DNA of 64,000 bases from contig NZ_CADFDB010000013.1 in NCBI RefSeq assembly GCF_902832845.1, positions 124,001 to 188,000 on the forward strand. The letters run 5' to 3'. Positions 1-64,000 of the stretch are shown piece by piece; positions within the stretch are counted from its first letter, which is position 1, and each line of letters begins with the position of its first letter. Made by a program: the position numbers and the translations under genes. A model generated the notes under the pieces. It was not told where the DNA came from and searched no databases. It saw only the letters and a program-made list of their open reading frames with translations. The DNA is from Burkholderia metallica. GTDB lineage: Bacteria; Pseudomonadota; Gammaproteobacteria; Burkholderiales; Burkholderiaceae.

Positions 1-474
1 GACGTCGTAGGCGCCGGCAAGCTGACGCTGCAAGGCACCGGCACGCTGACGCTCGCGGGCAACAACAGCTATACGGGCGGCACGCAGGTGAGCGGCGGCA
101 CGCTGGCGGCCGCGTCGACGACCGCGTTCGGCAAGGGCGACGTGTACGTCGGCCCGGGCGGCAGCGTGAAGATCGCCGCCGGCGCGCCGGTGACGATCGC
201 GGCCCGCTATACGCAGCTCGACGGCACGACGCTCGAACTCGACGTCGACGGCAACGGTGGCGGCCGCCTGCGCGTGGGCGGCCCGCTCACCGTCGCGGGC
301 GGCACGCTGCACGTGAAGTTCGTGAACGGCTACACGCCGAAGGCCGGCGACACCATCGCGCTGATCGACGGCGCAGCGACAGCCGCGAAGTTCTCGACGG
401 TGACGGTCGACGGGTTCAAGGCCACGCCGGTTTATACGGCGGCGGGCGTGTCGGTCAGGTTGTCGGCGTCGTAG
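1..474 (+). CDS. C-terminal end of a passenger-repeat (autotransporter-associated beta-strand) protein, 5' partial
   Basis: The reading frame is open from the first base and ends at 474, so only the last 157 residues are present. They contain the autotransporter-associated strand signature (LTLAGNNSYTGGT followed by VSGGTL) and then Gly/Thr/Val-rich short strands typical of a right-handed beta-helix passenger. The protein stops with a strand ending in VSVRLSAS and no approximately 250-residue outer-membrane barrel follows. This looks like a secreted or surface passenger domain, in Burkholderia often C-terminal to a serine peptidase, but the catalytic part lies outside the window. Either the family lacks a barrel or the barrel has been lost; the sequence alone does not decide. 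The next gene is convergent, 47 bp away. Confidence 0.7.
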   Translation, partial: DVVGAGKLTLQGTGTLTLAGNNSYTGGTQVSGGTLAAASTTAFGKGDVYVGPGGSVKIAAGAPVTIAARYTQLDGTTLELDVDGNGGGRLRVGGPLTVAGGTLHVKFVNGYTPKAGDTIALIDGAATAAKFSTVTVDGFKATPVYTAAGVSVRLSAS

Positions 475-521
475 CCGGCAGCGGGCGCGCACGGACCGCG
501 CCCCGCGTCGCGCGTGGCGCG

Positions 522-851
522 TCAGCGCGCGATGACGGGCGCGGGCGCGTTCGCGGCGTTGCCGCATCGCTCCGCCCGCTCGACGACACGCGCCAGCCGG
601 ATGATGTCGGACAGTGCGAAGTCGCTCGCGTCGGGCCTCGGCCGATCGCGCTCGTCGGCCATCCGCATCGCGAACGCAAGCGCTTCGGCGCGCTCGCGCA
701 GCAGCGCGCGCAGCGCATCCGCGACGATGCGCCGGTCGCGCGGATCGCCCAGGCCGAGTACCGGCTCACGGGCGGGTTCGATCTCCGGCTGCGCGAGCGG
801 CGTGGCCGCCTGCGCAGAACTGCCGGACATGCAAAAGGGGTTGCGTTTCAT
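522..851 (-). CDS. Small hypothetical protein, last gene of the xylose operon
   Basis: A 109-residue protein that I do not recognise. The start at 851 (MKRNPFCMSGSS) is chosen because an AGAGGA ribosome-binding site lies just upstream, and because the preceding gene xylH ends only 35 bp away on the same strand. There is no signal peptide or membrane segment. The middle is rich in Arg, Glu and Ala and probably helical (RIVADALRALLRERAEALAF). Position suggests co-transcription with the xylose transporter, but nothing in the sequence gives a function. The only Cys residues are Cys7 and one near the C terminus. Confidence 0.6.
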   Translation of the reverse strand: MKRNPFCMSGSSAQAATPLAQPEIEPAREPVLGLGDPRDRRIVADALRALLRERAEALAFAMRMADERDRPRPDASDFALSDIIRLARVVERAERCGNAANAPAPVIAR

Positions 852-886
852 GTCGTCCTCTCGTTGACCGATGGCCGCGCGCGCCG

Positions 887-2098
887 TCACCGCCGGTTCG
901 ACCGCGACACCACGTCGATCCACACGGCCAGCACCAGCACCGCACCCTTGACGATCATCTGCCAGTACGCGTCGACGTCGAGCATCGACATGCCGTTGTC
1001 GAGGCTCGCCATCACGAGCGCGCCGATCAGCGCGCCATAGACGGTGCCCGACCCGCCGCGCATCGACGTGCCGCCGATGAAGCACGCGGCGATCGCATCG
1101 AGTTCGCCCATCGTGCCGGCGGACGGCGACCCCGCCGCCAGCCGCGCCGTGTTGACGAGGCCGGCGAACGCGCACATCAGGCCCATCAGCCCGAAGATCG
1201 CGAGCTTCACGCGATCGGTATCGACACCCGACAGCCGCGTTGCCTCCAGGTTCGACCCCACTGCATAGATGCGCCGGCCGAACACCGTCTGCGTCGCGAT
1301 CCACGAGAACACGCCGAGCAGCGCGAGCAGCAGCAGCACCGGCACCGGGATGCCGCCGTAACGGTCGAGCATCGACACGAACGCAAGCAGCACCGCACCG
1401 GCGCCGACGATCTTCAGGACGTCCTGCCACAGCGGCGCAACCGCAAGCCGGTAGCGCCGCCGCGTCCCGCGCTGGCGCACCACCAGCAGCAACACGAGCG
1501 CGAACAGCAGGATCGCGAGGCCATCCCCCGCCAGGCGCGGCAGATAGCCCTGCCCGATGAACACGAAGCCGTCCGAGACCGGTGCGATCGTCGAGCCGCC
1601 CGTCACGCCGAGCAGCACCCCGCGAAACGCGAGCATCCCGCCGAGCCCGACGATGAACGACGGGATGCGCCGATAGGTCGACCACCAGCCGTTGAAGAGC
1701 CCGATCAGCACGCCGAGCGCGAGCACGGCCGGGACCGTCGCCGCCACCGGCCAGTGGCGGTTGACGTCGAGGATCGCGGCGACACCGCCGAGCAGCCCGA
1801 GCAGCGAGCCGACCGACAGGTCGATCTCGCCCGCGATGATGACGAACACCATCCCGCATGCGAGCATGCCGGTGATCGACATCTGCCGCAGCAGGTTCGA
1901 TACGTTGCGCGGCGTGACGAACGCGCCGTCCGTCAGCACCGAGAAAAACGCCCAGATCGCGGCGACCGCCAGCAGCAGCGCGAGCAGCTTGTAGCGCGCA
2001 AAGAGCTGACGCAGCGGCAGCCCCGCCGTGCGGCCTGCTGAACCACGGGCCGGGGCATCCGGCGTCGCCGGGGTCGAGGAAGAAAGTTCGGAATTCAT
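887..2098 (-). CDS. xylH: D-xylose ABC transporter permease XylH
   Basis: Inner-membrane permease of the high-affinity D-xylose importer, 403 residues. It has about ten hydrophobic segments and the branched-sugar permease signature GEIDLSVGS near residue 90, plus a second conserved block [20 protein letters not shown] near the C terminus. The start at 2098 forms an ATGA overlap with the stop of xylG, which supports translational coupling. It works with XylF (periplasmic binding protein) and XylG (ATPase) encoded directly upstream. The long hydrophilic N-terminal tail (about 30 residues rich in Ser, Pro and Ala) is usual for the family. Substrate assignment rests on linkage to xylA and xylB. 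Confidence 0.93.
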
Positions 2099-3654
2099 GT
2101 CGCACTCGCTGCGGTAGGTTCGGTGGGGCGCCGCGCGGGTGTCAGCGCGGCGCCGAGAATCTGTTCCTGCGTGAGATCCCGATTGACGAAATCGCCGCGC
2201 AGCTCGCCTTCGCCGATCACCAGCACGCGATCGGCCAGGCCGAGCACCTCGGGCAGCTCCGACGACACGACGATCAGCGCGACGCCGCGCTTCGCGAGCG
2301 CGAAGATAAGCCGGTAGATCTCCACCTTCGCGCCCACGTCCACGCCTCGCGTCGGTTCGTCGAGGATCAGCACCTGCGGCTCGGCCAGCAGCATCCTGGC
2401 CAGCACCGCCTTCTGCTGGTTGCCGCCGGACAGGCTCGCGATCGGCAGGAACGGATGCGCGGCGCGCACCGACAGCCGCTGCATCTCGGTGCGGATCGCA
2501 TCGAGTTCCGCCGCCGCGTCGATCCGCCCGCGCGCCGCGAAGCGCCGCAGCACCGCCAGCGTGATGTTGTGACCCACGCCGAGCTGCGGCACGATGCCGT
2601 GGCGCTTGCGGTCCTCGGGCACCATCGCGATGCCCGCGCGGATCGCATCGGCCGGCGAGCGGATCGACAGCGGCCGGTCGTTCACCAGCACGGTCGCCGT
2701 GCACGCGCCCGGATAGGCGCCGAAGATCGCCTGCATCAGCTCGGTGCGCCCCGCGCCGACGAGCCCGGCGACGCCGAGAATCTCGCCGCGCCGCACGCTG
2801 AACGACACGTCGTCGACGCGCTTGCGGCGCGGGTTCGTCACGTCGCGGCACGTCACGTTGCGTGCTTCCAGCACGACGTCGCCGATCGCATGCACCTCGC
2901 GCGGATACAGGTCGCGGATCTCGCGGCCGACCATCATCGCGATGATGCGGTCCGTCGTCAGCGCGCGCATCGGCTCGGTCGCGACATGGCGGCCGTCGCG
3001 GATCACGGCGACGGTGTCGCACACGGCCGCCACCTCGTCGAGCTTGTGCGAGATGTACACGCACGCGACGCCGCGCCGCTTCAGGTCGCGCACGATGTCG
3101 AGCAGGATCCGCGTTTCCGTGGCGCTCAGCGACGACGACGGCTCGTCGAGGATCAGCAGCTTCGCGTGCTTGTTCAGCGCCTTCGCGATCTCGATCAGCT
3201 GCTGATGGCCGCCGCCGTAGTTCATCACCGGCTGCGCGACGTTGATCGAATCGATCCGCAACTCGCGCAACAGCGCCTCCGCGCGCTGGATCATCGCCGC
3301 GTAGTGCATGCGCCCGCCGGGCAGCACGATCTCGTTGCCGAGGAAGATGTTCTCCGCGACCGACAGCTCGGGCACGAGCATCAGCTCCTGGTGGATGATC
3401 GCGATGCCCGCACGCTCGGTGTCGCGCACGCCGGAGGCTGCGAGCGGCGCGCCTTCCCAGCGAATTTCACCGTCCCAGGTGCCGTGCGGATACACGCCCG
3501 ACAGCACCTTCATCAGCGTCGATTTGCCCGCGCCGTTCTCGCCGCACAGCCCGACGCATTCGCCGGGCCGCACGGTGAGGTCGATGCCGTCGAGCGCCTT
3601 GACGCCGTCGAATTCCTTGACGATGCCGCGCATCGTCAGCAAGGGTTCCGTCAT
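2095..3654 (-). CDS. xylG: D-xylose ABC transporter ATP-binding protein XylG
   Basis: A 519-residue sugar-type ATPase made of two fused nucleotide-binding domains. The first has a canonical Walker A (GENGAGKST, residues about 38-46) and a Walker B ending in [11 protein letters not shown]. The second has the degenerate P-loop [10 protein letters not shown] typical of MglA/RbsA/XylG proteins, followed by the signature [15 protein letters not shown] and Walker [15 protein letters not shown]. It energises xylose import through XylH at the cytoplasmic face. The start ATG lies 58 bp after the xylF stop, and the end overlaps the xylH start by 4 bp. Confidence 0.94.
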
Positions 3655-3712
3655 TCGTTCATGCCTCGCAGGATGCGCGCGGGCGCGCCGGGGCCGCCCG
3701 CGCGTCGCGCCG

Positions 3713-4741
3713 TTACTGGCTCGCCAGCTGCGCCTGGGTATAGAAGCCGTCCTTCACGACGACGTCGACGTTGCGCTTGGTCAGCAGCGTCGGCTGCAGC
3801 AGCACCGTGTCGACCTTCTTCTTGCCGTTGTCGTACTGCGCATTGAACGCGGGTTTGGTGCCCTTCGCGAGATCCACCGCCAGCTTCGCCGCCTCGCTCG
3901 CGATCAACTTGAGCGGCTTGTAGACGGTCATCGTCTGCGTGCCGGCGATCACGCGCTTGACCGCCGCGAGATCCGCGTCCTGCCCGGACACCGGCACCTT
4001 GCCGGCCAGATGCTGCGCGGCGAGCGCCTGGATCGCGCCGCCGGCCGTGCCGTCGTTCGACGCGACGATCGCGTCGATCTTGTTGTTGTTCGCGGTCAGC
4101 GCATCCTCGACGATCCGCAGCGCGGTCGACGCACTCCATTCGGGCACCCACTGCTGGCCGACGACCTTGATGTCGCCGCGGTCGATCGCGGGCTTCAGCA
4201 CCTTCAACTGGCCTTCGCGCAGCATCTTCGCGTTGTTGTCGGTCGGCGCGCCGCCGAGCAGGAAGTAGTTGCCCTTCGGCTTCGCATCGAACACGCCCTG
4301 CGCCTGCAGCTCGCCGACCTTCTCGTTGTCGAACGAGATGTACGCGTCGACGTCCGCGTCGAGAATCAACCGGTCGTACGACACGACCTTGATCCCGGCC
4401 TTCTTTGCTTCGGCGACGACGTTGCCGAGCGTCTTCGAATTGAACGGCACGATCGCGATCACGTCGACACCGCGCGAGATCAGGTTCTCGATCTGGGAAA
4501 TCTGCCGCTCCTCGCTTGCATCGGCCGACTGCACCGACACCTTCGCGCCGAGCTTCGTCGCGGCCGCGACGAAATAGTCGCGATCGCGCGACCAGCGCTC
4601 GACGCGCAGGTCGTCGATGCAGAAACCGATTTCGGGCTTGTCCTTGCTCGCATGCGCGAGCGGCATGCCCAACGTGAAGAGCGCCAGCGCGGCGGCGCCG
4701 GCAAGCGAATTCAATACGGTACGACGCGTCACGGATCTCAT
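3713..4741 (-). CDS. xylF: D-xylose periplasmic binding protein XylF
   Basis: A 342-residue periplasmic sugar-binding protein of the PBP1 fold. The N terminus has an Arg-rich start ([12 protein letters not shown]), a hydrophobic core and a likely cleavage site at AHA-S near residue 31. The mature part has the XylF-type strand [20 protein letters not shown] and the ribose-binding-family patterns [11 protein letters not shown] and VSYDRLI. It delivers xylose to XylGH. The gene sits 52 bp downstream of xylB in a five-gene operon led by xylA. Confidence 0.94.
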
Positions 4742-4793
4742 GTCTCCACTCCTCTTTATTGGACTGCTCTACGAATGCCGGGCAACCGGCCTG

Positions 4794-6272
4794 TCACGCA
4801 CCGGCCGCGAACACCGGCTGGAGCGCGCGGTAAAGCGCGCGAAACGTCGGCCGCCGCGCGTCGCGATACCACGCGTGGCGTTCCCTGTCCGGCTCGCGCA
4901 CGGCGACGACCGGCGGCTGCGGGCATACGTCGCCCAGCGGCGCGTCCGGTTCGAGCGCGAGCCGCGCGAGGCGCGCGGCGCCGAGCGCCGGCCCCACTTC
5001 GCCGCCCGCACGCAGCGTCAGCGCGCGGCCGCTCAGGTCGGCGAGCATCTGCGTCCAGTACGCGCTGCGCGAGCCGCCCCCGATCACCGTGATGCCGTCG
5101 GGCGCGAGCCCGGCCGCATGCAGCGCGTCGATGCCGTCGAGCAGCGCGAAGCCGACGCCTTCGAGCGTCGCGTTCGCGAGATCCGCGCGCCGCGTATCCG
5201 GGGTGAGCCCATGGAACACCCCCTTCGCATTCACGTCGTTGTGCGGGGTACGCTCGCCGCTCAGGTACGGCAGAAACCACGGGCGGCTCGCGCGGGCGTT
5301 CGCCTCGGCATCGTCGAGCAGCGCCGCCACGCCGTCGTAGCCGGCCAGTTGCGCGGTGAAGTCGACGCAGCCGGCCGCGTTCAGCATCACGGACATCAGG
5401 TGCCAGGTGTCGGGCAGCGCATGACAGAAGCTGTGCACGGCCGATTCGGGATTCGCGCGAAACCCGTCCGACACCGCGAAATACACGCCCGACGTACCGA
5501 GCGACAGCAGCGCATCGCCGGGCCGCACGATGCCGACGCCCACCGCGCCGGCCGCGTTGTCGCCACCGCCGGCCACCACCGGAATCTCGCGCAGCCCGAG
5601 CGCGCGTGCGACGGCCGGCAGCAGCGTGCCGGTGATGCGATTGCCTTCGAACACGGCCGGCATCTGCGCGCGCGACAGCCCGCATGCCGCAAGCAACGCG
5701 TCGTCGTAGTCGCGCTTCGCGACGTCGAGCCACAGCGTGCCGGCCGCATCCGACGGATCGGTCGCGAACGCGCCGGTCAGCCGGTAGCGCAGATAGTCCT
5801 TCGGGAGCAGCACATGGGCGATGCGCGCGAACACGTCAGGTTCGTGGCGACGTACCCACAGCAGTTTCGGCGCGGTAAAGCCCGGCATCGCGATGTTGCC
5901 GGCCACCGCGCGCAACGCAGGCGCGAGCCGTTCGAGTTCCGCGCACTCGGCGTCCGCGCGGCCGTCGTTCCACAGGATCGCGGGGCGCAGCACGGCGCCC
6001 TGCGCATCGAGCAGCGTCGCGCCGTGCATCTGGCCGGTCAGCCCCAGCGCGGCGATATCGCGCGCATCGATGCCCGCGGCGCCCGCCTCCGCGACGAGCG
6101 AGGCGAGCACGCCGCAGGCGGCATCCCACCAGTCGAGCGGCGCCTGTTCCGACCAGCGCGGCCGCGGCCGGCTCACCGCGAGCGGGCGGCTCGCGCTCGC
6201 GCGCACCGCGCCGTCGCGATCGAGCAGCACCGCCTTCACGCCCGACGTGCCGAGATCGAGTCCGATGTACAT
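4794..6272 (-). CDS. xylB: Xylulokinase XylB
   Basis: A 492-residue FGGY-family kinase that phosphorylates D-xylulose to xylulose 5-phosphate. The ATP-binding phosphate-1 motif GLDLGTSGVKAVLLD is at residues 4-18, GLTGQMHGATLLD is near 75-87, and WNDGRAD follows. The catalytic Asp is in GGGDNAAGAVGVG, and the C-terminal adenosine motif is GGGSRSAYWTQMLAD. Length is normal for the family. The start ATG is only 4 bp from the stop of xylA, so translation is likely coupled. Confidence 0.95.
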   Translation of the reverse strand: MYIGLDLGTSGVKAVLLDRDGAVRASASRPLAVSRPRPRWSEQAPLDWWDAACGVLASLVAEAGAAGIDARDIAALGLTGQMHGATLLDAQGAVLRPAILWNDGRADAECAELERLAPALRAVAGNIAMPGFTAPKLLWVRRHEPDVFARIAHVLLPKDYLRYRLTGAFATDPSDAAGTLWLDVAKRDYDDALLAACGLSRAQMPAVFEGNRITGTLLPAVARALGLREIPVVAGGGDNAAGAVGVGIVRPGDALLSLGTSGVYFAVSDGFRANPESAVHSFCHALPDTWHLMSVMLNAAGCVDFTAQLAGYDGVAALLDDAEANARASRPWFLPYLSGERTPHNDVNAKGVFHGLTPDTRRADLANATLEGVGFALLDGIDALHAAGLAPDGITVIGGGSRSAYWTQMLADLSGRALTLRAGGEVGPALGAARLARLALEPDAPLGDVCPQPPVVAVREPDRERHAWYRDARRPTFRALYRALQPVFAAGA

Positions 6273-6276
6273 GGCG

Positions 6277-7599
6277 TCAGCGCAGCCCGTAGATCGCCTG
6301 GTTCACGATGTTCTCGAGCCGCTCCTGCGCGCCGCTCGCATGCTGCGGCGCCACGCCGCGCGCGAGCGCATCGGCCGCGAGCGATTCGAGCGTATAGCCG
6401 CCGGACAGGATCTTGCGGCCGAACGCGTCGTCCCACTGCGCGTAGCGCTGCCGGCGCAATGCGTCGAGCCGGTCGTTCTCGACCAGCACGGCCGCGCGTT
6501 CGAGCGCGAGCGCGAGCACGTCGATCGCGCCGACGTGGCCGTAGAACAGGTCTTCCGGATCGACGCTCTGGCGGCGCACCTTCGCGTCGAAGTTCATTCC
6601 GCCGGTCGTGAAGCCGCCGTGGCGCAGGATTTCATAGAACGCGAGCGTCAGCTCCTCGACGCTGTTCGGGAACTGGTCGGTGTCCCAGCCGTTCTGCGGA
6701 TCGCCGCGGTTCGCGTCGACGCTGCCGAATACACCGAGCGCGAACGCATTCGCGATCTCGTGATGAAACGAGTGCCCGGCGAGCGTAGCGTGGTTCGCTT
6801 CGATGTTCACGCGGATCTCGTTCTGCAATCCGTACTGAACGAGGAAGCCGTGCACCGTCGCGACGTCGTAGTCGTACTGGTGCTTGGTCGGCTCCTGCGG
6901 CTTCGGCTCGATCAGCAGCGCGCCCTTGAAGCCGATCCGGTGCTTGTGCTCGACGACCATCGACAGGAAACGGGCAAACTGCTCGCGTTCGCGCTTCAGG
7001 TCGGTGTTGAGCAAGGTCTCGTACCCTTCCCGCCCGCCCCACAGCACGTAGTTTTCGCCGCCGAGCCGGTGGGTCGCGTCGAGCGCATGGCATACCTGGG
7101 TCGCGGCCCATGCGAACACGTCGGGGTTCGGGTTCGTCGCGGCGCCGGCCGCGAAGCGCGGGTGCGAGAACAGGTTCGCGGTGCCCCACAGCAGCCGCAC
7201 GCCGCTCGCCTGCTGACGCTCGCCGAGATAGTCGACCATGCGCGCGAAATTGGCCGCGTATTCCCGCAGGCTGTCGCCTTCCGGCGCGACGTCGGTGTCG
7301 TGGAACGTATAAAACGGCGTGCCGAGCTTCGTGAAGAATTCGAACGCCGCATCCGCCTTCTGCCGCGCCCGCTCGAGCGCATCGCCCGGCTGCTGCCACG
7401 GCCGCCGGAACGCGCCCTGCCCGAAGATATCGTGCCCCGGCCAGACGAACGTGTGCCAGTAGCACACCGCGATCCGCAGATGCTCGGCGAGCGTCTTGCC
7501 CAGCACGCGCTTCGCGGGGTCGTAATGGTGATAGGCCAGCGGATTGTCCGACTGCGGGCCTTCGTAGCGAATCGCGGGAATGTGTTCGAAATACGACAT
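6277..7599 (-). CDS. xylA: Xylose isomerase XylA
   Basis: A 440-residue class II xylose isomerase converting D-xylose to D-xylulose. Catalytic features are [10 protein letters not shown] (His100, Asp103), the metal-ligand block [17 protein letters not shown] and GSVDANRGD. The start [14 protein letters not shown] at 7599 matches the usual N terminus; the frame stays open far upstream but without recognisable protein. It is the first gene of the xylABFGH operon and is divergent from xylR. The 261-bp intergenic region carries a candidate operator. Confidence 0.96.
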
Positions 7600-7699
7600 G
7601 GCGTCTCCGTGCAGGGTCTTGTTGCAGCGCAACGCGCGTCGCGGCGACGCACGCGGCCGAATTCGGTTGGCTGGATCGTGCCCGCGCACCTGCCGGCCG

Positions 7700-7715
7700 G
7701 CAATTGCGAAATTGC
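7700..7715. promoter_or_regulatory. Candidate operator in the xylA-xylR intergenic region
   Basis: A perfect 16-bp inverted repeat GCAATT-GCGA-AATTGC lies between the divergent xylA and xylR genes, 101 bp before the xylA start and 145 bp before xylR. Its AT-rich half-sites stand out in GC-rich surroundings. A TACAAT hexamer at 7770-7775 could be a -10 box for xylR, although no good -35 is visible. The natural ligand is XylR, but this is inference from position. Confidence 0.45.
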
Positions 7716-7860
7716 GCAGCACCGTTGATGTTTCTTGCCAGCCGCAAGCGTGCGGCGCGCGTTCCGTCCTACAATCGCCGAACATCACGCGCGCCGCCGC
7801 CTTCGGCGCGCCCCGGAGACAACGGCACGGCGCCCCCGCGGCACGTGCCCCGAGATCGAG

Positions 7861-9054
7861 ATGACACGCGCCCCTTCCGCCCAGACACCGCATCGCATCG
7901 CGCTGCTGTTCAACGCGAACAAGGTCTACGACCGCGAAATCATCAGCGGCATCGGCCAGTACCTGCACACGACGCGCGTCGTGTGGGACCTGTTCCTCGA
8001 AGACGACTTTCGCTGCCGGCTCACCGGCATCGAACGCTTCGACGGCGACGGCATCATCGCGGACTTCGACGATCCCGCCGTCGCCGACGCGCTCGCCGGC
8101 TCGCCGCTGCCGGTCGTCGCGGTCGGCTCGTCGTACGAGGATCCGGCGCTGTATCCGAGCGACGTCCCCTATATCGCGACGGACAACCCGAAGCTCGTGT
8201 CGCTCGCATACACGCACCTGATCGGCGCGGGGCTCGCGCATTTCGCGATGTACAGCCTGCCGGTCGCGCAGGAGAATCGCTGGGCCCAGCAGCGCGAGCT
8301 CGCATTCGACCGGCTCGCGCGCGCCGACGGGCTCGATGCATCGATCTACCGCGGGCTGTCGACGAGCGCGTCGGGCTGGAATCACGCGATCGAGCAACTG
8401 ATCGGCTGGCTGCATGCGCTGCCGAAGCCCGTCGGCGTGATCGCAGTCACCGATGCGCGTGCGCGGCATTTGCTGCAGGCATGCCTGATCGCGGGCATCG
8501 CGGTGCCGGAACAGGTCGCGATCATCGGCATCGACAACGATCCGCTCACCCGCACGCTGACGCGCATTCCGTTGTCGTCGGTGATCCAGGGCACCGAGGA
8601 AATGGGCCGTACCGCCGCGCACCTGCTGCACCGGATGCTGCGCGGCGCGCGCTTTCCCGGCCAGCGCATTCTCGTGCCGCCGGTCGGCATCAACGTGCTC
8701 GCGTCGACGCGCCACCAGCCGCTGGCGAGCCCGCACGTGATGCGCGCGCGGCATTTCATTCGCCAGTACGCGTGCCAGGGGATCAAGACCGAACAGGTCG
8801 CCGACTACGTCGGCGTCTCGCGCTCGCTGCTCGAAGAGCATTTCCGGCGCGAACTGCAGCGCACCGTGCACCAGGAAATCCTGCGCCACAAACTCGAGGC
8901 CGCGCAGGCGCTGCTCGCCGGCAGGCAGGCGTCGAGCGCCGAAGTCGCGATCCGGTGCGGGTTCACGTCGCTTCAGTACATGTACGCAGTATTCAGGCGC
9001 GAGCTGGGCTGCACCCCGCGCGAATACCAGGAACGTGCGGCCGCCCCGCATTGA
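7861..9054 (+). CDS. xylR: Xylose operon activator XylR (AraC family)
   Basis: A 397-residue regulator with an N-terminal periplasmic-binding-protein-like sugar domain ([20 protein letters not shown] to about residue 275) and a C-terminal AraC helix-turn-helix domain (about 290-395) with [21 protein letters not shown]. This architecture is that of E. coli XylR, which binds D-xylose and activates xylA and xylF promoters. The start at 7861 ([16 protein letters not shown]) is chosen because the PBP domain begins just after it and upstream codons encode only Arg-rich low-complexity sequence. It is transcribed divergently from xylA and followed 25 bp later by an epimerase gene. Confidence 0.9.
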
Positions 9055-9079
9055 CGCCCGCCGCCCATCCGACATTCCC

Positions 9080-10168
9080 ATGCATATCGATATCGACTCC
9101 TCACACCTGACGCCGGGCGCTGCCCGCGTGCATTCCGAGCCGTGGGGCGCGTTGCCCGACGGCGAACCCGTGCGGCGCTACACGCTGCGCAACGCGCACG
9201 GGATGCGTGTGTGCGTCAGCGATCTCGGCGCGACCGTCGTGTCGTGGCTCGCCCCCGACCGCACGGGGCGCGTTGCCGATATCGTGCTCGCGCACGATAC
9301 GCCGGCCGAGTATCTCGCATCCGGTGTCTACCTCGGCGCGACCATCGGGCGCTGGGCGAACCGGATCGCCGGCGCGCGCTTCGCGCTCGACGGCGTCGAC
9401 TACCCGCTCGACCGCAACGAGAACGGCAATCTGCTGCACGGCGGTGCGAACGGCTTTCATCGCGCACGCTGGGACGTGACCGACGACAGCGGCGGGCTCA
9501 CGTTGCGGCTCGATTCGCCGGAAGGCGACGCCGGATTCCCCGGCAACGTGCGCGTGCAGGTGCGCTACACGCTCGACGACGACGGCACGCTGACGATCGA
9601 CTATGCGGGCTGGACCGACGCCCCGACGCCGCTGAACCTGACGAACCACAGCTACTTCAACCTGAACGGGCGCCCGGGCAGCGACGTGCGCGGCCATCTG
9701 CTGCACATCGACGCCGATGCGTTCCTCGAAGTCGACGATGCGCTGATCCCCACCGGCACGGCCGACGTGACGGGCACCGCGTTCGATTTCCGGCAGAGCG
9801 CACCGATCGGCGCGCGCCTCGACTGGCCGAATGCGCAACTGGCCCGTGCGCGCGGGTTCGACCACTGCTTCGTCGTCGGCGACGGTGCGCGCGAGGTCCG
9901 TCCGGTCGCACGCGTCTACGATCCGGAAAGCGGACGCGAATTGACCGTGTCGACCGATCAGCGGGGGCTGCAGCTCTATACGGGAAACTATCTCGACGGC
10001 GTGCGCGTGAGCAGCGGCACGCAGTGCGCGCGACACGCGGCGCTGTGCCTGGAAGCGGGCGGCTTTCCGGATCAGGTCAACATGGCCGCGCTGCGCGACG
10101 ACGCGATCCTCCACCCGGGCGCCGTCTATCGACAGACCACCCGGTATCGGGTCGCTGTTCGCGCATGA
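9080..10168 (+). CDS. galM: Aldose 1-epimerase (mutarotase)
   Basis: A 362-residue GalM-family protein that interconverts alpha and beta anomers of aldoses; here probably xylose before isomerisation. Visible family motifs are [23 protein letters not shown] with the catalytic His, and [12 protein letters not shown] with the catalytic Glu near the C terminus. The start [10 protein letters not shown] at 9080 is preferred over an in-frame upstream codon because it leaves a 25-bp gap to xylR and begins the conserved fold. Co-orientation with xylR suggests joint expression. Confidence 0.92.
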
Positions 10169-10214
10169 GACGTCACCTTGCCCCCGGGATCGGCGAAGTC
10201 GTCATGAAGGTGGA

Positions 10215-10244
10215 ATCCCGGCGCGCCAGGCGCGCCGCCGGGAT
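10215..10244. terminator. Inverted repeat between convergent galM and pobA, likely bidirectional terminator
   Basis: ATCCCGGC at 10215-10222 pairs exactly with GCCGGGAT at 10237-10244, and the GC-rich interior can extend the stem. It lies between two converging genes. No T-run follows on either side, as is common for stem-loops in high-GC genomes. Confidence 0.5.
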
Positions 10245-10290
10245 ACGACTCCATCGACGACTGTGAATCAAGCGAGCGGCATCGCTGCCG

Positions 10291-11493
<1,203 letters not shown>

Positions 11494-11520
11494 TCATCCG
11501 TCTAAAAAGCGCGGCCTTGA

Positions 11521-12888
11521 CTAGTGCATCGGCTCGCATTCCCGGACGCGTGCCTGCGAAACGGCGGCGCCGCGGCCGATCATCAGGAACAGCGCGAAAG
11601 CCGACACGAGCGCCGGCAGCGCAAGCAGGCTGAACACCGAGCCGAATTGCCAGCCGAAGCCCATCAGCACGGCACCGAACAGTGCACCCGCTACGCCCCC
11701 GATGCGCCCCACGCCAAGCATCCACGCGACGCCCGTGGCCCGACCGTGGGTCGGATAAAACGCAGCGGCGAGTGCGGACATCGACGTGACTGCGCCCGTG
11801 ACCAACGTACCGATCAGGAAAATGAGCGTGCCAAGCCACAACGGGTGGCCGAGACCTCGGCCCGCCAGCAGAACCATGACTGCTGCAAGCACATACGTTG
11901 CCGCGATCACGCGATGGGCGTTGAGGCGATCCATGAACCACCCGACGCAAAGATTCCCCAGCACGCCGCCAAGCGGGAACAGCGACGTCATCAGGGCTGC
12001 ACGCGCGCCGGAGATGCCGGTGTCGCGAAACAGCGTGGGCAACCAGTTGGTGAGCAGGTAATAGATCAGCAGGCCCGTAAAGTACGCGAGCCACAACATC
12101 AGCGTCCCGAAGCGGTACGGTCGCGACAGGACGACGCGAATCGCCGATCCGGACTTCGTGGCTACGCCGCCTTCCGCGGCAACGAAGCGGCAACCGTCGA
12201 GCGTGCCGGCCGGTGCGATACGGCCGAGGATGCGCGCTATTTTCGCGTCGGCGTTCCGACGGACCGCCATGAACTGTACGGACTCCGGCAAGAGCAGGAT
12301 CAACAACACGGCAAGCACGATCGGCCCGATGCCGCCTGCGATCAGCACGCTTTGCCAGCCGAAATGAGGAATCAGCCATGCAGACGCGAATCCTCCGAGC
12401 GCGAGTCCGGCGGAAAAACCGCAGAACATTGCGTTGACAACGACTGCACGCACGCGCGTCGGCGCATATTCGGACATCAACGTGACGGCGTTCGGCATGG
12501 CCGCGCCGAGTCCGAGGCCCGTGCAGAAGCGCAGGACGGTCAGTGACTCGATCGAGTTGGCCAATGCCGCTGCCAGACTCCACAGTCCGAAAAACGCCAC
12601 GGAGAGCACCAACACGGTCTTGCGTCCGAGCCGGTCGGCGAGCGGGCCAGCCAGTACCGCGCCGATGCCGAGCCCGATCAACGCCGCGCTCATCACCGGC
12701 CCGAGCCCGGCTCGCGCAATGCCCCACTCCTGCACGAGCGACGGCGCGATGAAGCCGATGGCTGCCGTGTCGTAACCGTCGGCCGCGACGACGAGAAAGC
12801 ACAGTACGAGAACGAGCCACTGAAAGGGTGAGAACCGTTGGCCGTCAATGAAGGCCTGGGTATCGACGATACGCTCACTGGATTGCAT
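11521..12888 (-). CDS. Aromatic-acid:H+ symporter (AAHS) family MFS transporter
   Basis: A 455-residue twelve-helix major facilitator. The first helix carries the AAHS aromatic-acid motif (VVAADGYDTAAIGF) and the loop after helix 2 has GPLADRLGRKTVL, the MFS signature. A strong AGGAGGG site precedes ATG at 12888. It is closest in type to PcaK/BenK importers. Linkage to pobA suggests 4-hydroxybenzoate, but the wider cluster suggests cyclohexanecarboxylate or a hydroxylated derivative as an equally good substrate. A 205-bp gap separates it from the NIPSNAP gene, so a separate promoter is possible. Confidence 0.85.
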   Translation of the reverse strand: MQSSERIVDTQAFIDGQRFSPFQWLVLVLCFLVVAADGYDTAAIGFIAPSLVQEWGIARAGLGPVMSAALIGLGIGAVLAGPLADRLGRKTVLVLSVAFFGLWSLAAALANSIESLTVLRFCTGLGLGAAMPNAVTLMSEYAPTRVRAVVVNAMFCGFSAGLALGGFASAWLIPHFGWQSVLIAGGIGPIVLAVLLILLLPESVQFMAVRRNADAKIARILGRIAPAGTLDGCRFVAAEGGVATKSGSAIRVVLSRPYRFGTLMLWLAYFTGLLIYYLLTNWLPTLFRDTGISGARAALMTSLFPLGGVLGNLCVGWFMDRLNAHRVIAATYVLAAVMVLLAGRGLGHPLWLGTLIFLIGTLVTGAVTSMSALAAAFYPTHGRATGVAWMLGVGRIGGVAGALFGAVLMGFGWQFGSVFSLLALPALVSAFALFLMIGRGAAVSQARVRECEPMH

Positions 12889-13093
12889 TGCTGCCCTCCT
12901 GCGAACCGATCGACGGCCAGCGGCAACTCGCCGGAACGCCGGCACGATCAGGTGCTTCCATCTAATGTCTCCAGATACTGATGTCGTTATATTTCGATGC
13001 CGTACCCGCACGCACGATGCGGCCAGCGTTTGCAACAACCCGCCGAAGCACGGTTGCATCACAAGTTCCGGGTCAAACCGCTCAAAGGTGCGA

Positions 13094-13456
13094 TCAACCC
13101 GGTGTCGGACCGGTCGCCACACTATTCAGCGCGGCGGCACGAATCAGCCGTGTCTCCTGCGCCGTGATCAGATGGCCCGATGCCTTCAGATAGGCGGGGA
13201 AATCCGGATGCGTATCGCGTGCATGGCACCGTCGTTCGTAGTCCGCCAGATCGTCGTATCCCCACAGGTGGGTGAACTGATTCTGCGGCCCGGCGAGACT
13301 CGTCCAGAAGCCGAGCGGATGTCCAAGCGTGTCGAGCAGGATCGGCATCGCAAGCCGGTCGAACACTTCGAGAAACTCGGGCATCTTGCGCAGCGCGATC
13401 GTGTAGACCCGGAAATCCACGAGCGGCTTGGCCAAATACATTGCACGGGTGTTCAT
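13094..13456 (-). CDS. NIPSNAP family protein
   Basis: A 120-residue alpha/beta-barrel dimer-type protein. The NIPSNAP hallmark is visible: FRVYTIALRKMPEFLEVFDRLAMPI, then GFWTSLAGPQNQFTHLWGYDDLADYERR, with the conserved H-W-Y block. The start overlaps the stop of the flavoprotein gene by 4 bp (ATGA), so the two are translationally coupled and probably act on the same pathway. NIPSNAP proteins have no established general reaction. Here it may bind, isomerise or tautomerise a ring intermediate; this is inference from coupling only. Confidence 0.8.
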   Translation of the reverse strand: MNTRAMYLAKPLVDFRVYTIALRKMPEFLEVFDRLAMPILLDTLGHPLGFWTSLAGPQNQFTHLWGYDDLADYERRCHARDTHPDFPAYLKASGHLITAQETRLIRAAALNSVATGPTPG

Positions 13457-15171
13457 GCGCGCACCTCCTCCATGCCGGCTGCCGCCGCCGCTTTATCGGC
13501 GATGGCGTTCCCCGTCACATAGCCGAACGTCATATTCGGCCCATGGGTGATACCCGCGCCCGGATAGTTGCCGCCCATCACGCTGCGCCGGTCGTTGCCG
13601 ACCGCGTAAAGTCCCTCGATCTCGCTGCCATCGGTGCGCAGCACCTCGCCGGTGACGCTCGTCCTGATGCCGTCGAACGTGCCCAGATCGCCCATCAACA
13701 CCTTGACCGCATAGAACGGGCCGGCCGAGATCGGCGCCACGCACGGATTGGGTTTGTGGTCCGGGTCGGCGAGATAGCGGTTGAACGACGTGCTGCCTCG
13801 ATGGAACGCCGGGTCTTCGCCGCGGACCGCATCCCGGTTGTAAGCGTCGACCGTCTTTTCGAGCGCATCGGGGTCGATCCCGCAACGGCGTGCCAGATCG
13901 CCGATCGTCCCGCCCTTGACGAGGTATCCGTTGCGCAGCAACGGACCAACCGGCATTGGCGCAGGCTTGGCATAGCCGAGTCCGTACTTCCCGAGCGCGA
14001 CCTTGTCGCAGATCAGCCACATCGCCGTCTCCTGCTCGCCTTCGCACGCGCGCATCAGCGCCGCGCCGACATCGTGGTAGGAGTTCGATTCGTTGGTGAA
14101 GCGCCGGCCGTTGCGCAGCACGCCGATCACGCCGGGCTTGTAACGGTCGAGCAGATGCGGGAACACACCCCAGCGGCCCTTGCCGAACGGCACCTTCGAG
14201 ACCGGCATCCACGCCGACGCATCGGCGAAGCCGAGATCCACGACGCCGCCCACCTGCTCCGCCATGGTTACGCCGTCGCCCGTATTGCTGATGGGCGTCG
14301 GCGACAGGTGCTCGCCCCCGCGCTTCACATGCGGATAGACCTGCGCGATACGCTCGAGATCGTGCGGAAAACCTCCACAGGCGAGCACGACGCCGTGCCG
14401 GGCGGCGATCCGTACGTCGCCGCTCGCGCGTACGCCGACGACCTTGCCGCTTTTGGTCAGCAGTTCCCGCACGGGCGTCGACGTGAGGATCGGAATGTCG
14501 AGCGCCAGCGCCGAGCGCGCGAGCCGCGCGGCCAGCGCATTGCCGCTCGTGACATTGGTCCCGCGCCGGTAGATCGCGAGTTCCTTGACGTGCGTCGCCA
14601 GACGACGCGCCACGTAGAGGAACGAGACCAGCGACTTCGTCGCGCGGAAGAAGTGCTTGAGGTCCGCGTTGGACGAATTGAACATCATCCCCATGAACGT
14701 AATCGTTTCGAGCGGCGGCTTGAGACGCCGCATATCCTTGCCCAGCCCACGGATGTCATAGGGCGCGGCGAGAATCGAGCGCCCGATGTCGGCACCGCCC
14801 GGCGCATCGGGGTGATAGTCGGGATAGAGCGTGGGCACGAATTTCACCTCGGTCTCGCGCTCGAAAAAATCGACCATCTTCGGGCCGTTCTCGATGAAGC
14901 ACCGGACCGCGGCGGCATCGTAGTTGCTGCCCGTCTCGCTCATCATGTATTCGCGCACGCGCTCGACGGTGTCGGCCGGGTTCTGCTGCCGGCCGTATTT
15001 GCTCAGCGGGATCCACAGCACGCCGCCGGACAGCGCGGTCGTCCCGCCGAACACGGGCTCCTTTTCGAGCACGACGACGTCGAGGCCGCGCTTCCTTGCG
15101 GTGATCGCCGTGGCGAGGCCCGCGGCCCCCGACCCGACCACGACCAGATCGCAATTGATCTCCTTGGCCAT
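13453..15171 (-). CDS. FAD-dependent desaturase (3-ketosteroid-dehydrogenase / fumarate-reductase flavoprotein family)
   Basis: A 572-residue flavoprotein. The N-terminal dinucleotide motif VVVGSGAAGLATAI is followed by EKEPVFGGTTALSGG, and a C-terminal FAD block reads GNDRRSVMGGNYPGAGITHGPNMTFGYV. The family (KstD-like) removes hydrogens next to a ring ketone, which suits 4-oxocyclohexanecarboxylate to the enone and on to 4-hydroxybenzoate. ATG at 15171 is chosen over an in-frame TTG two codons upstream because GAGGAG lies 7 nt before it. It sits between an SDR (34 bp upstream) and the coupled NIPSNAP gene. Substrate is inferred from the cluster, not from residues. Confidence 0.82.
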   Translation of the reverse strand: MAKEINCDLVVVGSGAAGLATAITARKRGLDVVVLEKEPVFGGTTALSGGVLWIPLSKYGRQQNPADTVERVREYMMSETGSNYDAAAVRCFIENGPKMVDFFERETEVKFVPTLYPDYHPDAPGGADIGRSILAAPYDIRGLGKDMRRLKPPLETITFMGMMFNSSNADLKHFFRATKSLVSFLYVARRLATHVKELAIYRRGTNVTSGNALAARLARSALALDIPILTSTPVRELLTKSGKVVGVRASGDVRIAARHGVVLACGGFPHDLERIAQVYPHVKRGGEHLSPTPISNTGDGVTMAEQVGGVVDLGFADASAWMPVSKVPFGKGRWGVFPHLLDRYKPGVIGVLRNGRRFTNESNSYHDVGAALMRACEGEQETAMWLICDKVALGKYGLGYAKPAPMPVGPLLRNGYLVKGGTIGDLARRCGIDPDALEKTVDAYNRDAVRGEDPAFHRGSTSFNRYLADPDHKPNPCVAPISAGPFYAVKVLMGDLGTFDGIRTSVTGEVLRTDGSEIEGLYAVGNDRRSVMGGNYPGAGITHGPNMTFGYVTGNAIADKAAAAAGMEEVRA

Positions 15172-15205
15172 ATCCAATCTCCTCGTCTTTATGGACTGCT
15201 GAATG

Positions 15206-16051
15206 TCATGCAGCCGGCGTTGCGTTGAAACCGGGGCGCGGGACCATGTCCATCAGCATGCAGTCGAGGCCGCCGTCGACGAGCAGCTCGGCACCGTTGA
15301 CGTAAGCCGCGAGATCGGACGCGAGGAACATGGCCGGGCCGGCGAGGTCTTCGGGTTCGCCGATGCGACGGCTCGCGGTAGCGGCGGCACGGCGCGCCTC
15401 GAAGCCGGGCTCCTCGTAGAACTTCGCCGAAAGTGCCGTGCGGATCATGCCGGGTAGCACGCAGTTGCTGCGCACGCCGCGCGGGCCCCACTCCGCCGCC
15501 AGTTGCCGCGAGAGCAGCAGCACGCCGGCCTTGCTCGGACTATAGGAACCGCTATTGGTCTGCGGATTGGCCGCTGCAATCGACGCGACATGAACGAGAC
15601 TGCCGTTGCCCGCCGTCAGCATGTCGCGCCCGAACGCGCGGGCGCACAGCAGATAGCCGGTCAGGTTGACGGCGATCGCCTGATTCCAGTCCGCGATCGA
15701 GACCGTTTCGAGCGATCCGGCGCGCAGCAGCCCGGCATTGTTGACGAGCACGTTGACGGGCCCGAGGGCTGCGCGAACCGCGTCGGCGGCCGCATGAACC
15801 GACGCTTCGTCCGACACGTCGCAGCCGAATGCCTGCGCCACCCCACCCGCCTGCCGCAGTTCGGCGGCGAGCGTTTCGGCGCCGGCCAGATTCCGGTCCA
15901 CCAGCGCCACCTGCGCGCCGGCACCGGCGAACGCGCGCGCGATTCCGGCGCCGATCCCGCTGCCCGCACCCGTGACCACGCAGATCTTGCCGCTCAGGTT
16001 CAACCCGGAAGGAGTCGAGGCCGCTGCACGATTTTCAAGTTCCTGTCTCAT
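15206..16051 (-). CDS. SDR family NAD(P)-dependent alcohol dehydrogenase (candidate 4-hydroxycyclohexanecarboxylate dehydrogenase)
   Basis: A 281-residue classical short-chain dehydrogenase. It has the cofactor motif VVTGAGSGIGAGIARAF (residues about 25-41), Asp after the second strand (ALVDRN, favouring NAD), NNAG at VLVNNAGLL, and the catalytic Ser with YSPSK (Tyr and Lys). The C terminus LVDGGLDCML is typical. It is the first gene of the minus-strand operon SDR-desaturase-NIPSNAP, transcribed away from the AraC gene, and its promoter carries the 36-bp element shared with the P450. The proposed reaction is trans-4-hydroxy- to 4-oxocyclohexanecarboxylate, by pathway logic. Confidence 0.82.
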   Translation of the reverse strand: MRQELENRAAASTPSGLNLSGKICVVTGAGSGIGAGIARAFAGAGAQVALVDRNLAGAETLAAELRQAGGVAQAFGCDVSDEASVHAAADAVRAALGPVNVLVNNAGLLRAGSLETVSIADWNQAIAVNLTGYLLCARAFGRDMLTAGNGSLVHVASIAAANPQTNSGSYSPSKAGVLLLSRQLAAEWGPRGVRSNCVLPGMIRTALSAKFYEEPGFEARRAAATASRRIGEPEDLAGPAMFLASDLAAYVNGAELLVDGGLDCMLMDMVPRPGFNATPAA

Positions 16052-16119
16052 GTCGTTATACTTCCTAAAAATTTTCCAACCGATTGTGCTTCGTCGATGC
16101 TGCGCGAAATCCGTAGCGC

Positions 16120-16186
16120 CATTGAACGCCTCCCGCGTCGACGGAGCAACGGACAGAGACGACGTCTAGCAGGACATAACGTGCAT
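16120..16186 (-). promoter_or_regulatory. Promoter with 36-bp element upstream of the SDR operon (copy 1)
   Basis: On the minus strand, an element at 16186-16151 ends in ACGTCGTCTCTGTCC. One base later comes a -35-like TTGCTC (16149-16144), then an 18-bp spacer and a -10-like TCAATG (16125-16120). The element matches the one at 20141-20106 in 29 of 36 positions: the GACGTCGTCTCTGTCC side is almost fully conserved, and ATGCACGTT is identical at the far end. It also abuts the AraC start codon on the plus strand, so binding there could autoregulate that gene. Confidence 0.65.
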
Positions 16187-16187
16187 C

Positions 16188-17120
16188 ATGGCCAATGACC
16201 CACAGCGCCTTCGACCCGTTTTGCATTTCGCGCTCTATGGTGCGGAAGCCGGCCAGCCCTGGGTCGACATGGTTCACTACGAACGCATTGCGCTACGCGC
16301 CGGCCGTTTCGACTTCGAGATCAAGGCGCACGTCCACGATGCGCTGATCCAGGTGCTCTACGTCACGAGCGGCGGTGGGGAGACTTTCATCGACGGCAGG
16401 ACATGGGCAGTCGAAGCGCCCTGCCTCGTCGTCGTGCCCGCGCGCTCGGTCCACGGCTTTCACTTTCGGAGCGACATCGACGGTCACGTGATTACCGCCG
16501 CGCAGCCTGCGCTGGAATCGCTCGCAATGAGCGCCGCCCCCGAGCTACTGGAATTCATGCGCACGCCCACGGTGCTGTCGATCAATCCCGGCGCCGAGCG
16601 CGGCACCTCGCTGGACGCTCTGTTTCAGTCGATCGGGCACGAGGCGGAGAGTCACGAGCGCTGGCAGTTCACCGCGGGCGCGGCGCTGACGATCGCGTTG
16701 TTCGTCAAGATCGGGCGACTCAGCGAGAGCGCCCGGCTGTCTGCGAGTTCCGAGCAGCGAACGATGGCCGCGCGGATCGAGCGGTTTCGGGCGCTGCTCG
16801 ACCAGCACTGCCGCGAGCGGCGGCCGGTCGCCCGCTACGCCGCCGAGATGGGCGTGACCCCCGGCCAGCTCACCCGCATTTGCCGCGCCGCGTTCGGGGT
16901 CTCGGCCATCGAGGCAATCGATGCACGCTCGATCCACGAGGCCAAGCGACTGCTCGGCTATTCGTCGCTCAGCGTGAAGCAGATCGCCAGCGAGCTGGGC
17001 TTTCAGGACGAGGCCTATTTCGGCCGCTTCTTCCGCAAACAGACGGGCCTGCGGCCTACCGAATACCGGCTGACCGTCCACAACCGATCCTTGCCGTCCG
17101 GCAAGCAGGGAGCGGAGTGA
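16188..17120 (+). CDS. AraC family transcriptional regulator of the pobA/P450 cluster
   Basis: A 310-residue regulator with an N-terminal cupin-like sensing domain (HVHDALIQVLYVTSGGGETFIDG) and a C-terminal AraC domain with two helix-turn-helix units (VARYAAEMGVTPGQLTRICRAAFG and SVKQIASELGFQDEAYFGRFFRKQTGLRPTEYR). It resembles the PobC/PobR-type AraC activators that respond to 4-hydroxybenzoate. It is divergent from the SDR operon (136 bp apart) and convergent with the P450 gene (36 bp). The 36-bp element in front of both target promoters is the obvious candidate binding site. Confidence 0.85.
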   Translation: MANDPQRLRPVLHFALYGAEAGQPWVDMVHYERIALRAGRFDFEIKAHVHDALIQVLYVTSGGGETFIDGRTWAVEAPCLVVVPARSVHGFHFRSDIDGHVITAAQPALESLAMSAAPELLEFMRTPTVLSINPGAERGTSLDALFQSIGHEAESHERWQFTAGAALTIALFVKIGRLSESARLSASSEQRTMAARIERFRALLDQHCRERRPVARYAAEMGVTPGQLTRICRAAFGVSAIEAIDARSIHEAKRLLGYSSLSVKQIASELGFQDEAYFGRFFRKQTGLRPTEYRLTVHNRSLPSGKQGAE

Positions 17121-17156
17121 TGCAGCCGCCCCCCGCATCCGCTTTGCGCCGACGCG

Positions 17157-19958
17157 TTACGCCGACAGCCCGCCTAGCTTCACGAACAGATGCGCGGGAC
17201 CGGAGTTGGTCAGGTTGTTGCCGCGCACGTACTCGATCGGCCGGGTGGGATCGAGCGTAACGGCGCCAACCTTGCGGGCGAGCGCCTTCGTCGCGATCAG
17301 CGTCTCGAGCCTCGCGAGCGGCGCACCCAGGCACTTGTGCATGCCGTTGCCGAAGCCGAGATGGCCGCTGGAATCGCGATCGATGTCGAACGTCTCGCCG
17401 TCGGTGAATTTGCGGCTGTCGCGGTTCGCAGCCGACAGCAGCAGGCGCACCACCGCGCCCTTCGGCAGATCGACACCCGCGACGGTCGTCGCCTCGGTCG
17501 TGATGCGGCTGACGCGCTGGACGGTGCCGCGATAGCGCGCCACTTCCTCGACGAATTTGTCGGCGTCGGCCGGGTTTGCGCGCAGACGTCCGAGCAGACG
17601 GGGCTGTTCGGCAAGCATGCGGAAGGCGTTGGCGACCAGGATCGTCGTCGTGTCGTGCCCGGCGATGAAGACGAACGCGCACAGCTCCTTCGCCTCCTTC
17701 TCCGACAACAACCCGTCCTTCCACATGCGTGCGATATGCGCCCCGATCGACGGGCTGTCCGTGTGCGCGAGCCGCTCCATCGCTTCCTTCAGGTACGCAA
17801 AGAACGCGTGCGCGCTCTGTTCGTCGGTGCCCGTCCCCGGCGCATTGCGGGCGAGGCGGCCGAAGTAGCTGAACGTTTCGTCCGACCAGAACTTCATTTT
17901 CTCCTCATCCTCGTTCGGCACGTCGATCATCGCGGAGATGGTCGAGATGCTGAGCGGAATGGCGAAATCGTCGACGGCATCGCCGCCGCCCTTCGCAATC
18001 ATCGCGTCGAGCAGATCCTCCGCACGCTGCGAGATCGCATCGACAAACGGATCGAGCGCCAGCGGCAGGAAGGATGGCTGAACGACCTTGCGCAAGCGTG
18101 TATGGGCCGGCGCATCGAACAGCGTGAGGAACGTCAGCGGCGGCGGGCTGACAACCTCGGAAGAAAACAGCTTCGGATTGCGGATCGCCTGATAGACGTC
18201 GTCATAGCGCGACAGGAACCACACGTCCGACGTCGCCGACTGGCAACGCAGCACCGGAGCATGCTCGCGCATCCAGCGGTAATGCTCGTACGGATCGCCT
18301 TGCGAGCCGTCGTCGACCACCTTGAACGGCTCCAGCCCGTCGGGCCAGTCCAGCTCGTGCGAATAAGGCGGCAGGGGCGCAGCCGTAAACGGGCAGACGC
18401 CTGGCGCGCTCACCGGCAATGCCGGCACGGGGGCGGGGGCCGCCACGTGCGTCGAAGCGGCTTCGGGTGCCGCCCTGCCCTTCCCCATGCGCTCCAGCGC
18501 CCGGCTCATCGTTGCCTTGGAATGGCGCGCATGCAATGCAATCACGTCGCGTGCCGCGTTCAAGTCGCCCAGCTCGAACGCAGCGACGATGTCGCGGTGC
18601 TGCTGGACGATATCGCCAACGATCTCGATCTCGTCCGACAGTGCGCGAGCAATGAAGTCCTGCACCGCGAGCTCCCGATATAGCTTGATCAACTGGGCGT
18701 TCCCGGTAGCTTCGATCGTGAACAGATGGAACGCGTGATTGGCCTCGATGTAGCGCGGCACATCGGTGAAGCGCCGCCCGGACACGAACGGCGCCGTCGC
18801 TTCGGCGAGCCGGCGGAACGCGATCAACTGCTCGCTCGACAGCCGGCCCATGGTCAGTTGTGCCGCGCCCAGTTCGAGCGCCATTCGCAGGTCGAAGGCT
18901 TCATCGACGTCGACGGGCGCGATGTGCTCCTCGCCGGTCTGGACCACCAGGCCGGTGCCGGCGAACTTCTCGTAATAGAAGTTGCGCGGCGTGAGCCCTT
19001 CGGCGGCGAGGAAATCACGCACCGCGTCGACCATCGGCGGCGGCCCGCAGAGGTAGACGTCGGCATCGCCGCCGTTGAGTTGGCCAGCACCGATGTGGTG
19101 GGTCACATAGCCTTTGTTGGGATACACACTCCCGGGGTCGGCGACCGTGCACGCATAGGTGAAGTTCGGCAGGCGCCGTGCATAGCCTTCGAGCTGGTCG
19201 ACGCGGACGAGATCCGCGTCGGTGTTCACGCCGAGAATCATGTGGATCGGATACGGGCTGCCGCCGTCTTCGACGATCTTGTTCAGCATCGACAGAAAGG
19301 GCGCGAGGCCCGTGCCGCCCGCCAGAAACAGCACCGGACGTTCGATCGCGCGCAGGTAGAAGCTGCCCATCGGGCCGCGAAACTCGATCGGGTCGCCCGC
19401 TTTGGCGGTCTCGCAGAGCCACGTCGACATCACGCCTTGACGCACGTTGCGCACAAGGAAGGATACGTGCTGCTCGGACGGCCCGGAGCTGAACGAGTAG
19501 GAGCGTGTCTGGTCGGTGCCCGGAACCTTGATGTTGACGTACTGCCCGGGAAGGAAGCCGAGCTTCGCCCGATCGTCGAGTTCGACCGAAAAGGCGATCG
19601 TGCTGTCCGACTCACGTTGACAGGCAACGATCCTGCCCTTGTGGGAAGACGGGCCCGTGCCCGACACATCGGCGTTCGTCGCGATCTGGATCACGCAGTC
19701 GGAAAGCGGACTCATCTGGCAAGTGAGAACCTTGCGCTCGCTCATCTCGTCCGGGCCAAGCGCATCGTCCACGCAGTCGCCGAGCACGTACTCGCCGGAC
19801 TCGCACACCGCCTTGCAGGTGCCGCAGACACCATCGCGGCAATCGAGCGGGATATTGATCCTGGCGCGAATGGCGGCATCGGTCACGCGCTCGCCCTCCT
19901 CGCACTCGATGAATCGGGTCACTCCGTCCTCGAAACGGAGGGTGATCTGATGGGCCAT
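17157..19958 (-). CDS. chcA: Self-sufficient cytochrome P450: ferredoxin - FAD/NAD(P)H reductase - FCD - P450 fusion
   Basis: A single 933-residue chain with four parts. Residues 1-95 are a plant-type 2Fe-2S ferredoxin with Cys40, Cys45, Cys48 and Cys80. Residues about 105-335 are a BenC-like reductase with RSYSFSS (FAD), GGTGLAPF and CGPPPM (NAD(P)H). Residues about 350-492 match the FCD ligand domain of GntR regulators (ANHAFH at 406-411, His454, His476) but no DNA-binding helix precedes them. After a Pro/Ala linker, residues about 530-933 are a P450 with I-helix AGHDTTT (766-772), ExxR at 805-808 and heme Cys876 in FGNGMHKCLG. From memory this order matches P450CHC (ChcA), a cyclohexanecarboxylate 4-hydroxylase of Paraburkholderia. 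AGGAG precedes the ATG. Confidence 0.88.
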   Translation of the reverse strand: MAHQITLRFEDGVTRFIECEEGERVTDAAIRARINIPLDCRDGVCGTCKAVCESGEYVLGDCVDDALGPDEMSERKVLTCQMSPLSDCVIQIATNADVSGTGPSSHKGRIVACQRESDSTIAFSVELDDRAKLGFLPGQYVNIKVPGTDQTRSYSFSSGPSEQHVSFLVRNVRQGVMSTWLCETAKAGDPIEFRGPMGSFYLRAIERPVLFLAGGTGLAPFLSMLNKIVEDGGSPYPIHMILGVNTDADLVRVDQLEGYARRLPNFTYACTVADPGSVYPNKGYVTHHIGAGQLNGGDADVYLCGPPPMVDAVRDFLAAEGLTPRNFYYEKFAGTGLVVQTGEEHIAPVDVDEAFDLRMALELGAAQLTMGRLSSEQLIAFRRLAEATAPFVSGRRFTDVPRYIEANHAFHLFTIEATGNAQLIKLYRELAVQDFIARALSDEIEIVGDIVQQHRDIVAAFELGDLNAARDVIALHARHSKATMSRALERMGKGRAAPEAASTHVAAPAPVPALPVSAPGVCPFTAAPLPPYSHELDWPDGLEPFKVVDDGSQGDPYEHYRWMREHAPVLRCQSATSDVWFLSRYDDVYQAIRNPKLFSSEVVSPPPLTFLTLFDAPAHTRLRKVVQPSFLPLALDPFVDAISQRAEDLLDAMIAKGGGDAVDDFAIPLSISTISAMIDVPNEDEEKMKFWSDETFSYFGRLARNAPGTGTDEQSAHAFFAYLKEAMERLAHTDSPSIGAHIARMWKDGLLSEKEAKELCAFVFIAGHDTTTILVANAFRMLAEQPRLLGRLRANPADADKFVEEVARYRGTVQRVSRITTEATTVAGVDLPKGAVVRLLLSAANRDSRKFTDGETFDIDRDSSGHLGFGNGMHKCLGAPLARLETLIATKALARKVGAVTLDPTRPIEYVRGNNLTNSGPAHLFVKLGGLSA

Positions 19959-20074
19959 GACGTTGTCTCCTGGGTGCCGGCCGAACGTGGCGCTCTGCTG
20001 GCGGTAGGTTCGGGCGGGGTGGCGTGCGGGGCAACCCTGTTGCCCGCTCGTCCCCCGGTGGGTTGGGTGACGCC

Positions 20075-20141
20075 AATTTAGCGGTTGAGCCGCGCGCCTC
20101 TCAATGGACAGAGACGACGTTCACCCGGATAAAACGTGCAT
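20075..20141 (-). promoter_or_regulatory. Promoter with 36-bp element upstream of the P450 fusion gene (copy 2)
   Basis: On the minus strand, the 36-bp element runs 20141-20106 (ATGCACGTTTTATCC at the start, CGTCGTCTCTGTCC at the end). One base later comes TTGAGA (20104-20099), then 18 bp and TAAATT (20080-20075), a good sigma-70 pair 117 bp before the P450 start. The element-to-promoter geometry is identical to copy 1 at 16120-16186, which supports one activator touching the -35 region at both. Confidence 0.7.
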
Positions 20142-20218
20142 GGGACCACCCGGATCCGCCTGACCATTCGCCCCGAGCCCGTAGCAACTTGCCTCGAACG
20201 CCGACTAGCGCCCGGGAC

Positions 20219-20521
20219 TCAGGTTTCAGTATTCGTTGACATGATCGAGTCCGGGAATGCGACGGCCACGGCGGAGGCCAGGATCATACGATTGTGGTTG
20301 ATCGGCACACGCGAGCGCTGTGTCCGAGGACGAAACACGGTATCCCCGGGCCGTATCGGCTCACCGGAAAGCATGCAGACCGACTCGGCATGCGCAAGAC
20401 CGACGCGCCACACCTGATCCGTATAGTGGCCCAAACAGGGATTACTCCAGCTGATACTGATCATCGTCGGCGATAGCTGCTCGACGAGAGAAATATGCAG
20501 GAACGACCGATCGTTTGTCAT
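20219..20521 (-). CDS. DUF3331 domain protein
   Basis: A 100-residue protein with the DUF3331 pattern: a W-R core (DQVWRVGLAHAESVCMLSGE), then PIRPGDTVFRPR and a terminal NHNRMILASAVAVAF. The family is largely Burkholderia-restricted and of unknown function. The start at 20521 (MTNDRSFLHISLVEQL) gives a normal family length; the frame remains open slightly further upstream. It lies upstream of the P450 promoter on the same strand, is divergent from the MocR gene, and shows no obvious link to either. Confidence 0.6.
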   Translation of the reverse strand: MTNDRSFLHISLVEQLSPTMISISWSNPCLGHYTDQVWRVGLAHAESVCMLSGEPIRPGDTVFRPRTQRSRVPINHNRMILASAVAVAFPDSIMSTNTET

Positions 20522-20672
20522 AGCGGGACGCTCATCCGGAATATGAGGAATGAATGCGGGCTGCCGGTTTGCGGTTCCACCTGTTCGCGAGCAAGTTGCC
20601 CGGGGCGCCATCGCCCAAGACATCGAAAAATGGTTTGCCTTTACTACTCAGCATCCCTTACATTTCCCGCTA

Positions 20673-20701
20673 CGATCGATCGAAGGTTCCGTGCGATCGA
20701 T
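20673..20701 (+). promoter_or_regulatory. Direct repeat upstream of the MocR gene
   Basis: CGATCGAT occurs at 20673-20680 and again at 20694-20701, a 21-bp start-to-start spacing (two helical turns), in the gap between DUF3331 and the MocR gene. MocR regulators commonly bind spaced direct repeats near their own promoter, so this is a plausible autoregulatory site. CGATCGAT is frequent in such genomes, which lowers confidence. Confidence 0.3.
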
Positions 20702-20750
20702 GAGACGAATAGTAGAACCACGATTTCCCATTTTTGGGTGTATCACGCGC

Positions 20751-22172
20751 ATGAATCGCGATTTTCAAATTCAGCTCGACCGGACAGCGAAGCTGTCCCT
20801 GGCCGAACAAATCCGCATCAGCATCAGCAGAGCGATAGAGTCGGGGCTGCTCGCGCCCGGCACGCGCCTTCCTTCGTGGCAGGACCTCGCGGCGCAGCTC
20901 GGCGTCGCGCGCGGCACCGTTCAATCCGCGTACGAGCGCTTGTCCGATGCGCAAATGATCGAAACCTTCGGCGCCAGAGGGACGCGCGTTGCGCCACGAT
21001 CGCGCGTCGTGCTGACGCGACCGCAGGTGCCGCAGGTCGGCGCATTCATGAAGGCTTACGACGAGATGAATGCAGGGCCTGCGATCTTTCAGCTCGGCAT
21101 TCCGGCATTCGAAGGGCTGCCGGAGAAGCTGTTCTCGCGTTCGCGCTCGTCGAACCTGCTGAAGGCCGGGTCCTTGTCGTCGCTTCTCTATCCCGATCCG
21201 CGCGGCGAACTCGAACTGCGCACCGAGATCGCCGCCAATCTGGCGATCACGCGAAACTTTCACTGCCATCCGGAGCAGGTGTTCGTCACGTCCGGCTACG
21301 TGGCCGGCCTGGGACTCGCATTGAGCGTGCTCGGCCTCGACGGCAGGAAAGTCTGGATGGAGGAGCCGGGCTTCATGGTCACGCGCAAGGGTCTCGAGCT
21401 GGCCGGCCTGAAGATCGTGCCGGTGCCGGTCGATGCAGACGGCGTCAACGTCGACTACGCACTCGCGAAAGCGCCTGATGCCGCGCTCGCGGTCGTGACG
21501 CCTGGACAGCAGGCGCCGCTCGGATCGACCCTTTCGTTGCGGCGGCGTCTCCAGATGCTCGAATGGGCGCACTCGAACCACGCATGGATCATCGAGGACG
21601 ACTACCTCGGCGAGTTGCAGCTGGAAGGCCGGCCGGCACCGGCAATGGCATCCCTCGACGAAGGCAAACGCGTGATTCATGTCGGCTCGTTCAGCAAGAC
21701 CATCAGCCCTGCGCTGCGGCTCGGCTTCGTCGTCGCGCCTGTCGAACTCGTCAATGCGTTCTCCGAAGTCACCGCCACGCTCGCCCCCGCGCCGTCGCCG
21801 GTGATCCAGCTCGCAACGGCGGAATTCATGCGGCGCGGCCACTACATTCGGCGCGTGCGTCGGCTCAAGCGCCTCTATTCCGCACAGCGTGACGCACTGT
21901 GCGAGCAGCTGAGAATGCGTAACGCCGAGTGGATCACGGCCGGTCTGTCCGTCCTGCTCAGGCTTCCGGACGGCGCACCCGACACGGCGATCGTCCGGGA
22001 AGCGATGAGCGTCGGCATTGCGCCGTCTCCGTTGTCCGCGTGGTTCGCGACGCCCTCCTGGACCATGCCCGGCCTGCTGCTCAGTGTCGCGACCGCGCCC
22101 GAACAGCATGTCGCGACGTCGTGCCGACGACTGTTCGACATCATCGAACGACATTGCGGGAAAGCGCAGTAG
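20751..22172 (+). CDS. MocR/PdxR-type GntR regulator with aminotransferase domain
   Basis: A 473-residue fusion regulator. The N-terminal GntR winged helix (residues about 10-75) includes LSLAEQIRISISRAIESGLL, LPSWQDLAAQLGVARGTVQSAYERL. The rest is a fold-type I aminotransferase with EDDYLGEL (cofactor Asp-Tyr) and the PLP-lysine segment HVGSFSKTISPALRLGF. Such proteins use PLP as a sensor and usually control a nearby gene. ATG at 20751 (MNRDFQIQLDRTAKLSL) fits the family N terminus. Neighbours are DUF3331 (divergent) and DUF417 (convergent), so the target is unclear. Confidence 0.85.
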   Translation: MNRDFQIQLDRTAKLSLAEQIRISISRAIESGLLAPGTRLPSWQDLAAQLGVARGTVQSAYERLSDAQMIETFGARGTRVAPRSRVVLTRPQVPQVGAFMKAYDEMNAGPAIFQLGIPAFEGLPEKLFSRSRSSNLLKAGSLSSLLYPDPRGELELRTEIAANLAITRNFHCHPEQVFVTSGYVAGLGLALSVLGLDGRKVWMEEPGFMVTRKGLELAGLKIVPVPVDADGVNVDYALAKAPDAALAVVTPGQQAPLGSTLSLRRRLQMLEWAHSNHAWIIEDDYLGELQLEGRPAPAMASLDEGKRVIHVGSFSKTISPALRLGFVVAPVELVNAFSEVTATLAPAPSPVIQLATAEFMRRGHYIRRVRRLKRLYSAQRDALCEQLRMRNAEWITAGLSVLLRLPDGAPDTAIVREAMSVGIAPSPLSAWFATPSWTMPGLLLSVATAPEQHVATSCRRLFDIIERHCGKAQ

Positions 22173-22268
22173 CGACATGTCGCACGTGCGATCGATGCAG
22201 GCTGCTTGGGCCGTCCGCACCCCTCGATCCAGCCGTTCCCGCACCCGATGCGTCGCTGGCCGGCCCCG

Positions 22269-22775
22269 TCACTGCCCGTCGACGCCGGGCCCCGCGCTCC
22301 GGACGGACGCGACGAGCAGGCAAAGCGACGCGGCGAGGAGCACCAGATCCTTGAGCAGGAACTGGCCGGGCAATGCCGAGATGGCCGGGAACCCGCCCGA
22401 TGTCGCTTCCGCGACGCCCGGTGTGCTCAAGAAGAACGTCAGCGTGATCAGATAGGTCGCGGTCGACATCGCCGCACCCAGCGCGGACAGCGCGGGCTGG
22501 AACGCACCGGCGATCAGCGCGGTGGTCGTCGACAGTTCGAGCACGCCGATCACATTGCTTGCGCCCTGAACGCCGAACGACGCGTTCAGCCAGCTCATGA
22601 TCGGACTGTTGACGACGAACGGTGCGATGCCATTGGCTTCATACCCTGTGAACTTCATGCCGCCGAACCACAGAAAGATGACGACCAGCGCCCATCGGAG
22701 CAGCGCAAGAAGCGACAGCGACCCAACACCCTTTTCAGCGATCTGCAGACGGAACTGATTTGCACGCGTGCTCAT
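22269..22775 (-). CDS. DUF417 (YkgB-like) membrane protein
   Basis: A 168-residue protein with four hydrophobic segments and the DUF417 core LLRWALVVIFLWFGGMKFTGYEANGIAPFVVNSPIMSWL. Members are small inner-membrane proteins of unknown mechanism (E. coli YkgB/RclC); RclC belongs to a reactive-chlorine response. The start MSTRANQF at 22775 leaves a weak ribosome-binding site. It lies downstream of a promoter element shared with a nitroreductase gene, which fits an oxidant or electrophile response. Confidence 0.8.
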   Translation of the reverse strand: MSTRANQFRLQIAEKGVGSLSLLALLRWALVVIFLWFGGMKFTGYEANGIAPFVVNSPIMSWLNASFGVQGASNVIGVLELSTTTALIAGAFQPALSALGAAMSTATYLITLTFFLSTPGVAEATSGGFPAISALPGQFLLKDLVLLAASLCLLVASVRSAGPGVDGQ

Positions 22776-22936
22776 AATGGATATCCGATTCAAGTAAGAA
22801 CTGACTTCGTTGACGACGAAACTCACGCGCTGCCGCTCGAGCGATCGAACGTCTGCGGGGTTGCGTTGTGGCGTTACGGCACGAACGGGAACCAGCTGTG
22901 TTGCGCCGTTTCGTTCACCGTCGGTGCGGAACGGCG

Positions 22937-23119
22937 CTATGGAGAGAAGGCCGGCGACGTACCGTTGACGCGTTTGAAGACATTGGCGACGCCGGCAATC
23001 ACGAGTGCGGGCGAGATGTCGGCGACGCTCGCCGGCACCGCCGTACCGGCAACGTCGACCACTTCGATCCGGTTCGCTGCGGCGAGCGTCCCGCGGGCGG
23101 GACTGGCGATGCGGTTCAT
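22937..23119 (-). CDS. Possible 60-residue ORF in the DUF417 leader
   Basis: An ORF of 60 residues (MNRIASPARGTLAAANRIEV...) starts 35 nt after the -10 of promoter element copy 1 and precedes DUF417. GAGG lies 7 nt before the ATG. I do not recognise it; it is Ala/Val-rich without a clear signal peptide. The first part of its leader is duplicated in the nitroreductase leader at 28430-28465, where the equivalent ATG opens only 17 codons. It may be a real small protein or just untranslated leader. The DUF417 start is 161 bp further on. Confidence 0.3.
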   Translation of the reverse strand: MNRIASPARGTLAAANRIEVVDVAGTAVPASVADISPALVIAGVANVFKRVNGTSPAFSP

Positions 23120-23150
23120 GGTGTGCCTCGTTCGTCAGTGGACCAGGAGT

Positions 23151-23222
23151 CTCCACTTTAGAGGCGGCGCGTACCGATTTCGAGACTACGTTGGCTCAAC
23201 AAAATGCCTGAAAGGATCAAAC
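23151..23222 (-). promoter_or_regulatory. AraC-associated promoter element, copy 1 (upstream of DUF417)
   Basis: Reading the minus strand: GTTTGATCC, a TTGAGC block, six bases, AGTCTCGAAA, 17 bp, then TAAAGT (-10 at 23160-23155) within CTCTAAAGTGGAGACTCC. TCGAAA (23183-23178) is placed as -35. The same layout recurs at 28461-28533 and 31650-31719. It lies between the 3' end of an AraC gene and DUF417. Confidence 0.6.
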
Positions 23223-23233
23223 GCCGGCGCGGT

Positions 23234-24223
23234 TCATTCGGCGTCGCGTGCCGAGCGGAAAGCGTGCGATTCGGTTTCGTTCGCGAGACGCCGCCATTGT
23301 CCGGGCGTCATCCCCATCTTGTCGGTGAACACGCGCCGGAATGCGGCGACGGATCGGTAGCCGATCGCCTCGGCCACGGCCTCGGTGCTCATCGCCGGCT
23401 TCTTCAGCTCGTTCGCGGCCAGCGTCATCCGGATGTCGGTGAGCAGGTCCGTGGCTGAACGCCCCAGCTTGTCCTGGAAGTGCCGCATGAAGGTCGCGCG
23501 CGACATGTTGCACAGATCGGCCAGCTCGGGCAGGCTCCACGGTCGGGCGGGGTCGGCGAACATCGCCGACATGGCCGGCGCCAGCCGCGGATGGCCGGCC
23601 AGCGCGAGCAGCCCCGTCGGCGCTTGCCCGGATTCGCTCGCCGCGCGCAGCACGAGCGTGAACAGTGCGGAAGTCAGTGCGTTGAGGATCGCGTATCCAC
23701 CGGGCTTCTCGCCGGCCGCCTCCATCCGCATCAACGCGACGAGACCGGCGAGCTGGTTCGACACAGAGCCGTTGCCGTCGTCACCACCACCGTCGACGGA
23801 CCGTACCGTCAACGTCGTCGGCAGGTAGTCGCGAATCAGCCGGTCGTGCGGCGGTCTGATGAAGAACCGTCCGCACAGCATGTCCAGGCGTTCGCCGCGA
23901 CCGTCGTTCTCGCTGAGTATCCCTCCGGCGAAGCCCTGGCGATTGTGCGTGCGTCCCGGCGTATGTCCGCTGCCGTCGTGCAGCACGTGCGCGGCGCCGT
24001 GCGGCAACAGCACGATGTCGCCGCTCGCTAGCTCCCTGACCGTACCCGTGCCGGTATCCTCGAGCACGGCGCGCCCTTCGAGCACGACATGGTACGGAAT
24101 CTCGTGTGCGGCCGATCGATCCCACGCGACGTGCCACGGCGCACCGTACACGCAGCGGACCTCCACCCGGCCGGTGACGGTGATCATTTGCAGAAGATGG
24201 CTCAGCCAGTCGATGTCGGACAT
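23234..24223 (-). CDS. AraC family regulator with cupin sensor, paralogue 1
   Basis: A 329-residue regulator. The N-terminal AraC_binding_2/cupin-type domain has EIPYHVVLEGRAVLE and LASGDIVLLPHGAAHVLHDG; the C-terminal AraC domain has LADLCNMSRATFMRHFQDKLG and AVAEAIGYRSVAAFRRVFTDKMGMTPGQWRR. The start MSDIDWLSHLLQM at 24223 matches the start of its paralogue at 29681. The two proteins are nearly identical over the HTH region, so they probably share a binding site. It lies 83 bp after the SDR-GNAT fusion and just upstream of promoter element copy 1. This family often governs oxidoreductase genes next door. Confidence 0.85.
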   Translation of the reverse strand: MSDIDWLSHLLQMITVTGRVEVRCVYGAPWHVAWDRSAAHEIPYHVVLEGRAVLEDTGTGTVRELASGDIVLLPHGAAHVLHDGSGHTPGRTHNRQGFAGGILSENDGRGERLDMLCGRFFIRPPHDRLIRDYLPTTLTVRSVDGGGDDGNGSVSNQLAGLVALMRMEAAGEKPGGYAILNALTSALFTLVLRAASESGQAPTGLLALAGHPRLAPAMSAMFADPARPWSLPELADLCNMSRATFMRHFQDKLGRSATDLLTDIRMTLAANELKKPAMSTEAVAEAIGYRSVAAFRRVFTDKMGMTPGQWRRLANETESHAFRSARDAE

Positions 24224-24306
24224 GGGGTTTCGAAACACCGGAAGCGTTCGGGCATTTTATGGCGGTTTCGCGCGGCCGTACGCGCGTTCGACGGCGCGCG
24301 ATTGTG

Positions 24307-25515
24307 TCAGACAAATCGTTTTCGGTACTGGACGAAATCCGACCGCTCGGCGACTCGATCGTAAAGCTGCATCGCCTGACGGTTCGTCTTGTGCGTCAGC
24401 CAGTACACGCGCGGTACGCTGCGACGTGTCGCGTCGGCGTAGACGTGCTCGATCAGTGCGCGGCCGGCGCCGCAGCCGCGCGCGTCGTCCGCAACGAACA
24501 GGTCCTGAAGATAACAGTAGTCGTCGGTCGTCCACGTCGACCGGTGATACAGCCAGTGCACGAGCCCGAGCACCTGTTCGCCTGCGACCGCAAGCGCGGC
24601 ATGCATCGGCTCCGACGGATCCATGAAGCGCGCCCACGTCGCGCGCGTCACGGCGTCCGGAATGTCGATGTCGTAAAAGCGTTGATAACCTTTCCACAAC
24701 GGATACCAGACGTCGAAATCGCCGCGATCGACCGGCCTGATTTCGACGCGTTGCGGCGAATGCGCGTGAGCGTGCGCGCCGCGCAACCACGCATCGAGAC
24801 CGATACGACCGACGCGCGCTTCGCGTGACGGTACCAGCGAATCCTGCTGGAGCTGCCCGCCGAAATATCGCGCGTCCGCGTCCTTCATGACGCTTCGCCG
24901 GTCGCCGACCGACTTCAGATAGCGCGCGACGATGGCATCGAACGGCGCACGCTCGGGGCCCGCGATCTCGACGATCCCGTTGCGCGGCGTCGCGAGCGCC
25001 ACTTCCGCGACGATGGCCGCAACGTCGTCGGCCGCGATCGGTTGAAGCAGCGCCGGTGGCAGCCTGACGACGTCGCCGTCCATATGCGCGTCGGCAATGC
25101 CGCGCAGGAACTCGAGGAACTGCGTCGATCGGACGATCGTATACGGGATGCCCGATTCCTCGACCCGCTTCTCCTGCACGACCTTCGCGCGGTAATAGCG
25201 CTGATCCGGTACGCGGTCGGCGCCGACGATCGACAGCACGACATGGTGCCGCACACCCGCCGCCGCTTCCGCCGCAAGCAGATTGCGGCCGGCGGTCTCG
25301 AAGAACGTCAGCGCCGCCGTCGCGTCGGACGAGCGTGCATCGGACAGATCGATCACCGCGTGCGCACCGGCGACGGCTGCGTCGAGCCCGGCGCCCGTGA
25401 ACACGTCGACACCCAGTTTGCGCGACACTGCGACCACCTCGTGTCCGCCTGCATGCAGAACGGCAACCGTCTTCGCACCGGTCAGGCCGGTCGCGCCGAT
25501 CACGACTATCTTCAT
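24307..25515 (-). CDS. Fusion of an NmrA-like NAD(P)-binding protein and a GNAT acetyltransferase
   Basis: A 402-residue two-domain protein. Residues 1-250 form an atypical SDR (NmrA type): VVIGATGLTGAKTVAVL cofactor motif, VIDLSDARSS, YYRAKVVQEKRVEESGIPYTIVRSTQF, ending in the usual LDAWLRG. After a short His/Ala linker (AHAHAHSP) residues about 257-402 form a GNAT domain (VEIRPVDRGDFDVWYPLWKGYQRFYD, then DLFVADDARGCGAGRALIEHVY as acetyl-CoA loop). Both parts are normally separate proteins. No stop or frameshift is seen at the joint, so it is a true fusion in this sequence. It is co-directional with AzoR (16 bp upstream). Confidence 0.82.
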   Translation of the reverse strand: MKIVVIGATGLTGAKTVAVLHAGGHEVVAVSRKLGVDVFTGAGLDAAVAGAHAVIDLSDARSSDATAALTFFETAGRNLLAAEAAAGVRHHVVLSIVGADRVPDQRYYRAKVVQEKRVEESGIPYTIVRSTQFLEFLRGIADAHMDGDVVRLPPALLQPIAADDVAAIVAEVALATPRNGIVEIAGPERAPFDAIVARYLKSVGDRRSVMKDADARYFGGQLQQDSLVPSREARVGRIGLDAWLRGAHAHAHSPQRVEIRPVDRGDFDVWYPLWKGYQRFYDIDIPDAVTRATWARFMDPSEPMHAALAVAGEQVLGLVHWLYHRSTWTTDDYCYLQDLFVADDARGCGAGRALIEHVYADATRRSVPRVYWLTHKTNRQAMQLYDRVAERSDFVQYRKRFV

Positions 25516-25531
25516 GATTTTCGCTCCATGG

Positions 25532-26158
25532 TCAGCGGCCGGACACGGCCGCCCGGATCGCCGCGACGTCGATTGCCGCTAGCGCCTGCTCGATTGCAGA
25601 TGCGGCCTGGTCCGGCGACAGAAACGCGGTGCCCTGCACCGGGAGAAACTGCAGCGTGGTCAGCCCGATGCAGCCGAACGCCGCCAACAGGTACGGCGTC
25701 AGAAAATCCGGCTGATTCTCGCGCTCGCCGCTAAAGATTCCGCCGGCGGCGATGCCGACGAACACCGGACGATCGCGGAGCAAGCCGGCCTTCCCGGTCG
25801 GCGTCGACTTCATCGTCCGGCCGACGCGCAGCACGTGGTCTATCCACGCCTTGAAGACGGACGGAATCGCGAAGTTGTTCATCGGCGTGCCGATCACGAT
25901 TACGTCGGCCGCCTCGACGTCGCGAATCAGCATTTCCGACAGTTCCAGAGCGGCCTTCGGCGGGTTGGCCAACGTCGCGGGCGTCGACAGTGCGCTCGCG
26001 TAAGCGGACGTCGCGTGCGGCAACGGAACGGCACCGAAGTCCCGCCGGCTGATGCTCGCGCCGGGCGAAATCTCGAACAGCTTCGCGACGATCGCGGCCG
26101 ACAGTTGCCGACTGTACGATTCCGCTCGCGGGCTGAAATCAATATGGAGGATGTTCAT
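25532..26158 (-). CDS. FMN-dependent NADH azoreductase / quinone reductase (AzoR family)
   Basis: A 208-residue flavodoxin-fold enzyme that reduces quinones and azo compounds with NAD(P)H and FMN. Motifs: MNILHIDFSPRAESYSRQLS at the N terminus (phosphate-binding loop), PMNNFAIPSVFKAWIDHVLRVGRT (FMN contact) and FVGIAAGGIFSG. Length is typical. It lies between a GST gene and the SDR-GNAT fusion, all on the minus strand with short gaps, suggesting a shared quinone or electrophile detoxification role. Confidence 0.88.
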   Translation of the reverse strand: MNILHIDFSPRAESYSRQLSAAIVAKLFEISPGASISRRDFGAVPLPHATSAYASALSTPATLANPPKAALELSEMLIRDVEAADVIVIGTPMNNFAIPSVFKAWIDHVLRVGRTMKSTPTGKAGLLRDRPVFVGIAAGGIFSGERENQPDFLTPYLLAAFGCIGLTTLQFLPVQGTAFLSPDQAASAIEQALAAIDVAAIRAAVSGR

Positions 26159-26180
26159 GCGATCGATTCCCGTCGTTCCG

Positions 26181-26876
26181 TCACGCCGCGGCCACCTGAA
26201 GCCCGCGCTGCACCGCCGGCCGCGCGATACCGCGCTCGAGCCACGCGCTCACGTGAACGAAGCGGTCGAAGCCGACCAGCTCGCGCGCTTCGTAAAAGCC
26301 GATCAAATTGCGCACCCAGCCGAGCAACGACATATCGGCGATGCTGTAATCGGCGCCCATCACCCAGTCGCGGCCCGCAAGGCGTTCGTCGAGCACGCCG
26401 AGCAGCCGCGCCGACTCCGCTACGTAGCGGTTCAACGGGCGCTTGTCTTCATACGTGCTGCCCGCGAACTTGTTGAAGAAACCGACCTGACCGAACATCG
26501 GACCGACGCCGCCCATCTGCCACATCAGCCACTGCAGCGTTTCGTATCGCGTGTGCGGATCGGTCGACAGGAATCGTCCGGTCTTGTCGGCGAGATAGAT
26601 CAGGATCGCGCCGGATTCGAACAGCGCGAGCGGCCGGCCGCCCGGTCCGTCCGGATCGTAGATCGCCGGGATCTTGCCGTTGGGATTGAGCGCGACGAAG
26701 GCCGGATCGCGATGCGCGTTCGCGAGGATGTCGATGCGATGCGCGTCGTACGCGAGGCCCGTCTCTTCCAGCATGATGCCGACCTTGACGCCGTTGGGCG
26801 TCGGCAACGAGAAGAGCTGGAGCCGATCGGGATGGCGCGCCGGCCAGCGCGTGAAAACGGGATGATCGAGTGTCAC
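26181..26876 (-). CDS. Glutathione S-transferase family protein
   Basis: A 231-residue GST. The N-terminal thioredoxin fold has LFSLPTPNGVKVGIMLEE and the glutathione-binding ALFESGAILIYLADKTGRF; the all-alpha C-terminal half has GADYSIADMSLLGWVRN. The pattern TPNG with NPNGKIPAI is that of the YghU/YfcG-like disulfide-reductase GSTs. The likely start is GTG at 26876, preceded by AGGAAC; no in-frame ATG fits the N terminus. It is part of the minus-strand redox series. Confidence 0.88.
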   Translation of the reverse strand: MTLDHPVFTRWPARHPDRLQLFSLPTPNGVKVGIMLEETGLAYDAHRIDILANAHRDPAFVALNPNGKIPAIYDPDGPGGRPLALFESGAILIYLADKTGRFLSTDPHTRYETLQWLMWQMGGVGPMFGQVGFFNKFAGSTYEDKRPLNRYVAESARLLGVLDERLAGRDWVMGADYSIADMSLLGWVRNLIGFYEARELVGFDRFVHVSAWLERGIARPAVQRGLQVAAA

Positions 26877-27020
26877 TTTCTTGTTCCTGCAAATGCCGCA
26901 GCGAACGCGACGCCCGGATACTTACCTGCATGCGTTCGCGGTTGTATCCGGGCCCTCGGCGCTACACGTATATCGCGTCGCCGCGCCGCCCACACGCGGC
27001 GCCGCGCGACATGGCGACGG

Positions 27021-27566
27021 TCAGATCGAGCCCGCCGGCGGAACCGCCGGAAAGTCCTGCTCGGGATCGAACACGTTGTTGAAAAAATTCGTCAGCGAGT
27101 ACATCGCCACGAGCGCGACGATCTCCATCACGTTCGCCTCCGTATAGCCGGCATCGCGCACGGCTTTCAGATCGGCGTCGCCGACTTTTCCGCGCGTTTC
27201 GATCACCTTGCGCGCGAACTGTACGGCGGCGTCGCGTTTCGGATCGGTCGCGTGCCCCTTGCGGGCGAGAATGATTTCGTCGGCCGGCAGCTTCGCCATA
27301 TGTTCGGCGGTCATGCTGTGAACCGTCAGGCAGTAGTTGCAGCCGTTCACTTCGGACACCGCGAGCCCGATGCTGTCGCGCGTCTTTACGTCGAGCGCCT
27401 TGCTCAACGCACCGAGCAACGTCGCCCATGCATTGAATGCGATCGGGCTTTGCGCGAAGCTCGCCATCATGTTCGGCGTGAATCCGATGTTTTTGGTAAA
27501 CGCTGCGAGCGTCGGCTTCGATTCTGCCGGCACCTGTTCCGGCGTAAGCACTGCGGTCCTTGCCAT
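27021..27566 (-). CDS. Carboxymuconolactone decarboxylase / AhpD-like peroxidase-related protein
   Basis: A 181-residue AhpD-fold protein with the redox motif EVNGCNYCLTVHS (E-x4-C-x2-C-x3-H) typical of alkylhydroperoxidase-like members rather than true carboxymuconolactone decarboxylases. Two adjacent ATGs exist at 27569 and 27566; the second lies 6 nt after GGAG and is preferred. It is flanked by nitroreductase and GST genes on the same strand, consistent with a thiol-dependent peroxide or electrophile defence role. Confidence 0.85.
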   Translation of the reverse strand: MARTAVLTPEQVPAESKPTLAAFTKNIGFTPNMMASFAQSPIAFNAWATLLGALSKALDVKTRDSIGLAVSEVNGCNYCLTVHSMTAEHMAKLPADEIILARKGHATDPKRDAAVQFARKVIETRGKVGDADLKAVRDAGYTEANVMEIVALVAMYSLTNFFNNVFDPEQDFPAVPPAGSI

Positions 27567-27709
27567 CATGATCTCCGTGAATGACTGGTCTTGCTGATCG
27601 ACGAAAGCCCATGCAGGAGCCGTCCGTCGGGTTGCTTCGTCCCCGGGGCTCCGGGGCGAAATGGGTTTTCAAGCGGGAAGTACGTTGCGATTGCCGCGGT
27701 CGCGGTCGT

Positions 27710-28345
27710 CTAGACGAGCTCCAGCACTTCGGTCACCGGACGGCGCGGCTTCTGCGCCCAGTTCCCCGGACGCTCGACGCCGATTGCCAGCAGCATCACC
27801 GGCACTTCGTCGTCGGCGAGCCCGAACTCGCGATGCACTCCGTCGGGGTCGAAGCCGATCATCGGCGTCGAACCGAGTCCGAGCGAGCGCGCCGCGTAGA
27901 TCATCGCGGCCGCGCCGAACGTGGCGGTGCGCACGGCTTCGTCGCGGCGGCGTTGCGGGTACTCCATGTACAGATTGCGTGCGGGGATTTCCCACTCGGC
28001 CACCATCGAAGCGGGCATCACGCCCGCTTCGACCAGCGGCGCAAGACGCTCGGGAATTACGCTGGTTTCGACGAGCTGCCCGCAGACGATGAAGGTCACG
28101 GCCGCCTCGGTGACCGCCGGCTGATTCCATGCGATCGGGCTCAGGCGCGCCTTCGCTTCGCGCGTACGGACGGCGATGAAACGCCAGTTCTGCAGGTGGA
28201 AGGATGTCGGCGCGCTCGTGCCGATTTTCACCAGCTCCCGGATCTGGTCATCGGTCAGCGTCGCGTCCGGGTCGTAGTATTTCGCCGCACTTCGGCTCAG
28301 GATGCATTCGATCACGGCGTTGGTCGTGGCAGTTCCGTTGCTCAT
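27710..28345 (-). CDS. Nitroreductase family protein
   Basis: A 211-residue FMN-dependent NAD(P)H nitroreductase-fold protein. Visible features: the N-terminal RSAAKYYD (FMN phosphate), IGTSAPTSFHLQNWRFIAV, and the C-terminal ARSLGLGSTPMIGFDPDGV with GVERPGNWAQKPRRP. The start MSNGTATTNAV at 28345 has AAGGAG upstream. It is the first gene after promoter element copy 2 and the AraC paralogue 2 gene. A fragment of a second, degraded copy of this gene lies at 29682-29771. Confidence 0.88.
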   Translation of the reverse strand: MSNGTATTNAVIECILSRSAAKYYDPDATLTDDQIRELVKIGTSAPTSFHLQNWRFIAVRTREAKARLSPIAWNQPAVTEAAVTFIVCGQLVETSVIPERLAPLVEAGVMPASMVAEWEIPARNLYMEYPQRRRDEAVRTATFGAAAMIYAARSLGLGSTPMIGFDPDGVHREFGLADDEVPVMLLAIGVERPGNWAQKPRRPVTEVLELV

Positions 28346-28460
28346 GGTCACTCCTTGGGGTGAGGAAATCGGTTCGACTATTCGAGTAGTGCTGTCGCGC
28401 CGTCCGATCGCGTCGGTCGCGATGCGGTCATTGCGCGGCTCGTTCATCAACGAGCGAGGA

Positions 28461-28533
28461 GTCTCCACTTTAGAGTTCGCCGATACCGATTTCGAGACTG
28501 CGCGTGCTCAATAAAATGCTCGAAAGGATCAAA
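28461..28533 (-). promoter_or_regulatory. AraC-associated promoter element, copy 2 (upstream of nitroreductase)
   Basis: Minus strand: GTTTGATCCTTTCGAGCATTT, TTGAGC, six bases, AGTCTCGAAA (TCGAAA at 28495-28490), exactly 17 bp, TAAAGT (28472-28467), then GGAGACTCCTCG. It differs from copy 1 at few positions and the similarity runs about 50 nt into both leaders. The remainder of the 379-bp gap 28346-28724 holds no gene that I can support. Confidence 0.65.
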
Positions 28534-28724
28534 CGCGGAAGCGGTCCGTTCGTCGGCCGCGGAGCCGCATGACCGATGCCGTTTCGCATCGTCGGGACCG
28601 GGCATGCGGAAGGCTGCGGAGGTAGACGGGCGCTGCAAAGGTCATATGTGTGCGACATTCGATCGCCGGTCGGTGTCTGCACGTTACGGGTTTCGTTCGC
28701 GCTGCACACCGACAATGCAGCGCG

Positions 28725-29681
28725 TCATTCGACTTCTTCGGTCCGACGCCGCCACTGCCCCGGCGTCATCCCCATCTTGTCGGTGAACACGCGCCGGAAG
28801 GCGGCGACCGATCGGTAGCCGATCGACTCGGCTACCGCCTCGGTGCTCATTGCGGGCTTCTTCAACTCGTTCGCAGCCAGCGTCATCCGGATGTCGGTGA
28901 GCAGGTCCGTGGCGGAGCGGCCGAGCTTGTCGTGAAAGTGCCGCATGAAGGTCGCGCGCGACATGTTGCACAGATCGGCCAGCTCGGGCAGGCTCCACGG
29001 TCGCGCGGGGTCGGCGAACATCGCCGAAATGGCCGGCGCCAGCCGCGGATGGCCGGCCAGCGCGAGGAGCCCCGCCGGTGCTTGCCCGGACTCGTTCGCT
29101 GCGCGCAGCACGAGCGTGAACAGCGCGGAAGTCAGTGCGTTCAGGGTTGCGTATCCGCCGGGCTTGTCGCCAACCGACACCATGCGCATCAGCTCGACGA
29201 GGCTCGCAAGCTGGTTCGATGCGGACCCGGTGTCGTTCTCGCCGCTGCCGCTCACGTAACGGACCGTCAGCGTCGTCGGCAAGTAGTCGCGAATCAGCCG
29301 GTCGTGCGGCGGTCTGATGAAGAATCGTCCGCACAGCAGGTCCAGACGCTCACCCGAAGCATCGTGGCCGCTGCGGGTCCGGCCGCCCGGGCCGTGACGG
29401 TTGCAGGTGACGCACCGCACGTGTCGGCTGCCGTCGTGCAGCACGTGCGCGGCGCCGTGCGGCAACAGCACGATGTCGCCGCTTGCCAGTTCCGTGATCG
29501 AGCCGGTGCCGGCATCCTCGAGCACGGCGCGCCCGTTGAGCACGATGTGGTACGGAATCTCGTGCGCGGCGGCTCGGGCCCAGGTCAACTGCCACGGCGA
29601 ACCGTAACCGCAGCGCACTTCCAGCTGGCCGGTGACGGTAATCATTTGCAGAAGCTGGCTCAGCGAATCGACTTGGGACAT
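28725..29681 (-). CDS. AraC family regulator with cupin sensor, paralogue 2
   Basis: A 318-residue paralogue of the regulator at 23234-24223, sharing EIPYHIVLNGRAVLE, the block LASGDIVLLPHGAAHVLHDG and an almost identical C-terminal AraC domain. Divergence is concentrated between residues 95 and 150, where this copy has an extra Cys pair (HVRCVTCNRHG) absent from paralogue 1. The start MSQVDSLSQLLQM at 29681 aligns with the paralogue start; sequence upstream in the same frame is a nitroreductase remnant. It precedes the nitroreductase gene and promoter element copy 2. Confidence 0.85.
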   Translation of the reverse strand: MSQVDSLSQLLQMITVTGQLEVRCGYGSPWQLTWARAAAHEIPYHIVLNGRAVLEDAGTGSITELASGDIVLLPHGAAHVLHDGSRHVRCVTCNRHGPGGRTRSGHDASGERLDLLCGRFFIRPPHDRLIRDYLPTTLTVRYVSGSGENDTGSASNQLASLVELMRMVSVGDKPGGYATLNALTSALFTLVLRAANESGQAPAGLLALAGHPRLAPAISAMFADPARPWSLPELADLCNMSRATFMRHFHDKLGRSATDLLTDIRMTLAANELKKPAMSTEAVAESIGYRSVAAFRRVFTDKMGMTPGQWRRRTEEVE

Positions 29682-29771
29682 GGGCTTTGGGAACTCGAAT
29701 TGGCCGTTCACTGCGTCGGCATCGAAGCGGATCATCGTCGCGGCGCCGTGCATGCTGCTGCGTATTGCGCG
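29682..29771 (-). pseudogene. Remnant of a second nitroreductase gene
   Basis: Translating the minus strand in frame with the AraC start gives RAIRSSMHGAATMIRFDADA then VNGQFEFPKP. This aligns with the intact nitroreductase segment YAARSLGLGSTPMIGFDPDG then VHREFGLADD, with matching spacing. Only about 30 codons are recognisable and the frame then runs into the AraC start. The rest of the 314-bp gap (29772-29995) shows no gene. It is evidence of duplication and loss around the AraC genes. Confidence 0.5.
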
Positions 29772-29995
29772 CGGGCCTGATCGACACGGCCATACGGTTC
29801 GCCCCGCGCACGTCCGGCACGGCACCGTGCCTGCGCGATACGCGTGGCGTGCATGCACATGCCGGCGCTGCCCGATTCGAACCCACGACCGACTGTGACG
29901 ACAACGCGCATTCCTCGTCGACGACGCACGTCGCGTCGACGTTCGCCCCGCAACCGGATGCTCGCCGCCCGCGTGCGTGCGCCCTCGGATCGCGG

Positions 29996-30412
29996 TTATC
30001 TGATCGGTGCGGTGAGCTTCTTGTCGTCGCTGTCGACGACGAACACGGCCAGCAGCTTGGCCGGCTCGGTCTTGCTCGCGTTCCGGCTGATCGAATGCGT
30101 CGCACCGGGCGGTTCGGACCAGCTCTCGCCGGCGTGGTACACACGCACGTCGCCATCGTTCACCTTCGATTCGACTGTGCCCGACACCACATATGCGTAA
30201 ATGAAAGCGGACTTCGCGTGCACGTGCGGTGCGGAGGCGGCACCCGGCGGATACTCGACCTCCACCGCGACGAGCGACTTGCCCGGCAGGTTCGGGATCG
30301 CTTGTTCGAAATTCGGCTTCACGATTTCACCGGCCCCATGCGCGGCGGCGAAGGCGCTCGCGACGATGGCAGATGTCGCGAAGACCGCAATCAGAATCGG
30401 ACGGACATTCAT
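29996..30412 (-). CDS. Secreted cupin domain protein
   Basis: A 138-residue protein with an N-terminal signal peptide (MNVRPILIAVFATSAIVASAFA, cleavage near AFA-AAHG) and a single cupin barrel: PHVHAKSAFIYAYVVSGTVESKV carries the first metal motif and YHAGESWSEPPGATHSISRN the second. GGGAG precedes the ATG at 30412. Probably periplasmic. Function is not clear; similar cupins sit next to SDR and nitroreductase genes. The region upstream has a direct-repeat element that also precedes the SDR gene at 31480. Confidence 0.8.
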   Translation of the reverse strand: MNVRPILIAVFATSAIVASAFAAAHGAGEIVKPNFEQAIPNLPGKSLVAVEVEYPPGAASAPHVHAKSAFIYAYVVSGTVESKVNDGDVRVYHAGESWSEPPGATHSISRNASKTEPAKLLAVFVVDSDDKKLTAPIR

Positions 30413-30465
30413 CGTCGGCTCCCCCGTGTTGGCGTTCGCATTCTGACCCATCGATGGTACGAACT

Positions 30466-30503
30466 GAAGAACCAAGAATTCGGAATTTTGTGTGTACCAA
30501 GAA
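30466..30503 (-). promoter_or_regulatory. CTTGGT direct-repeat element, copy 1 (upstream of the cupin gene)
   Basis: On the plus strand GAAGAACCAAG (30466-30476) is followed 20 bp later by CCAAGAA (30497-30503); read towards the cupin gene this is TTCTTGG, 20 bp, CTTGGTTCTTC, 53 bp before the ATG. The same words with the same 20-bp spacing occur at 31566-31603 upstream of the SDR gene, and weaker similarity continues about 16 bp further on the gene side. Confidence 0.5.
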
Positions 30504-30659
30504 GCGCTTCGAATAAGCCGACCGAGCAGCATGTTGCGCCTTTCATGCATTCACGAACCGATGCGCGTTACCTGCACTGAGTGCGGGCCGTAACCGACGC
30601 GTCGCGACGGCAAACGCGATGCAATCGTCGCATCCGGCGGCTCGATCAGCAGTCAGGCC

Positions 30660-30737
30660 ATGAGCACGATCCACACGGACGTGGCCGTCATCGGCGCGGG
30701 CACCGCGGGGCTCGCCACTTATTGCGCGGTGCGTGCG
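30660..30737 (+). pseudogene. 5' fragment of a dihydrolipoamide dehydrogenase-like gene
   Basis: ATG at 30660 begins STIHTDVAVIGAGTAGLATY then CAVRA, the N-terminal FAD dinucleotide motif (GxGxxG) of pyridine nucleotide-disulfide oxidoreductases such as Lpd. After about 26 codons the similarity stops and the sequence becomes the 3' flank of the SDR gene. No other part of such a gene is present here. It lies in the 357-bp gap 30413-30769 and marks a recombination or deletion joint near 30740. Confidence 0.55.
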
Positions 30738-30769
30738 GTCATCTCGCGAGCGTTCGGCAGATCGCCATC

Positions 30770-31480
30770 TCAGTGGCCCGCGCTCTGCCCGCCGTCCACA
30801 TGCAGGATCTCGCCGGTGATGAACGGTGCCGCATCGAGAAACAGGATTGCGTCGGCAATGTCGCTCGCTTCTCCGAGGCGGCCGACAGGATTGAACGCGC
30901 TCAACGCTTCGTGGATTTCCGGCGCGTGCATCGGTGTCCTGATGTTCCCCGGCGCAACGGCGTTCACGCGAATCCCCTTCTTTGCGTATTCGATCGCGAG
31001 CGACTTCGTCGCAGCGTTGATGCCGCCTTTCGTCAGCGCGGCCAGAACCGAGTAAACACCGCCGATCGCGACCTGGTCGATGCTTGCCGTAACACTCACC
31101 ACGTGGCCGCTGCCGTGCTTTTCCATCTCCGCGATCGCGAGCTGCGTGATGTGATAGAAGCCCGCCATGTTCACGTTCATCACGGCTGCATAGTCTTCCG
31201 TCGTATGTTCGGTGAACGGCCTGCCAATGTAGATGCCCGCGTTGTTGACCAGCGTATCGATCCTCCCGTACCGCGCGATGCATTCGGCCATCACGCGTCG
31301 GGCCGTCGCTCGATCGCCGATGTCGCCGGCGACGCACAGAATGTTGTCGTCGTCCGATGGCTCGATGGTACGGGATGTCGCGACGATCAGATAATCCAGC
31401 CGCCGAAACGCCTCGACGATTTGTGCGCCAATGCCTTGCGACGCCCCGGTGACGACGACGACCTTCTGCGATTTGTTCAT
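30770..31480 (-). CDS. SDR family oxidoreductase
   Basis: A 236-residue classical SDR with VVVTGASQGIGAQIVEAF, LVNNAGIYIGRPF and a C-terminal GEILHVDGGQSAGH. The usual catalytic tetrad is altered: the Ser-containing strand reads VSVTASIDQVAIGGVYSVLAALTKGG, so the expected Y-x3-K reads as Y-S-V-L-A-A-L-T-K with Tyr and Lys eight apart. That spacing is not canonical and activity is uncertain. Substrate unknown. The 288-bp gap upstream carries a CTTGGT repeat element and promoter element copy 3. Confidence 0.82.
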   Translation of the reverse strand: MNKSQKVVVVTGASQGIGAQIVEAFRRLDYLIVATSRTIEPSDDDNILCVAGDIGDRATARRVMAECIARYGRIDTLVNNAGIYIGRPFTEHTTEDYAAVMNVNMAGFYHITQLAIAEMEKHGSGHVVSVTASIDQVAIGGVYSVLAALTKGGINAATKSLAIEYAKKGIRVNAVAPGNIRTPMHAPEIHEALSAFNPVGRLGEASDIADAILFLDAAPFITGEILHVDGGQSAGH

Positions 31481-31565
31481 GCTTTACCCACCAGAACGGG
31501 ACAAAGGATCACGGTTGCGCTTGGCCGTGCTGTTCCCTCATTCTTGATCGTCGCTGGCATGAGCG

Positions 31566-31603
31566 GAAGAACCAAGTTTCCGCACTTCCGTGTACACCAA
31601 GAA
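31566..31603 (-). promoter_or_regulatory. CTTGGT direct-repeat element, copy 2 (upstream of the SDR gene)
   Basis: GAAGAACCAAG (31566-31576), 20 bp, CCAAGAA (31597-31603), identical words and spacing to copy 1 at 30466-30503. It lies 85 bp before the SDR start. Direct rather than inverted repeats of CTTGGT favour an AraC- or MarA-type activator; the protein is unknown. Confidence 0.5.
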
Positions 31604-31649
31604 CGGGCTTCAGCGTTCCCGGTTGTGCTCGGAACAAGGCCGCGCCGCG

Positions 31650-31719
31650 TTGATCTTTTCGAGCATTTCATTGAGCCGGTTCAGTCTCGAAGCCGTGATC
31701 CCCGACATCTAAAGTGGAA
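31650..31719 (+). promoter_or_regulatory. AraC-associated promoter element, copy 3 (plus strand, upstream of DUF3788)
   Basis: Plus strand: TTGATCTTTTCGAGCATTTC, TTGAGC, six bases, AGTCTCGAAG (TCGAAG at 31687-31692), 17 bp, TAAAGT (31710-31715), then GGAAG. It has the same order and spacings as copies 1 and 2 but the opposite orientation. It points to the DUF3788 gene, whose ATG is 53 nt beyond the -10. Confidence 0.6.
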
Positions 31720-31768
31720 GCACGTTGGCTGCGTGCGCAGCCGTCCTGCGAGGAGGCCTTGCCAAGAC

Positions 31769-32260
31769 ATGGAACACGTTCCCGAGATGGGTGACAGAAT
31801 CACCAACAAGCTCGCACCGCCCGACGGGCGTGCAATCCGACACTGGATCGGCCAGGATGCCTTCGAACATTGGCGAAACCTGCAGCGCTGGATTGAAACC
31901 TCCTACCCCGGCATGTTCGAGCCGGACTGGATTTACGGGGGAAAGAAGCGTGGCTGGTCACTGCGGTACAAGAAGACGAGGGCCCTCTGCACGTTGATAC
32001 CGGCATACAGGCAGTTTTCGGTTCTTGTGGTCCTTGGCAGAGCCGAGCGAGAAAAGTTCGAGGAGCGGCGTTATTCGTGGAGCCCGAAGTTGGTCAAGCT
32101 CTACGATGAAGCGCGAGCGTACCCGGACGGCAAGTGGGTCACGATTGAAATATCGTCTGCGGACGATTGGCACGAGATCACCGATCTGATAACCATGAAG
32201 CGCCCTCCCGTCGATAAATCGGCGAAACGCGCGTTCTCGGGTAGTGCCGGGCGAATTTAA
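31769..32260 (+). CDS. DUF3788 family protein
   Basis: A 163-residue protein with the DUF3788 pattern: an Asp/Trp-rich front half (AFEHWRNLQRWIETSYPGMF, EPDWIYGGKKRGWSLRYKK), then CTLIPAYRQFSVLVVLGRAEREK and a terminal WVTIEISSADDWHEITDLI. Function of the family is unknown. ATG at 31769 is chosen; GAGGAGG lies 12 nt upstream, a long spacing, and an in-frame ATG at 31787 is possible. The last about 15 residues (SAKRAFSGSAGRI) lie outside the conserved domain. Codon use is less GC-biased than in neighbours, suggesting recent acquisition. Confidence 0.7.
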   Translation: MEHVPEMGDRITNKLAPPDGRAIRHWIGQDAFEHWRNLQRWIETSYPGMFEPDWIYGGKKRGWSLRYKKTRALCTLIPAYRQFSVLVVLGRAEREKFEERRYSWSPKLVKLYDEARAYPDGKWVTIEISSADDWHEITDLITMKRPPVDKSAKRAFSGSAGRI

Positions 32261-32553
32261 GCGACCGCAGTCTAGCAACGTTCGTGCCCAGTCCGATTTG
32301 ATCGGCGAGCCACAATCCGGATTCGCCGCGCAACTCACCGAACACTAAAAATCGCGGCACGAACCGGTACTCGGGAAACATCGGCGGCGCCCCATTCGAA
32401 GGCCCTTGCCAGCAAGCACTTCGACGAATGCCACCGCACTCCACGGAACACCCCCCAATCTTCACGATTCATTTAACTTTCCGTGAGGACTTCGACACCG
32501 GCCGCTCACTACGATAGGCGCATGTTTTCAGGACCTGTTGCCAGGAGCCCATC

Positions 32554-33099
32554 ATGCCCACCCGCAGACATCTGCTGTTCGCCGGCGCCACCGGCCTCGC
32601 GGTGCTCGCGACCCTGTCGTCCGTCGGCCGCCGCGGGCTGGTCGGCCGCGCGTTCGCCGCGCCGCCCGCCCCCCCGCAAACGGCCGCCCCACGCACAGCC
32701 GCCCCCTTCGAAATCACCCTCAGCGACGCCGAATGGCATCGCCGGCTCACGCCCGCCCAGTACACGATCCTGCGCGAAGCCGGCACCGAGCGGCCGTACA
32801 CCAGCCCGCTGAACGACGAGCACCGGCAAGGCACGTTTGCGTGCGCCGGCTGCAACCTCGCGCTGTTCTCGTCGGCCGCCAAGTTTGACAGCCATACGGG
32901 CTGGCCGAGCTTCTGGAAGCCGCTCGATCACGCGGTCGCCACCGACACCGACGCGTCGTTCGGGATGATCCGCACCGAAGTGCACTGCCGCCGCTGCGGC
33001 GGCCATCTCGGCCACGTGTTCGACGACGGCCCGCCGCCCACCGGCCTGCGCTACTGCATGAACGGCCTCGCGCTGACCTTCCACCCGGCCGCCGCCTGA
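32554..33099 (+). CDS. msrB: Exported methionine-R-sulfoxide reductase MsrB
   Basis: A 181-residue MsrB with a twin-arginine-like export signal (PTRRHLLFAGATGLAVLATL, cleavage near AFA-APP). The catalytic Cys168 is in RYCMNG and the zinc Cys pairs are Cys97/Cys100 and Cys145/Cys148. It reduces methionine-R-sulfoxide, here in the cell envelope. CCAGGAG precedes the ATG. It is followed 35 bp later by a DsbD/thioredoxin fusion and then msrA, so reductant supply and both stereospecific repair enzymes are in one operon. Confidence 0.92.
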   Translation: MPTRRHLLFAGATGLAVLATLSSVGRRGLVGRAFAAPPAPPQTAAPRTAAPFEITLSDAEWHRRLTPAQYTILREAGTERPYTSPLNDEHRQGTFACAGCNLALFSSAAKFDSHTGWPSFWKPLDHAVATDTDASFGMIRTEVHCRRCGGHLGHVFDDGPPPTGLRYCMNGLALTFHPAAA

Positions 33100-33134
33100 T
33101 CCGGCCCCACTCCTGATCGACTGGAGAACGCACC

Positions 33135-35003
33135 ATGCTGCTCATCGTCCTTGCCTACCTCGGCGGCGTGCTCACGATCCTGAGCCCGTGCATCCTGCCC
33201 GTGCTGCCGTTCGTGTTCGCGCGCGCCGACCAGCCGTTCGTGCGCACCGGCCTGCCGCTGCTGGCCGGCATGGCGCTCACGTTCGCGGTCGTCGCGACGC
33301 TCGCCGCCGTCGGCGGCGGCTGGGTCGCGCAGGCCAACCAGGCCGGCCGCTGGGTCGCCATCGTGCTGCTCGCGGTATTCGGCCTGACGCTGCTGATGCC
33401 GCGCGTCGCGGAGCATCTGACGCGCCCGCTCGTCGCCGCCGGCAACCGGCTCACCGGCTTAGCCCAACGCGACGGCCGCCCGGCCGGCCCCGCGTCGTCG
33501 CTGCTGCTCGGCGTCGCGACCGGCCTGCTGTGGGCGCCGTGCGCGGGCCCGATCCTCGGGCTCGTGCTGACCGGCGCCGCGCTGCGCGGCGCCAGCGTCG
33601 GCACGACGCTGCTGCTGGTCGCGTATGCGGCCGGCGCGGCGACGTCGCTCGGCGTCGCGCTCGTGATCGGCGGCAAGGTGTTCGCCGCGATGAAGCGCTC
33701 GCTCGGCGCCGGCGAATGGATCAAGCGCGGGATCGGCGCGGCGCTGCTGGCCGGCGTCGGCGCGATCGCGCTCGGCCTCGACACGGGCGCACTCGCGCAG
33801 CTGTCGACCGTTACGACCGGCGGGCTCGAAACGAAGCTCGTCGACCGGCTCGGTGGGCGCTCAAACGGCGCGCCGGCGATGATGCCCGCGACCGGCAACG
33901 CTGCCGACGACGCGCGCGGCGGCGCGATGATGGCCGCGGCAGCCGATAGCGCGCAAGCCGGCGGCGGCGCAATGACCGGCGGCGCGATGATGCGCACGGC
34001 CGACACGACGCATGCACCGGCCACGCTGCCCGTCGAAGGCACGCTGCCGTCGCTCGACGGCGCGGTGCAGTGGCTGAACTCGCCGCCGCTGACGGCGGCC
34101 GGGCTGCGCGGCAAGGTCGTGCTGGTCGATTTCTGGACGTATTCGTGCATCAACTGCCTGCGCACGCTGCCGTACACGACCGCCTGGGCACGCAAGTACG
34201 CACCGTACGGGCTGGTCGTGATCGGTGTGCACGCACCGGAGTTCGCGTTCGAGCGCGACATCGGCAACGTGAAGAAAGCCGTGCACGACCTCGGCATCGA
34301 CTTCCCGGTCGCGATCGACAACCGCTTCACGATCTGGCGCGCGTTCAACAACGAATACTGGCCCGCGCACTACTTCGTCGACGCGCAGGGGCGCGTGCGC
34401 CGCCACCACTTCGGCGAAGGCGAATACGCGGAATCGGAGCGTGCGATCCAGACGCTGCTCGCCGAGGCCGGCCATCCGGAAGCATTGAACGTGCCGCTCG
34501 GGCTCGCCGGCGCACCCGCGAACGGCGCGCTCGCGGCAGCGGACGCCGCGGACGTCCGTTCGCCCGAAACCTACGTCGGCTACGCCCGCGCGGAGAGCTT
34601 CACGTCGCCGGGCGGCGTCGTGCGCGATGCGGCGCACCGCTATGACGCGCCGGCGCACCCCGATCTCAACGACTGGGGCCTCGCCGGCACGTGGCAGGTC
34701 GGCGCCGAACGCGCGTCGCTCGCCGCACCGTCGGGACGGATCGTCTACCGCTTCCACGCGCGCGATCTGCACCTGGTGCTCGGCCCGGGTGCGAACGGCC
34801 AGCCGGTGCGCTTTCGCGTGACGATCGACGGCGCGGCGCCCGGCGCCGCTCACGGCAGCGACGTCGACGCGCAAGGCGACGGCACCGTGAGCGGACAGCG
34901 CCTGTACCAGCTGGTGCGGCAGCCCGGCGCGATCGCCGACCGCACGTTCGCGATCGAATTTCTCGATCCCGGCGTGAATGCGTACGCGTTCACGTTCGGC
35001 TAA
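33135..35003 (+). CDS. dipZ: DipZ-type fusion: CcdA transmembrane domain plus thioredoxin-like and C-terminal domains
   Basis: A 622-residue membrane redox protein. Residues 1-240 are a CcdA/DsbD-beta domain with the membrane cysteines Cys19 (LSPCILP) and Cys136 (WAPCAGP). Residues about 245-295 are an Ala/Met/Gly-rich linker with repeated GGAMM motifs. Residues about 300-445 are a thioredoxin fold with active site Cys338-Ile-Asn-Cys341. Residues about 470-622 are a beta-rich domain as in mycobacterial DipZ. It should carry electrons from cytoplasmic thioredoxin to the periplasm, most simply to the MsrB and MsrA encoded on either side. Confidence 0.9.
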   Translation: MLLIVLAYLGGVLTILSPCILPVLPFVFARADQPFVRTGLPLLAGMALTFAVVATLAAVGGGWVAQANQAGRWVAIVLLAVFGLTLLMPRVAEHLTRPLVAAGNRLTGLAQRDGRPAGPASSLLLGVATGLLWAPCAGPILGLVLTGAALRGASVGTTLLLVAYAAGAATSLGVALVIGGKVFAAMKRSLGAGEWIKRGIGAALLAGVGAIALGLDTGALAQLSTVTTGGLETKLVDRLGGRSNGAPAMMPATGNAADDARGGAMMAAAADSAQAGGGAMTGGAMMRTADTTHAPATLPVEGTLPSLDGAVQWLNSPPLTAAGLRGKVVLVDFWTYSCINCLRTLPYTTAWARKYAPYGLVVIGVHAPEFAFERDIGNVKKAVHDLGIDFPVAIDNRFTIWRAFNNEYWPAHYFVDAQGRVRRHHFGEGEYAESERAIQTLLAEAGHPEALNVPLGLAGAPANGALAAADAADVRSPETYVGYARAESFTSPGGVVRDAAHRYDAPAHPDLNDWGLAGTWQVGAERASLAAPSGRIVYRFHARDLHLVLGPGANGQPVRFRVTIDGAAPGAAHGSDVDAQGDGTVSGQRLYQLVRQPGAIADRTFAIEFLDPGVNAYAFTFG

Positions 35004-35078
35004 TCCCGGCCGAACGCGGCGCACCAGCGCCGCGTCCGCGCCTCCCGCTTTCCGTACCGCTTTCCGAAGGAGCACACT

Positions 35079-35822
35079 GTGAATACCACTTTCTCCCCCG
35101 GCCCGGCGCCGCAACGGCGCGCGGCGATGCTGCGCCGCATCGGCGCCGTCGCCGTCGCGGCTGCCGCGCTGTTCGGCTACCAACGCATCGTCAATTCCGC
35201 CGAGACGATGCGCACCGTGCCCGCGCCGACGCTCGACGAAACGCCCGGCGCATCGCACGACGAGACGGCCGTGTTCGCCGGCGGCTGCTTCTGGGGCGTG
35301 CAGGGCGTGTTCGAGCACGTGAAGGGCGTGAAGCAGGTCACGGCCGGCTACGCGGGCGGGGCGTCCGAAACCGCGCACTACGCGCTCGTCGGCTCGGGGC
35401 TGACCGGGCACGCGGAATCGGTCCGCATCGTGTACGACCCGACCCGGATCACGTATGGCCGGCTGCTGCAGGTGTTCTTCTCGGTCGCGCACGATCCGAC
35501 CGAGCTCAACCGCCAGGGCCCCGACGAAGGGACGCAATACCGGTCGGCGATCTTCCCGACCACGGCGCAGCAACGCGCGGTCGCGACCGCGTACATCGCG
35601 CAGCTCGGCGCCGCGCACGTGTTTCCGGCGCCCGTCGTCACGCGCGTGGAGGACTACAAGGGCTTCTATCCGGCCGAGGCCTATCACCAGAACTACCTCG
35701 AACTGCACCCCGACGCGCCGTACATCGCGTACAACGACATGCCGAAGATCGCCGGGCTGAAGCAGCACTTCCCCGCGCTGTACCGTACCGACGCGGTGCT
35801 GTGGCGCGATGCGCGCTCGTGA
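35079..35822 (+). CDS. msrA: Exported methionine-S-sulfoxide reductase MsrA
   Basis: A 247-residue MsrA with an N-terminal signal or anchor helix (residues about 19-38, RIGAVAVAAAALFGY). The catalytic motif GGCFWGVQGVFE has Cys70; EGTQYRSAIF and AEAYHQNYLELHP are conserved substrate-site blocks. No extra C-terminal recycling Cys is seen, so it probably depends on the DipZ thioredoxin domain. The start is GTG at 35079 with GAAGGAG upstream. It is the third gene of msrB-dipZ-msrA. Confidence 0.92.
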   Translation: MNTTFSPGPAPQRRAAMLRRIGAVAVAAAALFGYQRIVNSAETMRTVPAPTLDETPGASHDETAVFAGGCFWGVQGVFEHVKGVKQVTAGYAGGASETAHYALVGSGLTGHAESVRIVYDPTRITYGRLLQVFFSVAHDPTELNRQGPDEGTQYRSAIFPTTAQQRAVATAYIAQLGAAHVFPAPVVTRVEDYKGFYPAEAYHQNYLELHPDAPYIAYNDMPKIAGLKQHFPALYRTDAVLWRDARS

Positions 35823-36066
35823 CCCGCAGGCGGCCGCGTGACGGGGTAACACCCGCCGCGCGGCCATGCCCGTGCCGCCCCGCGCCCAGGTGCGGAAAGC
35901 GCGCCGTCCTATGCCCGGGTTGCGCTGCATCAACGAAACCGCCACCGCCGTGCCGGGGCAAACCCGCATCGCTTCTGCCGTAACGGGCAACTTCGCGTAG
36001 ACTTCTCCAGATCAACGCCGCATCCTGCGGCGCCACGTATTCCAGTCCCGCCCGGAGGCGTCACGC

Positions 36067-37182
36067 ATGCACGCAGTGCCCTTCCCCGATAGCGACACCC
36101 TTGGAGAACCCTCTTCCGGCACGGCCGTGCGCGACCTGCGCCGCGTGCCGATTCATCCCGATCACTGGTACCCGCTCGCGTGGTCGCGCGAGCTGAAACG
36201 CGGCAAGACGCTCGGCGTGCGCTTCGCCGGCGATCCGATCGTGCTCGTACGCACCGAATCCGGCGCCGTGTACGCGCTCGAAGATCGTTGCGCGCACCGC
36301 CAGGTGCCGCTGCACGCCGGCGTCGTGAGCGGCGAGACGCTGCGCTGCTGCTATCACGGCTGGACCTACGCGTGCGACAGCGGCCGCTGCGTCGACGTGC
36401 CGTACCTCGGCCGCGAGCGCCTGCCCAACGGCGTGCGCGCGTATCCGTGCCGCGAAGCGCACGGGCTGATCTTCGTGTTTCCGGGCGACGCGACGCTCGC
36501 CGACACCCGGCCGTTCCCCGCGCTCGAATCGGCGGACGACCCCGCGTTCAAGACGCGCCGCTTCGGCCGCGAGGTCAAGTGCCACTACTCGTTCATGCAC
36601 GAGAACCTGATGGACATGAACCATCAGTTCCTGCACCGCAAGCAGATGGGGCAGATGCGCGCGCGCTCGGTCGGCCGGCGCCGCGGCGACGACTGGGTCG
36701 AAGTCGACTACACGTTTGCGCGTATGGAAGGCAAGCAGCCGGTGGGCGAGGCGCTCGTGTTCGGCGCGAGCAAGAAGCCGGGCGAGCAGGCGAACAAGAG
36801 CGTGATGACGGTGCGCACCGGCTATCCGTACCAGACGCTGCAGATCCGCTCGAGCGAAGGCACGCTCGTGATGGACCTGTGGATCGTCTACGTGCCGCTC
36901 GACGCCGAACAGCGCACCAACCGAACCTTCGGACTGCTGTCGATCCACAAGCCCGGCATACCGTTCGCGCTCGATCTCGCGTGGCCGTTACTGGTCTGGT
37001 TTACCGAGCGCATCTTCCGCGAGGATCGCTGGATCGTCGAGCGCGAGCAGGAAGCGCACGATCGGCAGGGCGCCGACTGGAACCACGAAGTGTTCCCGGT
37101 CATCAACGAGCTGCGCGACCTGCTGCGCCAGTGCGGCGCGCGCACGGTGATCCCGATCCGCGACGCGCGCGACGGCGCGTGA
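36067..37182 (+). CDS. Rieske non-heme iron oxygenase, alpha subunit type
   Basis: A 371-residue oxygenase. The Rieske 2Fe-2S ligands are Cys75/His77 and Cys94/His97 (CAHRQ and CCYHGW); the mononuclear iron site is in ENLMDMNHQFLH with Asp183, His186 and His190. A hydrophobic stretch near residues 297-312 (GIPFALDLAWPLLVWF) could associate with the membrane, as in KshA- or pheophorbide oxygenase-like members. No reductase, ferredoxin or beta-subunit gene is adjacent, so the electron donor and substrate are unknown. It is convergent with cdd. Confidence 0.85.
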   Translation: MHAVPFPDSDTLGEPSSGTAVRDLRRVPIHPDHWYPLAWSRELKRGKTLGVRFAGDPIVLVRTESGAVYALEDRCAHRQVPLHAGVVSGETLRCCYHGWTYACDSGRCVDVPYLGRERLPNGVRAYPCREAHGLIFVFPGDATLADTRPFPALESADDPAFKTRRFGREVKCHYSFMHENLMDMNHQFLHRKQMGQMRARSVGRRRGDDWVEVDYTFARMEGKQPVGEALVFGASKKPGEQANKSVMTVRTGYPYQTLQIRSSEGTLVMDLWIVYVPLDAEQRTNRTFGLLSIHKPGIPFALDLAWPLLVWFTERIFREDRWIVEREQEAHDRQGADWNHEVFPVINELRDLLRQCGARTVIPIRDARDGA

Positions 37183-37189
37183 CGTAGGC

Positions 37190-37209
37190 GGCGCGCCGCG
37201 GCGCGCGCC
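37190..37209. terminator. GC-rich stem-loop between convergent Rieske oxygenase and cdd genes
   Basis: GGCGCGC (37190-37196) pairs with GCGCGCC (37203-37209) around a 6-base loop. It fills the 28-bp gap between two converging genes. No T-run is present. Confidence 0.45.
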
Positions 37210-37210
37210 G

Positions 37211-37600
37211 TTACAACCGGAACGCGCCCGGCAGCAGTGCGTCGGCCGTCGTGACCTCGACGGCCCCTTTCAGGTTGGCCAGCACCACTTCGATATCGGG
37301 CGTGCCGATCTCGATGATCACCTGACGGCACGCACCGCACGGTGCGATCGGGCCGTCCGTGTCGCCCACCACCGCGAGCCGCGCGAAATCGCCCGGACGA
37401 TAGCCGGCGGCGACGGCCGAAAACAACGCCGTGCGTTCCGCGCAGTTGCAGAGCCCGTAGGATGCGTTCTCGACGTTGCAGCCGTGAAAAATCGTTCCGT
37501 CGCGCGCCTGCAGCGCCGCGCCGACCTTGAAACGCGAATACGGCGCATACGCCCGCTCGCGCGCCGCCTTCGCCTGTTCGATCAGTTCGTCTCTTTCCAT
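37211..37600 (-). CDS. cdd: Cytidine deaminase
   Basis: A 129-residue zinc cytidine deaminase converting (deoxy)cytidine to (deoxy)uridine. The zinc motif is Cys-Ala-Glu in LCNCAERTALF with PCGACRQVI giving the two other Cys ligands; FHGCNVENASYG contacts the nucleoside. It is the last gene of the tsx-NUP-CNT-deoA-cdd set on the minus strand, 104 bp after deoA, and supplies uridine or deoxyuridine for phosphorolysis. Confidence 0.95.
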   Translation of the reverse strand: MERDELIEQAKAARERAYAPYSRFKVGAALQARDGTIFHGCNVENASYGLCNCAERTALFSAVAAGYRPGDFARLAVVGDTDGPIAPCGACRQVIIEIGTPDIEVVLANLKGAVEVTTADALLPGAFRL

Positions 37601-37704
37601 CTCGCCGTGCCTCCGATTCGTGTGCCGGGGTGCATCCGCGCCGCCGCATCCCGGGCGTCGCGATACGCTCGCGACCTGACGCAACCGCCCACCTCCGCCG
37701 CCGG

Positions 37705-39021
37705 TCAGCCGATCCGTTGATAAAGGGTCGGCGGCACGTCGGCCGTCTCGCCCAGCACGTAGCTGCGCTGGACCGCTTCCACCGCGTGCGCCGCGGCGGC
37801 GGCGTCGCGGGCATGCACGTAGCCGAGCGGCGCGCCGCCCTCGACGCGCTGCCCGATCTCCGCGAGCGCCGTCAGGCCGACGCTGTAGTCGATCGCATCC
37901 GCGGCGCGCGTGCGGCCGCCGCCGAGCGCGACGACCGCAAGCCCGAGCGCGCGGCAATCGACCCGCTGCACCACGCCGCTCGCGCGCGCCGGAACCGGCA
38001 CGATCACGTCCGCCCGCGCAAGATGACGCGCCGGCGCATCAATCAGGTCCGCGGGGCCGCCGAGCGCGACGACCATTCTCGCGAAGCGTTCCGCCGCCGC
38101 ACCCGAATCGAGCGCGTGCTGCAGCTTCGCGCGCGCGGCCGCGACATCGTGCGCCAGCCCGCCGGTGACGAGCAGCTCCGCCGACAGCGCCATCGTGACG
38201 TCGTGCAGGCGCGCCGGACGCGACTTGCCGGTCAGGTAGTCGATCGCGCACGCCACTTCGAGCGCATTGCCCGCGCACGGCGCAAGCGACTGGTTCATGT
38301 CGGTGAGGATCGCGGTCGTCTTCATGCCGGCGCCGTTGCCGACGTCGACGATGCTGCGCGCCAGTTCCGCCGATTGCTCCGCGGTCGGCATGAACGCGCC
38401 GGAGCCGACCTTGACGTCCATCACGAGCCCGTCGAGCCCGGCCGCGAGCTTCTTCGACAGGATCGACGCGGTGATCATCGCGACCGACTCGACGGTGGCC
38501 GTCACGTCGCGAATCGCATAGATGCGCTTGTCGGCCGGCGCCAGCCGGGCAGTCTGCCCGATGATCGCGACGCCGACGTCGCGCACCGTGCGGCGAAACG
38601 CATCCGTATCGGGGGTCACGTCGTAGCCGGGAATCGCGCTCAGCTTGTCGAGCGTGCCGCCGGTATGGCCGAGCCCGCGCCCCGAGATCATCGGCACGTA
38701 GCCGCCGCATGCGGCCACCATCGGCCCGAGCATCAGCGACACGACATCGCCGACGCCGCCCGTCGAATGCTTGTCGATCACCGGGCCGCCGAGATCGAGC
38801 GCGCGCCAGTCGAGCACGTCGCCCGAATCGCGCTGCGCGAGCGTCAGCGCGACGCGCTCGTCGGTGCTCAGGTCGTTGAAGAACACGGCCATCGCGAACG
38901 CGGCCACCTGGCCTTCGGTCACGCTGCCGTCGGTCACGCCGCGCACGAACGCGGCGATCCCGTCGCGATCGAGCGGTTGCCCGTCGCGCTTGCGGCGAAT
39001 GAATTCCTGCGGTAAGAACAT
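37705..39021 (-). CDS. deoA: Thymidine phosphorylase
   Basis: A 438-residue pyrimidine nucleoside phosphorylase that splits thymidine or deoxyuridine into the base and deoxyribose 1-phosphate. Signature blocks: [14 protein letters not shown] (phosphate site), [16 protein letters not shown] and [11 protein letters not shown]. Length is that of E. coli DeoA. The freed uracil or thymine is the substrate of the reductive pathway encoded at 42.9-50.1 kb. It is 39 bp downstream of the nucleoside transporter. Confidence 0.95.
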
Positions 39022-39060
39022 CGTTGCTTCTCCTCGATCGTTAGGCGCGCGCTGCCCGGT

Positions 39061-40335
39061 TCAATGCAGCGAGAAGAACAGGCCGGCAATCGCCGCGCTC
39101 ATCAGGTTCGACAGCGTCGCGGCCGTCAGCGCGCGCAGGCCGTGCCGCGCGACTTCCGAGCGGCGCTCGGGCGCGACCGCACTGAAGCCGCCCGCGAGAA
39201 TCGCGATCGACGAGAAGTTCGCGAAACCGCACAGCGCGAACGACACGATCGCGAGCGTCTTCGGGTCGAGCACCTGCAGGCCGGCCGCCGCCACGTGCTC
39301 GCCGCCCTTCAGGTACGGCGACAGGTCGCCATACGCGACGAATTCGTTGAAGATCAGCTTCTCGCCGATGAAGTTGCCGGCCAGTGCCGCGTCGTGCCAC
39401 GGCACGCCGATGATCCACGCGAGCGGCGCGAACAGGTGACCGATGATACCCACCAGCGTGATCTGCGGAAAGCCCGCGAACGCGGCCACGCCCGCCACGA
39501 TCAGGTTCATCAGCGCGATGAGCCCCACGAACGCGATCAGCATCGCGCCGACGTTGATCGCGATCCGCAGCCCGACCGATGCGCCGGACGCCGCCGCCTC
39601 GATCACGTTGGCGGCCCGCTTGTCGTCGAAGTCGAGCCCGTCGACCACCACGCGGCTCGGCTCGACCGTCGGAAACAGCAGCTTGCCGAACAGCAGCCCG
39701 CCGGGCACCGCCATGAATGACGCGGCGAGCAGGTACTCCATCTTCACGCCGAGGCCGGCGTAGCCGACCAGCACCGAGCCCGCGACCGACGCCATGCCGC
39801 TCGCCATCACGGTGAAGATCTCGGCGCTCGTCATGTTCCGCACGAACGGCTTCACGAGCGCGGGCATCTCGCTCTGCCCGAGAAAGATCGTCGCGACGGC
39901 CGAGCACGCCTCGATGCGGCTCACGCCGAGCATTTTCGCGAGCACGGCGCCGAGGATCGCGACGATCCACTTCATCACGCCGATGTAGTACAGCACCGCG
40001 ATCAGCGCGGTCACGAAGATGATCATCGGCAGCACGCGCAGGCCGAACACGAACCCGCCGTCGCCGAACAGCTGGAACATCCGGCTGTCGACCAGCCCGC
40101 CGAACACGAACGCGATGCCGTGATTGCCCATGTCGAGCACGCGATTGACGCCGTTCGCGGCCGCCGCCAGCACCGCGCGGCCCGTCGGCACGAACAGCAC
40201 GAGCGCGCCGATCGCCAGCTGCGTGCACAGCGCGGCGATCATGGTCCGGCCGCTCACCGCGCGCCGGTTGTTCGACAGCAGATAGGCAACCAGCAGCAGG
40301 AACAGCATACCCAGGAGACTGCGCAGAATGTCCAC
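39061..40335 (-). CDS. Concentrative nucleoside transporter (CNT/NupC family)
   Basis: A 424-residue inner-membrane nucleoside:H+ symporter with about ten helices. CNT family blocks seen are FVFGGLVDSRMF, FVTALIAVLYYIGVMKW, SAVATIFLGQSEMPALVKPF and GFANFSSIAILAGGFSAVAPERR. The start is GTG at 40335, 6 nt after GGAG; no upstream ATG fits. It works inside the outer-membrane Tsx channel encoded at the head of the operon. Confidence 0.92.
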   Translation of the reverse strand: MDILRSLLGMLFLLLVAYLLSNNRRAVSGRTMIAALCTQLAIGALVLFVPTGRAVLAAAANGVNRVLDMGNHGIAFVFGGLVDSRMFQLFGDGGFVFGLRVLPMIIFVTALIAVLYYIGVMKWIVAILGAVLAKMLGVSRIEACSAVATIFLGQSEMPALVKPFVRNMTSAEIFTVMASGMASVAGSVLVGYAGLGVKMEYLLAASFMAVPGGLLFGKLLFPTVEPSRVVVDGLDFDDKRAANVIEAAASGASVGLRIAINVGAMLIAFVGLIALMNLIVAGVAAFAGFPQITLVGIIGHLFAPLAWIIGVPWHDAALAGNFIGEKLIFNEFVAYGDLSPYLKGGEHVAAAGLQVLDPKTLAIVSFALCGFANFSSIAILAGGFSAVAPERRSEVARHGLRALTAATLSNLMSAAIAGLFFSLH

Positions 40336-40413
40336 CTCGTACTCCTTTCTCTCGATGTTATTGAAATGCCGGAGCGCGCCCGATGCGCGCCCGTGTCCCG
40401 CCGACGACGGCCG

Positions 40414-41460
40414 TCACTCGGCCGGTACGCCGTCCTTCCAGTGAGCCCAGTCCTTCACGATCGCGTTCACGAGCGGCGAACCGGCGAGGTACAGATTGTC
40501 GAGCGCCGGTACGAACCCGCCCTGGCTCTGGTAATCGAGCAGGTTGTCGACGTCCGAGCCGCCCGGCGGCGGCCGGTCGAAGTCCGAGCCCGAGCGCAGC
40601 ACGGCCACACGCTGCGTATCGGCCAGCCCTGCCGCGGCCGCCCGCTTGATCACTTCGAACGTCGCATTGTCTTCCTGCTGCGTCGTGCAGTACACCCCCT
40701 TGCCGTCGGTCAGCAGGCGCGTCCATTCCCGGGCGCGCTCGCCGAGCTTCGTGCCCGAGAACCACGTGTCGCCCGCGAGCGTATCGCACTGGATCACGGT
40801 CGGCGGCCGGTTCGCGGGCGCATCCGGATACTTCGCGCGATACGCGGCCGCCTCCTTGCTGTCGTGCAACGTCACGTCGCGCGACAGCGCGACGGCTTTG
40901 TCGACGAGTGCCTCATTCAACCGGAACACCTCGGTGCGGTAATCGAGCGGCGGCTTCTCTTCCCCGTTCTTCGTGTTGATGCCGAGATAGCCCGACTTCC
41001 AGCCGGCCGGAATCTCGCGCGCATCCAGCTCCCACTGGATCCCGAAGTCGACCAGGTAGCGCGCCCACGCGGCCGAGCCGAGCGTGCCCTGCGCCGGATC
41101 GATGCCGGCGATGCCGGTCACGACGAAGTAGGTCTTGCGCAGGTCGAACCGGCGCGAATAGACCAGCGCCGCCATCGACGCGGCCGCGTTCGCGTGACCC
41201 ATGCCGGTCGTCAGCACGCAAACGTCGTTGCGCGTGCAACTGACGGCCGGGTAGTCGGGCGACAGCCCCGGCACCGCGATCTTCCGCACCGGGCCGATCC
41301 GGTCGAGCCACGCTTTGCCTTCCGGCCCGAACATCGTGACGATCAGCACCTTGATCGCGCGCGGCCGCTCCGCGCGTTCGCCGGCCGCGTGCGCGCCGCC
41401 CGTCATCGTCGCGGCCAGGGCGACGATGGCCGCCCACTTCGCTACTTTCCCCTTCCACAT
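40414..41460 (-). CDS. Periplasmic NUP-family (purine nucleoside permease) protein
   Basis: A 348-residue NUP family protein, related in fold to nucleoside phosphorylases (KVLIVTMFGPEGKAW, TTGMGHANAAASMAAL, FVVTGIAGIDPAQGTLGSAA). A signal peptide is evident (WAAIVALAATMTGGAHA, cleavage before AGE), so it should be periplasmic. ATG at 41460 is chosen because GAGG lies 6 nt upstream; an ATG 27 nt earlier has no ribosome-binding site. In an otherwise pyrimidine-oriented operon it may bind or cleave nucleosides in the periplasm. The name permease comes from the fungal relative and may mislead. Confidence 0.82.
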   Translation of the reverse strand: MWKGKVAKWAAIVALAATMTGGAHAAGERAERPRAIKVLIVTMFGPEGKAWLDRIGPVRKIAVPGLSPDYPAVSCTRNDVCVLTTGMGHANAAASMAALVYSRRFDLRKTYFVVTGIAGIDPAQGTLGSAAWARYLVDFGIQWELDAREIPAGWKSGYLGINTKNGEEKPPLDYRTEVFRLNEALVDKAVALSRDVTLHDSKEAAAYRAKYPDAPANRPPTVIQCDTLAGDTWFSGTKLGERAREWTRLLTDGKGVYCTTQQEDNATFEVIKRAAAAGLADTQRVAVLRSGSDFDRPPPGGSDVDNLLDYQSQGGFVPALDNLYLAGSPLVNAIVKDWAHWKDGVPAE

Positions 41461-41505
41461 TGCTTGCCTCGTTCGTGTGAGATTCATGATCGCGTCTCGA
41501 GTCCG

Positions 41506-42465
41506 TCAGAACTGATAGCCGACGCTCGCGTAATAGCCCCAGCCGGTCGACCGGTTCTGGAACGGCCCGTCGCCGAAGTTCAGCTCGGTGCCGCCCCACT
41601 GGCCGCCGTTGTGGAAATAGCGGGCGGCGGTCCAGAAGCGCCAGTGCTTGAATGAATAGATCAGCACGTTGGTCGACACGAACGCTGTGTCGGTGCGCGC
41701 ATTGCCGCCCGTCTCCTCGCGCAGTTTCGAACCGAAGTCGTAGTTGAAGAACCCGACGTAGGTCAGGTTGCCGCCGTGAAACGTGCCGATCGGGTAGATG
41801 TATTTCATCTGCGCGCGATAGCCGTCCCACGTGTTCTGGTTGGCCGCGCCGTAGTTCTCCCATTGCCGGCGCAGGTACAGGTTCGCGGACAGCATCAGCT
41901 TCGTATGCGTATCGATGTCGGTGCCGAGGCCCGCATACAGCGTGTTTTGCCGCCCGGCCGTGTTGTGCCCGTGGTCGTAGATCCAGTCGAACGCGACATA
42001 CCATTCCTTGAACGGCCCGAATCCGAGATGCCGGCCGACGAGATCGTCGATCGACACGCGCGGCTCCTGTTCGCTGAACAGCGGCGAGCCCTTGTTCGTA
42101 TAGCCCGAGTCGTAGCCGTTGCCGACGCCGATCGCGCGCGGCAGGTCGACATAGCCGTACAGATCGAACGGCCCCTTGCGGCCGAAGTATTCGTATTCGA
42201 GGTACACGTCGTTGGTCGTGTGCGGCCCGAAGCGGATATCCTTCGACCCGATCACGCCGAGGCTCTGGTGAAACCAACTCGACAGATACGGCGACGGTGC
42301 GGGTGCCGGCGCCGCGTTCGGCGTGACCGTGCCGCTCTCGGCAAGCTGCGTCGCACCTGCCTGCGCGACGGTGCCCGCCTCCTGCGCGATGGCGGCCGCC
42401 GGCACGCCCACCGACAGCGCAAGCAGCAGGGCGCCCGTGCGCACCGCCGCATCCATCTTTTTCAT
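41506..42465 (-). CDS. tsx: Tsx-like nucleoside-specific outer membrane channel
   Basis: A 319-residue outer-membrane beta-barrel with a signal peptide (ALLLALSVGVPAAAIA-QEAG) and a 40-residue Ala/Pro-rich segment before the barrel. Tsx/OMPP hallmarks: DIRFGPHTTNDVYLEYEYFGRKGPFDLYGY, and a C-terminal aromatic YYASVGYQF. ATG at 42465 has AAGGAG 5 nt upstream. It is the first gene of the nucleoside operon, so uptake proceeds Tsx, NUP, CNT. Two palindromic sites in its 410-bp upstream region match a site near the TetR gene. Confidence 0.88.
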   Translation of the reverse strand: MKKMDAAVRTGALLLALSVGVPAAAIAQEAGTVAQAGATQLAESGTVTPNAAPAPAPSPYLSSWFHQSLGVIGSKDIRFGPHTTNDVYLEYEYFGRKGPFDLYGYVDLPRAIGVGNGYDSGYTNKGSPLFSEQEPRVSIDDLVGRHLGFGPFKEWYVAFDWIYDHGHNTAGRQNTLYAGLGTDIDTHTKLMLSANLYLRRQWENYGAANQNTWDGYRAQMKYIYPIGTFHGGNLTYVGFFNYDFGSKLREETGGNARTDTAFVSTNVLIYSFKHWRFWTAARYFHNGGQWGGTELNFGDGPFQNRSTGWGYYASVGYQF

Positions 42466-42636
42466 CGTACTCCTTGACAATTTACTCAGTTCTTCCATAT
42501 GCATGCTTTTGACCCCGCCTTCCGATCGTTGCTCTTGTCGATATCCCGATGCCGCGCGTCGGGCCCGGATCTCCGCGGTCGGCCGCTGCCCCAGATTCGG
42601 GCGCGCCGCCTGCTTCAAGTGCGCGTGCGCTCCGAA

Positions 42637-42653
42637 CTTGACCGGTCAGTCAG
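42637..42653. promoter_or_regulatory. RutR-like operator, site 1 upstream of tsx
   Basis: CTTGACCGGTCAGTCAG fits the pattern TGWCCG-N3-RGWCAG seen at 42712-42726 and 50294-50308. Its TTGACC half equals the half-site of the E. coli RutR operator (from memory TTGACCAnnTGGTCAA). It lies 172 bp before the tsx start in the 410-bp region between tsx and the dihydropyrimidinase gene, which otherwise holds no gene that I can support. Confidence 0.5.
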
Positions 42654-42710
42654 CATTCGGACCGTTTCACGGATAAACCCGAGGGGATAAAGCACGAGCC
42701 GTGCCATATA

Positions 42711-42727
42711 TTGACCGGACGGACAGG
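42711..42727. promoter_or_regulatory. RutR-like operator, site 2 upstream of tsx
   Basis: TTGACCGGACGGACAGG shares 12 of 17 positions with the palindrome at 50293-50309, including the whole GGACAGG arm, and TTGACCGG with site 1 at 42637-42653. The two sites are 74 bp apart centre to centre (seven helical turns). Confidence 0.5.
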
Positions 42728-42875
42728 ATGCGAGGAAGATGCGCAAGCGGGGAACGGCCGCCACCTGCGGGGCAAGCCGTCCCGCGCCGGCCGGCCGCCG
42801 CCGTGAACGCACCGGGATGTCCGAACGCGCGCCGGGCGCGACGCGCGAACGAACACGCCCCGTGACACGTTCCGT

Positions 42876-45903
<3,028 letters not shown>

Positions 45904-46005
45904 CGAGCGCACTCCACGAGAAACACCGGCGCCGGCATCGTGCGATGCCGGCCCGGGTGGAACGAAAGGCGGAGGCGCGGGTGGGCCCGCGCCGCCGGAC
46001 GCCGG

Positions 46006-47322
46006 TCAGGCAGCCTGCTTCGCATGCTTGTCGGGCGCCGCCGCACCGGCACCGGCCGCCGCGTCCGCGCTCGCCGGATTGTTCGGATGCGTAGTCCAGT
46101 TCGCGTAGTCGCCCGAATCGACACGCTCCATCGTGATGCACTGCTCGACCGGACATACATGCATGCAAAGATTGCACCCGACGCATTCGGAATCGACCAC
46201 CTCGAAATGCCGCACGCCGTCCTTCGTCGCCGTGATCGCCTGGTGCGACGTGTCCTCGCATGCAATATGGCACAGCCCGCACTGGATGCAGCGATCCTGG
46301 TCGATGCGCGCCTTGATGTCGTACTTCAGGTTCAGGTATTTCCAGTCGGTCACGTTCGGCACCGCGCGGCCGCGGATGTCGTCGAGCGTCGCGTAGCCCT
46401 TCTCGTCCATCCAGTTCGACAGCCCGTCGGCCAGATCCGACACGATCCGGAATCCGTAATGCATCGCCGCGGTGCACACCTGCACGCTGCCGGCACCGAG
46501 CACCATGAACTCGGCCGCATCGCGCCACGACGAGATGCCGCCGATACCCGAGATCGGCAGGTTCGGCGTTTCCGGGTCGCGCGCGATCTCCGCGACCATG
46601 TTCAATGCGATCGGCTTGACCGCCGGGCCGCAATAGCCGCCATGCGTGCCCTTGCCGTCGACCGTCGGCATCGGCGCCATCTGGTCGAGATCGACCGCGA
46701 CGATCGAGTTGATCGTGTTGATCAGCGACACGCCGTCAGCGCCACCCTTGTACGCGGCGCGCGAGCCCATCCGGATGTCGCTGATGTTCGGCGTGAGCTT
46801 CACGAGGCACGGCAGCTTCGTGCCTTCCTTCACCCAGCGCGTGACCATCTCGACGTATTCGGGCACCTGCCCGACCGCCGCGCCCATCCCGCGCTCGCTC
46901 ATCCCGTGCGGGCAGCCGAAGTTCAGCTCGACCGCGTCGGCGCCCGTATCCTCGACGAGCGGCAGGATCCATTTCCAGTCGCGCTCGTTGCACGGCACCA
47001 TCAGCGACACGATCAGCGCGCGGTCCGGCCAGTCGCGCTTCACCTGCGCGATCTCCTTCAGGTTCACGTCGAGCGGACGGTCGGTGATCAGCTCGATGTT
47101 GTTCAGCCCCGCGATGCGCTGGCCGTTCCACTGCACGGCGCCGTAGCGCGAGCTGACGTTGACGACGTGCGGATCGAGCCCGAGCGTCTTCCACACGACC
47201 CCGCCCCAGCCCGCCTCGAACGCACGGTTCACGTTGTAGGCCTTGTCGGTCGGCGGCGCGGATGCGAGCCAGAAGGGGTTCGGCGAAGTGATGCCCGCGA
47301 TGGTGCAGCGAAGGTCGGCCAT
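46006..47322 (-). CDS. preA: NAD-dependent dihydropyrimidine dehydrogenase, catalytic subunit PreA
   Basis: A 438-residue subunit that reduces uracil and thymine. An FMN-binding dihydroorotate-dehydrogenase-like barrel (residues 1-330, with NPFWLASAPPTDKAYNVNRAF, ELNFGCPHGMSERGMGAAVG and the catalytic Cys region) is followed by two 4Fe-4S ferredoxin motifs, CIQCGLCHIAC and CVGCNLCMHVCPVEQC. The start MADLRCTIAGI at 47322 fits the fold; the upstream frame is not protein-like. It pairs with PreT, 62 bp upstream. The C-terminal Ala-rich tail is dispensable-looking. Confidence 0.95.
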   Translation of the reverse strand: MADLRCTIAGITSPNPFWLASAPPTDKAYNVNRAFEAGWGGVVWKTLGLDPHVVNVSSRYGAVQWNGQRIAGLNNIELITDRPLDVNLKEIAQVKRDWPDRALIVSLMVPCNERDWKWILPLVEDTGADAVELNFGCPHGMSERGMGAAVGQVPEYVEMVTRWVKEGTKLPCLVKLTPNISDIRMGSRAAYKGGADGVSLINTINSIVAVDLDQMAPMPTVDGKGTHGGYCGPAVKPIALNMVAEIARDPETPNLPISGIGGISSWRDAAEFMVLGAGSVQVCTAAMHYGFRIVSDLADGLSNWMDEKGYATLDDIRGRAVPNVTDWKYLNLKYDIKARIDQDRCIQCGLCHIACEDTSHQAITATKDGVRHFEVVDSECVGCNLCMHVCPVEQCITMERVDSGDYANWTTHPNNPASADAAAGAGAAAPDKHAKQAA

Positions 47323-47384
47323 GTTCGGCTCCGTGAGAGTGGGATCGTGTTCGGTGGGTTCGTGGCGAGTGACGCGCTGCGCCG

Positions 47385-48722
47385 TCACGCGGCCTTCGCG
47401 TCGCGCTGCGCGAGCGCGGCGTCGATCGACGCCGCCGCGCGCTTGCCGTCCTGCACGGCCTGCACCGTGAGGTCGATGCCGCCGGTCGCCGCGCAGTCGC
47501 CGCCGGCCCACACGTCGGGCCACCCGGTGCGGCCGTCCGCGTCGACCGCGATGCGCGCGCCGTCCGCCGTCAGCAGCGCAGCGTCGACCCCGTCCGGCGT
47601 CAGCGTCTGGCCGATCGCCTTCAGCACCATGTCCGCATCGACGGCGAAGCGCTCGCCCGATGCCGATTCGAACTCGACACCCGTCACCTGCCCGCTTTCA
47701 CCCGCGATGCGCACCGGCTTCGCGTGCGTGACGAGCGTGACGCCGCTCTTCTGCGCGAACTCGCGCTCGGCCCACGTCGCGCTCATCGCGTCCACGCCGC
47801 GCCGGTACACCATCGTCACGCGTTCTGCGCCGAGCTTGCGGCTCTGCACGGCTGCATCGATGGCCGTATTGCCGCCGCCGATCACGACCACGCGCCGCCC
47901 GACCGGCACGTTCTCCAGCGCGTCTGCCTGCCGCACCTGCGCGATGAAGTCGACCGCGTTCATCACGCCGGCCAGTTGCTCGCCGTCGATCCCAAGCGCA
48001 CGCACACCGCCGAGGCCCATCGCGAGAAACACCGCGTCGTGCTGCTCGCGCAGCGCATCGAGCGCGATGTCGCGACCCAGCGCGACGCCGGTCTTCAGCG
48101 TGATGCCGCCGACCGACAGCAGCCACTCGACTTCACGCTGCGCGAACGCGTCGACGGTCTTGTACGCGGCGATCCCGTATTCGTTGAGACCGCCGGCCTT
48201 CGGGCGCGCGTCGAACAGCGTGACGCGGTGCCCGGCGAGCGCGAGCCGGTGCGCACACGCGAGCCCGGCCGGCCCCGCGCCCACCACCGCGACGTGGCGG
48301 CCCGTGTCGGGCGCGCGCGTGAAGCGCACCGCGCCGGTCTCCATCGCCCAGTCGGTCGCATGCCGCTGCAGCGCGCCGATCGCCACCGGCTGCGCATCCT
48401 GATGATTGCGCACGCACGCGCCTTCGCACAGGATCTCGGTCGGACACACGCGGGCGCACATCCCACCGAGCGGATTCGCCGACAGGATGTCGGTCGCGGC
48501 GCCCTTCAGGTTGCCGTTGCCGATCTTGCGGATGAAGCTCGGGATGTCGATCTGCGTGGGGCACGCGTGCACGCACGGCGCGTCGTAGCAGTAGTGACAG
48601 CGGCTGGCGGCCGCCGCCGCGGCAGTCGGATCGAGCAGCGGCGCGATATCGGCAAATTCGCACGAGAGTTGCGTGGACGACAGGCGATGCGCGGCGATAT
48701 CGCCGGTAGGCTTGGTGGTCAT
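47385..48722 (-). CDS. preT: NAD-dependent dihydropyrimidine dehydrogenase, flavin subunit PreT
   Basis: A 445-residue GltD-like electron-transfer subunit. N-terminal Cys clusters CHYCYDAPCVHACP and CARVCPTEILCEGAC bind 4Fe-4S; VVGAGPAGLACAHRLALAG is the FAD motif and VVVIGGGNTAIDAAV the NADH motif; GGIDLTVQAVQDGKRAA closes the FAD site. It passes electrons from NADH to PreA. Gene order on the minus strand is hyuC, preT, preA, transporter, hydA. Confidence 0.95.
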   Translation of the reverse strand: MTTKPTGDIAAHRLSSTQLSCEFADIAPLLDPTAAAAAASRCHYCYDAPCVHACPTQIDIPSFIRKIGNGNLKGAATDILSANPLGGMCARVCPTEILCEGACVRNHQDAQPVAIGALQRHATDWAMETGAVRFTRAPDTGRHVAVVGAGPAGLACAHRLALAGHRVTLFDARPKAGGLNEYGIAAYKTVDAFAQREVEWLLSVGGITLKTGVALGRDIALDALREQHDAVFLAMGLGGVRALGIDGEQLAGVMNAVDFIAQVRQADALENVPVGRRVVVIGGGNTAIDAAVQSRKLGAERVTMVYRRGVDAMSATWAEREFAQKSGVTLVTHAKPVRIAGESGQVTGVEFESASGERFAVDADMVLKAIGQTLTPDGVDAALLTADGARIAVDADGRTGWPDVWAGGDCAATGGIDLTVQAVQDGKRAAASIDAALAQRDAKAA

Positions 48723-48849
48723 ACGCGTTCCTTCGACTGGGTGGAGACAAAGCCGTCCCCGCCGGCCGCGAACGCACGGTCGGGGCGGTTTTTCTTAGGA
48801 ATGCTACGGTCAGGCGATACGCAGCCTGCCGGCTGCTACGATCTTTGCG

Positions 48850-50130
48850 TCACGAAACCGGTTCGCATGCGCGCGACAGCATCGCGTGCAGCAGCACGTT
48901 CGCGCCGGCCTCGATCCACGCGGGCGTCGCGTCCTCGATCTCGTTGTGGCTGATGCCGTCGATACACGGCACGAACACCATCGACGTCGGCGCGACCTGC
49001 GCGAGATAGCACGCGTCGTGGCCCGCGCCCGATACGATGTCGCGATGCGAGTAGCCGAAGCGATCGGCCGCGCCGCGCACGGCTTCCACGCAGGCGGGAT
49101 CGAACGCCACCGGCTTGTAGTAGAAAATCTGCTCGAGTTCCGTTTCGAGCCCGATCTCGCCCGCGATGCGCGCAACGCCGTCGCGCAGCGCGGCGTCCAT
49201 CTTCGCAAGCACGGCGTCGTCCGGGTGACGGAAATCGACGGTGAAGAACACGCGGCCGGGAATTACGTTGCGCGAGTTCGGATGGACCTGCATCATGCCG
49301 ACCGTCGCGCAGCCGAACGGCGCGTGATCGAGGCCGATCCGGTTGACGAGATCGACCACGCGCGACGCCCCGAGCAGCGCATCGCGGCGGCGCGGCATCG
49401 GCGTCGGCCCCGCGTGCGCTTCCTGCCCGGTGAACGTGATCTCGTACCAGCGCTGCCCCTGCGCATCGGTCACCACGCCGATCGTCTTGCACTCGGCTTC
49501 CAGAATCGGCCCCTGCTCGATATGCAGTTCGAACGCCGCATGCAGCTTGCGTCCGCCGCACGGCACGTCACCCGCGTAGCCGATGCGCGCCAGTTCGTCG
49601 CCGATCGTCTTGCCGTCCACATCCTTGCGCGACAGCCCGTACTCGAGCGTGAACACGCCCGCGAACACGCCGGAGGCGACCATCGCGGGCGCGAAGCGCG
49701 AGCCTTCCTCGTTGGTCCAGATCACGACCTCGACCGGATGCTCGGTCTCGATGCCGTGATCGTTGAGACTGCGAATCACCTCGAGGCCGCCGAGCACGCC
49801 GTAGATGCCGTCGAAGCGCCCGCCCGTCGGCTGCGAATCCGCGTGCGAGCCCGTGACGACCGGCGCCGCGTCGGCCACGCGGCCCGCGCGGCGCATGAAC
49901 ACGTTGCCCATCGTATCGACCGTCACCGTGCAGCCGGCGGCCTTCGCCCAGCCGACGATCAGGTCGCGGCCGGCCTTGTCGAGATCGGTCAGCGCGAGGC
50001 GACACACGCCGCCCTTCGGTGTCGCGCCGATCTTCGCGACTTCCATCAGGCTGTCCCACAACCGCTTGCCGTCGACCTTGATCGACGTGTCGAAAGCTGC
50101 CCGCTTCACTGTTTCCGATACCGCGTTCAT
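48850..50130 (-). CDS. N-carbamoyl-beta-amino acid amidohydrolase (beta-ureidopropionase type, M20 family)
   Basis: A 426-residue zinc hydrolase that releases beta-alanine, CO2 and ammonia from N-carbamoyl-beta-alanine. Metal ligands appear in VTGSHADSQPTGGRFDGIYGV, VVIWTNEEGSRFAPAM and FELHIEQGPILE; SGAGHDACYLAQ is near the C terminus. AllC (allantoate) is a related alternative, but the preTA and hydA neighbours favour the pyrimidine route. It is the first gene of the operon, 128 bp downstream of preT only in the sense of map order, and divergent from the TetR gene. Confidence 0.9.
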   Translation of the reverse strand: MNAVSETVKRAAFDTSIKVDGKRLWDSLMEVAKIGATPKGGVCRLALTDLDKAGRDLIVGWAKAAGCTVTVDTMGNVFMRRAGRVADAAPVVTGSHADSQPTGGRFDGIYGVLGGLEVIRSLNDHGIETEHPVEVVIWTNEEGSRFAPAMVASGVFAGVFTLEYGLSRKDVDGKTIGDELARIGYAGDVPCGGRKLHAAFELHIEQGPILEAECKTIGVVTDAQGQRWYEITFTGQEAHAGPTPMPRRRDALLGASRVVDLVNRIGLDHAPFGCATVGMMQVHPNSRNVIPGRVFFTVDFRHPDDAVLAKMDAALRDGVARIAGEIGLETELEQIFYYKPVAFDPACVEAVRGAADRFGYSHRDIVSGAGHDACYLAQVAPTSMVFVPCIDGISHNEIEDATPAWIEAGANVLLHAMLSRACEPVS

Positions 50131-50291
50131 TCGTATCGCTCCTGTGGGGTCGGTGATGTCGTCGGCCCGGTCCGTGCCGGTGCGTGTGCTGCCCGTTTCG
50201 GGGCAACGCCGCCCCGGCGCGGTGCATGCCCTGAAGACTCGCGAGGTTCGTCCGACGAATCGTGCCGAAAGGTTTCCGCCGCTCGTCGAAT

Positions 50292-50337
50292 CCTGTCCGA
50301 TTGGACAGGTTTTAGACGATCAAAATGACCAAGGCAA
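50292..50337 (-). promoter_or_regulatory. Promoter and operator of the pyrimidine-degradation operon
   Basis: Minus strand: TTGCCT (50337-50332), 17 bp, TAAAAC (50314-50309), directly followed by a perfect 18-bp inverted repeat CCTGTCC-N4-GGACAGG (50309-50292). A repressor bound there would cover the transcription start. Related sites lie upstream of tsx (42637 and 42711). It is in the 356-bp gap between the ureidopropionase and TetR genes; the rest of the gap shows no gene. Confidence 0.65.
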
Positions 50338-50486
50338 TCTCTTTCTTGCGTGAATGAATGGAGCGAGAAACGTGCCACCGCAACGCAGCATCGCAATGCC
50401 TGCGTGAAATCCGCACGCGTGCGTTCGATGCGGATCAGCGGCTAGAATGAAGCCCAACGCGGCACGACCGCCGCGCGAGGGCAACG

Positions 50487-51179
50487 ATGAGACATGACGA
50501 GGCGGCGACCGAAGCCACCGACAGCGACGAAACGTCCGCGCCTTTGCGGCGACGCAAGGCGCACATCCGCGAGTCCAACGAAGCGCATCTGCTCGCCTGC
50601 GCGGAAGCCGTGTTCGCGGAACGCGGGCTCGACGGCGCGAGCACCGCGATGATCGCGGAGCGCGCCGGCCTGCCGAAAGCCAACCTGCATTACTACTTCC
50701 CGACAAAGCTGGCGTTGTATCGCCGCGTGCTCGACGACCTGTTCGAGGACTGGCATCGCGCGGCCGGTTCGTTCGAAGCCGACGACGATCCCGTCGTAGC
50801 GATCGGCGCGTACGTCCGCGCGAAGATGGCGCTGTCGCGGCGACGCCCGCTCGGCTCGAAGGTCTGGGCCAACGAGATCATCCACGGCGCGGAGCACATG
50901 CAGGACATCCTGTCGGAACGCGTGAAGCCGTGGTTCGATACGCGCGTGAAGGTGATCGAAGGCTGGATCGCGCGCGGGCTGCTCGCGCCGATCGACGCGC
51001 ATGCGCTGATGTACCTGATCTGGGCCAGCACGCAGCACTATGCGGATTTCGATGCGCAGATCCGCGCGCTGAGCGGCAAGCGCGCGCTCACGCAGAAGGC
51101 GTTCGACGAGAAGACCGAGCAGGTCGTGCAGCTCGTGATTCGTGCGTGTGGAGCGGTGTCGCCGCGCGCGCACGACTAG
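50487..51179 (+). CDS. TetR family regulator, RutR-like
   Basis: A 230-residue repressor. Helix-turn-helix at residues about 50-75 (STAMIAERAGLPKANLHYYF, then PTKLALYRRVL) and a C-terminal YcdC-type ligand domain with GLLAPIDAHALMYLIWASTQ followed by HYADF, very close to E. coli RutR. RutR responds to uracil and thymine. An extra Arg/Asp-rich N-terminal tail of about 30 residues precedes the HTH. It is divergent from the pyrimidine-degradation operon and convergent with a thiolase gene. Confidence 0.88.
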   Translation: MRHDEAATEATDSDETSAPLRRRKAHIRESNEAHLLACAEAVFAERGLDGASTAMIAERAGLPKANLHYYFPTKLALYRRVLDDLFEDWHRAAGSFEADDDPVVAIGAYVRAKMALSRRRPLGSKVWANEIIHGAEHMQDILSERVKPWFDTRVKVIEGWIARGLLAPIDAHALMYLIWASTQHYADFDAQIRALSGKRALTQKAFDEKTEQVVQLVIRACGAVSPRAHD

Positions 51180-51280
51180 CGCGACAACGCGGTCCGGCAA
51201 AAAGGAAACGGGCACCGCACAGGGGTTTCCCGTGCGATACCCGTTGCGTGCGTCGCATCACGCTGATTGCGTGTTGCGTG

Positions 51281-52471
51281 TTACGCGATGCGCTCGATCG
51301 CGATCGCCGTCGCTTCGCCGCCGCCGATGCACAGCGATGCGATGCCGCGCTTCATGCCGTACGTTTCGAGCGCGGCCAGCAGCGTCACCATCACGCGCGC
51401 GCCCGATGCGCCGATCGGATGGCCGAGCGCACATGCGCCGCCGTGCACGTTGACCTTCTCGTGCGGCAGGTCGAGATCGCGCATCGCGGCCATCGGCACC
51501 ACCGCGAACGCTTCGTTGATCTCGAACAGGTCGACGTCGCGCAGGTTCCAGCCGGTTTTCTCCGACAGCTTGCGCAGCGCGCCGATCGGCGCGGTCGCGA
51601 ACAGGCCCGGCTTGTCCGCGTAGGTCGAATGCCCGACGATCACCGCCTTCGGCGTGAGACCCAGGCGCTCGGCTTCCGAGCGGCGCATCATCACGAGCGC
51701 GGCCGCACCGTCCGAGATCGACGACGCATTCGCGGCCGTCACCGTGCCGCCGTCGCGGAACGCCGGCTTCAGCGTCGGGATCTTGTCGAGCTTCGCCTTG
51801 CCCGGCTGTTCGTCGATCGACACGACCGTTTCGGTCTTGCCGGCCTTCACGGTCACCGGCGCGATCTCCGACACGAAATGCCCTTCGGCGATCGCGCGTT
51901 GCGCGCGCGTCAGCGACGCGATCGCGAATGCATCCTGCGCGTCGCGCGTGAACTGGTACGCCTGTGCGCAATCCTCCGCGAACGTGCCCATCAGGCGGCC
52001 CTTCTCGTACGCGTCCTCGAGCCCGTCGAGGAACATGTGGTCGAGCACCTGCCCGTGGCCCATCCGCATTCCCGCACGCGCCTTCGGCAGCAGGTACGGC
52101 GCATTCGTCATGCTCTCCATCCCGCCCGCGACGGCCACGCCCGCCGAACCGGCCAGCAGCAGGTCGTGCGCGAACATCGCGGCCTTCATCCCCGAGCCGC
52201 ACATCTTGTTGACCGTGGTCGCGCCCGCCGCGAGCGGCAGCCCGGCCTTCAGCGCGGCCTGCCGCGCCGGCGCCTGGCCCTGGCCCGCCGGCAGCACGCA
52301 GCCGAACACGATTTCGTCGATGCGCTCGGCCGGCACGTTCGCGCGCTCGAGCGCCGCGCGAATCGCAACCGCGCCGAGGTCGCTCGCGCTGGCTGCCGCC
52401 AGGTCGCCCTGAAAACCGCCCATCGGCGTACGCGCCATACCAACGATTACGATCGGATCCTGAGTCGTCAT
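51281..52471 (-). CDS. Acetyl-CoA C-acyltransferase (thiolase)
   Basis: A 396-residue thiolase. The nucleophile Cys91 is in NKMCGSGMKA, the catalytic His in GGACALGHPIGASGAR and the second Cys in CIGGGEA; NEAFAVVP is conserved. It can run biosynthetic or degradative Claisen chemistry; its operon mates, an SDR-type hydroxyacyl-CoA dehydrogenase and an acyl-CoA synthetase, favour beta-oxidation of a short or branched acid. It is the last gene of the three, 18 bp after the SDR. Confidence 0.92.
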   Translation of the reverse strand: MTTQDPIVIVGMARTPMGGFQGDLAAASASDLGAVAIRAALERANVPAERIDEIVFGCVLPAGQGQAPARQAALKAGLPLAAGATTVNKMCGSGMKAAMFAHDLLLAGSAGVAVAGGMESMTNAPYLLPKARAGMRMGHGQVLDHMFLDGLEDAYEKGRLMGTFAEDCAQAYQFTRDAQDAFAIASLTRAQRAIAEGHFVSEIAPVTVKAGKTETVVSIDEQPGKAKLDKIPTLKPAFRDGGTVTAANASSISDGAAALVMMRRSEAERLGLTPKAVIVGHSTYADKPGLFATAPIGALRKLSEKTGWNLRDVDLFEINEAFAVVPMAAMRDLDLPHEKVNVHGGACALGHPIGASGARVMVTLLAALETYGMKRGIASLCIGGGEATAIAIERIA

Positions 52472-52489
52472 GATTCGCTTCCTCCAGTG

Positions 52490-53257
52490 TCAGCGCGGTG
52501 CCATGCGCAACGCGCCATCGAGACGGATGACTTCGCCGTTCAGCATCGTATTCCCGGCGATATGGCGCACCAGCGCCGCAAATTCCTCCGGACGCCCGAG
52601 CCGCGGCGGGAACGGCACGCTCTTGCCGAGCGCGTCCTGCACGTCCTGCGGCATGCCGGCCATCATCGGCGTCGCGAAGATGCCCGGCGCGATCGTCACC
52701 ACGCGAATGCCGAAGCGCGCGAGTTCGCGCGCGATCGGCAGCGTCATGCCCACCACGCCGCTCTTCGACGCCGCATACGCGGCCTGTCCGATCTGCCCGT
52801 CGAACGCCGCGACCGACGCGGTGTTGACGATCACGCCGCGCTCGCCTTCCGCATCGGCGTCCTGCTTCGACATCGCTTCGGCGGCCAGCCGGATCATGTT
52901 GAACGTGCCGACCAGATTGATCGACACAGCGCGCGCGAAGCGCTCGAGCGAGTGCGGGCCCTCGCGGCCGACCACCTTCTCGCCCGGCGCGACGCCCGCG
53001 CAGTTGACGAGCGCGTCGATACGGCCGAACGCGTCACGCGCGGCGGCGACGGCAGCCTGGCCGTCGGCTTCGCTCGTCACGTCGGTCTTCACGAAGCGCG
53101 CCGCCGCGCCGAGTGCGTGCGCAAGCCCCGCGCCCGCCTCTTCGTTGACGTCCAGCAGCACGACCTTGCCGCCTTCCGCGACCACCATGCGCGCCACCGC
53201 GGCGCCGAGGCCCGAACCGGCGCCCGTGATCAGAAAAACGCGATCCTTGATATCCAT
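52490..53257 (-). CDS. SDR-type 3-hydroxyacyl-CoA dehydrogenase
   Basis: A 255-residue SDR similar to HSD17B10-type 3-hydroxyacyl-CoA dehydrogenases: [17 protein letters not shown], Asp in VVLLDVN (NAD preference), [13 protein letters not shown] and the catalytic [10 protein letters not shown]. The ending [18 protein letters not shown] is typical. It sits between an acyl-CoA synthetase (22 bp upstream) and a thiolase, consistent with oxidation of 3-hydroxyacyl-CoA to the ketoacyl substrate of the thiolase. Confidence 0.88.
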
Positions 53258-53279
53258 TCGCAGTCCGTACAGGTTGTCT

Positions 53280-54947
53280 TCAGGGTTGAGCGGCCTTCTC
53301 GGCTTCCATCTTGCGCAACACGAAGCGCTGGATCTTGCCGCTCGGGGTTTTCGGTAGCGCGTCGACGAAGTCGATCGCGCGCGGATACGCGTGAGCGGAC
53401 AGCCGCCGCTTCACGTGCAGGCTCAGTTCGTCGGCCAGCGCCGGTGTTCCGTCGTAATCTTTCGACAGCACGACGAACGCCTTGACGATCTCCGTGCGCT
53501 CCGGGTCCGGCACGCCGATGACCGCCGCCTCGCTCACGGCCGGATGCTCGATCAGTGCACTTTCCACGTCGAACGGGCCGATCCGGTAGCCGGACGACGT
53601 GATCACGTCGTCCGCGCGGCCGATGAAGCTCACGGCGCCGTCCCGCTCCAGCTCGACGTTGTCGCCGGTCCGGTAATAGCCGCCCGCGATCGCCGGCGTG
53701 TCCTGCCGCCAGTAGCCGTGGAACCACAGCAGCGGCGAACGGGCGATGTCGATCGCGAGATTGCCGGGCTCGCCGGGGCCGAGCTCGCGGCCCGCTTCGT
53801 CGAGCACCGCGACGCGGTAGCCGGGCATCGCGAAGCCGGCCGAACCGACGTGGACCGCATGCGCGAGGCCGTGGTGATTGTTCACGACCATCCCGAGTTC
53901 GGTCTGGCCATAGTGGTCGTGGATCGGCGCGCCGAGCGCCGCGTCGAACCAGCGCACGACTTCCGGATTCAGCGGCTCGCCCGCGCTGCTGACCACGCGC
54001 AGCTTGCCCTTCAGCCGCGCCGCCGCTTCCGTCCCGGCCGCCATCAGCATCCGGAAGGCGGTCGGCGAGCCCGCGAGGCTCGTGATGCCGAGCCGTTCGA
54101 TCACGTCGTACGTACTGTCGACCGTGAAACCGCCTTCGTACAGCGTCGTCGCGTGGCCGAGCACCAGCGGGCCCGTGATCGCGTAATAGAGGCCGTACGC
54201 CCAGCCGGGGTCGGCGATGTTCCAGAACCGGTCGTCCGCACGCAGGTCCACCGCTTCCCGCATGTAGGCGCTGAATGCGAGCAGCGCGCGCAGCGGCACC
54301 GGCACGCCCTTCGGCAAACCCGTCGTACCCGACGTCGACATCATCATGAACAGGTCGGTCCCCTTGCGCAGCACCGGCTCGAACGAGTCCGGCTGCGCAT
54401 CGAGCGCCGCGCGGAAATCGACGTCGCGTTCGTGAAGCGTCTCGTCCGGCTCGCGCACCGTCGCAACGGGCGGGCAATCGGCGACGTCGTCGAGCTTCGC
54501 GCGATTCGCGACGTTGGTCACGACCAGGCGCGCGTCGCTCATGCGCAGCCGGTGCTCGATCGCTTTCGGGCCGAACGCGGTAAACAGCGGCTGATAGACG
54601 GCGCCGGCGCGCCACGTGCCGAGGATCGTCGCCACGAGTTCGGGCGTGCGCGGCAACAGGCCCGCCACCACGTCGCCCGGCTTGACGCCCTGCGCGACCA
54701 GCAGGTTCGCGACGCGCGCCGACAGCGCCTTCATCTGCGCGAACGTGTAGCTGCGGTGCTGCCCGCCGGCGTCGATCCAGTCGAGCGCGATCGCATCCGC
54801 CGACGCGTGGCGATCGCAGCATTCCACGCACGCGTTCAGGCCGCGCTCCAGGTCGCCGTGCAGTTGCTGCGCGGCGGTCTCGATACTGAATCGGGCCACG
54901 GCGTCGGCGTAGGCCGGCACCGCCCGGGCGGTAGCTCCATCAGGCAT
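53280..54947 (-). CDS. AMP-forming acyl-CoA synthetase
   Basis: A 555-residue ANL-family ligase. The P-loop is [17 protein letters not shown], the A5 motif is HYGQTELG, the hinge region is [13 protein letters not shown], and the A10 lysine is in [12 protein letters not shown]. Length and pattern fit short- to medium-chain or acetoacetyl/propionyl-type synthetases; the exact acid is not decidable here. AGGAG precedes ATG at 54947. It heads the synthetase-SDR-thiolase operon, divergent from an AraC gene 145 bp away. Confidence 0.9.
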
Positions 54948-55092
54948 GCGTGTCTCCTGTGCGTTATGGCCGCCGGCGAGCCAGGGGCGCGACGGGGGAT
55001 GCATCGATAGTAGACAGCCCGCACATTGCAATCAATGACAAACGGAATCTAGAATCGTGATCGCTTTTGCCATGTCGGGAGGACGCAGGAAA

Positions 55093-56112
55093 ATGGGGCC
55101 GCAGATGATTTCGCCGGATTTCGTCGACGACGCGCTCGCGTGCCTGCGCCGCCAACGCATCCCGACGGCGCCGGTGCTGCACGCCGCCGGCCTGCCGGCC
55201 GCCGTGCGCGAGCCTGTCACGCCGCAGCAGTATGGCCGGCTGTGGCTCGCGATCGCCGGCACCCTCGACGACGAATTCTTCGGGCTCGCCGCGCGCCCGA
55301 TGCGGCGCGGCAGCTTCACGCTGCTGTGCCATGCGGTGCTGCACGCGGGCACGCTCGACAAGGCACTGCGGCGGGCACTGAAATTCCTGCGCGTGGTGCT
55401 GGACGAGCCGCACGGCGAGCTCGTCGTAGCCGACGGGCAGGCGCAGATCGTGCTGACGCAGACGGGCGCGCCCTACCCGGCGTTCGCGTACCGGACGTTC
55501 TGGCTGATCCTGCTTGGTGTCGCCTGCTGGCTGATCGGCCGGCGCATCCCGCTGCAGCGCATCGACTTCGCGTGCCCGAGCCCCGACCAGCGCGGCGACT
55601 ATCACCAGTTCTTCGGCGTGCCCGTGCATTTCGACCGGCCCGACAGCCGGCTCGCGTTCAACGCCGCGTACCTCGCGCTGCCGACGATCCGCTCCGAGCA
55701 GGCGCTGAAGACCTTCCTGCGCGGCGCGCCTAGCAACCTGCTCGTCCGCTACCGGCACGATACGGGCTGGGTCGCGAAGACGCGCGCGCAACTGAAGACG
55801 CTGCCGGCCGCCGAGTGGCCCGACTTCGACACGCTGGCCGTGCGGCTCGGCACGACGCCGGCCACGTTGCGGCGGCGCTTGCGCAGCGAAGGGCAGAGCT
55901 TCGCGGCCATCAAGGACGAATTGCGCGGCGCGCTCGCGCAGTCGCTGCTGCGCGGGCACGCGCTCAGCGTCGCGGAAATCGCGACGGAGCTCGGCTTCAC
56001 CGAGCCGAGCGCGTTTCATCGCGCGTTCCGGAAATGGACGGGGACGAGCCCCGGCGCATTCCGGCGGGACGTGCATGCGGCGGAGTGGGAGCCCGGGCTG
56101 GCAAGTGCATGA
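55093..56112 (+). CDS. AraC family regulator (Arabinose_bd/OruR-like N-terminal domain)
   Basis: A 339-residue regulator with a long N-terminal domain (MISPDFVDDALACLRRQRIP, FFGLAARPMRRGSFTLLCHAVLHAGTL) of the OruR/ArgR-type AraC subgroup and a C-terminal DNA-binding domain (LAVRLGTTPATLRRRLRSEG, VAEIATELGFTEPSAFHRAF then RKWTGTSPGAFRR). ATG at 55093 is chosen for the GGGAGG and AGGAAA sequences upstream; a GTG at 55057 and ATGs at 55072 and 55105 are in frame. It probably activates the divergent acyl-CoA operon. Confidence 0.85.
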   Translation: MGPQMISPDFVDDALACLRRQRIPTAPVLHAAGLPAAVREPVTPQQYGRLWLAIAGTLDDEFFGLAARPMRRGSFTLLCHAVLHAGTLDKALRRALKFLRVVLDEPHGELVVADGQAQIVLTQTGAPYPAFAYRTFWLILLGVACWLIGRRIPLQRIDFACPSPDQRGDYHQFFGVPVHFDRPDSRLAFNAAYLALPTIRSEQALKTFLRGAPSNLLVRYRHDTGWVAKTRAQLKTLPAAEWPDFDTLAVRLGTTPATLRRRLRSEGQSFAAIKDELRGALAQSLLRGHALSVAEIATELGFTEPSAFHRAFRKWTGTSPGAFRRDVHAAEWEPGLASA

Positions 56113-56252
56113 TGCGGCAGGCGGTCGCCAACAGGCGCGCACCGCCGACACGGAAACGCTCACGCGACGCTGATACGATGCGACCTACCGCTGCCGTTCG
56201 TTATTCATGAACGACGGCAAACACCCAACTCATCACCACCGCTCCCGCTCCG

Positions 56253-57506
56253 ATGCAAGCAACCGTCTTTTCCGATGCTGAACTGGCCGACCTGCGCGCG
56301 CACGGCATCGTGCTGTTTGCCGGCCGCGTGATCTACGACGCGCAGCCGCCGATGCCAGCCGACCAGATCGCGGCAGTCCAGGCCTGCTGTCACGGCGCCA
56401 TTCCGCCTGCGTTGCTCGAGCTGTGGCGCATGACGGCCGGTGGCAGCCTCGACTACGACCTGACGCTCGAGATGAACGGTCATGTCGAAGCGATCGGCTG
56501 GAGCGAGCTGTTCTACAACGACAGCGACGGTTACCGCGACCTGCGGGGCTGGATCGACCACGAACTCGAACTGGCCGAGGAATCCGCCGAAGCGAACGCG
56601 CGGCCGTGGAGCGGCAAAATCGCTGTGCTGCCGTTCGGCGGATGCGAGTATTGCGACCGGATTTACATCGTGACGGAACCCGATGCCAAGGACCACGGCC
56701 ACGTGCTCGCGTGGAAACAGGGGCTGCCGCCCGCGTGGCGCGGCGCGATGCATGAGGACGGCCTCGCGACAGTCGCACCCGATCTGCATGCGGCCTTTGG
56801 TGCGCTGCAACTCAACGCCGATCCGCTGGAACCCGGCGGCGAAGGGGGCACCGGCAGCATGTTGCTCGAATACGTCGATGAACGCCGCAGCGATCATGGC
56901 CTGTCCGCACCGCTGGCGGACAAGCTGATCGCGTTCTATCGCGAAGCCGTGATCGACTGGCGCACGCCGCTCGCCGACGGCACGCTCGCCGCGCAGCCCG
57001 TGCTCGCGCGTCACGCACTGCAACATGCGATCGACCGCGACGACGCGGTACTCACCGCGCAACTCGCGACGATCTTCGCGGACCTCCGCACCGCGCTCGC
57101 CGGCAGCTCGATTCCGGCCGACTATGCGCTGCGACGTCAGAAATTTGCGGCGGCGGCCGCGTTGCTCGAATCAGGCGCACCGGTCGAGCCCGATTCGCTG
57201 GTGTCCGTATCCGGCGACATACCGCCCGCGCTGACGCGCGCGCTGCTCGACGCGGGCGTGCAGCCGGATGCCGACGCGATGGCACGCTGTATCGCCAGCG
57301 GCGGTGCCGACAGCGCGCGCCTGATTGGTGCGGCGCTGTCGGCACGCGGCATCGATGCAGCCGCCGCCTGCCGCGCGGCGAGCGAGGCATTGCTGCGCAA
57401 GCTCACGACCGACATCGCTCGCGTGCGTTCCGGCAAGCTCAGCCACTATCTCGGCCTTGATGGACTCGAAGCCCACGTTGAACGCCTGCGAACATTCGTG
57501 CTGTAA
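56253..57506 (+). CDS. SMI1/KNR4-like domain protein
   Basis: A 417-residue protein. The N-terminal half has SMI1/KNR4 features (AIPPALLELWRMTAGGSLDY, then WSELFYNDSDGYRD and KIAVLPFGGCEYCDRIYIVT). The C-terminal half is Ala-rich and helical with ankyrin-like spacing (AAALLESGAPVEPDSLV, TRALLDAGVQPDADAMARCI). SMI1/KNR4 proteins often act as immunity proteins against contact-dependent toxins, but no toxin, Rhs or type VI gene is nearby, so the role is open. It is convergent with the next gene, 12 bp away. Confidence 0.75.
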   Translation: MQATVFSDAELADLRAHGIVLFAGRVIYDAQPPMPADQIAAVQACCHGAIPPALLELWRMTAGGSLDYDLTLEMNGHVEAIGWSELFYNDSDGYRDLRGWIDHELELAEESAEANARPWSGKIAVLPFGGCEYCDRIYIVTEPDAKDHGHVLAWKQGLPPAWRGAMHEDGLATVAPDLHAAFGALQLNADPLEPGGEGGTGSMLLEYVDERRSDHGLSAPLADKLIAFYREAVIDWRTPLADGTLAAQPVLARHALQHAIDRDDAVLTAQLATIFADLRTALAGSSIPADYALRRQKFAAAAALLESGAPVEPDSLVSVSGDIPPALTRALLDAGVQPDADAMARCIASGGADSARLIGAALSARGIDAAAACRAASEALLRKLTTDIARVRSGKLSHYLGLDGLEAHVERLRTFVL

Positions 57507-57518
57507 CGTGACACGGAC

Positions 57519-58928
57519 TCACCGGGACACCCCATCGACGCTCGCGGCGACACCCTGCATCGGCCGCGAAAACAGCTTGCAACCCGCGTAATAGACGAGC
57601 GACGTCAGCGAGAGACCGACGATCCACGACACGTCCGCGCCGCCGAGCCGGCTCGCCAGTTCGCCGGTATAGAGATCGGTCGCCATGAACGGCGCCTGCG
57701 CGACGATGCCGATGAAATACGAGCCGACCGCGATCGTATTGAAGCGCCCGTAGATGCCGCCGTCCTGCCGGAAGAACGAATCGACGTCGTACTCGCCGTG
57801 ACACACGAGGTAATAGTCGACGAGGTTGATCGCGGTCCACGGCACGAGCACGTACAGCAGCAGCAGGATGAAGTTCGTGTAGCCGGCAAGGAAATCGTCC
57901 TGCCCGAACAGCGCGATCGCGAGCGCGATGCCGCACAGGACGATCGCGGTGATTGCCCGCGCACGCGCCTTGCCCGACCACGACGGAAAGAGCGTCTGCA
58001 GTACGGTGATCGCCGACAGCGCGCCGCAATACAGCTCCATCGCATTGCTGGCCGCGATGCCGAACGACAGCACGACGATCACGAGCACGCTGATGCCTTG
58101 CGTGAGGCCGGTGAGGCCGCTCACGACATCGCCGTCAGGCGTCGCGAGGCCCACCAGGCAGCCGAGCAGCATCGGGAAGAACGAGCCGAGCACACAGCCC
58201 CAGTAACTCGACCAGAACGCCGCGCGCGGCCCCGTATCGGGCGGCAGGTAGCGCGAATAGTCCGACACGTAAGGCGCATACGCGATCTGCCACAACGCGG
58301 CCACCGACATCGCGCCGAGGAAGCCCGACACATTCAGCGAATGCTTCGAGAACGTATCGGCGGGCAATCCGTGCACGAAAATGATCCACACGAATGCCAG
58401 CACGAGCACGCTGCCCGAGCACCAGCTCAGCAGTCGCGCATACGCGTGAATCAGCTTGTAGCCGTAGATCGAGCCGAGCAGGCTGATCAGGCCGATCACC
58501 ACGACGCCCGCGTCGAGCGGAATGGCGGCGCTCAGGCTGTGCAGCGCCTGCCCGCCGAACACGCAGTTCGATGCGAAGAAGCCGACATACATCACGACCA
58601 CCAGCGCCACTACGAGCAGCGCGCCGAACGACCCGAACTGCCCGCGGGTCTGAATCATCTGCGGTACGCCGAGTTGCGGCCCTTGCGCGGAATGCAGCGC
58701 CATGAAGACCGCGCCGATCAGGCTGCCGACGAGCGTGGCGAGTGCGGCCCACCAGAACGGCTGCTTGAACACCGTGGTCGCGAGCGACCCGGTGACGATC
58801 GTCAGCATCATGATGTTCGACCCGAACCAGATCGTGAACAGGTCTTTCGCGCTGCCATGCCGTTCGGTCAGCGGAATCGGCTGGATGGTGCTTTCCTCGA
58901 GATGAGCAATGGACTCGCCCTGACTCAT
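57519..58928 (-). CDS. NCS1 family purine-cytosine permease-like transporter
   Basis: A 469-residue twelve-helix permease. CodB-type blocks: LFTIWFGSNIMMLTIVTGSL, MIQTRGQFGSFGALLVVALV, YAPYVSDYSRYLPPDTG and TNFILLLLYVLVPWTAINLV. ATG at 58928 has AAGGAG upstream. Substrate could be a purine or pyrimidine base, or a polyamine-pathway compound given the downstream-lying aminotransferase and aldehyde dehydrogenase on the same strand. A palindrome at 59016-59033 is a likely operator. Confidence 0.85.
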   Translation of the reverse strand: MSQGESIAHLEESTIQPIPLTERHGSAKDLFTIWFGSNIMMLTIVTGSLATTVFKQPFWWAALATLVGSLIGAVFMALHSAQGPQLGVPQMIQTRGQFGSFGALLVVALVVVMYVGFFASNCVFGGQALHSLSAAIPLDAGVVVIGLISLLGSIYGYKLIHAYARLLSWCSGSVLVLAFVWIIFVHGLPADTFSKHSLNVSGFLGAMSVAALWQIAYAPYVSDYSRYLPPDTGPRAAFWSSYWGCVLGSFFPMLLGCLVGLATPDGDVVSGLTGLTQGISVLVIVVLSFGIAASNAMELYCGALSAITVLQTLFPSWSGKARARAITAIVLCGIALAIALFGQDDFLAGYTNFILLLLYVLVPWTAINLVDYYLVCHGEYDVDSFFRQDGGIYGRFNTIAVGSYFIGIVAQAPFMATDLYTGELASRLGGADVSWIVGLSLTSLVYYAGCKLFSRPMQGVAASVDGVSR

Positions 58929-59015
58929 TTCGTCTCCTTGTTTCTGTTGTGGTGTGCGAGGGTTCGGCAGTTGAAGGATGAAGCGGAATGCGTGGCCCAC
59001 GCGGAACGCGTATCG

Positions 59016-59033
59016 TGTAACAAACCGGTTACA
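59016..59033. promoter_or_regulatory. Palindrome upstream of the NCS1 permease
   Basis: TGTAAC-N6-GTTACA, perfect arms, 88 bp before the permease start and within a locally AT-rich stretch. It lies in the 303-bp gap 58929-59231 between the permease and the aminotransferase, where no gene is seen. The arm and spacing would suit a LacI-, GntR- or TetR-type dimer; the regulator is not in the window by obvious position. Confidence 0.4.
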
Positions 59034-59231
59034 ACATTCGCATTCCTTATTAACCAACGGACGTCATCACGTCGACTCACCGGACTGCCATGCTGTACGC
59101 CCGATCTTCAACCGTTCGGATAGCCGCTCCGGCGGCTGCACACGGGCGAGCCGACGCTGAAGCCGAATCCATGCTTCGATGCGCTCCCGCCCGTCTGACC
59201 ATAGCCGGTCGGAAGCGCGTTGCTCAACTCG

Positions 59232-60623
59232 TCAGCAGTCGATTCCGAGCACTTCGCGCGCGGTGGCATCCACGGCCTTGCGCATCGTGTCGACCAGTTC
59301 GTCGATCTGCGCGTGATCGATCACCAGCGGCGGCGCAACGATCAGGCGGCCGTTCGTCGAACGCACGATCGCCCCGAGCTCGAACCCGACCGTCCGGCTG
59401 TGCCAGGTCAGGTCGGCCTCGTTCGCAAAACGCTCGCGCGTCGCCTTGTTCTTCGCGAACTGGATCGCGCCGACCGCGCCCACGCCCTGGATCTCGCCGA
59501 CGAGCGGATGGCCGTCGAACGCGTCGCGCAGCGCCTTCTGCAAATACGGGCCCGTATCGGTCTTCGTCCGCTCGACGAGCCCCTCTCGTTCGAGCACGTC
59601 GAGGTTGGCCAGCGCGACGGCGGCCGCGACCGGGTGTCCCGAATAGGTCAGTCCGTGCGCGTAGACACCGCCCTTGTCGACGAGTGCATCGCCGACGCGC
59701 CGGCTCATGATCAGCCCGCCCATCGGTATATAGCCCGAGGTCAGCCCTTTGGCCATGCAGATCAGGTCCGGTTCGAAGCCGAAGTGGCGGTGTGCGAACC
59801 ACTCGCCGGTACGGCCGAACCCGCCGATCACTTCGTCCGCGCAGAGCAGCACGTCGTACTGACGACAGATACGCTCGATCTCCTGCCAGTAGCCGTCGGG
59901 CGGAAAGATCATCCCGCCCGCCCCCTGGAACGGTTCCGCGACGAACGCGGCGACGCGCTCCGCGCCGATCTCGAGAATCTTGCGCTCGAGCGACAACGCC
60001 GCCTGCTTGCCGAATGCCTCGGGGCTCAGGTCGCCGCCGTTCGCGTACCAGTACGGTTCGTCCACGTGCGTGACGTTCGGAATCGGCAGATCGCCCATTT
60101 CGTGCATGAACGCCATGCCGCCCAGCGACGCGCTGCCCACCGTCGATCCGTGATAACCGTTCACGCGGCCGATCAGCACCTTCTTCTGCGGCTTGCCCAT
60201 CACGTCCCAGAACCGCCGCACGGTGCGAATCAGCACCTCGTTCGATTCGGATCCCGAATTGGTATACACCACGTGACTGAAGCGATTGCCCAGCAGCGCG
60301 AACAGGCGCTCCGACAGTTCGATCACCGACGGGTGCGTCGTATGAAAGAACATGTTGTAGTAGGACAGTTCCTTCATCTGGCGCGCGGCGGCGTCGATGA
60401 GCTCCGGCCGGCCGTAGCCGACGTTGGTGCACCACAGCCCGGACATGCCGTCCAGATAGCGGTTGCCGTCGTTGTCCCATAGATGGACACCTTCGCCGCG
60501 CACCATCACGCGCGCGCCTTCCTCGTTCAGCGCCTTCTGGTCGACGAACGCATGCAGGTGATGCGCGGCGTCGCTGCGTTGATAGTCCTGCGTCGTGCGA
60601 TGCGGAAAATTGGGCGCATTCAT
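59232..60623 (-). CDS. Class III aminotransferase (putrescine/omega-amino acid:pyruvate type)
   Basis: A 463-residue PLP enzyme. Visible: LWDNDGNRYLDGMSGLWCTN, NSGSESNEVLIRTVRRFW, GYHGSTVGSASLGG, LLCADEVIGGFGRTGEWFA and the PLP lysine in CMAKGLTSGYIPMGG. The pattern matches SpuC-like putrescine:pyruvate aminotransferases. It should convert putrescine to 4-aminobutyraldehyde, which the aldehyde dehydrogenase encoded 106 bp upstream would oxidise. Beta-alanine:pyruvate transamination is an alternative that would connect to the pyrimidine pathway. Confidence 0.88.
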   Translation of the reverse strand: MNAPNFPHRTTQDYQRSDAAHHLHAFVDQKALNEEGARVMVRGEGVHLWDNDGNRYLDGMSGLWCTNVGYGRPELIDAAARQMKELSYYNMFFHTTHPSVIELSERLFALLGNRFSHVVYTNSGSESNEVLIRTVRRFWDVMGKPQKKVLIGRVNGYHGSTVGSASLGGMAFMHEMGDLPIPNVTHVDEPYWYANGGDLSPEAFGKQAALSLERKILEIGAERVAAFVAEPFQGAGGMIFPPDGYWQEIERICRQYDVLLCADEVIGGFGRTGEWFAHRHFGFEPDLICMAKGLTSGYIPMGGLIMSRRVGDALVDKGGVYAHGLTYSGHPVAAAVALANLDVLEREGLVERTKTDTGPYLQKALRDAFDGHPLVGEIQGVGAVGAIQFAKNKATRERFANEADLTWHSRTVGFELGAIVRSTNGRLIVAPPLVIDHAQIDELVDTMRKAVDATAREVLGIDC

Positions 60624-60729
60624 GGGCGAGTCTCCGGTTCGTTTTTGAGGTTTTACGGTTTTGAGGTTTTGCGGATAAAAAGCGTTGCCGTGCTGCGCGG
60701 TGCAGCCGCTTGCGGCCTGCCGCGTCGAA

Positions 60730-62235
60730 TCAATAGCTGATCCAGGTGGTCTTGAGGCCCGTGTACTTGTCGATCGCATGAAGCGAAAGATCGCGACCGA
60801 AGCCCGACTGGCGGAATCCGCCGAACGGCGTCTGCGCGCTCAGCGCATCGACCGTGTTGACGGAAACCGTGCCCGCGCGCAGCCGGCCCGACACACGATG
60901 CGCGCGCGACAGGTTGCCGGTCCACACCGACGCGGCAAGGCCGTAGATCGAGTCGTTCGCGAGCCGGACTGCGTCGTCCTCGGTATCGAATGCCATCACC
61001 GACAGCACCGGCCCGAAGATCTCCTCGCGGGCGATGGCGTCGTCGTGCTTCACGTCGATGAAGATCGTCGGCTCGATGAAATAGCCCTTGCCGTCGACGC
61101 GCGGCGCGCCTCCGCCGATCGCGAGCGTGGCGCTGTCTCGACCGCGCGCGATCCATTCGCGCACGCGCCGATGCTGCTGTTCGTCGACGATGGCGCCCAT
61201 CCCGCTCGACGGATCGAGCGGATCGCCCGGCATGAACGCGGCGGCATGTGCGATCAGCCGGTCGACGAACGCGTCGTGAATCGAGCGCTGAACCAGCAGC
61301 CGCGAGTTGGCGGAACACACTTCGCCCTGGTTGAAGAAAATGCCGAAGCACGCCTTGCGTGCGGCCAGGTCGAGATCGTCCGTATCGTCGAAGACGAGAT
61401 TCGGGCTCTTACCGCCGCACTCGAGCCACACCTGCTTCATGTTCGACTGCGCGGCATACTCGAGGAATTTCTTGCCGACGCTCGTCGATCCCGTGAAGGC
61501 GAGCACGTCCACGTCGGGATGCAGCCCGAGTGCGCGCCCGGCGGTCTCGCCGTAACCCGGCACGACGTTCAGCACGCCCGGCGGCAGGCCCGCTTCGAGC
61601 GCCAGCTCGGCGACACGCAACGCGGACAGCGGCGCTTGTTCCGCCGGCTTCAGCACGACGCTGTTGCCGGCCGCGAGCGCCGGCGCCACCTTCCACGCAA
61701 CCATGTCGAGCGGAAAATTCCACGGCACCACGGCGCCGACGACACCCAGCGGTTCGCGCGTGACGACCGCGAGATTGCCGGGGTCGGTCGACGCGACTTC
61801 GCCATGCAGCTTGTCGACGGCTTCGCCGTACCAGCTGAACAGGCCGCCCGCGGCCGGCACGTCGATGCTGAACGCATCCGCCACGCGCTTGCCCATGTTG
61901 AGCGAGTCGAGCAGCGCGAGCTCCGCACCGTGCGATGCGATGAGTTCGCCGAGCCGGCAAAGCACACGCTTGCGTTCCGCCGGCGCACAGCGCGACCAGA
62001 CGCCGGATTCGAATGCGCTACGCGCGGCGCGCACTGCATCGTCGACGTCCGGTGCATCGCACGACGCGACTTCCGCGATGACGGCCTCGGTGGCCGGATT
62101 GATCGCGGCGAACGTCCGCCCGCTTCGCGCCGGCACGCTACGGCCGCCGATATGCGCAAGCGTTCTCGGAACCACTTGTGTCGCGAGACGTCTCCAGTCC
62201 GCGTGCCGATGGTTTTCTGCTGAAGTTGGGTTCAT
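60730..62235 (-). CDS. Aldehyde dehydrogenase (PuuC/KauB-like, aminobutyraldehyde type)
   Basis: A 501-residue NAD(P)-dependent aldehyde dehydrogenase. NAD site FTGSTSVGKKFLEYAAQSN, general base Glu in WLECGGKSPNLVF and the nucleophile Cys in FNQGEVCSANSRLLVQ. Sequence and length resemble gamma-glutamyl-gamma-aminobutyraldehyde or 4-guanidinobutyraldehyde dehydrogenases. GGAG lies before ATG at 62235. With the aminotransferase it forms a two-step diamine-to-amino-acid module. Confidence 0.9.
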   Translation of the reverse strand: MNPTSAENHRHADWRRLATQVVPRTLAHIGGRSVPARSGRTFAAINPATEAVIAEVASCDAPDVDDAVRAARSAFESGVWSRCAPAERKRVLCRLGELIASHGAELALLDSLNMGKRVADAFSIDVPAAGGLFSWYGEAVDKLHGEVASTDPGNLAVVTREPLGVVGAVVPWNFPLDMVAWKVAPALAAGNSVVLKPAEQAPLSALRVAELALEAGLPPGVLNVVPGYGETAGRALGLHPDVDVLAFTGSTSVGKKFLEYAAQSNMKQVWLECGGKSPNLVFDDTDDLDLAARKACFGIFFNQGEVCSANSRLLVQRSIHDAFVDRLIAHAAAFMPGDPLDPSSGMGAIVDEQQHRRVREWIARGRDSATLAIGGGAPRVDGKGYFIEPTIFIDVKHDDAIAREEIFGPVLSVMAFDTEDDAVRLANDSIYGLAASVWTGNLSRAHRVSGRLRAGTVSVNTVDALSAQTPFGGFRQSGFGRDLSLHAIDKYTGLKTTWISY

Positions 62236-62628
62236 TCAAGACTCCGTTTTGGCGACAGGCGTGTGTGCATTGTTCTCCGCCTGAACTCGACCGACGCAAG
62301 ACGCCGGCGGGCACGACCGATGCCGATGACCGCCGCGAATCGCCGCGTCGTGCGGTCGGCAAACTGTCGGTCATCAAAAAGAGATTTGAAAGAACAGTTT
62401 TTCTTGTCATTGAAGAGGTTATTTCTATTCATCCGGCAGTCGTGCAGTGGGTTTGCCTGCCACATCGCGCTCACGGTGCCGTTTGTTTGCGTGCGACTGC
62501 TTCGGCGTGCCGGTGCCGTGCAACGTGAAACCTGCGGCGACATGCGGTCGGCACGACGTTGCGCCCCGGCGCGTCCGGACACATACTGGTCGGCGTGGAT
62601 GTGGGCGTGGGCGAACAAGGAGGCGTCG
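62236..62628. other. Intergenic region between aldehyde dehydrogenase and a membrane protein gene
   Basis: A 393-bp divergent region with no gene that I can support. The stretch 62370-62450 is strikingly AT-rich for this genome (runs of T and A, such as AAAAAGAGATTTGAAAGAAC) and likely holds the promoter of the aldehyde dehydrogenase operon. No clear palindrome was found. Confidence 0.4.
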
Positions 62629-63228
62629 ATGCCGAATATCGATCAGGGCGCCGCTTCGATCTTCGGCGCGATCGGAACGGCCGTGTCGTTGCTGGCTGCG
62701 ATTCCGTACGCGCTCGCGATCTACCGGCGCACCGTTCGTCCGCATCTGTTCACCTGGCTCGTGTGGTCGCTCGTCACGGCGATCGCGGCCGCCGGCCAGT
62801 TCGTCGCAGGGGCTGGGCCGTCCGCGTGGTGCACGGCGGCGATTGCGGTGGCATGCTTTCTGACGCTTGTGGCCAGCATCTTTCGCGGCGAACGCGGCTG
62901 GACGCGCGTCGACTGGTTTTTTCTGGTCGCCGCTCTATCGGCCATCCCGCTGTGGCTGCTGACCGACGATCCGACGATCTCGATCTGCATGGTGACGCTG
63001 ATCGAGCTTGCCGGCCTCGGCCCGACCGTCCGCAAGACGATCCACGATCCATGGAGCGAGAGCCTCGCGTATTTCGCGCCGTGCGTGCTCAAGTACGCGC
63101 TCGCGTTGCTGGCATTGAGCACATGGAATGTCGCGGTCGCGTTCTATCCGGTCCTGAATGTCCTCGCGTCGATCGGCATCTGCGGGTTGATACTGGTCCG
63201 TCGGCAGTCGCTGTCGAACGCGCGATAG
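62629..63228 (+). CDS. Small multi-pass membrane protein
   Basis: A 199-residue protein with about six hydrophobic helices (FGAIGTAVSLLAAIPYALAI, LFTWLVWSLVTAIAAAGQFV, FFLVAALSAIPLWLL and others). The layout and the TWLVWS motif recall small helical-bundle transporters, but I do not recognise the family with certainty. ATG at 62629 has AAGGAGG 6 nt upstream. It is followed by an NTF2-like gene 87 bp away on the same strand. Confidence 0.75.
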   Translation: MPNIDQGAASIFGAIGTAVSLLAAIPYALAIYRRTVRPHLFTWLVWSLVTAIAAAGQFVAGAGPSAWCTAAIAVACFLTLVASIFRGERGWTRVDWFFLVAALSAIPLWLLTDDPTISICMVTLIELAGLGPTVRKTIHDPWSESLAYFAPCVLKYALALLALSTWNVAVAFYPVLNVLASIGICGLILVRRQSLSNAR

Positions 63229-63315
63229 GCGCGCCCCACCGGCGCGGTACGTTGCTTGCTGCTATTGGTCGCCGGTATGAGCGGCGCCCCTTCAGAAACA
63301 ATGCGAGGCCCTTGA

Positions 63316-63687
63316 ATGGATGCAATTCGTACAACGATCGAGCCGTGCGAAGCCGCGCTGCGTGCCGCGATGCTGGCCAACGACGTCGACGCGCTCGATG
63401 CGTTGCTGGACGACAATCTGGTGTTCACCGTTCCGACCGGCCAGATCATCTCGAAGGAAGACGACCTGGCCGCGCATCGTGCGAAGCTTCTGCGTCTCGA
63501 CAAACTCGATGTGCAGGAAATGCATACATACGCGATCGAGGAGATGATCCTGACCACGACGAAGGCGGTACTCGCCGGCCAATTCAACGGCACGGCCTTC
63601 GACGGCATGTTTGCCTATACTCGGCTGTGGCGCCGAACGCCCGCCGGCTGGCGCGTCGTCGCCGGGCATGCTTCGCAGATCGTGTAG
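63316..63687 (+). CDS. NTF2-like (DUF4440) family protein
   Basis: A 123-residue SnoaL/NTF2-fold protein: IEPCEAALRAAMLANDVDAL, DALLDDNLVFTVPTG and a C-terminal TRLWRRTPAGWRVVAGHAS, the standard DUF4440 ending. Such cone-shaped dimers bind small hydrophobic ligands or act as isomerases or hydrolases; the role here is unknown. Confidence 0.82.
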   Translation: MDAIRTTIEPCEAALRAAMLANDVDALDALLDDNLVFTVPTGQIISKEDDLAAHRAKLLRLDKLDVQEMHTYAIEEMILTTTKAVLAGQFNGTAFDGMFAYTRLWRRTPAGWRVVAGHASQIV

Positions 63688-63821
63688 CCGCGAGCGAGCG
63701 TGAGTGCGTTTGGACGGTATCGCTCGATCTTCCGTCGAGCCGGCGAACAGTGAACGCGGGGTGAGTCGATGCGAGCGCGAGCGATGCGCCGGCGGAGATG
63801 CCCGCCATGACAGGAGACGAG

Positions 63822-64000
63822 ATGCACCCGCCATTTACCGTTCGCGTGGCCCGTACTACGGATGCGGAAGCACTTACGCGACTGGCCCGCATTTCGAAGG
63901 CACATTGGGGCTATCCGAAGGACTGGCTCGACCTCTGGCAGCGTGATCTCACGATTGCGCCGGAGACGATCGACGGTTCGATCGGTTACGTCGCGGAATC
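63822..64000 (+). CDS. GNAT family acetyltransferase, 3' partial
   Basis: The first 59 codons of a GNAT protein run off the right edge: FTVRVARTTDAEALTRLARI then SKAHWGYPKDWLDLWQ. The segment HWGYPKDWL is typical of a common bacterial N-acetyltransferase subgroup. ATG at 63822 is chosen, with AGGAG 5 nt upstream; an ATG 15 nt earlier is in frame but lacks a site. Confidence 0.75.
   Translation, partial: MHPPFTVRVARTTDAEALTRLARISKAHWGYPKDWLDLWQRDLTIAPETIDGSIGYVAE

Follow-up and report, generated by a model that had tools for sequence, protein, structure and literature searches.

The 64-kb window, i.e., the whole stretch of DNA analysed here, carries on its minus strand one gene for a 933-residue fusion protein of the P450CHC type (17157..19958), in which a ferredoxin, a FAD/NAD reductase, an FCD domain and a cytochrome P450 follow one another in a single chain. 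P450CHC, which we take to be the short name of the enzyme from Paraburkholderia terrae KU-64 and its like, did not occur as a name among the matches listed in the open-access literature. The 2Fe-2S ferredoxin domain (residues 10-84, 19707..19931) contains C-x4-C-x2-C at 40-48, the FAD-binding domain (residues 110-201, 19356..19631) RSYS at 152, the NAD-binding domain (residues 211-314, 19017..19328) GGTGLAP at 214, and the P450 domain (approximately residues 545-930, 17169..18326) both AGHDTT at 766 and the heme-cysteine motif FGNGMHKCLG at 869; the catalytic motifs of the ferredoxin, reductase and P450 parts are thus intact. In between lie the reductase-FCD junction (residues 334-352, 18903..18959, within a 20-residue stretch at 333-352), the FCD itself (residues 353-478, 18525..18902) and an Ala/Pro-rich FCD-P450 linker (residues 494-534, 18357..18479) predicted with a pLDDT below 50. 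All coordinates within the gene refer to the minus strand.

An earlier note, made from the sequence alone, had described a ferredoxin-reductase-FCD-P450 fusion with the FCD at about residues 350-492 and no DNA-binding helix, and the domain search bears this out: the FCD profile (PF07729) scores above its curated cut-off with a span of 353-478, the domain predicted in isolation adopts a confident, all-helical FCD fold, and no winged-helix DNA-binding domain of the GntR/FadR type was matched by Pfam in the protein at E <=1. A phmmer search of the PDB with the single FCD sequence gave weak matches (best E 0.0098), and an alignment-derived profile recovered 18 distinct PDB sequences at E <=1e-5. 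The full-length structure prediction (pTM 0.50) does not fix the placement of the domains, with residues 333-348 below a pLDDT of 50 at the conserved junction, and a domain arrangement read from it was set aside. The fusion protein passes the BenC model NF040810 (492.4 bits, cut-off 430), and the other fusion proteins, many from Paraburkholderia, are 83-89% identical to it over the reductase part. According to a review passage, Yamamoto et al. (2022, doi 10.1093/bbb/zbab199) described a single chain of ferredoxin, FAD domain, FCD-like domain and P450 in strain KU-64, a system that carries out the first hydroxylation of cyclohexanecarboxylate (PMC9687028). The domain order found here by Pfam is the one given in that passage; the window gene therefore adds one more member to a kind already published, as the note had suggested, and its product is very probably a self-sufficient, P450CHC-type enzyme. 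That the role of the FCD is open, as also claimed there, fits the review passage, which states none, and a functional study of an FCD within an enzyme was absent from the matches listed in the open-access literature, judged mostly by titles and the beginnings of abstracts.

The fusion gene is adjoined by a convergent gene for an AraC-type regulator (16188..17120, plus strand), which is present in 39 of 39 homologous loci (window excluded). Further genes on the minus strand encode a short-chain dehydrogenase (SDR; 15206..16051, 24/39 loci), a FAD-dependent dehydrogenase (13453..15177, 23/39) and a NIPSNAP-family small protein (13094..13456, 23/39), all counts including loci cut by contig ends, as well as a PobA-type 4-hydroxybenzoate 3-monooxygenase (10291..11475; TIGR02360, 679.4 bits, cut-off 538.7). 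The SDR passes the generic subfamily model PRK07231.1 only (228.7 bits, cut-off 215) and remains below the cut-off of the ChcB2 model (173.6 bits, cut-off 350), and the FAD-dependent dehydrogenase likewise falls below that of ChcC2 (558.2 bits, cut-off 900), so that their ChcB-like and ChcC-like roles are putative. Together the neighbouring genes fit a cyclohexanecarboxylate aromatisation route, with the PobA-type enzyme as the expected next step after aromatisation, and by analogy with the published KU-64 enzyme and from the gene cluster, cyclohexanecarboxylate is the presumed substrate of the fusion. A search of the whole window for BenA homologues found none at E 1e-5. Besides the fusion, the genome encodes a separate BenC-type reductase that carries no FCD.

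FCD domains are known for a metal-binding set of Asp/Asn plus three His, which is not kept in all FCD regulators. In the fusion it is present as a predicted site formed by Asn407 (18738..18740), His411 (18726..18728), His454 (18597..18599) and His476 (18531..18533), as correctly numbered in the note, and each of the four is invariant in 71/71 enzyme-borne FCD sequences (51 P450-type and 20 BenC-type, repeats included; 60 distinct FCD regions). The suspicion that Asn407 marks a weakened site was not supported by comparison. Asn occupies this position in 2/13 regulators of the same genome, in 13/13 similar regulators of the same family (a count biased by their being chosen for resemblance to the query) and in 5/27 actinobacterial regulators (those with a locus given), with Asp in 9, 0 and 19, respectively, and in the regulator Ps5454 Asn144 takes part in Ni2+ binding together with His148, His192 and His214, as a passage of the DgoR paper has it (PMC7674646); the reading of Asn407 as a broken metal site was accordingly rejected. 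For CitO, the corresponding paper likewise reports Asn147 and two His as modelled ligands and 1.02 Ni per molecule as measured (PMC4746285). With the help of the metal, the FCD of DgoR binds galactonate (PMC7674646) and that of CitO citrate (PMC4746285), as stated in the same passages.

Two further positions bear on the ligand. Arg358 (18885..18887), which the profile alignment pairs with DgoR Arg102, is Arg in 70/71 sequences, and Thr483 (18510..18512), present in 71/71, aligns with DgoR Arg224, which is reported to be required for ligand binding (PMC7674646); most of the regulators compared have a residue other than Thr at this position. A different ligand from that of the known regulators is therefore to be expected, and it would probably be smaller or less polar. 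Residue 436 is Met in 20/20 BenC-type and Ile in 51/51 P450-type sequences, and we would guess that it lines the FCD pocket. Median dN/dS was 0.123 for the ferredoxin, 0.154 for the FAD/NAD part, 0.057 for the junction (334-352), 0.118 for the FCD, 0.393 for the linker (taken as residues 481-540) and 0.075 for the P450, as calculated from 33 sequences (528 non-independent pairs, 524 to 527 usable; L050 with a frame break and L076 at a contig edge omitted). Purifying selection of the same order as on the ferredoxin, together with the metal-site signature, indicates that the FCD is constrained as a working domain.

The FCD is not confined to P450 fusions. A pattern scan with the FCD alignment through the genomes of 84,980 species, which detects loci with the exact peptide pattern only, picked up 42 loci, of which 34 are of the P450 type and 8 actinobacterial. 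The former (L046-L079) all belong to Burkholderiales genera, one having a break and another being truncated at the end of a contig, and none of the latter is a P450 fusion: in Pseudonocardia asaccharolytica and two Corynebacterium the protein is a BenC that ends after the FCD, and in three Tsukamurella and two Pseudonocardia it is longer, a matching Tsukamurella plasmid protein being BenC-FCD-BenD by Pfam. BenA is encoded upstream and BenD downstream or fused in all ten actinobacterial loci examined (the eight from the scan plus L040 and L217), and at the P. asaccharolytica locus the BenA, BenC and BenD models all score above their cut-offs. Among 394 actinobacterial genomes (best 3 candidates scored per genome), BenC was found at E <=1e-80 in 14, with an FCD in the same frame in 12 and none by profile in the other two, so that most benzoate dioxygenase reductases in this sample bear a ligand-type domain for which the matches listed contained no functional study. 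In passages of two papers the domain appears as annotation, with no link to a P450 made there, namely for BenC of Gordonia alkanivorans YC-RL2 (PMC6362181) and for BenC of Rhodococcus TG-1, labelled an "FCD domain-containing protein" (PMC11858498). When 299 genomes of the window's own phylum were searched with reductase plus FCD (E <=1e-60, best 5 candidates scored per genome), matches occurred in 19 genomes (22 sequences), and the FCD was covered by the window's own sequence only; 20 of the 21 others stop by query residue 345, and the remaining one (G970), which reaches residue 379, lacks the domain by profile. In 299 Burkholderiaceae genomes sampled separately (best 10 candidates scored per genome), the P450-type FCD was present in 12, including that of the window.

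In a tree of the domain, the 30 enzyme-borne FCDs fall together as a single clade, apart from the 53 of regulators (support 99/99), and the P450 type has the 495-aa BenC-FCD of Pseudonocardia as its sister (92/89), on an alignment of few columns whose bootstrap had not fully settled; left out of the regulator set were L013, a repeat of the window, and L126, L138 and L140, repeats of BenC-FCD. The nearest regulators of the window's family (28-32% identity over the query) fall outside the enzyme-borne clade, and a direct acquisition of the FCD from a neighbouring or same-family regulator was rejected. The reductase-FCD junction measures 20 residues in 48/48 unbroken fusions and in the P. asaccharolytica BenC-FCD, which supports common descent of the P450 type and the Pseudonocardia BenC-FCD; the tether spans 44-200 aa in the remaining 19/20 actinobacterial BenC-FCD sequences. 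A chance or artefactual fusion was rejected as well, given the recurrent fusion loci in the pattern scan and the constant length of the junction.

Two trees of the reductase, built from 47 and 33 of 125 reductase sequences, both group the Pseudonocardia BenC-FCD, the FCD-less proteobacterial BenC and the P450 fusions (99/96 and 97/97). The first leaves the order of these three groups open and places a long-branched, FCD-less actinobacterial sequence (L110) beside the fusions (84/79). The second, which omits L108 and L110 (no FCD) and others, joins the fusions weakly to the FCD-less proteobacterial BenC (94/46) with the Pseudonocardia BenC-FCD outside, and does not reject a single clade of FCD-bearing reductases (p-AU 0.463). 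This disagreement with the FCD tree means either that proteobacterial BenC has lost the FCD or that the reductase tree lacks resolution. A single origin of the enzyme-borne FCD is indicated by the FCD tree, and the reductase trees would be compatible with gain or loss.

As to the P450, sequences of at least 90% identity were found in 12/299 Burkholderiaceae genomes (best 6 candidates scored per genome), all at P450-type fusion loci (that of G296 with a frame break), and the other matches listed there do not exceed 36%. The nearest unfused relative found in 345 actinobacterial genomes (best 5 candidates scored per genome) is a stand-alone P450 of the actinobacterium G305 (L216) with 72% identity, followed by a next best of 39%. 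Its gene cluster encodes proteins that pass the ChcC1 (1010.1 bits, cut-off 1000) and ChcC2 (1019.5 bits, cut-off 900) models as well as a ferredoxin and a Pyr_redox_2-type ferredoxin reductase as separate proteins, with no FCD, and the same genome also holds a BenC-FCD (L099/L217). Two parts of the fusion, its FCD and its P450, therefore have close counterparts in actinobacteria, and a related P450 occurs in nature in a system free of an FCD. The earlier note had the FCD spliced between reductase and P450. This was not borne out: reductase plus FCD is free-standing in actinobacterial benzoate operons, which makes the P450 the likelier added part. Probably a chc-type P450 was joined C-terminally to a BenC-type reductase that already carried its FCD, an order of events read from the sequence comparisons. 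That the FCD was probably not inserted into a monooxygenase is new here as far as we searched.

We therefore favour, with a probability of about 0.5, the overall reading that this is an enzyme of the P450CHC kind whose FCD belongs with the reductase and, through metal-assisted sensing of a ring carboxylate, conditions the supply of electrons. Electrons from NADH would pass via FAD and the 2Fe-2S cluster to the heme, which would hydroxylate cyclohexanecarboxylate and so open the aromatisation route to 4-hydroxybenzoate. With the metal site of the regulators and a ligand-binding arginine, the FCD would most likely use the metal to bind a ring carboxylate, either the substrate itself or a closely related compound, and a conformational or oligomeric change might then make electron supply conditional on substrate and limit uncoupled NADH use. 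The FCD would act with the reductase, not with the P450, and in its likeliest role it would sense a carboxylate with the help of the metal and thereby gate or organise the reductase; the odds of a ligand-sensing role, taken by itself, we put a shade below even. In its favour, the FCD accompanies BenC-type reductases in two systems, the ben operons (as BenC-FCD or BenC-FCD-BenD) and the P450 fusions, and both hosts act on ring carboxylates, benzoate as indicated by the operon and cyclohexanecarboxylate as stated in the review passage (PMC9687028). Against it, FCD-less BenC loci were found by scanning, among them the second copy in the window's genome, and the 72% identical P450 has class I partners, so that the FCD seems dispensable for either chemistry; the long tethers in 19/20 actinobacterial sequences also argue against tight mechanical gating everywhere, and the Thr at the DgoR Arg224 position against a ligand that is simply that of known regulators. 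Going further, BenC-FCD could be a transferable substrate-sensing reductase module that once served a Rieske dioxygenase and came to serve a P450, with its pocket retuned, the FCD binding the ring-carboxylate substrate through the metal and then licensing electron flow, an extension that we regard as more doubtful than sensing itself.

Of the roles proposed in the earlier note, sensor or gate and dimerising module both remain, and the mere spacer agrees poorly with the data. The main rival to sensing, though in our view an unlikely one, is that the FCD is chiefly a dimerising or assembly module that pairs two reductases or docks the reductase to the oxygenase or to BenD: the title of structure 5tpm calls the FCD of PdhR, a regulator, a dimerisation domain, long tethers would suit an anchor better than a lever, and the metal ligands may be structural, but a scaffold would hardly need the near-invariant Arg358. 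Less probable by some distance is a store or relay of substrate, which would enrich carboxylate around the active site and leave electron flow unregulated; it would be in keeping with a probable ligand pocket in an enzyme whose substrates are ring carboxylates, and with the FCD of BenC-FCD-BenD adjoining the next enzyme of the pathway, but small acids diffuse freely, and other self-sufficient P450s, to our knowledge, manage without an FCD-like domain. A vestigial spacer is very improbable even though BenC-type reductases and the 72% identical P450 both occur without an FCD, because the metal site is invariant across two phyla, the FCD is under purifying selection while the linker beside it is relaxed, and the FCD also terminates BenC proteins (L080, L085) in which there is nothing to space.

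Self-sufficient P450s are sought-after biocatalysts that commonly suffer from uncoupled NADH use. If the FCD indeed makes electron supply dependent on substrate, it would represent a natural, portable coupling switch, and a ligand domain of transcription factors would have been turned to controlling the redox partner of an enzyme allosterically. With this evidence the question of the FCD becomes one about the reductase instead of the P450, and as the domain most likely came with the reductase half, its role can be addressed in natural comparisons, of BenC with and without FCD and of related P450s with and without it.

Among known systems, the FCD-family GntR regulators (Ps5454/3c7j, TM0439, DgoR, CitO) differ from the fusion in having a DNA-binding domain, of which none was found here. 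P450CHC of KU-64, compared through the review passage, has the same domain order and no known difference, and the neighbouring genes of the window suggest the same cyclohexanecarboxylate pathway. The stand-alone chc P450 of G305 shares the P450 domain and has class I partners in its cluster instead of a fused reductase and FCD. The actinobacterial BenC-FCD and BenC-FCD-BenD proteins (e.g., that of P. asaccharolytica, L080, with a junction of identical length) share the reductase and the FCD clade with the fusion, but they are encoded in ben operons alongside a Rieske dioxygenase, and their C-terminal partner is either none or BenD, whereas that of the fusion is a P450.

A short and loosely defined motif, [IVL]xGQ, occurs in one to three copies in the linker preceding the FCD domain in 14 of the 20 actinobacterial benzoate dioxygenase reductases that carry this domain (BenC-FCD; loci L100-L106, L081-L084, L087, L109 and L040), whereas it is found in the reductase-FCD linker of none of the 48 unbroken fusions of the P450 type. 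It is possibly a docking motif. The reading frame of two further fusions is broken at domain junctions, between FCD and P450 in L026 and between reductase and FCD in L050, which may represent either genuine splits or sequencing errors.

An AraC gene is present at fusion loci L042-L045, L048, L053, L054, L060, L065, L069, L071 and L077, and also at L064 and L067; the SDR, the FAD dehydrogenase and the NIPSNAP protein were not found within the available flanks of these loci, apart from a fragment of the SDR matched at L064 and L067. Two regulator-like proteins are also encoded on the minus strand of the window (23234-24238 and 28725-29858), about 4.5 kb apart; they share 80.7% identity across 322 residues and their C-termini, judged by eye, are AraC-type.

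On a plasmid of Paraburkholderia sp. FT54, a 929-aa P450 fusion (L041:8041-10830) is labelled "BenC" in the public annotation. A possible reason is that the first third of the protein clears the cut-off of the BenC model, as the first third of the window's fusion protein does. P450 fusions of this kind may be among the proteins counted as BenC in databases. The genome of the window additionally encodes a BenC-type reductase without FCD (G000:C2:168182-169171), whose product is 56% identical to the reductase of the fusion, and the two together offer a natural comparison of such a reductase with and without FCD within one genome.
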